Positions 1 to 41,439 of a stretch of DNA of 41,439 bases are shown here, in pieces. The DNA is from Acidobacteriota bacterium. Its GTDB lineage: Bacteria > Acidobacteriota > Thermoanaerobaculia > Thermoanaerobaculales > Sulfomarinibacteraceae. Numbering within the stretch: position 1 is the stretch's first letter; each line of letters begins with the position of its first letter. Both the position numbers and the translations under genes were made by a program. The notes beneath the pieces are model-generated. The model saw only the letters and a program-made list of their open reading frames with translations. It was not told the origin of the DNA and ran no database searches. The stretch spans positions 1-41,439 of the forward strand of contig JAJDNM010000042.1 of NCBI GenBank assembly GCA_022340665.1, read 5' to 3'.

Positions 1-2995
1 CCTCCATCGCGCCGAGCACGTCGCCCCGCTCCGACAGGCGTTCGAACTCCTCGAGCACGGCCTCCTCGACGGTGTCGGTCAGCCACTCGACGATGTGCGA
101 GCCCTGGAGGGGGTTCTCGTTCTTGAGCAGGCCGAACTCCAGCGCGTTGATCAGCTGGATGGCCATCGCGCGGCGGACGGACTCCGGGGTGGGGGTGGTG
201 ATGGCCTCGTCGTAGGCGTTGGTGTGCAGCGAGTTGCAGTTGTCGGCCATGGCGAGCAGGCCCTGCAGGGTGGTGCGGATATCGTTGAAGGAGATCTCCT
301 GCGCGTGCAGCGAGCGGCCCGAGGTCTGGATGTGGTACTTGAGCTTCTGCGAGCGCTCGTTGCCGCCGTAGCGGTTGCGAATTGCGATCGACCAGATGCG
401 CCGCGCCACCCGACCGATGACGGTGTACTCGGGGTCCATACCGTTAGAGAAGAAAAAGCTCAGGTTGTGCGCGAAGTCGTCGATGTGCATGCCACGGGCG
501 AGGTAGGTCTCGACGTAGGTGAAGCCGTTGGACAGGGTGAAGGCGAGCTGGGTGATGGGGTTGGCCCCGGCCTCGGCGATGTGATAGCCGGAGATCGACA
601 CCGAGTAGAAGTTGCGGACGTCGTGGTCGCAGAAGAACTGCTGGATGTCGGCCATCATCCTGAGCGCGAACTCGGTGGAGAAGATGCAGGTGTTCTGGGC
701 CTGGTCCTCCTTGAGGATGTCGGCCTGGACGGTGCCGCGGATGGTCTTCATGGTGGCGTCGAGGATCTCGTCCCACTCGCCGTCGCGAAGCAACGGCTCC
801 AGCGCCTCCCAGTCCTTGCCGTCGACTACCGGCTGGAAGGCCTGCTCCGGCTCGGCCTCGAGGCGGCCGGACTCGATCAATCGCTGACGCGCTTGCTGAC
901 GGGCGGCAGCGTTGAAGAACATCGCAAGGATCATCGGCGCAGGACCGTTGATGGTCATCGAAACCGAGGTCGCCGGGTTGCAGAGGTCGAAGCCGGCGTA
1001 CAAACGCTCCGCATCTTCCACCGTGCAGATGGAGACGCCGGCCTCGCCGACCTTGCCGTAGATGTCGGGCCGGGTGTCGGGGTCCGAGCCGTAGAGGGTG
1101 ACCGAGTCGAAGGCGGTCGACAGGCGCTTGGCGGGCTGCTCGTCGGACAGCAGGTGGAAGCGCATGTTGGTGCGTTCGGGTCCGCCCTCGCCGGCAAACA
1201 TCCGGGTCGGCAGCTCGGCGGTGCGCTTGAGGGGAAAGACCCCGGCCGTGTATGGGAAGGCGCCGGGGACGTTTTCCAGAAAGAGATATCGCAGGATGCC
1301 CGGCCAGGTGATGCGCAGCGGCAGCTGCACCTTGGGTACCTCGGTGCCTGCGAGCGAGGTGGCGGTCAGCGGCACGCTGATTTCCCGCCCGCGAACCGTG
1401 TAGGTGAACTCGCGGCCCGCATAGTCCTCGCGAATCTCGGGCCAAGCCGCGATCAGCTTGCGCGAGTCGTCCTCGAGGTCGGCGGCGGTGCGACGGATCT
1501 CGGCGTCGAGGTCAGCCAGCGGCGACTCGGCGCCGGCATCGCCGGCCATGATCTCTTCGAAGAGCCTCCACAAGTCCTCGATGCCGCCGCCGCCCTCGCG
1601 CTTGCCGAGGATGGCGCGCGCGCCGACCAGCTGGTAGAGCTTCGCCGCCAGCTGGATCTGGCCCTCGGCCCACGCCTTGTAGTCGCGTACGGTGCGCGCG
1701 ATCTCGCGCAGGTAGCCGGATCTCTCACCGGGGATCACCGGGTGGCGTTGGGGCTCGCCGGCGGGCACGGCCGAGGTGCCCTCGAGGCTCCAGGAGTCGC
1801 CGAAATCTTCGGCGAAGCGGACGACCAGCCCCTGGTAGAGGGCGTTGCAGCCGAAGTCGTGGAACTGCGAGGCGATGGTGGCGTAGACCGGCAGCTCCTC
1901 GTCGGGCGGGCCGTCGAAAAGCTCGTGGGTGCGGCGGTACTGCTTGCGCACGTCGCGCAGGGCGTCGAGCGCCTTCGGCCGGTCAAACTTGTTGATCGCC
2001 ACGAAGTCGGCGTAGTCGAGCATGTCGATCTTCTCGAGCTGCATCGCCGCGCCGTACTCGGGGGTCATGACGTACAGCGAGACGTCGGAGATGTCGACGA
2101 TCTCGGAGTCGGCCTGGCCGATGCCGGAGGACTCGACGATGATGAGGTCGAAGCCCGCGGCCTGGCAGACGGAAATCGACTGGTCGATGTGCCGGGTGAG
2201 GGCACGGTGGGCTTGACGGGTGGCCAGCGAGCGCATGAAGACGCGGTCCGAGCCGAGCGAGTTCAGGCGGATGCGGTCGCCGAGCAGAGCGCCGCCGGTC
2301 TTGCGCTTGGTGGGGTCGATGGAAAGGATGGCGATGGTGCGGTCCGGGTGGTCTGCGAGGAAACGCAGGACCAGCTCGTCGGTGAGGGAGGACTTGCCTG
2401 CGCCGCCGGTGCCGGTGATGCCGAGGACCGGGGCGGGAGTCTTGGGCGCGTCGGTCTCGACCGGCAGGCCCTCCTCGATGCGGGTGATGGCGCGGGAGAC
2501 GGCCAGCCAGTTGTCGGTGCCGGCGCCGAGCGGGCCATTGGAGTCCAGCTGGGCGGGGTCGAAGTCTGCACTCTCGATCATGTAGTCGATCATGCCGTCG
2601 AGTCCCATTTCGCGGCCATCGTCGGGGGAGAAGATCTTGGCGACGCCGTAGTCCTCGAGCTCTTTGATCTCGCGCGGGACGATCACACCGCCGCCGCCGC
2701 CGTAGATCTTGATGTGCTCCGCGCCGCGCTCCTTCAGCAGATCGATCATGTACTTGAAGAACTCGATGTGGCCGCCCTGGTAGGAGGAGACCGCGATGCC
2801 CTGGGCGTCCTCCTGAATCGCCGCGTCGACGATCTCCTTGACCGAGCGGTTGTGGCCGAGATGGATGACCTCCGCCCCGTGCGCCTGCAGGATGCGGCGC
2901 ATGATGTTGATGGCGGCGTCGTGGCCATCAAAGAGCGAGGCTGCGGTCACGAAACGCACCTTGTTTTCAGGCTGATAACGGTCAGATGAAGGCAT
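1..2995 (-). CDS. icmF: IcmF-type fused isobutyryl-CoA mutase (C-terminus cut by window edge)
   Basis: Adenosylcobalamin-dependent acyl-CoA mutase fused to its own G-protein chaperone, interconverting isobutyryl-CoA and n-butyryl-CoA in branched-chain acyl-CoA metabolism. About 998 codons are visible of a usual ~1,090. The order is B12-binding domain (DGHDAA near residues 23-28, His25 the expected cobalt ligand), MeaB-like GTPase (Walker [10 protein letters not shown] near 197-205), then the mutase barrel. In the mutase part the motif TAGVF places Phe (about residue 587) where methylmalonyl-CoA mutase has the substrate-binding Tyr, which favours isobutyryl over methylmalonyl substrate; this is my alignment by eye. 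The ATG at 2995 is preceded by GGAGGG and by a TATCAT -10-like box at 3023-3028. The opposite strand carries a 964-codon shadow frame. The left edge removes roughly 90 residues. Confidence 0.95.
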
Positions 2996-3022
2996 GTGCC
3001 CTCCAGCGACGGATTCGGGACG

Positions 3023-3028
3023 ATGATA
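3023..3028 (-). promoter_or_regulatory. -10-like box for icmF
   Basis: TATCAT on the minus strand, 27 nt upstream of the icmF ATG, leaves room for the GGAGGG ribosome site at 2999-3004. No convincing -35 is visible, because that position falls in the GAATTCG repeat. Confidence 0.35.
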
Positions 3029-3044
3029 GCAGGGAGGAGGGTGC

Positions 3045-3126
3045 TGAATTCGGAATTCGGAATTCGTAGTTCGGAATTGGGAATGCCTCGAACCCGGCCG
3101 TTTCGGATTTGGGATTTCGGATTTTC
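3045..3126. repeat. Heptamer array (GAATTCG then GGATTTC units) between divergent genes
   Basis: About six 7-bp units based on GGAATTC run from 3045 to about 3088. After a short GC-rich spacer, three GGATTTC-type units follow (3101-3126). Base composition is much lower in GC than the flanking genes. The GAATTC unit is self-complementary. The array sits between the divergent icmF and hydroxyproline dehydratase genes, next to their likely promoters. Confidence 0.85.
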
Positions 3127-3219
3127 CGCCCGGTCCTCCGATACTCGATCCGCCCGCCCGCACCACAAGGCCAGTCGACCATGTCGGTATCGCTACAATA
3201 CCCCCCCGAAGGAGACGCG

Positions 3220-4266
3220 ATGACAGTCGATCTCAAAGGAGCGCTCGAATGGCAGCCTCGCGAGGGAGTTCACCGGATTCGGACGATCGACGCCCACACG
3301 GGCGGTGAGCCCTTCCGGGTGGTCCTCTCCGGCTACCCGGAGCTCGATGGATCCACTCTGCTGGAGCGCCGGCGATCGGCCCTCGAGCACCACGACGCTC
3401 TGCGTACCGCGTTGATGTGGGAGCCGCGTGGCCACGCCGACATGTACGGCTGTGTGCTGGTACCGCCGCAGACCGAGAACGCCGACTTCGGCATCCTCTT
3501 CCTCCATAACGAGGGCTACTCGACGATGTGCGGCCACGGCATCATCGCCATCGCCACCGTCGTCCTCGAGGCCGGGATCCTCCCGGCCAAGGAACCCGAG
3601 ACCACCCTCCGCGTCGACACTCCGGCCGGGTTGATCACCGCCAGGGCACGGGTCGACGCCGGCCGCGTGACCAGCGTCGCCTTCACCAACGTCCCCTCAT
3701 TCGTGCTGCACCCCAACCGCGAGGTGCAGGTTCCCGGCCTCGGCTCGGTACGCGGTGACGTGGCGTTCGGCGGCGCGTTCTACGTCTTCGTCGACGCGGC
3801 GGAGGTCGGCGTAACACTCGGCCCCGAATCCTTCCAGCAGCTGATCAACAAGGGCATGGCCATCAAACGGGCGTTGATGGCCGAAGGTGGCATCACCCAT
3901 CCCTTCGAGAAGGACCTGAGCTTCCTCTACGGCACGATTTTCACCGGTGTGCCCATGTCGGACGGTGCGGATTCCCGCAATGTCTGTGTCTTCGCCGAAG
4001 GCGAGGTCGACCGCTCGCCGACCGGCACCGGGGTATCGGCGCGCGCTGCGATCCACCGGGCCAGGGGCGAGCTGGAGGTCGGCCAGACCATGGTTATCGA
4101 GGGCATCATCGGCAGCCGGTTCGCGGTGCGGGTGCTCGAGGACACGAAGTTCGGCCCCTTTCCAGCCGTGATTCCGGAAGTCGAGGGTTCGGCCTCGATC
4201 ACCGGACGGCACGAGTTCCTGATCGATCCGGACGATCCGCTGCGTAACGGATTCATCCTGCGATGA
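3220..4266 (+). CDS. trans-3-hydroxy-L-proline dehydratase (proline racemase family)
   Basis: Dehydrates trans-3-hydroxy-L-proline to delta1-pyrroline-2-carboxylate. The 348-residue protein has the proline-racemase fold signature MCGHG with Cys104. The second catalytic position reads SPTGTG, with Thr268 in place of the Cys of true racemases. Cys/Thr in these places is the established mark of the dehydratase (the human enzyme L3HYPDH has it), whereas Cys/Cys marks proline or 4-hydroxyproline racemases. The ATG at 3220 is chosen because GAAGGAG lies 5 nt upstream and conserved sequence begins just after it; the frame stays open further upstream into the repeat. A TACAAT box at 3194-3199 could be the -10. 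It overlaps the next gene by ATGA, so the two are translationally coupled. Confidence 0.9.
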
Positions 4267-5246
4267 GTCACAGTTTGCGGTTCATTTCGGCTGAGGATGT
4301 CGACAAGGCTCTGTCGATGCCGGCGGCGATCACGGCAGTGCGCCAGGCGTTCATCGATCTCTCCGGCGGCGATGCGGATGTACCGTTGCGGACGCCGCTG
4401 GCTCTGGCCGATGGGGGCGCCGCCCTCTTCATGCCGGTTCACCTGTTGCGGGACAAGCGCCTGGGCCTCAAAGTGGTGACGGTCGTCCCGGAAAACGTCG
4501 AGCGCAACCTGCCGACGATCCAGGCTCTGGTCGTGGTTTTCGACGCCGAGACGGGCATGCCGCTGGCAGTGATGGACGGTGAGCACCTGACCGCAGTGCG
4601 GACCGGTGCCGCCTCCGGGGTCGCGACCGAGGCGCTGGCGCGGAAGGATGCGGCTGTGGCGGCGGTGATCGGTGCCGGCGTCCAGGGGATACGCCAGCTC
4701 GAAGCTGTGTGCTGTGTGCGGACCATCCGCGAAGCGCTGGTCTTCGATAGCGACCGCAATCGGGCGGAGGCCTTTGCCACTGAAATGCGGCGTCGACTCG
4801 GACGGACGGTGCGGGTGTTGGACAACGTGGCCGCGGTCTTTGCAGCAGACGTCGTATGCACTTCCACCTGGAGCGGTCGCCCGGTGGTGAGCGACGCGGA
4901 TATTGCGAGTGGTACGCACGTCAACGCGATTGGCGCCTACAAACCGGATATGCGCGAAATCCCGGGCGAGACAATGGGCCGATCGACCGTTTTCGTCGAC
5001 TCTCGCGAGGCATGCCTGGCCGAGGCCGGAGACCTGGTGATGGCGATGGGGGAGGGACACATCGACCCGGCGGCGTCCCCGGCCGAAATCGGTGAGGTGT
5101 TGTCGGGCTCGCGCGCGGGGCGCACCGATGATTCGGAGATCACCATCTTCAAGTCGGTCGGCAACGCAGTTCAGGATCTGGCGGTTGCCGGCCTGGTGCT
5201 CGAAGAGGCCGGCCGCCTGGAGCTTGGCACGGAGGTGGCGCTGTGA
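4263..5246 (+). CDS. Ornithine cyclodeaminase/mu-crystallin family, probable delta1-pyrroline-2-carboxylate reductase
   Basis: A 327-residue NAD(P)-dependent enzyme of the OCD/mu-crystallin family. The dinucleotide-binding motif GAGVQG lies near residues 138-143, and the family's DGEHLTAVRTGA segment precedes it. Members act as ornithine cyclodeaminase, alanine dehydrogenase or pyrroline-2-carboxylate reductase. The 4-bp overlap with the 3-hydroxyproline dehydratase makes the reductase role most likely: the dehydratase product would be reduced to L-proline, as in known LhpI-type pathways. That choice rests on neighbourhood, since sequence alone does not separate the activities. Confidence 0.85.
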   Translation: MSHSLRFISAEDVDKALSMPAAITAVRQAFIDLSGGDADVPLRTPLALADGGAALFMPVHLLRDKRLGLKVVTVVPENVERNLPTIQALVVVFDAETGMPLAVMDGEHLTAVRTGAASGVATEALARKDAAVAAVIGAGVQGIRQLEAVCCVRTIREALVFDSDRNRAEAFATEMRRRLGRTVRVLDNVAAVFAADVVCTSTWSGRPVVSDADIASGTHVNAIGAYKPDMREIPGETMGRSTVFVDSREACLAEAGDLVMAMGEGHIDPAASPAEIGEVLSGSRAGRTDDSEITIFKSVGNAVQDLAVAGLVLEEAGRLELGTEVAL

Positions 5247-5377
5247 AGCCGCACCTGCCAATGGTATTGGCCTTGGCCCCTGTCGTCGGGGTTGGTCCGA
5301 GCTGGCAATCGCTCGAGGGGATGCTCGGTAGCCTCCCGGTTCGGCGGTTTTGATCCTCGAGATCGTGGAGCTGATCG

Positions 5378-5623
5378 TTGAAGCGATCGACCCGCGATCG
5401 ATGGTTGGCTGAGAACCGAGACGGATACGTTAATGTATATGGCGACGCTGACCCGTGGTTGGCGCCGGCGATTTCAGTCGGAGGGCAAGACCAGGTGCAG
5501 TTCTGGAAGCGAAACGAAAATCATGTCATCTTCAGTCGATCGCTGGAGTACGCTGATCAGGTGACCGCGTCCGAGACTCTGGTAACGTGGCTCGGCGTGT
5601 CCGAGGTGGAGATCCGACAGTGA
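5378..5623 (+). CDS. Possible small hypothetical protein (81 aa) in the gap before the nucleotidyltransferase
   Basis: The 373-bp gap after the OCD-family gene holds an open frame starting at TTG 5378 and ending in a TGA that overlaps the GTG start of the next gene (GTGA). The overlap is the main reason to list it. It has five Trp in 81 residues, no recognised motif, no clear ribosome site, and third-position GC visibly below the neighbours. It may be a gene remnant or chance. The rest of the gap (5247-5377) shows nothing I recognise. Confidence 0.25.
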   Translation: MKRSTRDRWLAENRDGYVNVYGDADPWLAPAISVGGQDQVQFWKRNENHVIFSRSLEYADQVTASETLVTWLGVSEVEIRQ

Positions 5624-6528
5624 AGCCGACGCTGGTGATTCTTGCGGCGGGCATAGGCTCGCGATACGGCGGGCTCAAGCAGCTGGAACAGGTCGGGCCC
5701 GGTGGTGCGTCGCTGATGGACTACACCATCTACGACGCTTTGCAGACCGGCGTCGATCGGGTCGTGGTGGTGGTGCAGAGGAAGAACGAGGAAGCGGTCC
5801 GCAAGCACCTCGAGGAGGGTGCAGGCCGCAAGGTGGACCTGACCTTCGTGCAACAGAAATTGCACGCGCTGCCGGAAGGATTCGTGGTCACACCGGGCCG
5901 AAGCAAGCCGTGGGGAACGGGCCAGGCGCTCCTCGCCGCCGCACCCCTGCTCGAAGACGATGACTTCATCGTTGCCAACGCCGATGATCTCTACGGCCGA
6001 AAGGCAATTGCCGCCCTCGACGACTACCTCGGCACGCCGTCTCCCGATGGTCTCGCCCGCTGGGCGATGGTGGGCTACCGCCTGGGCGACACCCTGCCGC
6101 CAACCGGAGAGGTGTCGCGGGCGCTCTGCGTACAGGACGTCGAGGGATATCTGGTCGGTCTCGAAGAGATACCTGCGATCAGGCGTGATAGAGGCGAGGC
6201 GGTGTGGGCTGATGCGGCGGGGAAGTTGCACCGTCAACCTCTGGAGTCCCTGGTTTCGATGAACCTCTGGGGTTTCACCAACGAACTCCTCCGCCACCTC
6301 GAGAAGGGATTCGCCGCGTTTCTCGACGACAAACCGTCGGTGAAGGACGAGTACTACCTACCGAAAGCGGTGGCCTTCGCCTTGGGCACCGGGAATGCTC
6401 GGGTTGCGGTCCTGCCTGCTGACGAGCGCTGGTGCGGCATGACCTCGCCGGAGGACCGCGAGATCACCGAGGCGGTGCTCGCGGATCTGGTCGACAGAGG
6501 CGTGTATCCCGAGAGGTTGTGGGAATAG
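5620..6528 (+). CDS. NTP-transferase family protein (sugar-phosphate nucleotidylyltransferase-like)
   Basis: A 302-residue protein opening with LAAGIGSRYGGLKQL, the nucleotide-binding signature of the GT-A-like NTP_transferase family that makes NDP-sugars from sugar phosphates. An acidic metal-site segment ANADDLYG lies near residue 118-125, where the family has its conserved Asp. The substrate cannot be read from sequence. GTG at 5620 is preferred over the in-frame GTG at 5587, because GAGGTGGAG ends 8 nt upstream and the signature then starts at residue 7. No pathway partner lies beside it. A structured repeat element follows its stop. Confidence 0.8.
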   Translation: MKPTLVILAAGIGSRYGGLKQLEQVGPGGASLMDYTIYDALQTGVDRVVVVVQRKNEEAVRKHLEEGAGRKVDLTFVQQKLHALPEGFVVTPGRSKPWGTGQALLAAAPLLEDDDFIVANADDLYGRKAIAALDDYLGTPSPDGLARWAMVGYRLGDTLPPTGEVSRALCVQDVEGYLVGLEEIPAIRRDRGEAVWADAAGKLHRQPLESLVSMNLWGFTNELLRHLEKGFAAFLDDKPSVKDEYYLPKAVAFALGTGNARVAVLPADERWCGMTSPEDREITEAVLADLVDRGVYPERLWE

Positions 6529-6540
6529 GTCGGAACTCAC

Positions 6541-6705
6541 CGACAGCGGCGATTTGTGGCCGTAGCCGTGGGGATCGCAGGCTCAGCGGGAGCTGAGCCG
6601 GTGAGGAGGGTTGGGAGGCTTTACGGCCACTCGCCGATGGCGGGGAGTCACGACGCCCGAAGGGCGTCAGTAACCCAAAACTGAAAACTCAAAATTCAAA
6701 ATTCA
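6541..6705. repeat. Two-hairpin dispersed repeat (copy A) plus heptamer array
   Basis: A perfect 9-bp inverted repeat GTGGCCGTA/TACGGCCAC (6556-6564 and 6622-6630) encloses a second hairpin GGCTCA/TGAGCC. A third stem GACGCCC-GAA-GGGCGTC follows (6652-6668). Then come AAAACTC/AAAATTC heptamers to 6705, where the stop of the convergent small membrane gene lies inside the array. The same core recurs near 29300-29391, and a partial copy lies at 9541-9569. Confidence 0.85.
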
Positions 6706-6918
6706 TTCCCGCCCTTGTTCCTTCCTCCACAGGGTCAGGCCGCGGAGGTTGAACACGATCGACACGCCGATGAGGGTGCCCGAGAAACCGGAGACGAAGC
6801 CCTGCCAGAAGTCGGTCGGCGGGTGGATGAAGCGCTGCATAACGATGCCGACGGCGAGGCACATCATTCCGAAGGAGGTCATCGCCTGCGAATCGTGAAG
6901 TCGTTTTCTCAACAGCAT
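6703..6918 (-). CDS. Small two-helix membrane protein (71 aa)
   Basis: I do not recognise a family. The protein has two hydrophobic stretches (about residues 14-28 and 38-58) with basic termini, suggesting an inner-membrane hairpin. It is the last gene of a three-gene operon behind a small XRE repressor, 9 nt after the preceding gene. Its TGA stop is formed at the edge of the AAAATTC heptamer array. The likely role is as an accessory to the other small membrane protein; no enzyme motif is present. Confidence 0.65.
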   Translation of the reverse strand: MLLRKRLHDSQAMTSFGMMCLAVGIVMQRFIHPPTDFWQGFVSGFSGTLIGVSIVFNLRGLTLWRKEQGRE

Positions 6919-6927
6919 GGTGTCCTC

Positions 6928-7152
6928 TCAATCCTTGATCCGATACCAGGCCATCGCAGCCAGCTTGACCGCCGCCATGGTGGCGGCGACAGCAAAGAGG
7001 TCCCAGCGCCAAATGCCGTTGCCGTAGTAGTGGTAGGCGAATAGCCCAACGGCAAGGACTGCGCCGATGACACCTGCGAGGCTGGTCGACTTGAGCCGAT
7101 GGATCATGAAACGTTCGTCGGGTTTGCCAAAGGGAATCGGGATGAAGGTCAT
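6928..7152 (-). CDS. Small two-helix membrane protein (74 aa)
   Basis: Family not recognised. After a short polar N-terminus there are two predicted transmembrane segments (about residues 25-42 and 52-68). The ATG overlaps the stop of the upstream XRE regulator by ATGA, so translation is coupled. A compact HTH regulator followed by small membrane proteins is a common bacterial arrangement, usually of unknown stress- or envelope-related role. Confidence 0.65.
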   Translation of the reverse strand: MTFIPIPFGKPDERFMIHRLKSTSLAGVIGAVLAVGLFAYHYYGNGIWRWDLFAVAATMAAVKLAAMAWYRIKD

Positions 7153-7358
7153 TTTTCCTCCAGATGGAAGATTTCTTCGGTCGGTCGGTCGAAGACACGG
7201 GCGAACTTGAGGGCCAGGGGCAAGCTCGGCACGTAGCGATCGCGTTCGATGGAGTTGATGCTCTGACGCGAAACGCCGACCGCTTCCGCGAGCTGCTGCT
7301 GGGTCCAGCCCAGCTCTCCGCGGAGCTCCTTGACCCGATTTGTGATCTTCTCGCTCAT
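7149..7358 (-). CDS. Small XRE-family HTH transcriptional regulator (69 aa)
   Basis: A stand-alone helix-turn-helix protein of the short XRE class: WTQQQLAEAVGVSRQSINSI covers helices 2-3, and the PSLPLALKFARVF tail is typical of this class. It probably represses its own operon with the two downstream membrane genes. The open frame extends upstream to 7409, but a strong promoter occupies 7381-7409, so those upstream starts are excluded. ATG 7358 gives the normal family length and sits about 6 nt behind GCGAG. The stop overlaps the next gene. Confidence 0.88.
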   Translation of the reverse strand: MSEKITNRVKELRGELGWTQQQLAEAVGVSRQSINSIERDRYVPSLPLALKFARVFDRPTEEIFHLEEK

Positions 7359-7380
7359 GTCAAGCTCGCTTTCCATTGAC

Positions 7381-7409
7381 ATTGTAGGGCGTGAAATTCT
7401 GTTTGTCAA
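7381..7409 (-). promoter_or_regulatory. Strong sigma70-type promoter for the XRE operon
   Basis: On the minus strand TTGACA (7409-7404), a 17-bp spacer, then TACAAT (7386-7381). This is nearly consensus and the clearest promoter in the window. The predicted transcript start, near 7374, fixes the XRE start at 7358. Confidence 0.85.
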
Positions 7410-7444
7410 GTCCGCTTTACATTTGGAATGATGCCGGGCGAATC

Positions 7445-7592
7445 AGATGCTGGATCCTGGATGCTCGATACTGGCTCCGTCCACCCCTCCCAGGCATGCA
7501 TCGGCGTCTGGGAATTGCATCGACCATCCGCCGTCCAGCATCCAACATCCAACATCTAGCATCCAGCATCCAGCATCCAGCATCCAGGATGG
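7445..7592. repeat. CATCCAG heptamer array in inverted arms
   Basis: The left arm (7445-7475) reads CTGGATG-type units. The right arm (about 7524-7592) reads CATCCAG/CATCCAA units, at least eight in register. The arms are reverse complements and could pair around a centre containing TCCCAGGC. The array lies between the divergent XRE and terC promoters. The plus-strand frame through it is open, which falsely extends terC at its 5' end. Confidence 0.88.
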
Positions 7593-7645
7593 TGTGGTCG
7601 CCGACTTGCTGTAAGCTTTCTCCACTGACGCTTTACGGGGGAATC

Positions 7646-8443
7646 ATGCTCGATTGGATGACCAGTCCCGAGGCTTGGGTCGCGCTGGCGACCTTGACGG
7701 CCCTCGAAATCGTCCTCGGTATCGACAACATCATCTTCATCTCGATCCTCTCGGGAAGGCTGCCAAAGGAACAGCGGGCGAGGGCGCGCACCGTCGGCCT
7801 GGCGGGCGCAATGGTCATGCGCATTGGCCTGCTGCTGTCGCTGGCGTGGGTTGCCCGACTGACCGTGGAGCTCTTCCCGGTCTTCGGCCACCCGTTCACG
7901 GCGCGCGATGCGGTACTGGTTGGTGGGGGCATATTCCTGCTCGGCAAGGCCACTTTCGAGATCCACCACAACCTCGAGGGTGAGGAGGAGGAACACGCGC
8001 GGAGCTCGAGCGCGTCTTTTGCCGGCACCATCGCCCAAATCATGGCCCTCGACATCGTCTTCTCTCTCGACTCGGTGATCACCGCGATCGGCATGGCTGA
8101 GCACGTGGCGGTGATGGTGGCAGCAGTGGTGATCGCCGTTCTGGTCATGATGATCGCCGCAGGCCCGATCTCCGATTTCGTCGAGGACCATCCGACGATC
8201 AAGATCCTGGCGCTTTCATTTCTGCTTCTGATCGGCATGTCGCTGGTCGCGGAGGGGCTCGGTCAACATATTCCCAAACCGCACATCTACTTCGCGATGG
8301 GCTTTTCGGTCTTTGTCGAGATGCTCAATCTTCGGATGCGCGGCCGAAGCTGGGAGGCGAAGCCGGTACGCCTACGCCATAGGATCGCCCCCCGCCGCCC
8401 GTCGCCGCTGCCGGCGAAAATGCGTATGATCGACGACGACTGA
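7646..8443 (+). CDS. TerC-family integral membrane protein
   Basis: A 265-residue protein with about seven hydrophobic helices. Paired acidic motifs GIDNIIF (residues 25-31) and LDIVFSLDSV are diagnostic of the TerC/YgdQ/Alx family. Members are linked to tellurite resistance, alkaline induction and, in several bacteria, Mn2+ efflux or metal loading of exported enzymes. The C-terminal ~25 residues are Arg/Pro-rich and cytoplasmic. ATG 7646 is chosen for the GGGGGAA upstream and the family N-terminus; upstream codons are repeat. A TAAGCT box at 7612-7617 may be the -10. The stop overlaps the pyrD start by one base. Confidence 0.9.
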   Translation: MLDWMTSPEAWVALATLTALEIVLGIDNIIFISILSGRLPKEQRARARTVGLAGAMVMRIGLLLSLAWVARLTVELFPVFGHPFTARDAVLVGGGIFLLGKATFEIHHNLEGEEEEHARSSSASFAGTIAQIMALDIVFSLDSVITAIGMAEHVAVMVAAVVIAVLVMMIAAGPISDFVEDHPTIKILALSFLLLIGMSLVAEGLGQHIPKPHIYFAMGFSVFVEMLNLRMRGRSWEAKPVRLRHRIAPRRPSPLPAKMRMIDDD

Positions 8444-9465
8444 TGGTTTATCCGTTCTTCCGCTCGCTGCTTTTCCACCTCGATCCCGAGGTCGCGCACT
8501 CGCTGTCGTTGGCGGCAATCGCCAAAATCGGCAGAGCGCCAGGGCTGCGCGAAACAATTACCTCGATCTACTCGGTGAAAACGGCAGAGCCGGTCGAAGC
8601 GTTCGGAATTCGATTCCCCAACCGGGTCGGCCTGGCCGCCGGATACGACAAAGACGGCGACGGCTGGCGCGGCCTGGCCTGCCTCGGTTTCGGTCACATC
8701 GAGGTCGGCACGGTGACGCCCGCACCGCAGCCGGGTAACCCGGAGCCGCGCGTGTTTCGCCTGATCGAGGAGCGATCGATCATCAACCGGATGGGCTTCC
8801 CCGGGCGGGGTGCCGACTACGTGGCTGCGCAGCTCCGCGGCAGGAGGCAGGGCGGGGCTGTGATCGGCGTCAATATCGGCAAGCAGAAGGCAACCGCACT
8901 CGAGGATGCGGCCGACGACTACGGGAGGTTGGTCGAGGTGTTCGCCCCGCTCGCGGACTACCTCGCGGTCAACATCTCTTCACCGAACACGCCCGGCCTG
9001 CGCAAGCTGCAGGAGGCGTCGTTTCTGGGGACTCTGCTCGGCAGGGTGGCGTCACGTCGCGACCGGACGGCCGACGCGATCGGCCGGCGGGTGCCTGTCC
9101 TTGTCAAGCTGGCGCCCGACCTCGACGACGAACAACTCACAACGGCGGTCGATGTGATCGCCGGGTCGGGCCTCGACGGGATTATCGCCACCAACACGAC
9201 CATCAGCCGTGAAGGCGTCGATCACGCCCTCGCCAAAGAGGAGGGCGGGCTGTCGGGCTCCGCCCTGACCGAGATGAGCACCCGTATCATCGCCCGCATC
9301 GCCGAACACACCGGCGGAGAGATCCCGATCGTGGGCGTCGGCGGCATCATGGGTCCCGGGGATGCGCGTGCCAAGCTCGAAGCCGGCGCGACCCTGGTCC
9401 AGCTCTACACAGGCCTGGTCTATGAAGGACCGGGTCTGGTCAAGAGAATTCTGAAGGAGCTCTGA
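8443..9465 (+). CDS. pyrD: Dihydroorotate dehydrogenase (quinone), class 2
   Basis: The 340-residue enzyme oxidises dihydroorotate to orotate in pyrimidine synthesis and passes electrons to membrane quinone through FMN. It has the class 2 N-terminal amphipathic helices (residues 1-25), RVGLAAGYDKDG for FMN and substrate, NRMGFPG, and the catalytic-serine segment NISSPNTPGL (Ser179/Ser180). Class 1 enzymes use Cys there. C-terminal FMN phosphate loops GVGGI and QLYTG are present. Translation is coupled to terC by a TGATG overlap. The heptamer hairpin starts 10 nt after the stop and could act as a terminator. Confidence 0.95.
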   Translation: MVYPFFRSLLFHLDPEVAHSLSLAAIAKIGRAPGLRETITSIYSVKTAEPVEAFGIRFPNRVGLAAGYDKDGDGWRGLACLGFGHIEVGTVTPAPQPGNPEPRVFRLIEERSIINRMGFPGRGADYVAAQLRGRRQGGAVIGVNIGKQKATALEDAADDYGRLVEVFAPLADYLAVNISSPNTPGLRKLQEASFLGTLLGRVASRRDRTADAIGRRVPVLVKLAPDLDDEQLTTAVDVIAGSGLDGIIATNTTISREGVDHALAKEEGGLSGSALTEMSTRIIARIAEHTGGEIPIVGVGGIMGPGDARAKLEAGATLVQLYTGLVYEGPGLVKRILKEL

Positions 9466-9475
9466 ATTCCAGGGC

Positions 9476-9597
9476 AAGTTTTGAGTTCTGAGTTTTGAGT
9501 GTTGAGTTTTCCCCCACCCGCCCGAAATAAGGTGGAGGGCGAGTCACGATGCCCGAAGGGCGTCAGTAACTCAAAACTCAAAACTCAAAACTCAACG
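9476..9597. repeat. Inverted heptamer arms (TTTTGAG / CTCAAAA) with central hairpin (element copy C)
   Basis: The left arm (9476-9510) holds about five TTTTGAG-type units, and the right arm (9568-9597) four CTCAAAA units. Between them lie CCCCCACCCGCCC and a partial copy of the two-hairpin element (GAGTCACGATGCCCGAAGGG at 9541-9560). The arms are complementary, so transcripts in either direction could fold. It separates the convergent ends of pyrD and the patatin gene. Confidence 0.88.
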
Positions 9598-9601
9598 CTC
9601 G

Positions 9602-10810
9602 TCACTGCACCCAGGGTGGCGGATCGCTTCTCCAGGACCCCGGCGCGAGAGCGAGTTCGCGGCCGAGATCGAACAGCCGCCTCATCTCGGCCGGATTGAA
9701 CGCGCTGACCGTCGCCTCGGAATGGGTATGCGGGATGCCAACGTAATTGAAGTCGATTCCGTGGCGCTCGGAGAGCGCCCAGATCCGCAACAGATCAGCC
9801 GTGGCGACCGATTTCAGGAGGGTGATCATCGATCGCGTGGCGATGTTGACCAGGTTGGGCCTGACCTGCTCGATCGAGGCGTCGATCTGACCGTTGCGAA
9901 TGACGTAGATCGATACCTCCGGGCGTTTGGTCTGGTCGACCTGGAGCTGTCGGGTGGCTTCAGCGATGTCGACCATCGCCCCCCAGAGAAAAAGCTCGGC
10001 CATGACCCCGCCGTCGACGTGCATCTCGTCGTACCGCTCCCCGTCGACCTCGACCTCGAAGTAGACCGGAGGGAAGGCGACCGGTATCGAGGATGATGCG
10101 AGAAGGACGCTGCGGAACAGTTCGAGGGAACCCGGGTGGCCGCTCGCAGCGATCGCCCCCATGTTCCAGACGACCAGCCGTTGGGTGTCGAGATTCGTGG
10201 TGGCGACGAAAAGGCGTCGTCCTTTGCTGTGTTCCTCGGCGATGGCAGCCAGCAGTTCCGCAGTGACGACTTCCTCGATCTTGCGGGCCAGCGGTTTGGT
10301 GGTGGCCAACGAGTCCTTCTTGAAGACTACGAGAGGGTTTCGGATCGTGTAGATATCCTTGTTGGTGACGTTGGTGAAAACCGTCTCGAGCTCGTCGTCG
10401 TAGTCGGGGCCGAGAAAGGCGTAGGGCGCCGTCAGGGCGCCGGTCGAGATTCCCGTCACCAGCTTGAAGACAGGTCGCGTGCCGCTTTCCGACCATCCGT
10501 TGAGGAAGCCGGCTCCGAACGCGCCGTTGGATCCACCTCCGGAAAGGACGAGCACATTCACGGGATGGTCACCCGTCACCGATGCCTCGGTCGCCCAACC
10601 ATCACGCACCGCCTGGACGAGGTCTTCCTGGAAATGACGGCTCGGCCGGTCGCTCCAGTCTCTGATGCCCGGCATCCCGGGAATGGTGGCACTGTCCATT
10701 TTGTCGATCGGAACCGGTTTGCGATGGACGCTCGAACACCCCGCCATGAGCAGGAGCACCATGGCCGCGAAGACCGGTTTCGTAACGCTCGACGAACTGG
10801 TGTTCAGCAC
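9602..10810 (-). CDS. Patatin-like phospholipase, lipoprotein
   Basis: A 402-residue acyl hydrolase with a lipoprotein signal: hydrophobic stretch, then LLLMAGC with Cys25 as the lipidation site. Patatin features are the oxyanion loop GGGSNGAFGAG, the nucleophile elbow GISTG and the DGG motif of the Ser-Asp dyad. It would act on phospholipids or other acyl esters from the outer membrane or periplasmic face. Start GTG 10810 keeps the basic Lys11 ahead of the hydrophobic core; a later ATG would leave too short a signal. No Shine-Dalgarno is seen, but TATCGT lies 9 nt upstream. Confidence 0.87.
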   Translation of the reverse strand: MLNTSSSSVTKPVFAAMVLLLMAGCSSVHRKPVPIDKMDSATIPGMPGIRDWSDRPSRHFQEDLVQAVRDGWATEASVTGDHPVNVLVLSGGGSNGAFGAGFLNGWSESGTRPVFKLVTGISTGALTAPYAFLGPDYDDELETVFTNVTNKDIYTIRNPLVVFKKDSLATTKPLARKIEEVVTAELLAAIAEEHSKGRRLFVATTNLDTQRLVVWNMGAIAASGHPGSLELFRSVLLASSSIPVAFPPVYFEVEVDGERYDEMHVDGGVMAELFLWGAMVDIAEATRQLQVDQTKRPEVSIYVIRNGQIDASIEQVRPNLVNIATRSMITLLKSVATADLLRIWALSERHGIDFNYVGIPHTHSEATVSAFNPAEMRRLFDLGRELALAPGSWRSDPPPWVQ

Positions 10811-10943
10811 TTCAGGGCTACGATACCGGAATTTCGTGACACCTCAAAGCCAGGGAAGGAGGGGCGGCAGATGCGGCTTTCGCGGGATGTGGCAAGAATG
10901 CAGGTACGCCGTCTCGCCTTCGGTGCGATATGCTTTTATGGAT

Positions 10944-11960
10944 ATGTCCGAGCCGATCGTCTCCGTCCTTCTCCCTGTTTGCGATCCGGGCGAGTATCTG
11001 GAGGACTGCATCAGCAGCCTGGAGCGCCAGACGCTCGAGGATTACGAGGTAGTGGCCGTCGACGACGGTTCAAGCGATGGCTCCGCCGAGGTGCTGGATC
11101 GGTGGGAGCAGCGAGACCCCCGGGTCAACGTCGTACATCGGGAACGATCCGGCCTGGTGGAGGCCCTCAACACGGGGCTCGAGCTGTGCAAGGCACCATA
11201 CATCGCGCGGATGGATGCCGACGATATCTGCCATCCGCGGCGCTTGGAGCTGCAGGTTCAAGACCTCGAGGACATGCCGTGGGTGGGCGTGATGTCATGC
11301 CTCGTGCGACATTTCCCCTGGCACAACGTGGCGGAAGGCTACCGTCAATACGAAGAGTGGCTCAACTCGCTGTTGATACCGGAATCGATCCATCGTGAGC
11401 GGTTCGTCGAATCGCCGATCCCGCATCCGTCAGCTGTTGTGAGGCGCGAGTGCTACGAGGACGTCGGCGGGTATCACGACGAGGGTTGGGCCGAAGATTA
11501 CGACCTGTGGCTTCGCCTCTTCGGGGCGGGCGTGTGTTTCTCGAAGGTCGAGGCGTACCTCTTTTTCTGGCGCGAGCACGCGGAGCGGTTGACGCGGGTG
11601 GACGGCCGGTACTCGGTGGAGAACTTTCTCCGCTGCAAGGCGAAGTACCTGCTCGAAGGACCACTGGCTGATAGAGAGCGCGTGATTATCTGGGGGGCCG
11701 GCCAGACCGGGAGGCGCATCTCCAAGCACCTCTTGCGGGGTGGCGCGCCGGTGGAGGCGTTCGTCGACATCGATCCCAAGAAGATCGGCAGCACCTTGCG
11801 CGACAAGCCGATCATCGAGGCTGACGAGCTCCGAGCGACGGTCGGACCGAAGATGACAGTGCTCGCAGCCGTCGGCTCGCGCGGCGCCAGGGACCTGATC
11901 CGTCGGCAGCTCGAAGGCATCGGAATGCGCGAAGGCACCGACTTCTGGTGCGTGGCGTGA
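10944..11960 (+). CDS. Family 2 glycosyltransferase with C-terminal Rossmann-like domain
   Basis: The N-terminal ~230 residues form a GT-A (GT2) glycosyltransferase: VSVLLPV start, VVAVDDGSSDGS nucleotide loop, ARMDADDICHP metal-binding DxD, and HPSAVVRRECYEDVGGY plus WAEDYDLWLR acceptor region. From about residue 238 a second domain begins with VIIWGAGQTGRRI, a GxGxxG dinucleotide-like motif, followed by FVDIDPKKIG. The sugar and acceptor are unknown. The alternative ATG at 10938 adds two residues. A TATGCT box ends 9 nt before ATG 10944 and there is no Shine-Dalgarno, so the message may be leaderless. Confidence 0.87.
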   Translation: MSEPIVSVLLPVCDPGEYLEDCISSLERQTLEDYEVVAVDDGSSDGSAEVLDRWEQRDPRVNVVHRERSGLVEALNTGLELCKAPYIARMDADDICHPRRLELQVQDLEDMPWVGVMSCLVRHFPWHNVAEGYRQYEEWLNSLLIPESIHRERFVESPIPHPSAVVRRECYEDVGGYHDEGWAEDYDLWLRLFGAGVCFSKVEAYLFFWREHAERLTRVDGRYSVENFLRCKAKYLLEGPLADRERVIIWGAGQTGRRISKHLLRGGAPVEAFVDIDPKKIGSTLRDKPIIEADELRATVGPKMTVLAAVGSRGARDLIRRQLEGIGMREGTDFWCVA

Positions 11961-12193
11961 CGGCGGGCTGGCCTCGGCAGCCCAGCCGGAACGCCATCCC
12001 GAGCGAGGCCGCATAGCGGACGAGTCGAAGGATCTGTGTCAATTCCGGGTCAGCCATTCCCGCCCACCCGGTTGGGGATGGGTACGAGAACAGAGTGGAC
12101 GGGCGAGCGCAAACCGCTCCCTTACGAGTGTTTCGGCGGACTATCGGGTCGTAGCGGCGGGGTTTGCCCCCGCCCGAGAATGTATCCGACGCC
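11961..12193. repeat. Repeat-rich intergenic region with hairpins
   Basis: There is no gene here. A GGGCTG/CAGCCC stem (11965-11983) follows the glycosyltransferase stop. At about 11990-12035 lies a segment (CATCCCGAGCGAGGCCGC, then CGAGTCGAAGGATCT) resembling a repeat I associate with many uncultured-bacterium genomes. A perfect hairpin GGCGGGG-TTTGC-CCCCGCC (12156-12174) precedes the convergent end of the phosphorylase and may terminate transcription. Confidence 0.55.
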
Positions 12194-14668
12194 TCAGCCC
12201 GGTTCCTTGACCTCGACCGCGCGGAGGTTCCACACCTTTTCCGCGTACTCGTGGATGGCGCGGTCGGATGAAAAGTAGCCCATTGCCGCGACGTTGCGAA
12301 TCGCCGCCGCCGCCCAAGCGCGCGGATTCTGGTAGAGCTCCGCGGCTTTCTCCTGGGCCTCGACGTAGGACCGGAAATCCGCCAGCACCATGTAGCGGTC
12401 GCCGTGCTCCATCAGCGACGACCAGATCTCTCGCAGAGGTTGTGCATCCGAGCCTGCATACACTCCGTCTCGCAGATCGTCGATGACGGCGGCCAGATCC
12501 GGATCCGACTCGTAGATCTTCCACGGACGATGGGCTCCGGTCGCGAGGCGGGTTTCCACCTCCTCGGCGGTGAGACCGAAGATGAAGATATTGTCGTCTC
12601 CGACCCGCTCCTTGATCTCGATGTTGGCGCCATCGAGAGTGCCCACGGTGAGGGCGCCGTTCAGGGCGAGCTTCATGTTGCCGGTGCCCGAGGCCTCCAT
12701 CCCGGCTGTCGAGATCTGCTCCGAAAGGTCCGCGGCGGGGATGATCTTCTCGGCCAGCGTGACCCGGTAGTCCGGCACGAAAGCGACGCGGATTCGCCCG
12801 TCCACCTCGCGGTCGTTGTTGACCACCTCGGCGACGCCGTTGATCAGGCGGATGATGAGCTTGGCCATGTAATAGGAGGGTGGCGCTTTGGCGCCGAAGA
12901 CGAAGCTCCGGGGCTGCATATCGCGTGTCGGATCCGCCTTGATCTGCCGGTGGAGGTGGATGACGTGCATGATGTTGAGAAGCTGCCGCTTGTACTCGTG
13001 TAGTCGCTTGATTTGGACGTCGTACATCGAGCTCGGATCGAGCCTGACGTTGCAGAGGTTGCGGATCGTCGAGGCCAGGTCCAGCTTGTTGGTGTGCTTG
13101 ATGGCCAGGAATTGATCCTGGAAGTCGTGGCTGTCCGCGTGGTGGCCGAGGTCCCGCAAACGGTCGAGATCACGAGGCCATTCGCTGCCGATGTGTTCGC
13201 TGATCGCTGTCGCAAGCCGCGGGTTGCATGCGAGCAGCCAGCGCCGAGGCGTCACGCCGTTGGTGATCGGCAGGAACTTCTCCGGCCAGAGGTCTGCGAA
13301 GTCCTTGACCACCCTCGTCCGCAGCAGTTCGGTGTGGAGCTTGGCAACTCCGTTGACTCTGTGGCTGCCAATGATGGCAAGGTTGGCCATGCTCAACTTC
13401 TTGTCGCTGCCCTCGTTCAGGATCGACATTCGGCGCATCGAGTCGGGTTTGTCGACGTAGATGCCCTTGACTGACTCCATGAAGCGCCGGTTGATCTCGT
13501 AGATGATCTGCAGGTGACGGGGAATGAGAGGTTCCATGAGCGAAACTGGCCAGGTCTCCAGGGCCTCTGGCAACAGCGTGTGGTTGGTGTACGAGCAGGT
13601 TGCTCTGGTGAGCTCCCAGGCAGGAGCCCAGCTGAGGCCTGCGTCGTCGAGCAGATAGCGCATCAGCTCGGCGACCGTCAGAGCGGGGTGTGTGTCGTTG
13701 AGCTGGAATGAAACCTTGTCCGGGAGCATCTCCCAGAGCTCGCCATGACGGTGGCGGAAGCGGTCCATCGCGTCGTACACCGAGCACGCCACCAGAAAGT
13801 ACTCCTGGGCCAAACGGAGGCTGCGTCCGGCCTCGATATCGTCGGCCGGATAAAGAACCCGGGTGACCGCCTCGACGCGTTCCCGCTCTGCCACGGCTCG
13901 AAGGTAGCCACCGCGAGAGAAGATGTGGAAGTCGAACTCCGACGCCGCGCGCGCGTCCCACAGTCTCAACACACCCGCAGTGTTGGTTCCGTAGCCGGCG
14001 ACCAGGACATCGAACGGAACACCGTAGGCCTCGCGCCACCCAGTCCAGGTGGGTCGGGGGCTCCCGCCTTCGCGATGGACCCACTCGATCCGACCGCCAA
14101 AGCGGACCGGCACCGTTCGGTCGTGACGCGCCACCTCCCACGGGTACCCCTCGTCGAGCCAGGTGTCCGCCTGCTCGACCTGCCAGCCGTTCTCGAAATT
14201 CTGGCGGAACATCCCGTAGTCGTAGCGCAGGCCATACCCGAAGGCCGGATAATCGAGGGTCGCCAGCGAGTCGAGAAAGCATGCCGCGAGGCGCCCGAGT
14301 CCTCCGTTGCCGAGGCCCGGATCGGTTTCCTCCTCGATGATGGTGTCGAGGTTGAGTCCGAGCATCTGCATCGCTTCGCGAGCCGTGTCGAGGAGCCCGA
14401 TGGCGATCAAATTGTTGAGCATCAGCCGACCGACCAGGTACTCCATCGAGAGATAGTGGACGACCTTTGGTTTCGCTTCGTCATATGTTCGACGGGTGAG
14501 GATCTCACGGTCGATGATCGACTCGCGCACTGCACGCCCGAGTGCCATCAGGTGGTCGGCGGGGCGCCCGTGACGCAGCTCGAGACCACAGGTGTAGCGG
14601 AGATAGTGGAGAAACCGGTCCTTGAACTCTTCGGCCGTCGGCTGCTTGATTTTGACTTCCGGGAGCAT
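12194..14668 (-). CDS. glgP: Glycogen/starch/alpha-glucan phosphorylase
   Basis: An 824-residue PLP enzyme that releases glucose-1-phosphate from alpha-1,4-glucans. Length and order match the glycogen phosphorylase family: YLSMEYLVGR near the N-terminus, GLGRLAACF, and the PLP region EASGTGNMKLALNGA with the Schiff-base Lys at about residue 666. An N-terminal RILTRRTYDEAK-type region replaces the animal phosphorylation site, so covalent regulation of that type is not expected. The ATG has a strong AAGGAGG site. It is divergent from malQ, with TAAATT (14690-14695, preceded by TGC) a likely extended -10. Confidence 0.96.
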   Translation of the reverse strand: MLPEVKIKQPTAEEFKDRFLHYLRYTCGLELRHGRPADHLMALGRAVRESIIDREILTRRTYDEAKPKVVHYLSMEYLVGRLMLNNLIAIGLLDTAREAMQMLGLNLDTIIEEETDPGLGNGGLGRLAACFLDSLATLDYPAFGYGLRYDYGMFRQNFENGWQVEQADTWLDEGYPWEVARHDRTVPVRFGGRIEWVHREGGSPRPTWTGWREAYGVPFDVLVAGYGTNTAGVLRLWDARAASEFDFHIFSRGGYLRAVAERERVEAVTRVLYPADDIEAGRSLRLAQEYFLVACSVYDAMDRFRHRHGELWEMLPDKVSFQLNDTHPALTVAELMRYLLDDAGLSWAPAWELTRATCSYTNHTLLPEALETWPVSLMEPLIPRHLQIIYEINRRFMESVKGIYVDKPDSMRRMSILNEGSDKKLSMANLAIIGSHRVNGVAKLHTELLRTRVVKDFADLWPEKFLPITNGVTPRRWLLACNPRLATAISEHIGSEWPRDLDRLRDLGHHADSHDFQDQFLAIKHTNKLDLASTIRNLCNVRLDPSSMYDVQIKRLHEYKRQLLNIMHVIHLHRQIKADPTRDMQPRSFVFGAKAPPSYYMAKLIIRLINGVAEVVNNDREVDGRIRVAFVPDYRVTLAEKIIPAADLSEQISTAGMEASGTGNMKLALNGALTVGTLDGANIEIKERVGDDNIFIFGLTAEEVETRLATGAHRPWKIYESDPDLAAVIDDLRDGVYAGSDAQPLREIWSSLMEHGDRYMVLADFRSYVEAQEKAAELYQNPRAWAAAAIRNVAAMGYFSSDRAIHEYAEKVWNLRAVEVKEPG

Positions 14669-14707
14669 GAGCCTCCTTCAAGACGTGGAAATTTAGCACA
14701 GAGGTCG

Positions 14708-14866
14708 CATTTCGAATTTCGAATTTCGAAATTGGAATTTCCCGCCCACCCACCCGGACAACAGCAATTCAAACCCAGAACATCTGATCTCATTTACACT
14801 TCCATCCGGACCGACGATCGGACAGAGAGGAAAAATTCGAAATCCGAAATCCGAAATTCGAAATAT
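14708..14866. repeat. TTCGAAA heptamer arms between glgP and malQ
   Basis: The left arm (14708-14741) has four to five ATTTCGA units. The right arm (14831-14866) has about five AATTCGA/AATCCGA units in the complementary sense. The centre contains CCCGCCCACCCACCC. The array fills the divergent glgP/malQ promoter region and nearly reaches the start of malQ. Confidence 0.87.
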
Positions 14867-14888
14867 GTGGTGCGTTAACATTGCCCCA

Positions 14889-16415
14889 ATGAAAACCAAC
14901 AGAACCGCCGGAGTCATCCTCCATCCGACCTCTCTGCCGTCCCGTTTCGGTATCGGGGATTTCGGGCCGACCGCAGCCGCGTATGTCGAGTGGCTTGCAG
15001 GCGCCGGTGCGACCTGGTGGCAGGTCCTGCCCCTTCACCCTCCAGGGCCCGGAGATTCGCCGTATTCGGCGATTTCCACATTTGCCGGGAACGAGCTCCT
15101 CATCAGTCCGGACCTTCTCGTCGAGGACGGGGTCCTGAGCGAGGACGGAGTCACCGAGGTGCCGGACCTACCCGCCGAATGGGTCGACTACGAAGAGGTC
15201 CGGCGATACAAGATCGGGCTTCTCCGCAGGGCCTACCTGCGTTTTCGTGACGAATCGCCTCCCAAGCTGATGCGGCAGCTCGCCGGGTTTCGCGAGCAAC
15301 ACCGGGCGTGGCTCGCGGATTACACGCTCTTCCGGGCGATTCGCGACAGCCACGATGGAATGCCGTGGTACGAGTGGCCACGTCCCCTCGCGAGGCGTGA
15401 CTCGGATGCTCTCGTGAGCTGGATGCAGGAGCACCAGCAGGAGGTCGATTTCGTCGAGTTCTGCCAGTTTTTCTTCTTCCGCCAGTGGACTGCTCTACGG
15501 GACTGGGCGCGCGAGCTGGGCGTCGGGATTTTCGGCGACGTGCCGATCTTCGTAGCCCGTGATTCGGCCGAGGTGTGGGCCCATCCCGAGATCTTCCTGC
15601 TCGACGAAGACCGAAATCCGACGGTTGTGGCGGGCGTCCCTCCCGACTATTTCTCGGAGACCGGGCAGCTCTGGGGTAACCCGCTCTACGACTGGGACTA
15701 CATGGCAGCCGACGGGTATTCGTGGTGGATCTCGCGCCTTCGTCACATGCTCGAGATGGCCGATCTGGTACGTCTCGATCACTTCCGGGGCTTTGCGGCC
15801 TACTGGGAGGTGTCGGCGAGGGCGGAGACTGCGGTCGAAGGGAATTGGCGTCCGGGGCCCGGACGACCGTTTTTCGAAGCCGTTCGTACCGCGCTCGGCG
15901 CCCTGCCGCTGGTGGCCGAGGACCTCGGAGAGATCACTCCCGACGTCGTGGCGCTCAAGGAGGAGCTGGGCATACCCGGGATGGCGATTCTCCATTTCGC
16001 ATTCTCGCCCGAGCCGAGGTCGACCTTCATCCCGTACGCCCTCGAGCGCAACTCGGTCGTCTACACCGGCACCCACGACAACAATACGTCGGTCGGCTGG
16101 TACCTGGAGGACGCATCGGAGGAAGAAAAAGACCTCGTACGAAGATATGCTTCGAGCTCCGGCCGGGAGATCCACTGGGATCTGATCAGGCTCGCACTCG
16201 GATCAGTGGCCGACACCGCGATCGTGCCTCACCAGGATCTGGCTGGCCTCGGCGCCGACTGTCGCATGAACACGCCGGCGGTGGGCGAAGGAAACTGGCG
16301 CTTCCGAATCACCCCTCGAATGCTTGGTGAGGGCATTCAGGCGCGGTTCTGGGACATGGTCGAGGCGTATGGTCGCATGCCGGCCGAGCCAGCCGATGTG
16401 ACGTTTCGCGAATGA
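14889..16415 (+). CDS. malQ: 4-alpha-glucanotransferase (amylomaltase)
   Basis: A 508-residue GH77 enzyme that moves alpha-1,4-glucan segments between oligosaccharides, complementing the phosphorylase on short chains. It has the GH77 opening GVILHPTSLPS, the nucleophile segment RLDHFRG (Asp297), the acid/base segment AEDLG (Glu344), and GTHDN (Asp397). ATG 14889 is chosen because upstream codons fall in the heptamer repeat and have no homology. There is no Shine-Dalgarno; TAACAT (14876-14881) ends exactly 7 nt before the ATG, consistent with a leaderless message. It is divergent from glgP, forming an alpha-glucan mobilisation pair. Confidence 0.94.
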   Translation: MKTNRTAGVILHPTSLPSRFGIGDFGPTAAAYVEWLAGAGATWWQVLPLHPPGPGDSPYSAISTFAGNELLISPDLLVEDGVLSEDGVTEVPDLPAEWVDYEEVRRYKIGLLRRAYLRFRDESPPKLMRQLAGFREQHRAWLADYTLFRAIRDSHDGMPWYEWPRPLARRDSDALVSWMQEHQQEVDFVEFCQFFFFRQWTALRDWARELGVGIFGDVPIFVARDSAEVWAHPEIFLLDEDRNPTVVAGVPPDYFSETGQLWGNPLYDWDYMAADGYSWWISRLRHMLEMADLVRLDHFRGFAAYWEVSARAETAVEGNWRPGPGRPFFEAVRTALGALPLVAEDLGEITPDVVALKEELGIPGMAILHFAFSPEPRSTFIPYALERNSVVYTGTHDNNTSVGWYLEDASEEEKDLVRRYASSSGREIHWDLIRLALGSVADTAIVPHQDLAGLGADCRMNTPAVGEGNWRFRITPRMLGEGIQARFWDMVEAYGRMPAEPADVTFRE

Positions 16416-16521
16416 CCCCCGGTTAAGGTAATGTAAAAGTTTCCGCGAAATGTTACCTGAGAGTGACGATACTCACGCGTGGAAATTGATCCCCGACCCT
16501 TAAATGTTGATACTGGTGGAT
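16416..16521 (+). promoter_or_regulatory. Promoter region of the secreted metzincin gene
   Basis: TTGATC (16486-16491), a 17-bp spacer, GATACT (16509-16514), then exactly 7 nt to ATG 16522. Upstream, AGGTAA and TTACCT form an inverted repeat flanking 16433-16468, which could be an operator or the malQ terminator; I cannot decide which. Confidence 0.6.
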
Positions 16522-19230
16522 ATGAGAAGAGTCCCGCTCTACCTCGCCGGGTTGATGATGCTCGCCCTGAGTTCCGGTTATGCCGAGGCGACGACGATCG
16601 TTCCGGCGGCGGATCCGGGTGAATTGGCTCGCGACAGCCACGCTGTTTTCCTCGCCCGGGCAGGTGCGAGTCGTGCTGTCGAGAGACCGGGCTACCTTGC
16701 AACTGCAACCGACATGGAGGTCGTCAAGGTCATCAAGGGACCGCTTGCAGTCGGCGAGGTGATCGAGTCGATCGTTCCTGGTGGCTTCAGTGACGGGATC
16801 GGCTGGGCCGTCGCCGGTGCGCCGAAGCTCGAAGAGGGCGAGGTCTATCTCTTCTTTGCCGACAGGGACCCCCGTGGCCGGTGGCAACCGCGGCTGATGG
16901 CTGACAGCGTGCTGCGGCGCGAGACCACCGATGATGGAGGGCGCGTTCTGGTGCGGCTGGATGAAGCATCGCACCTCAACCGTGCCGGTGGCTTCGGCAA
17001 GGCGGCGCTGGTCCCCGGTCCGGTTATGGAGGATCAGTTCGTCGAGGGGTTGACCCGCAGCCTCACCGGCGAGACGGAATGGAAATGGGATCCGATGCTG
17101 CGGGAGGATCTGGCTTCCCAATTTCCAGCCAAGGCCATCCCGGCCGGGTGCGCGTTTATGGAGGACAACGACGGCACGCGCAGTGTTCGCTGGAATCGTT
17201 GGGATTTCGGTGGTTCGCCGCTCACAATCCGGGCGGAGGATAGCGGTGATTTCTCGGTGCCCGGTGGTGGCTTTACCGAGGTCAGCAACGCCATCAGCCG
17301 GTGGAACAACGAGCCGGACCCAACCAGTATCAACCTTTCCTACGGCGGCAAGGTGAACTTTTTGTTCGGCACGTGCGAAGACGGTGATTTCAACGACTAC
17401 CCGCCGCCGGGCAACAACATCGTGGTGTTCAACGACCCCTGTGACGACATAGCAGATTTGAATGGTTGCAGCGGAACATTGGCCTTTGGCGGACCCTACT
17501 TCGGTTCCATTCATTCGTTCGATGGCACTTCGTGGTGGACCGCGAGTTCCCTGTTTGTGGTTGTCAACAACGGAGCCGGATGTATGCCCGGGAACGAATA
17601 CGAGCTGATGATCACCCACGAACTCGGGCACGGACTCGGGTTCGATCACGTGAGTGACGGCGGTGCGCTCATGAACGCCAACTGCTGCAACGCGCACAAC
17701 TCCACTGATATCGCCTGCGCGCAGTATGCATATCCGCTCGGAACGACTCCCGTGGCCACCAACACACCGACGCGGACTCCGACTCGGACTCCGACCCAGG
17801 GCAGTTCGATCCCCACGCCAACACCTACGAGAACCCCGACCCGGACACCCACGCCGGGCGGAGGCGGGACAGCGGCGTCCAAGGTGACGGTGCCGGTCGT
17901 GGTTCACTCAGACGGCGTCGGCGGGACTGCCTGGCGCTCGGACGTGGCGATCGGCAATCGAAACTCTACCGCTCAGACGCTTCGCTTCACCTACCAGTCG
18001 CCGACGAAGGCAAGCTTCCAGGTGACTCGTTCGCTGGCCGGTTTTGCGACTTTGCTGCTCGAGGATCTGGTGCAGAACCTGTTCCGCGCCGGAGATGGTC
18101 GCGGTCCGCTCGAGGTGGAGGTTCTGCACGGCGGGAAAGCTCTGCCGGTCGTGGTTTCCCGCGCCTACGCAGAGGCTTCCACCGGCAATCTCGGTTCGGG
18201 GCTTCCGGCTGATGTGGAGCATTCGACCAGCGTGGTATCGATGCCGGGTCTCTTCCACGACGGCGATTTCCGTACCAATGTCGCGGTCACAGCGGGTGAC
18301 GAGGCCACCTGGGCGACCTTCGAGCTATTTCGGGGCAACGACGGGCTGGTGGCTGGAGGCGTGCAGCGGAAAATCGAGGCCGGCGAGCAGAATCAATGGT
18401 CGATCAAGCAACTCTTCGGCGAGGTCGCTCGAGACGGCGTTCCGATGACCGTGCGCGTCACCCTGACCCAGCCCGGGATCGTCTACGCCTCGCTGGTCGA
18501 CAATGCGTCGACAGACTCCGCGGTGTTCCTCGGCAAGGCGCCCGGCTATACCTGGATCGTGCCTGTGGTGGCGCACCTTTCTGGTGCGGGCGGCACCTTC
18601 TGGAGCTCCTCGGTGGCGATTTGGAACACCACTGGATTCACCGCATCGGTCGAACTCGAATACCTCCCAGAAAAAACCGATAATTCGAGTGGCGGCATGG
18701 TGGCTGAAAACATCCTGCTCGGACCCCACACGACGCGAAATATCGATGACGTGCTGTTCGAGAAATTCGGTATCAGCAACGGCAAAGGCGTCCTCATGGT
18801 CAGATCGACCAGGACGGTTTCTGTTGTGTCGCGGGTCTTCACGGCCTGCGAGACCTGTCCGGGCGGAGGCTCCTCAGGCAATGGAGTGAGAGCGGTGCGA
18901 TCCACGTCGTTGACCTCGGGTGACACTGTGCTTCCGGGGGTCCGCCTGCTCGACGGGTTCCGCACCAATGTCGGCCTGGTGACCGGCGGCCAGTCGGTAC
19001 CGTTCACAATCGATCTTCGTGACCAGGGAGGCACCCTGCGTGCAACCGCCTTCAAAACGCTTCCGCCGAAGACATTGCAGCAGTGGTCGGTGGAGAATCT
19101 CTTCGGCAGGAACTTCGTGAAGCCCGATCCCGCGGGATCGATTGTCGTTTCTGCGGACCAGCCGTATCTGGCCTACATCACCGTCATCGACGGCACCTCG
19201 CAAGACCCGGTTTTTGTCATGCCCCAATAA
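16522..19230 (+). CDS. Secreted metzincin-like metalloprotease with PT-rich linker and repeated C-terminal domains
   Basis: A 902-residue exported protein. The signal peptide starts MRR and is followed by a hydrophobic core to about residue 23. The catalytic zinc motif HELGHGLGFDH begins at His366 and fits the metzincin HExxHxxGxxH pattern (matrixin-like), with ALM shortly after as a possible Met-turn. Residues ~410-450 are a TPTRTPT linker. The C-terminal half has four related beta-rich segments in two pairs (VAIGNRN and VAIWNTT; FRTNVAV and FRTNVGL), probably surface- or matrix-binding domains. ATG 16522 is preferred to 16504 because of the signal peptide and promoter spacing. Confidence 0.85.
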   Translation: MRRVPLYLAGLMMLALSSGYAEATTIVPAADPGELARDSHAVFLARAGASRAVERPGYLATATDMEVVKVIKGPLAVGEVIESIVPGGFSDGIGWAVAGAPKLEEGEVYLFFADRDPRGRWQPRLMADSVLRRETTDDGGRVLVRLDEASHLNRAGGFGKAALVPGPVMEDQFVEGLTRSLTGETEWKWDPMLREDLASQFPAKAIPAGCAFMEDNDGTRSVRWNRWDFGGSPLTIRAEDSGDFSVPGGGFTEVSNAISRWNNEPDPTSINLSYGGKVNFLFGTCEDGDFNDYPPPGNNIVVFNDPCDDIADLNGCSGTLAFGGPYFGSIHSFDGTSWWTASSLFVVVNNGAGCMPGNEYELMITHELGHGLGFDHVSDGGALMNANCCNAHNSTDIACAQYAYPLGTTPVATNTPTRTPTRTPTQGSSIPTPTPTRTPTRTPTPGGGGTAASKVTVPVVVHSDGVGGTAWRSDVAIGNRNSTAQTLRFTYQSPTKASFQVTRSLAGFATLLLEDLVQNLFRAGDGRGPLEVEVLHGGKALPVVVSRAYAEASTGNLGSGLPADVEHSTSVVSMPGLFHDGDFRTNVAVTAGDEATWATFELFRGNDGLVAGGVQRKIEAGEQNQWSIKQLFGEVARDGVPMTVRVTLTQPGIVYASLVDNASTDSAVFLGKAPGYTWIVPVVAHLSGAGGTFWSSSVAIWNTTGFTASVELEYLPEKTDNSSGGMVAENILLGPHTTRNIDDVLFEKFGISNGKGVLMVRSTRTVSVVSRVFTACETCPGGGSSGNGVRAVRSTSLTSGDTVLPGVRLLDGFRTNVGLVTGGQSVPFTIDLRDQGGTLRATAFKTLPPKTLQQWSVENLFGRNFVKPDPAGSIVVSADQPYLAYITVIDGTSQDPVFVMPQ

Positions 19231-19270
19231 CGTTCCACGTTGAAACGTTCAACGTTCAACGTCCAAACGG
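19231..19270. repeat. ACGTTCA heptamer array
   Basis: Five to six 7-bp units based on ACGTTCA, partly self-complementary (AACGTT). They lie between the convergent stops of the metzincin gene and the aldehyde oxidoreductase operon and start directly at the TAA of the former. Confidence 0.8.
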
Positions 19271-19271
19271 T

Positions 19272-20249
19272 TTAACGGTGTTTGATCGACTCCAATTGTT
19301 CCTTCATCAGGCCCTCGAAAAGCGGGACCTTGTATCCGTTGTGGGTCATCGGTTCGGCTCCGGCAACGGTCGCCGCTGCGGCTCTTTCGATGGTCGCGCC
19401 GTCGAGCGTGGTGCCGATTATCGCCTCCTCGGCGCCCTGTGCCCGCCACGGCACCGGAGCTGCGCCGGAGAGGAAGATCCTCGCCGAGCGGACGGTGTCG
19501 CCGTCGAAGACGACGGCCAGGGCGACACCGGCTATGGCGAAGTCCCAAGCCCCACGCGTCCGCACCTTACGATATGAAGATCGCAGCCCCGACCGCGGCG
19601 CCGGCAACACGATCTCGGTGAGGATCTCGTCGGGATCGAGCACCGTCTCGCGCCGCGGATCCTCGGTTGGCGGCACATGGAAGGCCTCGACCGCCACCGA
19701 GCGGCTGCTGGCGTGGCCGGAAATCCGGCACACGGCGCCGAGCGCAGCGAGGGCCGGTGCGGTGTCCGACGGGTGGACGATGTAGCACAGATCCCCGCCG
19801 AAAATACAGTGATAGCGGTTGTCGCCCTCGAAGGCGTAGCACATGTCTCCACCCTTGCGGAGGCAGTGGAAATCACCGCGATAATACCAGCATCGCGGTC
19901 TCTGACAGAGATTGCCGCCGATGGTGCCCTGGTTGCGGAGCTGTGGGCTGGCGACCTCTGAGGCCGCCTCGGCCAGGGCGGTGAAGGACGAGGCGACCGG
20001 TTCGGCGGAGGCAACATTGGCGACCGATGTCAGCGCGCCGATGCGCAGACCACCGTCGGGAGCCTTGCGGATGCCCACCAGCTCTTTGATCGCCGACAGC
20101 GAGACTATCGTGTCGGCACGGACGATTCCGTCGCGGAAACAGCCCATGAGGTCGGTGCCGCCGCCGTGAATCACCGCCGGGCGGTCGTTGAGAACGTTGA
20201 GAGCTTCGTTGATGGTGGTGGGGCGGACGTAGTTGAACTTGGGAAGCAT
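19272..20249 (-). CDS. Aldehyde oxidoreductase FAD-binding subunit (PaoB/YagS-like)
   Basis: A 325-residue FAD subunit of a molybdenum hydroxylase. The FAD motifs are VIHGGGTDLMG (residues ~26-36) and NQGTIGGNL. Directly after lies an insertion (about 120-165) with several Cys (RPRCWYY, HCLRKGG, MCYAFEG, HCIFGG). This fits the extra [4Fe-4S] cluster known in PaoB and 4-hydroxybenzoyl-CoA reductase beta. It would take electrons from the Mo site via the FeS subunit and pass them to an acceptor. It is last in the operon, separated from the large subunit by one base. Confidence 0.88.
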   Translation of the reverse strand: MLPKFNYVRPTTINEALNVLNDRPAVIHGGGTDLMGCFRDGIVRADTIVSLSAIKELVGIRKAPDGGLRIGALTSVANVASAEPVASSFTALAEAASEVASPQLRNQGTIGGNLCQRPRCWYYRGDFHCLRKGGDMCYAFEGDNRYHCIFGGDLCYIVHPSDTAPALAALGAVCRISGHASSRSVAVEAFHVPPTEDPRRETVLDPDEILTEIVLPAPRSGLRSSYRKVRTRGAWDFAIAGVALAVVFDGDTVRSARIFLSGAAPVPWRAQGAEEAIIGTTLDGATIERAAAATVAGAEPMTHNGYKVPLFEGLMKEQLESIKHR

Positions 20250-20250
20250 C

Positions 20251-22554
20251 TCAAGCCTCCTTCCGCTGCTCGGCCAGCAGACGTGCCAGCTGGGTGGGGT
20301 TGAGCGGAGTGTCTGTCACGCGGATGCCGATGGCGTGAGCGACCGCGTTGGCAATGGCCGCCGCGGTTGGGATGGTTGCCGGCTCGCCGAGTCCCTTGGT
20401 GCCGGTGGTGTTGAAATCGTTGTCAGGGATGTCGATTGGCACACAGGCGTGATCCACCGCGACGTCCATCATTGTCGGAATCTTGTAGTCGTGGAAGTTG
20501 GCGTTGGCCATCTTGCCCGTCTGGGGGTCGAGCACCCGGTCCTCGGTCATCCCGAAGCCGACGCCCATCACGATGCCGCCGAAGACCTGGTTGTCGTAGG
20601 CCAGGCGGTTGAGCACCCGGCCCGAGTCGTGAGCGCCGAGGAAGCGGAGCAACCGCACCTCGCCGGTGAGGGTGTTAACCTCCACCTCGCAGAACTGGGC
20701 GGCGAATGGGAAGGTAGCCTTGCCTTCGGGGTTGGGCTCGCGGTAGCCGGTGCCGATTGCGACGCCCTGCCGATCCAGCTTCTCGAGCGCGGTCACCTCG
20801 ACCGTTTTCTCCGGGTCCGTCCGGCTTGTAATCTTGAATTCGTCGAGCTCCAGATCGATCTCGTCCACCTCGAGTTGTTCGGCCGCCATTCGCAGCAGCT
20901 CCTGTTTGACAGCGTAGGCTGCGGCGCGCACCGCGGGAGAGTCGGACGGCACCGTCTTGCTGCCGCCGGAAGAAGTCGCGTACTGGGTGGTGGCAGTGTC
21001 CGCGTGCTCGATCTGGATCTTCTCGACCGCCACTCCGAGTTCCTCGGCCACGATCATCGCCGCCCAGGTTTTGGTGCCGGTGCCGATGTCCGATGCGCCC
21101 ATGTTGAGGTTGACGCTGCCGTCGGAGTAGAGCTTGACGATCACCGTCGACGGCGGCCCGCCGCCATAACCCCAGAAACAGGCTGCGACGCCTACGCCGG
21201 TTCGCAAATGGTCGCCCCGCTGGGGTCTCTTTCTCGATCCCTTCCAGTCGAACTCTTCCGCTCCCTTGCGCAGGCACTCTGCGAGCTGGTTCGAGGTGTA
21301 GGGGATACCTTCCTCAGACTGGAACACCTCGGGGAGGTTCTTGAGCCGAAGTTCGACGGGGTCGATGTCGAGCTTCTGCGCGAGTTCGTCCATCACCTGT
21401 TCGAGCGCCCACGCGCCCTGCGGGAAGCCGGGCGCGCGCATCGGCCGAGCCCTGCCGGAGTTGATGAGGACCGTTGTGTCCTCGGTGCGGAGGTTGGGGC
21501 ATTTGTAGAGGTAGGCTGCCAGCGTTCCGGTGCCCGCACCAGAAGGATAGGCCCCGCCCGAACCGAGGCTCCTGTAATCGATCGCGGTCAGCGTGCCGTC
21601 CTTATTCGCCCCGATCTTGACCGTGATGGTATTGCCCGGGCGATTGCCTGTCACCAGGAAGCAATCCTCGCGCGGCAGGAAGATCTTCACCGGCCGGCCG
21701 GTCATCTTCGCCAGCAGGGCGGCGTAGACCGTGTACTTTCCGACCTCGAGCTTTGACCCGAATCCGCCTCCCATGTAGTGGCCGATCACGCGGACATTTG
21801 CCAGCGGCAGGCCCATGGCCTGGGCCATGGTCTGTTGCACGTTGTACACACCTTGGGTAGTGTCCCAGATGGTGAGCCGGTTTCCGTCCCACCTCGCCAC
21901 CGAGCCGTGCGGCTCCATCGGCGCCTGGATCTCGTATGGCGTCTCGAAGACGTGTTCTACCACGACGTCGGCTTCGGCGAACCCCGCTTCGAGGTCGCCA
22001 CGCTCGCGGACCTGCGGCTCGCCGACGCGGTTTCCACCTTCGAGAATCTCCGGTGCGGAAGTATCGAGAGCAGCTTTGTGATCGACGACGAAGGGCAGGA
22101 CCTCGTACTTCACCTCGATTGCGCGAATAGCGTCGAAGGCCTGCAAAGGCGTCTCGGCTGCGATCACCGCAACTTCCTCGCCCTCGTGCCGACAGTGGGG
22201 ATCGAGGAGACGACCGTAGAACTCGCCGCGCCGTTGGTACCACGGCATGTCTGCCCCCGGAGAGTCTCCGGTGAGTACCGCCTGGACTCCAGGCATCTTC
22301 TCCGCTTTGCTGGTGTCGATCTTCAACACCTTGGCGTGAGCGTGTGGGCAGCGGAGAATTGCGCCGTGCAGCATCTCGGGCAGGGAGACGTCGTGCGGGT
22401 AGACGGCGGTTCCGCTGACGCGCTCGTAGGCGTCGACTTTGGCCACCCGCGTGCCGACGACCCTGGTTTCCTTCCAGGGATCCGGCCATTCTCCGCTGCC
22501 GGGAGTTTCCGGGACCGGACCGTTGATGTGATAGGCGGTGTCCTTGTCCATCAC
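20251..22554 (-). CDS. Aldehyde oxidoreductase molybdenum-binding subunit (PaoC/YagR-like)
   Basis: A 767-residue large subunit of the xanthine oxidase family. It has MGGGFGSK for cofactor binding, RAPG with Arg373 in the position of the substrate-orienting Arg of PaoC, and the catalytic Glu in GLGEPA (Glu724). Length is close to PaoC (~730). The set PaoA-PaoB-PaoC oxidises aldehydes to acids in the periplasm using molybdopterin cytosine dinucleotide. The exact substrate here is unknown. Its ATG overlaps the stop of the FeS subunit (ATGA). Confidence 0.9.
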   Translation of the reverse strand: MMDKDTAYHINGPVPETPGSGEWPDPWKETRVVGTRVAKVDAYERVSGTAVYPHDVSLPEMLHGAILRCPHAHAKVLKIDTSKAEKMPGVQAVLTGDSPGADMPWYQRRGEFYGRLLDPHCRHEGEEVAVIAAETPLQAFDAIRAIEVKYEVLPFVVDHKAALDTSAPEILEGGNRVGEPQVRERGDLEAGFAEADVVVEHVFETPYEIQAPMEPHGSVARWDGNRLTIWDTTQGVYNVQQTMAQAMGLPLANVRVIGHYMGGGFGSKLEVGKYTVYAALLAKMTGRPVKIFLPREDCFLVTGNRPGNTITVKIGANKDGTLTAIDYRSLGSGGAYPSGAGTGTLAAYLYKCPNLRTEDTTVLINSGRARPMRAPGFPQGAWALEQVMDELAQKLDIDPVELRLKNLPEVFQSEEGIPYTSNQLAECLRKGAEEFDWKGSRKRPQRGDHLRTGVGVAACFWGYGGGPPSTVIVKLYSDGSVNLNMGASDIGTGTKTWAAMIVAEELGVAVEKIQIEHADTATTQYATSSGGSKTVPSDSPAVRAAAYAVKQELLRMAAEQLEVDEIDLELDEFKITSRTDPEKTVEVTALEKLDRQGVAIGTGYREPNPEGKATFPFAAQFCEVEVNTLTGEVRLLRFLGAHDSGRVLNRLAYDNQVFGGIVMGVGFGMTEDRVLDPQTGKMANANFHDYKIPTMMDVAVDHACVPIDIPDNDFNTTGTKGLGEPATIPTAAAIANAVAHAIGIRVTDTPLNPTQLARLLAEQRKEA

Positions 22555-23174
22555 CGGCCTCCCTTCTTCTTTTCGGCGGCGTTTGCGACCGCGTTCTCGA
22601 TGTGCGGATAGGCGCCGCAGCGGCAGAGGTTGCCGCTCATCCCGCGCCGGATCTCATCGGGAGAAGGGGAGGGCTGGATCCGGAGCAGACCCTCGGCCGC
22701 CATCACCTGGCCCGGGGTGCAGTAACCACACTGGAAAGCGTCTTCCTCGACGAATGCCTGTTGCACCGGGCCGAGCTCTTCGCCATCGAGCAGTCCCTCG
22801 ACGGTGGTGATCTCGGAGCCCACCGCCTCGACCGCAAGGGTCATGCAGGCGTAACGCGGCCGGCCGTCGATCAGGACCGTGCAGCTGCCGCATTCGCCGC
22901 GCTCGCAGCCGGCCTTGGTGCCGGTGATGCCGAGCCGTTCCCTGAGGACGAAGAGCAGGGTCCACCTGGGTTCTACCAGGAGACGGTGGATCCGCCCGTT
23001 GATGTTCAGCGCCACCTGCAGCATCTCATCGGGCGAAGTGATCTCCGGCACCCCTTCGGCGGGGCGCACAACGCCGGTAGCTGCCGCCACCGCTCCAGCG
23101 CTCACCGACCCGAGGAAGCCCCGTCTCGTGACGCCGCTCTCGGTCTGGTCTTTCAGCTCCTTCTTCCGACTCAT
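22551..23174 (-). CDS. Aldehyde oxidoreductase [2Fe-2S] subunit with Tat signal (PaoA/YagT-like)
   Basis: A 207-residue small subunit. The N-terminus carries TRRGFLG (Arg17-Arg18), a twin-arginine signal, then an Ala-rich hydrophobic stretch, so the folded complex should be exported to the periplasm. The first [2Fe-2S] site is GCERGECGSC plus RYAC; the second is QCGYCTPGQ plus GNLCRCG. Start ATG has AGGGAGGG about 5 nt upstream. It is the first gene of the operon, divergent from the DUF4213/DUF364 gene, with a TATGAT-like box at 23206-23211. No XdhC/PaoD-type maturation chaperone is adjacent. Confidence 0.92.
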   Translation of the reverse strand: MSRKKELKDQTESGVTRRGFLGSVSAGAVAAATGVVRPAEGVPEITSPDEMLQVALNINGRIHRLLVEPRWTLLFVLRERLGITGTKAGCERGECGSCTVLIDGRPRYACMTLAVEAVGSEITTVEGLLDGEELGPVQQAFVEEDAFQCGYCTPGQVMAAEGLLRIQPSPSPDEIRRGMSGNLCRCGAYPHIENAVANAAEKKKGGR

Positions 23175-23294
23175 GAAACCCTCCCTCGAAGCGATCGAAG
23201 TTCAGATCATATTGAGACTAAATTGCTGCAACGGAAACACATGGAGAGTATAAACGGATTCTTCGCGCTTTGAGCACCTGTTAGAGTGACCGGT
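23175..23294. promoter_or_regulatory. Divergent promoter region of the aldehyde oxidoreductase cluster
   Basis: 120 bp between divergent starts. Minus-strand TATGAT (23211-23206) could serve the oxidoreductase operon, with a leader containing its ribosome site. On the plus strand TAGAGT (23282-23287) ends 7 nt before the DUF4213 ATG. TATAAA at 23249-23254 has no -35 at proper spacing. No conserved riboswitch fold was recognised. Confidence 0.4.
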
Positions 23295-24062
23295 ATGGAG
23301 AGCCCCGGTCCGACCGCCGATTCATGCGTCGACGCCATCATCGCCGCTGCGTCGCAGGCGCCCGCCGCAGATCTGATCGACGTCAGGGTTGGACAGTACT
23401 GGGTCGTGGTTCGCACCACTGTCGGCACCGGGCTGGCCTCGGCCATGCATTCGGAGGCACACCTCCACGGATCGAAACCGGTCGCAGCAGCCGGAGAGCT
23501 CCACCGACGGACGCCGCAGCAGCTCACGAGGTTGCTCCACTCGGATTCGCCGCCCGAAAGCGCCATCGGCCTCGCTGCAGCCAACGCCCTGCTCGGTCCC
23601 ACTGCAACATCACTGCGCGAGGAGAAGGCGGTGGAGGTCCTCCGCGAACGCGGACGCGACAAGAGGGTGGCGATGGTCGGTCGCTTCCCTTTTGCCGACA
23701 GGCTGCGTGAAGACTGCGAACTGCTGTGGGTCTTCGAGCGTGGTATCAACCGCCGGGGGGAGGATCTCGGCGAGGAAGCGATGGATGACCTGCTTCCCCA
23801 GGCAGACGTCGTTGCGGTAACCGCGACCACTCTCGCCAATCACACGCTGCCGACAATCATGGCGTGCGTGCGCCCCGACGCCTTCGTCATGCTGCTCGGC
23901 CCGAGCACGCCGCTGACGCAGACCCTGTTCCAGTTCGGCTTCGAGGTACTCTGCGGCACCGTCGTCGACGACCCGGAAACGGTCGTCCGCGCGGTCGAGC
24001 AGGGCGCAGTCACGTCGCAAATCACCGGCGTTCGCCGGGTTGCGTTGTGGCGTGATGAATGA
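23295..24062 (+). CDS. DUF4213/DUF364 domain protein (putative metal- or cofactor-related)
   Basis: A 255-residue protein with an N-terminal DUF4213-like region and a C-terminal Rossmann-like DUF364 domain, recognised from VAMVGRFPF, ADVVAVTATTLANHTL and LLGPSTPLTQTLF. The family has been called a putative heavy-metal chelation domain and often occurs near molybdenum or nitrogenase genes; its reaction is unknown. Divergence from the molybdenum oxidoreductase operon and proximity to a MocA-like gene suggest a role in molybdenum cofactor supply or enzyme maturation (inference). ATG 23295 lacks a Shine-Dalgarno and is 7 nt from TAGAGT. Confidence 0.75.
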   Translation: MESPGPTADSCVDAIIAAASQAPAADLIDVRVGQYWVVVRTTVGTGLASAMHSEAHLHGSKPVAAAGELHRRTPQQLTRLLHSDSPPESAIGLAAANALLGPTATSLREEKAVEVLRERGRDKRVAMVGRFPFADRLREDCELLWVFERGINRRGEDLGEEAMDDLLPQADVVAVTATTLANHTLPTIMACVRPDAFVMLLGPSTPLTQTLFQFGFEVLCGTVVDDPETVVRAVEQGAVTSQITGVRRVALWRDE

Positions 24063-24065
24063 CCA

Positions 24066-24134
24066 TAGTAGTGAGTTTTGAGTTTTAAGTTTTGAGTTTT
24101 AAGTTTTGAGTTTTGAGTTTTGAGTTTTGAGTTG
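24066..24134. repeat. GAGTTTT heptamer array, single orientation
   Basis: About nine to ten GAGTTTT/AAGTTTT units in perfect 7-bp register, ending in CCGCCCAACCACCCC. The array begins 3 nt after the DUF4213 stop and runs into the first codons assigned to the MocA-like gene. It has only one arm; no complementary arm lies nearby. Confidence 0.92.
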
Positions 24135-24753
24135 CCGCCCAACCACCCCGGGTCCTCGTGACGAACGAACGCCGCGTCTGGCGGGACTGATCTTGGCGGG
24201 GGGGGAGGGGAAGAGATGGGGTGGGCCGAAAGCGTGGGCCAGGCTTCCCGACGGCTCGACATTCCTGGAGGCGTGTGCAGCTTCGCTGAGAAACGCAGGG
24301 GCTTTTCCGGTGGTGGCGACACTCCCGCCGGGCACGGACGACCCTGGGATCGACGGGCTCGAGGCCTTGGCCCTGCCCGAGCCCGGGATGGACATGTTCG
24401 GCTCGTTGCGCACGGGCCTCTCGCGCCTGATCCTAAATCCCGGGTGGCGGAGGGTTGCCGTGCTGCCGGTCGACCACCCGCTGGTGGACCCGACGACGGT
24501 CAAAGCCCTGGTGGCATCGAATGAGCGGGCCGTGATCCCGTCGTACAAAGGGAAGCACGGGCACCCGATCTGCCTGGAACGCGCGATTGCCTCGGCCATC
24601 GCCGGCGGTGAGTTTGGCGGGCCGACCCTGCGCGAGGTTCTTCGCGAGGTCGGAGCCGTCGGAGTGGACGTGAGCGATCGGGGCGTTGTCGCCAACTGCA
24701 ACACGCCCGCTGCTCTGAGCGAGGCGCTCAGAGCAGCGAATTCGGAATTCTGA
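24127..24753 (+). CDS. Molybdenum cofactor nucleotidyltransferase-like protein (MocA/MobA family)
   Basis: An approximately 208-residue GT-A-fold NTP transferase: LAGLILAGGEGKRWGGPKAW at the N-terminus, and LPVDHPLVDP where MocA/MobA bind metal and nucleotide. MocA would attach CMP to molybdopterin, giving the MCD cofactor that PaoABC-type enzymes need, so the neighbourhood supports MocA over MobA. The start is unclear: no ATG or GTG is in frame, and TTG 24127 lies inside the heptamer array. The C-terminal ANSEF and the TGA stop are encoded by the next array, so both gene ends appear remodelled by repeats. Confidence 0.78.
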   Translation: MSCRPTTPGPRDERTPRLAGLILAGGEGKRWGGPKAWARLPDGSTFLEACAASLRNAGAFPVVATLPPGTDDPGIDGLEALALPEPGMDMFGSLRTGLSRLILNPGWRRVAVLPVDHPLVDPTTVKALVASNERAVIPSYKGKHGHPICLERAIASAIAGGEFGGPTLREVLREVGAVGVDVSDRGVVANCNTPAALSEALRAANSEF

Positions 24754-24848
24754 GTTCGGAATTCGGAAATTCCCCCGCACCCACGGAGGACTGGGAGTGC
24801 GGGTAGGAATTCAAAATTCAAAATTCAAAATTGAGAATTCAAAATTCG
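24738..24848. repeat. Inverted heptamer arms (AATTCGG / AATTCAA) overlapping two gene ends
   Basis: The left arm (24738-24772) has AATTCGG units and the right arm (24807-24848) has AATTCAA units, around CCCCCGCACCCAC and GGGAGTGCGGG, which can pair. The left arm contains the stop of the MocA-like gene, and the right arm contains the stop of the convergent reductase gene. Confidence 0.88.
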
Positions 24849-26194
24849 ACCGGCGTGCGCATGGTGACGAATTCCTCAGCCGCAGTCGGGTGGATGCCAA
24901 TCGTGCGGTCGAAGGTCGCCTTGGTGGCACCGGCCTTGAGAGCCACGGCCATTCCCTGGATGATTTCGCCCGCCTCGTGGCCGACCATGTGGACGCCGAG
25001 CACCGTGTCGGTTTTTCTGTCGACAACCAGCTTCATCATCGTCTTCTCGTTACGGCCTGACATCGTGTGGACCATCGGCCGGAAGATGGAACGGTAGATC
25101 TCCACATCGAATCCCGCTTCGCGAGCTTCGGCTTCGGTCAGCCCGACCGTGCCGACGGCGGGCTGGCTGAAAACGGCCGACGGTACGTTGGTGTAGTCGA
25201 CGATAGTCGGGTTGTCGTTGAAGAGGGTTTCCGCGATCGCCATGCCTTCGGCGAGGGCGACGGGGGTGAGGGCGATGCGGTCGATGCAGTCGCCGATGGC
25301 ATGGATCCCGGAGACCGACGACTCCATATATTCGTTGGCGACCACCGCACCGCGTTCGCTGAGGTGTACGCCGAGAGCCTCGAGCCCGAGCCCGGCGGTG
25401 TTGGGAACGCGTCCGATCGCGCACAGGAGTTGGTCGGCCTCTTCCGCCTCGCCGGTGTTGAAGTGGACCGCGTATCGATTTCCTCTGCACTCGATGCGAT
25501 CGACGGTGCTGTTGAATCTCAGATCGATGCCTCGCTTCCGCATCTCTTCCGCAAGGGTCGTCCGGATGTCGTCGTCGAAGCCGCGCAGGAAGACCGGTCC
25601 GCGGTAAACCAGCATGACCTCGGTCCCGAGCCCGTTGAATATCCCGGCGAACTCGACCGCAATGTAGCCGCCTCCCATGATGATGATTTTCTGTGGCTGT
25701 TCCTCGAGCTGGAAGACCTCGGCGGAGGTGATGCCGAGCTCCGCGCCCGGGATTGGTGGTATGAAGGGTCGGCTGCCAGTCGCGATGAGAATCTTTTCGG
25801 CTGTAAATGTCTCGTCACCGACCTCGACCGTGTTGGCATCACGCAGCCGTGCCCTGCCCTCGACGATCTTCACCCCGGAGCCCTCGAGCAACCCGCGGTA
25901 GATCCCGTTGAGCCTTTCGATCTCGCGGTTCTTGTTGGCGATCAAGGTCGCCCAGTCGAAGTCCGATGTCGGTACCGTCCAGCCGAAACCGGTCGCGTCC
26001 TCCGCTGTGGCCGAAAAAGCCGATGCGTACACCATCAACTTTTTCGGCACGCAGCCGAGGTTGACGCACGTGCCGCCGAGGCGCGACGTCTCGGCCACAG
26101 CAACCCGGGCACCGTAACCCGCCGAAAACCTGGCCGCACGAACACCGCCGGAGCCGGCGCCGATGACGAATAAGTCAAAGTCGTAGCTGTTCAT
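24839..26194 (-). CDS. gor: Glutathione-disulfide reductase-like flavoprotein
   Basis: A 451-residue FAD pyridine-nucleotide disulfide oxidoreductase. FAD motif GAGSGG (residues 12-17), redox pair GGTCVNLGC (Cys43/Cys48), NADPH motif GGGYIAVEFAGIF, and C-terminal HPTAAEE supplying the catalytic His-Glu. These and the short N-terminus match glutathione reductases rather than lipoamide dehydrogenases. It would keep a low-molecular thiol reduced; whether that thiol is glutathione here is not shown. The final Glu-Phe and stop lie in the repeat array. There is no good Shine-Dalgarno; TAGGAT ends exactly 7 nt before the ATG. Confidence 0.88.
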   Translation of the reverse strand: MNSYDFDLFVIGAGSGGVRAARFSAGYGARVAVAETSRLGGTCVNLGCVPKKLMVYASAFSATAEDATGFGWTVPTSDFDWATLIANKNREIERLNGIYRGLLEGSGVKIVEGRARLRDANTVEVGDETFTAEKILIATGSRPFIPPIPGAELGITSAEVFQLEEQPQKIIIMGGGYIAVEFAGIFNGLGTEVMLVYRGPVFLRGFDDDIRTTLAEEMRKRGIDLRFNSTVDRIECRGNRYAVHFNTGEAEEADQLLCAIGRVPNTAGLGLEALGVHLSERGAVVANEYMESSVSGIHAIGDCIDRIALTPVALAEGMAIAETLFNDNPTIVDYTNVPSAVFSQPAVGTVGLTEAEAREAGFDVEIYRSIFRPMVHTMSGRNEKTMMKLVVDRKTDTVLGVHMVGHEAGEIIQGMAVALKAGATKATFDRTIGIHPTAAEEFVTMRTPVEF

Positions 26195-26240
26195 TGCTCT
26201 TATCCTACAGGCAGCACCGTCGAGGATGGGTGCGCGGGCT

Positions 26241-26350
26241 TAGTTTTGAGTTTTGAGGTATGAGTTTTGAGTTTCCACGCATCACTCCCGTTTTTCCAAG
26301 GGTGAGGAAGGGGCAACTCAAAACTCAAAACTCAAAAGTGAGAACTCAAG
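26241..26350. repeat. Inverted heptamer arms (TTTTGAG / CTCAAAA)
   Basis: Left arm 26241-26275 of TTTTGAG units, right arm 26313-26350 of CTCAAAA units, with a centre that includes CTCCCG and a GTGAGGAAGGGG segment. It lies upstream of gor and downstream of yceI, both on the minus strand. Confidence 0.88.
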
Positions 26351-26360
26351 GCTCCGGTTG

Positions 26361-26942
26361 TCACTGCTTCACCAGCTCGAGCGCGATGTCGACCTCGACG
26401 TCGTCCCCGAGGACGAATCCGCCGGTATCGAGTGCGCGGTTCCAGGAGACGCCGTAATCCTTGCGGTTGACCGTGGTGCTGAGCTCGTATCCCGCCCGCA
26501 CGCCGCCCATCGCCTCGATTTCACCGAGGAAGTCCACCATCAGAGTAACGTCCCTGCTCACGCCACGCATGGTCAGCGTCCCTGCAACCGCGAATGTGTC
26601 GTCGTCCACCCTGGTGATCTTCGAGCTTTTGAACGTGATCTCCGGGTAGGTCTCGACATCGAAGAAATCAGCGGAGCGCAGGTGTTGGTCGCGTTTTTCG
26701 TTCTTGGTATCGATGCTCGCCGTCGTGATTTTGAAGTCGACGCTGCTCCGGTCGAGGTTTTCGAAGTCAACCACGAAGGTGCCGTTGAAGTCCTTGAAAT
26801 CGCCGCTGACCTTGGAAACCAGGTGGCGGACCTTGAAGCCGACGTTCGAGTGAACGGTGTCGATTTCATACGTTCCTTGTGCCGTGGCGGTTCCGAAGCC
26901 GAGTGCGAGCGCGAGGGTTGTGAAGATTACCGTCTTTCGCAT
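26361..26942 (-). CDS. YceI family periplasmic protein
   Basis: A 193-residue exported protein with a signal peptide (MRK plus hydrophobic core, cleavage likely after ATAQ). The YceI lipocalin-like barrel follows: IDTVHSNVGFKVRHL, SIDTKNEKRDQHLRSADFFD, VAGTLTMRGVSRDVTL and RKDYGV. YceI proteins bind isoprenoid or fatty-acid-like ligands in the periplasm. The ligand is unknown. The ATG has GGAGGA at good spacing. It is transcribed divergently from the TonB operon. Confidence 0.93.
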   Translation of the reverse strand: MRKTVIFTTLALALGFGTATAQGTYEIDTVHSNVGFKVRHLVSKVSGDFKDFNGTFVVDFENLDRSSVDFKITTASIDTKNEKRDQHLRSADFFDVETYPEITFKSSKITRVDDDTFAVAGTLTMRGVSRDVTLMVDFLGEIEAMGGVRAGYELSTTVNRKDYGVSWNRALDTGGFVLGDDVEVDIALELVKQ

Positions 26943-27198
26943 GTGATTCCTCCAGCAAAAATATGCGTTCTGTATTTCGCTCCTTGTTCGAACGGGTTAC
27001 CACGGTGGATCATTCCGGGATATGCAAAGGTTTCTTCACGTGGATGCGTGTACCATCTGCCAATGCGGCATCGTTTGTGGCACCATCGCGGTCGTTCGCC
27101 GAGCGCAAATGGCACATGTAGAGAGGAATTACCGCGACTCAGGCGCGTGAGACCGCACGACGGACCAGCTGTGGCAGGAAACTTGCTAGGGTAGGCAT
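26943..27198. other. Divergent intergenic region between yceI and tonB-like genes
   Basis: 256 bp with no gene I can support. It holds the yceI ribosome site (near 26948-26953) and, at the other end, TAGGGT (27187-27192), which ends 6 nt before the tonB-like GTG. No other motif was recognised. Confidence 0.4.
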
Positions 27199-28128
27199 GT
27201 GCGACGAGATCGAAGCACATTTCGCAGAGCACTCGAGATATCGCTGTTGCTCCATTTGCTGTTGGTCTTTTTGGTGGCGCCGCAGGTCGAACAACTGTGG
27301 CCGACGTCGGACGCTGCAGCAGTACAACTGACGCCCGAGGCGGCGCTGGATGAGCAGCCTCCTCTCGAGTTCGAGTTTGTCGATCTCGCAGAGGAGCGCG
27401 AGGAAGAGCCGGTGTCGGACCGGGTACCGCTGTCCGACCTCGACCGACGCGCCCACGGTGGCGAGGGCGAAGCGGCATCACGTCCCAGCGTGCAGGGCAA
27501 CACACCACAACTGGTGGAAGCTGACGGGGGACAACAGTTCGGCGCGGGATCTCCGCCGCAGAGGCAAGGCGAGCAGGTCCCGCGGGTGCCGCCGCCAGAT
27601 CGGTCCCGGGAAGAGCCGATCGAGCGCCCGACCGAGGATCGACAGCCCGAACCCGATACGGAAGGCGCTGGCGAAGAGGTGCCGGAGCCCGAGCAACAGC
27701 AACCGTCCATCAAGCTGCCACCTCCCGGGGCCTGGGCTCTCCCACCGGAGGAGGGTGGGCTTTTCGAGAGACCCGACACGGAGGGCGGACAGGTAGACGC
27801 CGGCGGACTATCCTTCGATACCCAGTGGTACGACTGGGGACCTTATGCCAAGGCCATGTTGGCCAAGATTCGCCGTCACTGGCGCATTCCGGAGATTGCC
27901 AGGCTTGGCGTGCAGGGGGTGGTCAAAATTCGCTTCTTTATCGAGCGCGACGGAACTGTCACCGGTCTGCAGATCGTCGATGAGTCCGGCAAGCCGCCGA
28001 TGGACTTCGCGGCGCGCGACGCCATATTCGGTTCGTCACCCTTCGAACCCCTCCCGTCGGACCTGACGGGGGTCGATCGCGAGGGTGTTACCATCACCTT
28101 CTTCTACAATTCCCGTCCACGGGATTGA
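27199..28128 (+). CDS. TonB-like energy-transducing protein
   Basis: A 309-residue protein with a cytoplasmic basic start, one membrane anchor (residues ~12-30), a long acidic/proline-rich periplasmic spacer (about 40-200), and a C-terminal TonB/TolA-like domain (about 213-305; WRIPE, GVVKIRFFIERDGTV, FEPLPSDL). It spans the periplasm to pass proton-motive energy to outer-membrane receptors or to the Tol system. The exbB/exbD homologues directly downstream support TonB. GTG 27199 has no Shine-Dalgarno, so the message may be leaderless. No receptor gene is in the window. Confidence 0.85.
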   Translation: MRRDRSTFRRALEISLLLHLLLVFLVAPQVEQLWPTSDAAAVQLTPEAALDEQPPLEFEFVDLAEEREEEPVSDRVPLSDLDRRAHGGEGEAASRPSVQGNTPQLVEADGGQQFGAGSPPQRQGEQVPRVPPPDRSREEPIERPTEDRQPEPDTEGAGEEVPEPEQQQPSIKLPPPGAWALPPEEGGLFERPDTEGGQVDAGGLSFDTQWYDWGPYAKAMLAKIRRHWRIPEIARLGVQGVVKIRFFIERDGTVTGLQIVDESGKPPMDFAARDAIFGSSPFEPLPSDLTGVDREGVTITFFYNSRPRD

Positions 28129-28157
28129 CAATGATGCACTACGGATAGGAGCACTGA

Positions 28158-28784
28158 GTGGTCGACATTTTGATATCAGGCGGACCCGTGATGATCCCGC
28201 TCGGCATTCTGTCGCTGGTGGCACTCGCCATCATCATCGAGCGACTGTGGGTGCTGAGACGGAGCAACTTTCTCGAAAATTCGACAGTACAGACATTGTC
28301 AGGCCTGCTCGCGAGCGGCAGGTACGATGCCGCGGTCGAATTCTGTCGGCGTCACCCGGGGCCGTTCACTGATCTCGTTTCCGCATTGGTGGAAAACCGT
28401 CACGCGCCGTACGAGGAGCTCAAAGAGATCCTCGAGGATACCGGTCGCCTGCAGCTGATGGGCCTTCAGCGGGGACTTCCGGCGCTCGCGACGATCGTCG
28501 CGGGAGCGCCGCTGCTCGGTCTTCTAGGCACCGTGATCGGGATGATCAAGATCTTCAGCGTCGTGGCGACGGCAGGCTCGGGCATTACCGAACAGCTCTC
28601 GTCGGGCATCTCGCAGGCGCTGATCACCACAGCCACAGGCCTGGTAATCGCCATCCCGGCCCTCTTCACCCACTCCTACCTCGAGTCGAGGGCGGTCTCG
28701 ATCCTGTCGGATATCGAGGCGCAGATCCTCGACTTCCTGCACCTCGTCCGCGAACATCCGACGGACGACGCCGAGGAAGACTGA
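28158..28784 (+). CDS. exbB: ExbB/TolQ/MotA family proton channel subunit
   Basis: A 208-residue inner-membrane protein with three transmembrane segments: residues ~11-32, ~108-132 and ~148-172. The ExbB core GAPLLGLLGTVIGMI plus the following ALITTATGLVIAIPA helix is conserved. With ExbD it forms the proton channel powering TonB. GTG 28158 has AGGAG 7 nt upstream. The stop overlaps the ExbD start by one base. ExbB versus TolQ is decided only by context. Confidence 0.92.
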   Translation: MVDILISGGPVMIPLGILSLVALAIIIERLWVLRRSNFLENSTVQTLSGLLASGRYDAAVEFCRRHPGPFTDLVSALVENRHAPYEELKEILEDTGRLQLMGLQRGLPALATIVAGAPLLGLLGTVIGMIKIFSVVATAGSGITEQLSSGISQALITTATGLVIAIPALFTHSYLESRAVSILSDIEAQILDFLHLVREHPTDDAEED

Positions 28785-29209
28785 TGCGTCTCGCCCCCCT
28801 TCGCGGACGGCGCAAGCCCGAGGTCCAGATGTCGCCACTGATCGACGTCATCTTCCTGCTGTTGATCTTCTATGCGGTGACCACACAGTTCGTCAGTGAC
28901 GAAAGGCTCAAGCTCAAGCTGCCCGAAGCCGAGACCGCCGAGAGTGTCGGCATCAATCGCGAGGAACGCCCGCCCGAAGTCAAGGTGGCGGTCGACGGGA
29001 CGATCTGGATCAACGATCGAATCGTGCCGGAATCGGACCTCGAATCACGGATACGGCAGCTGGTCGAACGCGCTCCGGACGAGGGCATTATTCTGAAGGG
29101 CGATCAGGGAGCCGATTACGGCATCGTCGTCCACGTCCTCGATGTCGCCCGCAAGGTCGGCGCCAAAGGAATTCAGATGAGCGCGGACCGACCACCCGAG
29201 CAGCAATAA
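28784..29209 (+). CDS. exbD: ExbD/TolR family protein
   Basis: A 141-residue partner of ExbB: short basic cytoplasmic tail, then SPLIDVIFLLLIFYA, whose membrane-embedded Asp is the proton-carrying residue of the family, and a periplasmic domain ending in a GIQM-type strand. Translation is coupled to exbB. A heptamer array begins immediately at the TAA stop. Confidence 0.93.
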   Translation: MRLAPLRGRRKPEVQMSPLIDVIFLLLIFYAVTTQFVSDERLKLKLPEAETAESVGINREERPPEVKVAVDGTIWINDRIVPESDLESRIRQLVERAPDEGIILKGDQGADYGIVVHVLDVARKVGAKGIQMSADRPPEQQ

Positions 29210-29427
29210 TTTTGAATTCTCAATTTTGAATTTAGAATTCCCATCGCCCACCCCCGTGCTCTGGGAGGTTGGGCGGCAACTCTCCGACAACAGCGCACCG
29301 TGGCCGTAGCTGAGGGGGTCGCCTCGAGGGCGCGTGGAAAGCGTACGGCCACGCGCTGATGGCGGCGAGTCACGACGCCCGCAGAGCGTCAGTAATTCAA
29401 AATTGAGAATTCAAAATTGAAAATTCG
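29208..29427. repeat. Inverted heptamer arms enclosing the two-hairpin element (copy B)
   Basis: Left arm 29208-29240 (TTTTGAA/TTCTCAA units) and right arm 29393-29427 (TTCAAAA units) flank the element: GTGGCCGTA/TACGGCCAC at 29300-29308 and 29344-29352, then GACGCCC with GCGTC at 29374-29390 and AGTAA. The 3' half matches copy A almost base for base. The stop of the convergent ATPase gene lies in the right arm. Confidence 0.88.
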
Positions 29428-30013
29428 ACCTGCCAGCGTACACGTCATACAGCTCCCGCAAGCATGATCTGATGTTGCCCCCGTGGCGGTGGAAGAGCTG
29501 GCCGAGGTGCGGCTCGAGTGCTTGCGCTTCAGTGGGGGCGAGCTCCGAAACGAGATCGGAGAGTACGGCGAGGTCCGGGCGGCACTCGATCAGCGTCGGC
29601 AACCGTCCAGGCCGGTGCATCGTCGCAACGAGATATGCCGCGGCACGTGTGGTGCGGAGGAGTCTTTTCCAGGCGACGACACCGAGGCGCTCACCTCCGT
29701 CGATGAACACCGTGTGGCGTGCGGTCACCGGTGTCGGCAGTCGGTGTTTTGTCTGCTGCCACGGGCGGGGGCAGCTCCCGTCGAGCTGCACCACCACCTG
29801 TTTACCGGGAAGGGCCGACGCGAGCTCCTCGAGGAGGGTTGATTTCCCGCTGCCCTTCGGGCCGACAATCAAGCCGCGTCCCCCGATTTCTTCGAGCCTC
29901 TCGAACAATCCAACCAGGCTCGTGCCGTCGGCTCGGTAGACGAGGCGTTCGATGCGGTGGCTGGCGAACGGGTTGTCCGCAGGCCGTTCCCGGGCCGTGA
30001 CCCGTGCACTCAT
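29411..30013 (-). CDS. Small P-loop ATPase/NTPase, function unknown
   Basis: A 200-residue cytoplasmic protein with Walker A GPKGSGKST (residues ~49-57), a Walker B-like strand HTVFIDGGE (~105-113) and a later VATMHR strand that could hold a sensor residue. It is too short for a transporter ATPase with full ABC signature, and I see no LSGGQ motif. It is the last gene of an operon with a DUF3592 membrane protein and a small protein; the ATG overlaps the preceding stop (ATGA). The last residues (SNFQF) and the stop come from the TTCAAAA array, so the C-terminus may have been altered. Confidence 0.65.
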   Translation of the reverse strand: MSARVTARERPADNPFASHRIERLVYRADGTSLVGLFERLEEIGGRGLIVGPKGSGKSTLLEELASALPGKQVVVQLDGSCPRPWQQTKHRLPTPVTARHTVFIDGGERLGVVAWKRLLRTTRAAAYLVATMHRPGRLPTLIECRPDLAVLSDLVSELAPTEAQALEPHLGQLFHRHGGNIRSCLRELYDVYAGRSNFQF

Positions 30014-30366
30014 CTGAGATCGACCTCGACCGGCTGCGGCCCGATCTGCAGATCGAGCCGTTCGGTCTCACCGCCCGGCAGGGCGATGAGCTCGACGGCC
30101 CAGGCGAGCGTGACCAGCTTTCCAGAAAAGGAGTACGGCCCCTCGGGCACGAGAAAGGAGAAATCGCGGTGCCCGGATCGCTCGGGCATGTCGACCCGGA
30201 TAGAGCGCACGATTCCGACGTCCTGGGTGCCTTTACCGGCGGTGTACCAGAAGAGCCGGATCTCGATCGCCTCGGCATCCTCGTCGAGATGCCAGGTTGC
30301 CCGGCCTTCCAGGAGTCCACCCGGTTTGAACCAGGTGCCGCCGCCGGAGGTGTGCAGCGTGAGCAT
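30010..30366 (-). CDS. Small uncharacterised protein (118 aa) in the DUF3592 operon
   Basis: No family recognised. The sequence alternates hydrophobic and charged residues in a way that suggests an all-beta domain, without signal peptide or membrane helix. Start ATG 30366 overlaps the stop of the DUF3592 gene (TGATG), and its stop overlaps the ATPase start, so all three are coupled. A longer open frame upstream runs inside the DUF3592 gene and is rejected. It resembles the C-terminal domain of its upstream neighbour in style (strand-rich, WxL segments), possibly a split arrestin-like domain. Confidence 0.6.
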   Translation of the reverse strand: MLTLHTSGGGTWFKPGGLLEGRATWHLDEDAEAIEIRLFWYTAGKGTQDVGIVRSIRVDMPERSGHRDFSFLVPEGPYSFSGKLVTLAWAVELIALPGGETERLDLQIGPQPVEVDLR

Positions 30367-32051
30367 CAGGTGACATCTCCGGCACGCTGAGGGCGGATCT
30401 GGATCGCGAAGTTCTGGTCGACGTCGGGCCATCGACCGATTTCGCCCTCGATCGTGAACTCCCAGACGATCTTGTTCGACGTGGCCTCGAAGCTGTGCAT
30501 GGTGTCGGCGGGTATGGTGAATTCCGCCGTGCCCCGGGGGATCTCCCAGTCGTTGACGGTATTGACGAGGTCATACGATGCGAAGACCTCCTCTTCGGTG
30601 ATGGTGTCCGTGCCGCGGCGATAGGTCGCCTCTTCGTGGCCCTCGAGAGAAACCCGCAGGTGCTCGATGCGGGTGGCGCGTCCGGCAAATTGCCACTCGA
30701 GGTGGATGCTGTCGCCGAGCCTGGGGTTGCCGGGGGTCAGGGTCACCCGCGGGCGCGGGTTGGCGAGGGCCAGCAGGGAGTGAACGATGAACCCCACCGA
30801 GGCGAGCCCGACGAGTACGAAAGGAACCAGGAAGATGGTCAGGAACCAGTCTGGATGCCCACTGTCCCACGTCTTCCAGGCTTGCCAGACAAATACCGAA
30901 ACAAGCCCGTTCCAGATAATGGAAAAAAACACCGCGCCCGCGGCCTTGCCCACCGGTCCGACATCCGGTTCCAGGAGCAGCGATCCGTCAGCCTCGGCGG
31001 GGATTTCCGGAACGAACTCCTGGGATGCCTGCTGGCGGCGGCTCATTCTCCAGCCGTGCCCGGCAACCGCCAGGCCGGCGACGATGAAGACCAGTGGAAG
31101 CAGGCCCAGCAGGAATTTCGGGTGAACCTCCCGGTCGAGGACCGAGTGGTTTGGCGAACGGGGATCGACCCAGCAGACAGCCGCGGCGCCTTCCGGGAAT
31201 CGCTCGAGGGTTTCCCGGGCGCTATCGGCGCCGGAAGAGAGGGAGCCAAAGAAATCGACCCGGTTAGAGCGCCAGCTTTGGCCGCCGGCCCGGTACTCGT
31301 AGAGTATGTCGGCTCGGTACGATGTCCCGTCGTCGGTGGACCAAGATCGCATGCGCGAACCGACGATGGTGCAGGGTGTCGAATCCCAGGTCGCCGATCG
31401 TGCCAGCCGCAACGCCGGCAGGCCCGCGAGTGGTATGAAAACCGCACACCCCACGACCACGAAGATGAGTCCGAAAACGACCAGGAACAGGTAACCCCGC
31501 CGCGACGGAGCGTTCTGCGAGATCGACTCGATGGTCGTGTCGCCGTCGGATACGGAACTCCGCCAGACGGCGTAGAGACCTCCGCCACCAATGGCGACGA
31601 AAATGAGCGGGAAGAACACAACGAATGCAATCCACGGAATCTGCTGCTCGAGGACTGCGGTGGACGGATCATCCGGATTCACCCGGCAGGTCGTCACCGT
31701 GTCTGGAGGATACTCTGCCGCGTAGTCCCGCGCTTCGTCGTAGCTCGAGGTGCCGTCGTCTCCCCGCGTCAGGTCGTCGTTTTCGTAGGTTCGGCCGGCT
31801 GCTTCATAACGGAAACGAACCACCGGTCGGTAGGGCTGGCTGTCATCGCCCGTCTCTCCGACCTCCGACGAGAGGATCGTGCAGTCGACCTCGGGCCACG
31901 ACCACGGGGCGAGTTGGCGGATGGTTTCTCCGAGGATGAAGACCGTGAAAAGCGTGCCCATCAGGAAAAAGATGCCGAAGAAGAGCGTGCCGAAGCCCTT
32001 GCCGGCGCAACCGGTTCCTGATCCCGACGAACTGTTGAAGGACATCTTCAT
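30366..32051 (-). CDS. DUF3592 membrane protein with two DUF3592 repeats and a C-terminal beta domain
   Basis: A 561-residue integral membrane protein. The DUF3592 unit occurs twice: about residues 45-145 (WPEVDCTI, YRPVVRFRYEAAGRTYEND, CRVNPDDPSTAVL) and about 225-325 (WDSTPCTIV, YRADILYEYRAGGQSWRS, CWVDPRSPNHSVL). Each is bracketed by transmembrane helices; further helices lie near 335-352 and 395-450. The last ~120 residues form a soluble strand-rich domain (LEWQF, FTIPAD, IVWEFTIEGEIGRWPD) that looks arrestin-like to me. Its role is unknown. ATG 32051 is the longest sensible start; a Met two codons later is equally possible. Confidence 0.72.
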   Translation of the reverse strand: MKMSFNSSSGSGTGCAGKGFGTLFFGIFFLMGTLFTVFILGETIRQLAPWSWPEVDCTILSSEVGETGDDSQPYRPVVRFRYEAAGRTYENDDLTRGDDGTSSYDEARDYAAEYPPDTVTTCRVNPDDPSTAVLEQQIPWIAFVVFFPLIFVAIGGGGLYAVWRSSVSDGDTTIESISQNAPSRRGYLFLVVFGLIFVVVGCAVFIPLAGLPALRLARSATWDSTPCTIVGSRMRSWSTDDGTSYRADILYEYRAGGQSWRSNRVDFFGSLSSGADSARETLERFPEGAAAVCWVDPRSPNHSVLDREVHPKFLLGLLPLVFIVAGLAVAGHGWRMSRRQQASQEFVPEIPAEADGSLLLEPDVGPVGKAAGAVFFSIIWNGLVSVFVWQAWKTWDSGHPDWFLTIFLVPFVLVGLASVGFIVHSLLALANPRPRVTLTPGNPRLGDSIHLEWQFAGRATRIEHLRVSLEGHEEATYRRGTDTITEEEVFASYDLVNTVNDWEIPRGTAEFTIPADTMHSFEATSNKIVWEFTIEGEIGRWPDVDQNFAIQIRPQRAGDVT

Positions 32052-32093
32052 CGAGAGAAATCCTCTATCGATTGTAACCGTGGGGTGTTTTCG

Positions 32094-32305
32094 AATGAGG
32101 AATTAGAAATGAGGAATCCCGTCCGCCCCCTCGGACCACCGAGGGGGATGATGTGGAACTCAAAACTCAAAACTCAAGAATCAAAACTCAAGACTCAAAA
32201 CTCAAGACTCAAAACTCAAAACTCAAAACTCAAAACTCAAAACTCAAAACTGCCTTGGGGGGGGTAGGCGGGAAGTCCGAAATTCGAAATTCGAAATTCG
32301 AAATC
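32094..32305. repeat. Longest heptamer array (about 13 CTCAAAA units) plus TTCGAAA array and hairpin
   Basis: A GAGGAAT/GAAATGA stretch (32094-32118) is followed by a perfect CCCCCTCGG-ACCA-CCGAGGGGG hairpin (32126-32147). Then come about 13 CTCAAAA-type units with a few point variants (32157-32251), a G-run with GGCGGG, and four TTCGAAA units (32276-32304). The region lies between the start of the DUF3592 operon and the end of the CadC-like gene. Confidence 0.92.
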
Positions 32306-32313
32306 AAGTAGGT

Positions 32314-32682
32314 CTATTCGTTCGCGTGCTCGATGCCGGTGCCCATCAGGGTCGCGATGTGGTCATCCGAGAGGCTGTAATACACCATCCGTCCCTCGCG
32401 TCGTGCGCGCACCAGATCGCGGTCACGCAGAAGGCGAAGTTGGTGACTGACGGCGGATACAGAAAGCTCGGCCAGTGCGGCGAGATCGCAGACACAGAGC
32501 TCCTCGGTAAGCGAAAGCGCGTGCAGAATTCTGAGGCGGGTCGGGTCCGAAAGGGCAGAAAACAGACGGCTCACGCGCTCCACCGTTTGTTCGGGCAACG
32601 CTCTCTGCTGGACAAAGGCCACCTTCTCGGGGTCGATCTCGTTGATGCTGCAAAGATTCGTCGTAAAGTCTGTTTCGTTCAT
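32314..32682 (-). CDS. ArsR/SmtB family metal sensor, CadC-like
   Basis: A 122-residue winged-helix repressor. ELCVCDLA (Cys63, Cys65) in the recognition-side helix and an N-terminal Cys11 recreate the thiolate metal site of CadC-type sensors of Cd/Pb/Zn. SVSAVSHQLRLL is the recognition helix, and MVYYSL is in the wing. A C-terminal His (GIEHANE) may add an alpha5 site. Such proteins leave DNA on metal binding. ATG 32682 is set by the promoter just upstream; the open frame beyond it runs through the promoter. No metal pump lies beside it, so it may control distant genes or only itself. Confidence 0.9.
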   Translation of the reverse strand: MNETDFTTNLCSINEIDPEKVAFVQQRALPEQTVERVSRLFSALSDPTRLRILHALSLTEELCVCDLAALAELSVSAVSHQLRLLRDRDLVRARREGRMVYYSLSDDHIATLMGTGIEHANE

Positions 32683-32689
32683 GGGAAGC

Positions 32690-32718
32690 ATTCTCACCCA
32701 TCTCACTGTGAACGTCAA
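32690..32718 (-). promoter_or_regulatory. Leaderless promoter of the CadC-like gene
   Basis: Minus strand TTGACG (32718-32713), a 17-bp spacer, GAGAAT (32695-32690), then exactly 7 nt to the ATG at 32682. No ribosome site can fit. The spacer contains CACAGTGAGATGGGTG, a plausible place for an operator, though I see no clean palindrome. Confidence 0.72.
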
Positions 32719-32721
32719 TCT

Positions 32722-32935
32722 GCGGCATCCGGCTTCGTCCGCCGGACGATGCCGGGACGCGAAGGGTTCAGCCAGCCCCGAAGGGGCGAGAGATGCTTAG
32801 CCTGGGGCGTCAGCCCCAGGGTCGTCATGAAAAAATGGGAACAGCCCCCGAAGGGGGCGGCCGATTCCCATCTGCGGTGTGAGCCGCAGACATTTCGTTG
32901 GAGTTATTCTGTCGCCGCTCCGCGGCTCTTGCCTC
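32722..32935. repeat. Cluster of five GC-rich hairpins (REP-like)
   Basis: In order: GGCATC/GATGCC, GCCCC-GAA-GGGGC, CCTGGGGC-GTCA-GCCCCAGG (32801-32820), a nested pair ATGGGAA/TTCCCAT around GCCCCC-GAA-GGGGGC (about 32835-32870), and CTGCGG/CCGCAG (32872-32889). The AGCCCCGAAGGGGCG and CCTGGGGC pieces resemble dispersed intergenic palindromes I have seen in Planctomycetes- and Acidobacteria-type genomes. No gene is present. It lies between the cadC-like promoter and the 3' end of the thiolase operon. Confidence 0.75.
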
Positions 32936-33331
32936 TCAGGCGGTCACCGCTTTGTGGCCGTAGAAGATCACGCCGGCCTCGCCGTCCCAGGAAACACGCC
33001 GGAACTCGAGGCGCACCTTCATGCCGATCTCGAGGTCGGAAGGATCGGCGAGATCGCCGACCTGGACCATCACGCGAAGTCCCTCCATCAGTTCAACGAG
33101 CGCGATCGGCAGCGGAGTCTGCTCGGTGAAGCCTGCCGGCGGAACGCGAACGACGGTGTAGGTCACGACCGTGCCCTCGCGGGGAAGCGTGATCGTCTCG
33201 AAGGTAGAGGCGCCGCATTTCGGGCAGACCACTCTGGGCGGATAGAGGATCTTGCCGCACACCGTGCATTTGGCGGCCTCGAGCCGATACCGCTGTGGGT
33301 ACTCACGCCATGCGCGTGCCGGAGAATCCAT
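32936..33331 (-). CDS. DUF35 zinc-ribbon/OB-fold acyl-CoA-binding protein
   Basis: A 131-residue protein with an N-terminal rubredoxin-like zinc ribbon (Cys22, Cys25, Cys36, Cys39) and a C-terminal OB-fold (about residues 50-128). In archaea a DUF35 protein bridges acetoacetyl-CoA thiolase and HMG-CoA synthase and holds the CoA of the passing intermediate. BbsA of toluene degradation and PhlB are related partners of thiolases. The start overlaps the thiolase stop (TGATG), fixing stoichiometric expression with it. Confidence 0.93.
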   Translation of the reverse strand: MDSPARAWREYPQRYRLEAAKCTVCGKILYPPRVVCPKCGASTFETITLPREGTVVTYTVVRVPPAGFTEQTPLPIALVELMEGLRVMVQVGDLADPSDLEIGMKVRLEFRRVSWDGEAGVIFYGHKAVTA

Positions 33332-34491
33332 CAGGCCACCTCCATGATGTGAACGATCGAGCTGCCGCCGGAGCCGCCCATGTTCTGCGCGAGCCCGACC
33401 TCGGCTCCTTCGACCTGTCGCTGTCCGGCTTCGCCACGAAGTTGGCTGACGATCTCGATCGCCTGCGCCACGCCGGTGGCGCCTACCGGATGGCCCTTCG
33501 ACTTGAGGCCACCGGATGTATTGACCGGTATCTTCCCCTGCAGCGACGTCAGGCCGTTTTCGGCCGCAGGACCGCCCTCGCCCCGCTCGAAGAGCCCGAT
33601 CGCCTCGGTCGTCATGACCTCGGCGATAGTGAAGCAGTCGTGCACCTCGACCACGTGCAGGTCGTTGGGCTGCCGGCCGGCCATCTCGTAGGCACGCTCT
33701 GCGGCCTTACGTACCGCGCCGAGCTCGGACAGGTCTTCCCGGTTGGCGAGCGTGATGGCGTCGGTTGCAAGGCCCGACCCGGTGATCTTCACGACCGGCC
33801 GGTCGCCGGCGAGCTCTTTGGCGCGCTCGACCGTCGTCAGAACCATTGCAGCGGCGCCGTCCGTCACTGGCGAGCAATCGAGAAGACGCAGCGGATCGGC
33901 AACCATTGTCGACGCCAGGACGTCCTCGATCGATACCTTGAGGTGGTATTGAGCGTGCGGGTTGAGAAGCCCGTTGGCGTGGTTTTTCACCGCCACCGCT
34001 GCCAGCTGCTCGGATGTCGTACCAAAGCGTTGCATGTGGATCTGCGCCAGCATGGCGTAGAGGCCCGGGAATGTGATCCCGTGGAACCCCTCCCATTCCT
34101 GGTCGGCGGCAGTCCCGAGCGCGTAGGTCGCATCGGCTCCATCGACATCGGTCATTTTCTCGACCCCGGTCACCAGGACGGTGTCCGAAAGTCCCGAGGC
34201 GACTTCAGCGAAACCGGTGCGAAGGGCCAGGCCGCCGGATGCGCACGCCGATTCGACCCGAGCGGCCGGCACGCCAGCCATGCCGAGCTCATCGGCGAGC
34301 AGGGACGCGAGGTGCTCCTGCCCGACGAAGAGGCCGGGGGCCATGCACCCGACGGTGATGAGGTCGACCTCGCCTACACCTGCGTCGGTCAGCGCCGCGA
34401 GGGCGGATTCCGCCCAGATCGTACGGAGAGATTTTTCCCACAGTTCTCCGAAGTCTCCCATTCCGATTCCAACAACGGCTACATCGCGCAT
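33331..34491 (-). CDS. Thiolase, archaeal acetoacetyl-CoA thiolase type
   Basis: A 386-residue thiolase of the SCP-x/archaeal class. Nucleophile ESACASGG (Cys83), the EVHDCF segment in place of the bacterial NEAF, and [14 protein letters not shown] with the catalytic His near the C-terminus. [18 protein letters not shown] is typical of archaeal members working with HMG-CoA synthase. It would condense two acetyl-CoA to acetoacetyl-CoA for immediate use by the upstream gene's product. ATG 34491 has GAGGAGGTGG just upstream; the longer open frame to 34539 lies in the gap and end of the previous gene and is rejected. Confidence 0.92.
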
Positions 34492-34501
34492 CGCCACCTC
34501 C

Positions 34502-35560
34502 TCACTCGGCCATGCGGATCTTGCCGCGGAGCTTGGCATACGTGCCGTAGTCCACGTAGATCTGGTTTTCGTCGAGCTGTGGTCGGGTCATCGGCGCCCG
34601 GTCGCGAACCACCTCGATGCGATCGGTGATGCGGAAGACAAACGAATCCGATCCCGCACCCGAGCCGAACGAGGTGAGCAGCACGAGGTCTCCCGGCTTG
34701 GCAATGTCGAGAACCGCGGTGAACCCCATTGGCGAGGCCCCGGAGTAGGTGTTGCCGAGCCATGGCGACAGCCAACCGGTTTCGAGCTGTTCCTGGTTGA
34801 ATCCGAGTCGTTTGCCGACCCGCATCGGAAACTTGCCGTTGGGCTGGTGAAAGATGGCGTGGGCGAAGTCCTTAGGCTCGAGACCAGCCTCGTCCATGAT
34901 GCCCCGAGCCGATGACATGCTGGTTCTGAAGTAGGCGGGTTCACCGGTGAATCGGCTGCCGTGCCGGGGGTAGTGCATGTACTCCCGACGCCAGAAGTCC
35001 GGTGTGTCCGTGGTCCAGGAGTAGGTGTGGAGCACCTCGGCGAGGAGGCGTTCCTCGTCGTCGCCGAAGATGAAGGCGGCTGCTCCGGCAGCCGCCGAGT
35101 ACTCGAGCGCGTCGCCGGGCGCACCCTGCGATGTGTCAGCGCCGATGCCGACCGCGTACGTGACCTCGCCGGCCTTGACCAGCGATTGAGCGACGAACAG
35201 GCTTTCAGTGCCAGCCTTGCAGGCGAACTCGAAATCGGCGATGTGGATCGCCGGCGTTGCGCCGATCGCCTCCGCGACGATGGTACCGGACGGCTTTACC
35301 GCGTAGGGGTGCGACTCGGAACCGATGTAGAGGGCTCCGATCTCGAGCGGGTCGATGCCCCCCGAACGGGCGAGCGCGTTGCGCATCGCTTCAACCGACA
35401 TGGTCACGGTGTCTTCATCGGCGCCGGGCACCGATTTCTCATGCAACTGGAGTCCGCGGCGGTAGGAGGGCGCGTCGGCGCCCCACACCTTGGCGATCTC
35501 CTCGAGCTTGATCCGACGCCTCGGGATGAAGGCGCCGTAGCCAACGATGCCTACGCTCAT
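34502..35560 (-). CDS. Hydroxymethylglutaryl-CoA synthase, archaeal type
   Basis: A 352-residue thiolase-fold synthase that adds acetyl-CoA to acetoacetyl-CoA, giving HMG-CoA, the first committed step towards mevalonate. Catalytic candidates are Glu82 in [11 protein letters not shown], Cys114 in FEFACKAG, and His238 in FHQPNGKFP. These blocks, and [10 protein letters not shown], are those of archaeal enzymes, not of bacterial MvaS. First gene of the HMGS-thiolase-DUF35 operon, 10 nt before the thiolase. ATG 35560 has GGAGG 5 nt upstream. An alternative role as a PhlACB-like acyltransferase cannot be excluded. Confidence 0.9.
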
Positions 35561-35591
35561 GGGTCCTCCAAGTGTTGCGATCAGGCCGCTT

Positions 35592-35619
35592 ATGTTATGA
35601 CGCGGCGCGTCGGATGCAA
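35592..35619 (-). promoter_or_regulatory. Promoter of the HMGS-thiolase-DUF35 operon
   Basis: Minus strand TTGCAT (35619-35614), a 16-bp spacer, TAACAT (35597-35592), then a ~31-nt leader with GGAGG before the ATG at 35560. The remainder of the gap up to 35775 holds no gene or repeat I recognise. Confidence 0.55.
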
Positions 35620-35775
35620 GTCTACCTAGGCCGTGCGGGAGTGTAAAGGAAAAGCGGTTCGCACATGGCCGGGCACCTGCGGGGGAACACCGGAGCAGGG
35701 CAAACCGTTCCCTGGTCACCTTCTGCCTTTTCCCGCTGTTCGCCTGTCCTCCTCCTCTTCTACATCTTGCCTTCC

Positions 35776-35803
35776 GTGTAGTATTGCCAAGGGAGGCGTC
35801 ATG
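35776..35803 (+). promoter_or_regulatory. Duplicated leader, copy 1 (-10, ribosome site, ATG)
   Basis: GTGTAGTATTGCC, one variable base, AGGGAGGCG, two variable bases, ATG. TAGTAT is a likely -10 and GGGAGG the ribosome site. A 25/28 identical copy starts the next gene at 36387. Confidence 0.65.
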
Positions 35804-36352
35804 CGTGGGTTGACTCGCTTATTCCTGGCTTTTCCACTCATCCTCCAGGTGCCGGCCGCTTTTGCCTCGGAGCCCGGAAGAGAGTTCAGCGGCGAGGCAG
35901 TGGTGAATACTCGCCAAGGCAGGAGCCGCATGCTCCTGACGTTGGTCGCCAACCGATTCACTCCGGCCGAGGAGTTGCAGAGCCTCGCGACGGTGCTGGA
36001 AAATGGTGGCCAGTTTGCCCTGATGGCGGCCCTCGAGGGGCGGCGGGACGGCCAGCTCCGTCTTGGAGCCACCACATTCCCGGTCGCTCTGGTCGTGGTC
36101 GAGCCCTTGGGCCGTGACTACCGTTATCTCTTTCTGACTCCCCGGAGGATCCGAGCCGAGGAGGAAATCCTCGAAGAGGACTCCCGCAACTACCCATTCG
36201 GAATCGCCGTCTTCGAGGTCGACCGCTTCGGACGCGGCGAGGGACGGCTCCACGTCGCCGCCGCGCTGAGGATCGATGCAGACGGACGCGTCGAGGTGGA
36301 GGATTACAACGGCGTCGACGGAACGATCGAGAACATCAAACAGGTGAGGTAG
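35801..36352 (+). CDS. Secreted hypothetical protein (183 aa)
   Basis: Family not recognised. An N-terminal signal peptide (MRG, hydrophobic core, cleavage near AFASE) is followed by a ~160-residue soluble domain containing RSRMLLTLVANRFT and a long acidic segment EEEILEEDSRNYPFG. Start ATG 35801 has GGGAGG 4 nt upstream; the longer open frame has neither ribosome site nor signal. It shares a near-identical leader with the DUF2891 gene 35 nt after its stop region, so the two may be co-regulated or derived from a duplication of the upstream region only; the proteins are not similar. Confidence 0.7.
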   Translation: MRGLTRLFLAFPLILQVPAAFASEPGREFSGEAVVNTRQGRSRMLLTLVANRFTPAEELQSLATVLENGGQFALMAALEGRRDGQLRLGATTFPVALVVVEPLGRDYRYLFLTPRRIRAEEEILEEDSRNYPFGIAVFEVDRFGRGEGRLHVAAALRIDADGRVEVEDYNGVDGTIENIKQVR

Positions 36353-36386
36353 TACGGGGCTCTCTCCGTCGGCAACGGTTAGCGGC

Positions 36387-36414
36387 GTGTAGTATTGCCG
36401 AGGGAGGCGGTATG
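36387..36414 (+). promoter_or_regulatory. Duplicated leader, copy 2
   Basis: Same GTGTAGTATTGCC and AGGGAGGCG blocks as copy 1 at 35776, differing at three of 28 positions, again ending exactly at the ATG of the following gene. Confidence 0.65.
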
Positions 36415-37506
36415 ACGGTGCGGTTTCCTTCTTCTCTGGTGCTGTCGGTGGTGTTCTTCTCTGCGACGTCGAGTGCATCCGAACAGATAACGATGGACTC
36501 GGCAACGGTGGAGCGGTTTGCCCGCCTCGCCCTGGAGTGCGTGCACCAGGAGTACCCGAACAAGATCGCGCACGTCCTCTCTTCGGATGAGGACGTGGCA
36601 CCGCCACGCGAGCTGACGCCCGCCTTTTACGGGTGCTTCGACTGGCACAGCTCGGTCCACGGCCACTGGCTCTTGACGAGGCTCGCGAGGATGTATCCGG
36701 AGGCGGAGTTCGCGGCTGCCGCCCGAACAGCCCTGGCCCGCAGTCTGACGGCCGCCAACCTGTCCGCCGACGCCGCATATTTGGCGGGTGAGGGTCGGGC
36801 CTCTTTCGAAAGGCCATACGGGCTGGCGTGGCTGCTCTGCCTGGCAGAGGAGTTGAGGGATTGGGAAGATCCGCAGGCGCGGAAGTGGAGCGCAAATTTC
36901 GCCCCACTGGAGAAGGTCGCGGCCGAGCGCATCAAGAGTTGGCTGCCCAAGCTGCACTACCCGATCCGGGTCGGAGAGCACAGCCAGACCGCATTCGCGT
37001 TCGGCCTGGTCCTGGACTGGGCGGAGGCAGTCGGGGACGAGGATATGGTGACCCTGGTCAAGGGTGCATCCCTCCGTTTCTACCTCGAGGACCGGGCGTG
37101 CCCCCTCGGCTACGAACCCTCCGGACAGGATTTCCTGTCACCGTGTATCGCCGAAGCGGATCTGATGCGGCGCATCCTGCCGCCGAGCCAATTCGCGCGG
37201 TGGTTGGATGCTTTCCTGCCCGAGATTCCAGCCGACGGAGGTGCCGGGTGGCTTCCGGTGGCAGTGGTGACCGACCGGTCCGATGGCAAGCTCGCCCACC
37301 TCGATGGCCTCAACCTGAGCCGGGCGTGGATGCTCGAAGGCATTCTCGCCGGATTGCCCGAGGATGATCCGCGCCTGCCGGCGCTGAGGGCCGCAGCGGA
37401 CGCCCACAGCGCGGCGGGTCTGGCTTCGGTCACCGGCGAGCACTACGAGGGTGGGCACTGGCTGGGGAGTTTCGCGACGTACCTGGTGACAGGGAAGGGA
37501 CGGTGA
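36412..37506 (+). CDS. DUF2891 family secreted protein
   Basis: A 364-residue protein with a signal peptide (about residues 1-22, ASSASE cleavage region) and the DUF2891 hallmark YPNKIAHVL, TPAFYGCFDWHSSVHGHW, FERPYGLAWLL and YEPSGQDFLSPC. The family has an alpha/alpha-barrel look reminiscent of glycan-active enzymes, but its reaction is unknown. His, Asp and Cys in GCFDWHSSVHGHW could form an active site. ATG 36412 carries the duplicated leader. Its TGA abuts a GAATTCG heptamer array. Confidence 0.88.
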   Translation: MTVRFPSSLVLSVVFFSATSSASEQITMDSATVERFARLALECVHQEYPNKIAHVLSSDEDVAPPRELTPAFYGCFDWHSSVHGHWLLTRLARMYPEAEFAAAARTALARSLTAANLSADAAYLAGEGRASFERPYGLAWLLCLAEELRDWEDPQARKWSANFAPLEKVAAERIKSWLPKLHYPIRVGEHSQTAFAFGLVLDWAEAVGDEDMVTLVKGASLRFYLEDRACPLGYEPSGQDFLSPCIAEADLMRRILPPSQFARWLDAFLPEIPADGGAGWLPVAVVTDRSDGKLAHLDGLNLSRAWMLEGILAGLPEDDPRLPALRAAADAHSAAGLASVTGEHYEGGHWLGSFATYLVTGKGR

Positions 37507-37587
37507 GGAATTCGGAATGAGGAATTAGGAATTCGGAATGCCGCCCACTTACCGATTTCGGATTTCGGATTTCGGATTTCGGATTTC
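37505..37587. repeat. GAATTCG/GAGGAAT and GGATTTC heptamer arrays
   Basis: The left part (37505-37540) has GGAATTC/GGAATGA units and the right part (37552-37587) has five GGATTTC units, separated by GCCGCCCACTTACC and followed by CCCACCC. The composition, order and C-rich spacer closely mirror the array at 3045-3126, 34 kb away. Confidence 0.9.
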
Positions 37588-37647
37588 CCACCCAACGTCT
37601 CCTTTTCCCCTCTTTCCCTTTTCTCCTCTGCATGAACGGGGTGAGCT

Positions 37648-40600
37648 GTGCCGTTGAAGTCCGGGACGCCGTGGCAGGTCTGGATCGACACCGGAGGGAC
37701 TTTCACCGATTGCATCGCCCGCGACCCTGCCGGGCAGATGCATCGATGCAAGGTATTGTCCAGCGGGGCTTTACGAGATCGAATCCTGGAAGTCGAGGGA
37801 GACAGGATTCTCCTTGCCCGATCAATGTACCTTCCCGTCGGTCTCCTGAACGGTATGGAGCTAACAGTCCTGGGGGATGATCGCGGTGTCCGGATCTGCG
37901 AGCACGACGCCGCTGACGGATGGGTTCGCGTCGCCGGAGCATTGCCGGAGAACCTGTTCTCCGGCTGTCCGGTCGAGCTCAAGTCGAACCAGGAGGCGCC
38001 GCTGCTGGCGGCGCGGCTGATCACGAAGGCGGTGAACGGTCAGCCGCTGCCGCTGATGACGATGCGCCTGGCGACGACCCGTGGGACCAATGCATTGCTC
38101 GAGCGGGCCGGGGCGCGGGTCGCACACTTCATCACCGCCGGCTTCGAAGACCTTCTGAAAATCGGCGATCAGCGGCGGCCGGATCTCTTCGCGCTCCACA
38201 TCGAGAAGCCGTCGCCGCTTCCAGAGATCGTCATCGGTGTGCACGAACGGCTTGCCGCGGACGGCTCGGTGATCGAGGAAATGGACCGAGCGTCTCTGAC
38301 GCCGATCGTAGCCAATTTACTCGAGCAGGGAATATCCTGTGCGAGCATCACGCTCCTTCACGGCCACCGAAATCCGGTCCACGAGCAGGAGCTCGAGCAG
38401 ATTCTCGCCGAGGCGGGCTTCGGGTACGTGGCGAGATCGAGCGCCCTGAGCCCCTTCCAGGGCCTCCTGCGGAGATCGGAGACCTGCACCGTCGATGCGT
38501 ATCTCGGACCCGTTATTTCGGACTACCTGCTAGCGGTCGGAAATGGCCTGGGAGGTCGGGAGTCGCGCTTGCAGGTGATGACCTCAGCGGGAGGATTGGT
38601 GGATTCCGGTGCATACCGGTCGATGGACAGCCTGCTCAGCGGTCCGGCGGGTGGCGTCGTCGGTGCGGCACTGGTGGGACGTCGCTGCAACCGGCCGCGG
38701 GTGATCGCGTTTGACATGGGCGGCACCAGCACGGATGTCTCACGCTTCGATGGCGACTTCGAGTACGTGTTTTCTCATCGGGTCGGTCCGGTCGAACTGG
38801 CGGTTCCGGCCCTCGCCATCGAGACCGTGGCCGCCGGTGGCGGGTCTATCTGCCGCGTCGACCAGGGACGATTGTCAGTCGGGCCTGAGAGTGCGGGAGC
38901 GATGCCCGGGCCGGCGAGCTACGGTGCGGGAGGACCGCTGACCCTGACCGACGTGAACCTCCTTCTCGGGCGGCTGGTGGCGGAACGATTCCCGATACCG
39001 ATCGACCTCGAGACCCCCTGGGTTCGGTTCCGGGAGCTGAGGGAAGAACTCGAGGCGGCAGGCCGGGGGGGAGGGAGCGACGAGGAGATTCTTGAGGGGC
39101 TTCTGCGGATTGCGGACGAACGCATGGCCGAAGCCATTCGCCACATCTCGGTTCGCAAAGGGGTCGACCCTTCGGGATACGCCCTGGTCGCCTTCGGAGG
39201 TGCCGGGGGCCAGCATGCCTGCCGTCTCGCCGAAATCCTCGGCATGGAGGAGATATTCCTGCCCGTCGACGCGGGTCTCCTGAGTGCCCTCGGGCTCGGT
39301 CACGCCGTCGTCGAGCGATTCGCGCAGCGCGAGGTCCTGCGCCGGCTTGACGAGGTTTCATGCGATCTGGATGGCTGGGTCGACGAGCTCGCGGCAAAGG
39401 CCGCCGCCGAGCTCACGGACGAAGGCGTTGTCGCCGAGGCGATCGATCGTCGGGTGATCGTCGAGCTGCGGTACGAAGGTCAGGACGCGACGCTCGAGGT
39501 GGAGCCGACACCGGGCGAAGATATTCGGCGGCTTTTCGAGGGAGCGTACTACCGGCTGTTCTCCTACCGACCGACAGATCGCGGCATCGAGGTGGTTTCG
39601 CTTCGGGTAGTGGCGAGCAGCCGCCGACCCGACGTGCAAACGTTCGGGGCTGAGTACGATTTCGATCTGGCCCGCGCGCATGCGACGCGACGCCAGCGGT
39701 GTTTCATCGACGGGGGGTGGCGGGACGTACCGCTGTATGAGGCTTCCGAGCTGGCCGCCGGCTCCGAGGTCACCGGTCCAGCGCTGGTTCAGCAGGATCA
39801 CAGCGCGCTGGTCGTGCGACCGGGCTGGCGCGCCCGATCGCTGGGCGACGGCAGCGTCCGTCTGAAGATCCTGAAAACCGGGAGTGCGGCTGATCGGGAC
39901 TTCCGAACGAGCCGCCCGAAAGCGGTCGAGCTCGAGCTCATGAGCCATCGTTTCTCGTCGATTGCACGAGAAATGGGCGAGATTCTGCAGCGAACTGCTA
40001 TCTCGACCAACATCAAGGAGCGGGAGGATTTCTCCTGCACTTTGCTGGACCCGGCGGGGCGGTTGGTGGTCAACGCGCCTCATATTCCGGTCCATCTCGG
40101 TGCCATGGGACTGTGTGTGCGCGAACTGGTCGACTTCAAAGTGCCCGATTCGGGTGACGTGGTGGTCACCAATCACCCGGCGTTCGGTGGTTCACACCTG
40201 CCGGACGTCACCTTGGCGGCGCCGGTCCACATCGACGATCGCCTCCTCGGCTACGTGGCCTGCCGCGCGCATCACGCCGAGATCGGTGGCGTCCGGCCCG
40301 GTTCGGTGCCGCCGAATGCGACGTCGCTGGCCGAGGAAGGCGTCGTCATCCCGCCGACCCTGATTCTGGAGCAAGGTGAACCGCAGTGGGAGCGGATTGA
40401 ACGGCTCCTTCGGGAGGGGCCGTACCCGAGCCGGACGCCGGCCGATAATATGGCCGATCTGAGAGCGATGCTGGCCGCTATCCTGCGCGGGAGGGAGGGG
40501 TTGACCCGGTTGGCACAGGCAGTCGGCTGCGACCACGTGCAGACCCACATGGACGGGCTGCGCCGGCAAGCCGCGTGGCAGATCGAGGCCGCGCTCGAAC

Positions 40601-41439
40601 GCATGGGAGAAGGGCGCTACGAAGGCCTCCAGTTCCTCGACGACGGGTCGCCTCTGGTTGCGGCCTTGACCGTTCGGGGCAACCGTGCGGTGCTCGATTT
40701 CACCGGCAGCGCGAAGGTCCATGGTGGCAATCTCAATGCGACTCCGGCGATCGTGCACTCGGTCGTCATGTACGTTCTGCGATTGCTGGTGGATGTCGAG
40801 CTGCCGCTCAATGAAGGACTGCTGGAACCGATTGAGATCCGGATTCCGCGTGGACTCCTCAATCCTGGGTATGACGCCGATCCGGTGAGCTGTCCGGCGG
40901 TGGTGGGCGGCAACGTCGAGACCAGTCAGCGGCTCACCGATACCCTGCTCGAAGCTCTCGGTCTGGCAGGTTGCAGCCAGGGGACGATGAACAACCTCAC
41001 CTTTGGCGATGAGTCGTTTGGTTATTACGAGACCGTCGGTGGCGGAAGCGGTGCGGTGGCAGGCCGCGACGGCGCGAGCGGTGTCCATACCCACATGACC
41101 AACACGCGCATCACCGATCCGGAGGTGATCGAGCATCGCTATCCGGTCCGGCTCCGACGATTTGCGATACGTCGTGGTTCGGGCGGTTCGGGGCGGTGGA
41201 TCGGCGGTGACGGCCTGGTCCGCGAGATCGAGTTCCTAGCACCACTCGAGCTCTCGATCCTCAGCCAGCACCGGGTCTATCGACCCTACGGCGCGGCAGG
41301 TGGGAGAGAGGGGGAAGCGGGTCGCCAGGCCATTGTCGGTGCGGACGGTGTGCGGCGTGAGCTCGAAGGTATCGACGGGTGTGAAGTCAACGCGGGTGAT
41401 CGCCTGATTCTCGAAACTCCCGGCGGCGGCGGCTACGGC
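37648..41439 (+). CDS. Fused 5-oxoprolinase/hydantoinase (HyuA-HyuB), right end cut
   Basis: 1,264 residues are visible without a stop. The N-terminal half is HyuA-like: the ATP-binding DTGGTFTD (residues 14-21), then FDMGGTSTDVS and FGGAGGQHA in the actin-like fold. The C-terminal half (from about 760) is HyuB-like, with VVTNHPAFGGSHLPDV and HHAEIGGVRPGS, ending GGGGYG, usually only a few residues from the true end. It would open 5-oxoproline to glutamate, or a hydantoin, with ATP. The fused form matches eukaryote-type 5-oxoprolinase and many bacterial homologues. GTG 37648 follows GGGGTGAG; no ATG is available upstream in frame. Confidence 0.93.
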   Translation, partial: MPLKSGTPWQVWIDTGGTFTDCIARDPAGQMHRCKVLSSGALRDRILEVEGDRILLARSMYLPVGLLNGMELTVLGDDRGVRICEHDAADGWVRVAGALPENLFSGCPVELKSNQEAPLLAARLITKAVNGQPLPLMTMRLATTRGTNALLERAGARVAHFITAGFEDLLKIGDQRRPDLFALHIEKPSPLPEIVIGVHERLAADGSVIEEMDRASLTPIVANLLEQGISCASITLLHGHRNPVHEQELEQILAEAGFGYVARSSALSPFQGLLRRSETCTVDAYLGPVISDYLLAVGNGLGGRESRLQVMTSAGGLVDSGAYRSMDSLLSGPAGGVVGAALVGRRCNRPRVIAFDMGGTSTDVSRFDGDFEYVFSHRVGPVELAVPALAIETVAAGGGSICRVDQGRLSVGPESAGAMPGPASYGAGGPLTLTDVNLLLGRLVAERFPIPIDLETPWVRFRELREELEAAGRGGGSDEEILEGLLRIADERMAEAIRHISVRKGVDPSGYALVAFGGAGGQHACRLAEILGMEEIFLPVDAGLLSALGLGHAVVERFAQREVLRRLDEVSCDLDGWVDELAAKAAAELTDEGVVAEAIDRRVIVELRYEGQDATLEVEPTPGEDIRRLFEGAYYRLFSYRPTDRGIEVVSLRVVASSRRPDVQTFGAEYDFDLARAHATRRQRCFIDGGWRDVPLYEASELAAGSEVTGPALVQQDHSALVVRPGWRARSLGDGSVRLKILKTGSAADRDFRTSRPKAVELELMSHRFSSIAREMGEILQRTAISTNIKEREDFSCTLLDPAGRLVVNAPHIPVHLGAMGLCVRELVDFKVPDSGDVVVTNHPAFGGSHLPDVTLAAPVHIDDRLLGYVACRAHHAEIGGVRPGSVPPNATSLAEEGVVIPPTLILEQGEPQWERIERLLREGPYPSRTPADNMADLRAMLAAILRGREGLTRLAQAVGCDHVQTHMDGLRRQAAWQIEAALERMGEGRYEGLQFLDDGSPLVAALTVRGNRAVLDFTGSAKVHGGNLNATPAIVHSVVMYVLRLLVDVELPLNEGLLEPIEIRIPRGLLNPGYDADPVSCPAVVGGNVETSQRLTDTLLEALGLAGCSQGTMNNLTFGDESFGYYETVGGGSGAVAGRDGASGVHTHMTNTRITDPEVIEHRYPVRLRRFAIRRGSGGSGRWIGGDGLVREIEFLAPLELSILSQHRVYRPYGAAGGREGEAGRQAIVGADGVRRELEGIDGCEVNAGDRLILETPGGGGYG

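Follow-up and report, generated by a model that had tools for sequence, protein, structure and literature searches.

The window analysed here, a 41,439-nt stretch of DNA, is contig C42 of a draft genome of 3.95 Mb. Two convergent genes enclose the element under study at positions 9476-9597: a dihydroorotate dehydrogenase gene on the + strand (8443-9465), whose closest named relatives are from Thermoanaerobaculales MAGs of the Acidobacteriota (80% amino-acid identity), and a patatin-like gene on the - strand (9602-10762). The left arm (9477-9510), an (AGTTTTG)n array of ~4.9 copies, begins 12 nt past the dihydroorotate dehydrogenase stop codon, and the right arm (9568-9595), (AACTCAA)4 with 4.0 exact copies, ends 7 nt short of the stop codon of the patatin-like gene. 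The 57-nt core between them (9511-9567) contains the C-rich run CCCCCACCCGCCC with a G-rich return strand, and also another hairpin, GATGCCCGAAGGGCGTC, which belongs to a small core family with 13 copies.

A sequence-only reading of this DNA had described TTTTGAG units facing CTCAAAA units at this site, in arms able to fold as a long hairpin, and both statements were borne out. With convergent genes on either side, (TTTTGAG)n lies opposite (CTCAAAA)n, and the arms match at 0.92 as inverted versus 0.33 as direct repeats. Folding of 9476-9597 as RNA yielded -55.6 kcal/mol on the + strand (z -8.15) and -58.8 kcal/mol on the - strand (z -7.99), and either RNA strand is predicted to form a single long hairpin. 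Hairpins of GTGGCCG...CGGCCAC and GAGTCACGACGCCCGAAGGGCGTCAGTAAC are also contained in a repeat, up to 130 nt long, that was observed at 6545-6674, 9533-9570 and 29344-29395. The end of this repeat is present in 13 copies in the genome, and genome G001 has sequences that resemble it by eye.

Heptamer arrays in the window and the genome

Gene calls came from a home-made caller, with a second gene call for comparison, and genome-level counts were taken from 423 kb of Thermoanaerobaculales genome and from pattern counts. A scan of the window at lags 2 to 24 found 16 arrays at lag 7, and otherwise only arrays at multiples of 7 and one at lag 12. The same scan of the 423 kb returned 108 lag-7 arrays against 0-5 for each lag not divisible by 7, which excludes chance; the sample had been picked in part for AACTCAA arrays, so that densities are biased upward while the specificity of the period is unaffected. 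The units in the 423 kb differ between loci and include AAAACTC, AATTAGG, AATTCCG, AGCATCC, AAATCCG and AAATTCG.

The window holds further inverted elements in gaps of each orientation. The element at 7446-7590 (left GATGCTG, right GCATCCA) sits in a divergent gap with a TerC-family gene downstream of it, and that at 14705-14864 (TTTCGAA, TTCGAAA) lies between the divergent genes for glycogen phosphorylase and 4-alpha-glucanotransferase. A tandem gap contains the element at 26242-26337 (AGTTTTG, AACTCAA), and convergent genes flank the one at 29208-29425, with AATTTTG/AATTCTC on the left and AATTCAA/AATTGAG on the right. The sequence-only reading had named these four sites and 9476 as inverted, correctly in each case. 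It had also named 24738, where the element between convergent genes at 24738-24847 (GAATTCG, AATTCAA) is only loosely inverted, at 0.74 inverted versus 0.71 direct.

Three array pairs have the same polarity and are not inverted: 3046-3124 (GAATTCG and TTTCGGA, arrays at 3046 and 3101), 32157-32304 (AACTCAA, ~13.6 copies, and CGAAATT, arrays at 32157 and 32278) and 37507-37587 (GGAATTC/GGAATGA and GATTTCG, arrays at 37507 and 37554). Single arrays were found at 6677-6705 (right type, 3′ of the 130-nt GTGGCC...GAGTCACG repeat), at 19244-19266 (AACGTTC, with convergent genes on either side) and at 24072-24133, where a left-type (TGAGTTT)n array followed by a C-rich run comes directly past a stop codon. 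At gathering score Rfam had no match at the elements; its sole match was an Acido-Lenti-1 RNA outside them, at 32774-32820 on the - strand (47.6 bits, gathering 37), among small genes near the 32157-32304 arrays.

The usual element consists of a [GAnnnnn]n array, a C-rich run (e.g. CCCRCCCACCC), a short loop, a G-rich run (e.g. GGGTGGGYGGG) and the inverse array. Its core has a median length of 42 nt, with 58% C in the first 14 nt and 55% G in the last 14 nt, and G3 tracts sit in the core and are absent from the heptamer units. Of the left arrays that adjoin the C-rich run, 71% have GA recurring in a fixed phase; of the right arrays that adjoin the G-rich run, 74% have TC. The cores are mostly non-homologous between elements, with the exception of two small dispersed families. 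One of these, CTTGACA..CAG..CGATT..GTTGA, lies inside elements at L035:3250, L036:8862, L044:14079, L040:15637 and L032:14043 and also at loci L266 and L268 of G001 (nhmmer E 2e-5 to 8e-9), with arms of GATGCTG in the studied genome and of the CAGGTCT type in G001. The TTGACA end of this family resembles a promoter.

Matching of the two arms

We compared neighbouring arrays as pairs throughout the 423 kb, where the inverted match beat the direct match in 54 of 66 pairs and the direct beat the inverted in 11. Mean inverted identity was 0.757 between true partners versus 0.617 when arms were permuted among the 66 pairs (sd 0.017, z 8.4), and the two arms had an identical consensus unit in 17 of the 66 pairs versus 4.9 expected. 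The effect persists once the commonest unit is removed, and with the permutation this rules out chance inverted matching of AT-rich arrays. Regional similarity was likewise ruled out as the source of the match, since arms taken from neighbouring elements within 8 kb had an inverted identity of 0.615, no better than random. In folding, swapping an arm for that of another element cost 6.5 kcal/mol on average (p 4e-7).

The sequence-only reading had further supposed that the arms are complementary in register, and this was not upheld. None of the in-phase shifts of the paired arms was preferred, shuffling the order of units in one arm did not weaken the fold (shuffled arms were slightly more stable, by 0.6 kcal/mol), and arm lengths within elements were uncorrelated (rho -0.10). 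A mirrored unit order and strict base-by-base compensation were tried as candidates with the in-phase shifts and the unit-order shuffle and left no sign. Because there is neither a preferred register nor a correlation of arm length, neither recent perfect copying nor compensatory selection at the level of bases is visible. Co-variation of the arms holds for unit type and goes beyond regional similarity, but base-by-base compensation was not seen.

Position between genes and in related genomes

Elements are concentrated in convergent gaps and directly after stop codons. Elements occupied 22 of 32 convergent gaps, 44 of 139 tandem gaps and 12 of 45 divergent gaps, and the second gene call gave 23/39, 44/134 and 10/38, respectively, with similar values in congeners. 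The median distance from element to stop codon was 6.5 nt between convergent genes and 9 nt between tandem genes, and the downstream start codon was 61.5 nt away. Bidirectional termination, which had been suggested for such sites, fits this placement, and a putative terminator function is plausible. From position, the elements may act in bidirectional 3′-end formation or in protection of mRNA 3′ ends.

Canonical intrinsic terminators were rejected as an identity for the elements. U-tail matches in the window were at the level of shuffled sequence, and U-tract terminators were found at 2.8% of 3′ ends. None of the 66 right arms had five or more T in its first 8 nt; the elements do have a strong stem, but its 3′ side is rich in A where an intrinsic terminator would be rich in U. 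Divergent gaps keep their elements in place as well (10/10), which a role as terminator alone does not explain.

We counted a left-arm-plus-CC pattern, and its reversal as control, in 149 genomes of the class. The studied genome had 73 matches and four congeners had 14 to 53, and the pattern was rare in the other genomes; the control gave 0-1 matches. An assembly artefact was ruled out, as the elements recur across several independent genomes of the genus. Where the studied genome has an array, 36 of 46 orthologous gaps in the four congeners have one too, versus 4 of 27 where it has none (p 1.3e-7), and the flanking genes are ~65-88% identical between species that share element positions.

The units at these conserved positions change. 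Heptamer arrays are present in three congeners in the 5′-5′ gap between glycogen phosphorylase and 4-alpha-glucanotransferase (14668-14864); in two of these congeners the units have changed. The site orthologous to 24738-24847 has ATTCCTA or AAATCCG in G004 and G003. At L048:12156 the left and right arms are GGAATTA and ATTCCTA in the studied genome, with a GGAATTA type in G004 as well; they are CAATTCT and AATTGAG in G001 and AATTTTG and AATTCAA in G003. Nor is the period absolutely fixed: in G004 the gap of the 19244-19266 array (window 19229) has octamer inverted arms, GAAGTTAG and CTAACTTC, at locus L227, and the gap orthologous to L044:2798 has hexamer inverted arms at L294.

At 13 sites, the only ones in the cross-species test, an arm matched its own inverted partner at 0.775 versus 0.668 for the orthologous partner (p 0.017), and it matched its own orthologous arm at 0.66-0.70. 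Position and inverted shape are thus kept while the unit is often replaced in both arms, which suggests that shape is preserved and not sequence. The sequence-only reading had also held that tandem expansion alone cannot produce such arms, and we agree: arms that are alike within an element yet unlike between loci and species need copying between the arms or selection for pairing.

Explanations and known repeats

The conserved position, the inverted shape and the replaced sequence together lead us to a reading in which the arrays are arms of intergenic hairpins selected for their shape at fixed places, mostly gene 3′ ends, with the arms copied from each other and expanded by slippage. We give this a probability of about one half. 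A GC core hairpin of C-rich run, short loop and G-rich run would be lengthened on both sides by heptamer arrays, and the unit type would pass from arm to arm by template switching within the quasipalindrome during DNA replication, a process reported to make and mend hairpin stems (PMC8794818). The arms would then lengthen and shorten independently by slippage, which fits the absence of any correlation in register, order or length. Selection would retain the elements that give a long RNA stem past the stop codon, as a bidirectional 3′ end, a termination signal or a structure that protects mRNA, in a genus with hardly any detectable U-tract intrinsic terminators. Points against this reading are the lack of a preferred register and of a correlation of arm length, the slightly greater stability of shuffled unit order, the 11 pairs with the better direct match, the conserved elements in divergent gaps, the A-rich 3′ side and the small cross-species set of 13 sites; it also leaves the period of seven without an account.

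Mutational and mobile-element origins are weaker but live rivals to selection for shape. Palindromes could simply be hotspots of slippage and template switching, with functionless arrays that come and go at tolerant intergenic sites. The freedom of unit type, the uncorrelated lengths, the irrelevance of unit order and the presence of elements in divergent gaps all agree with such an origin, as does the reported over-representation of heptamers across many bacterial genomes (PMC4692102). The strong bias toward 3′ ends and convergent gaps and the conservation of position alongside unit turnover argue against it; part of that bias and conservation could be accounted for if arrays were seeded by a GC core hairpin already present at a conserved site, and overall we regard a purely mutational origin as doubtful. 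It is unlikely that the elements are selfish or mobile palindromes, similar to REPINs or MITEs, whose matched arm pairs are spread by an enzyme, for instance a Y1 transposase of the RAYT type. In favour, the elements are numerous intergenic palindromes, the genome (5 hits) and its relatives encode Y1 transposase domains, and the two small core families (13 copies, and the TTGACA core) are dispersed. However, cores are mostly unrelated, so that the elements are not copies of each other, and a single mobile element copied everywhere is ruled out on this ground. In element-rich G001, which is only 65% complete, no Y1 transposase was found, and such transposases occur in genomes without these elements; the Y1 domains did not correlate with the elements. 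Positions are also conserved across species with flanks that are ~65-88% identical, and there is no clean presence or absence.

Quite improbable, in our judgment, is that GA (TC in the other arm) every seven bases is read by a repeat-reading protein, so that the arrays bind protein or RNA and the hairpin is secondary. The fixed phase of GA in 71% of left arrays and of TC in 74% of right arrays would suit such a protein, and the TAACTGA repeats of Beggiatoaceae have been proposed as binding sites (PMC4679880), but some units outside the genus retain the period of seven without a GA skeleton (CGGTTAA in G061), and the matching of variable positions between arms would be unexplained.

Within the papers it covered, our literature search found no account of such elements in Thermoanaerobaculia. 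REP, BIME and REPIN palindromes have a conserved sequence and a RAYT transposase. The studied elements resemble them as abundant extragenic palindromes (PMC3116915) but are free in sequence, and with mostly non-homologous cores their copies have no conserved REP core in common. The nearest precedents are the intergenic period-7 arrays of Xanthomonas, GGGAATC or (GGGANTN)n, and of Nostoc, GGGGA(C/T)T (PMC4692102). Their mean distance is 28 nt to the ORF on the 5′ side versus 160 nt to the downstream ORF, two nearby sites are inverted relative to each other in 70 cases among the 186 repeats of X. campestris, and long heptamer repeats are not at shared genes in two species (PMC4692102). Intergenic arrays of period 7, often in inverted pairs and close to where the upstream ORF ends, are thus shared with our elements and already known, from Xanthomonas, for a single G-rich unit (PMC4692102). 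That unit forms G-quadruplexes, whereas the studied genome has many AT-rich unit families (AAAACTC, AATTAGG, AATTCCG, AGCATCC and similar), in which we found no G-tract unit of the GGGANTN type. New in comparison are this diversity of units within one genome, the element-by-element matching of arms, the separate core of C-rich and G-rich runs and the conservation of position despite unit replacement.

Other known repeats are more distant. The TAACTGA repeats of marine Beggiatoaceae, Cyanobacteria and Bacteroidetes are likewise numerous intergenic heptamer arrays within one genome (169 sets), but they have one fixed unit, are direct with a single indirect case, and lie mostly just upstream of start codons (PMC4679880); the studied elements have different units, are inverted and lie near stop codons. 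Geobacter metallireducens has dispersed short heptamer arrays, with four heptamers of consensus GGACCGG in 49 copies and class 3 sites of five MTYCTGA, and some putative regulator sites there are paired; unit number and sequence are fixed, and a regulatory role is proposed (PMC2700814). Homogenisation of quasipalindromes by template switching makes and repairs matched inverted arms, as we infer for the studied elements, but it is known from short stems in RNA genes and not from tandem arrays across a genome (PMC8794818).

We tentatively raise a broader possibility, that this bacterial group ends many genes with sequence-free "modular hairpins", in which a near-arbitrary unit in a long inverted stem of period seven is swapped in both arms together and the shape is inherited by arm-to-arm copying, and that other families of the class, and Chloroflexota too, have the same design. 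If so, function would be inherited as shape and the unit would be nearly arbitrary; heptamer over-representation in many bacteria had been noted without an explanation. With position conserved, arms co-varying and sequence turning over, it becomes testable how RNA stems stay paired during sequence replacement and how transcripts are ended in genomes that have almost no U-tract terminators, and the set of species offers many natural replicates at orthologous sites.

Other lineages of the class have other heptamers, often inverted too, such as GATTTTG and CGGTTAA in G061 and AGTTGCG in G038. Chloroflexota contigs (L086, L101, L122, L125 and L082) likewise have inverted heptamer arrays near gene ends, with units that are unrelated (GGAGATT, CGTGATG, ATCGGTA), which suggests that the design is widespread. 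At L265:14048-14350 of G038, an AGTTTCG-type array and tgtccgcgcccccatccat are repeated five-fold, so that array and C-rich run together form a tandem of higher order.
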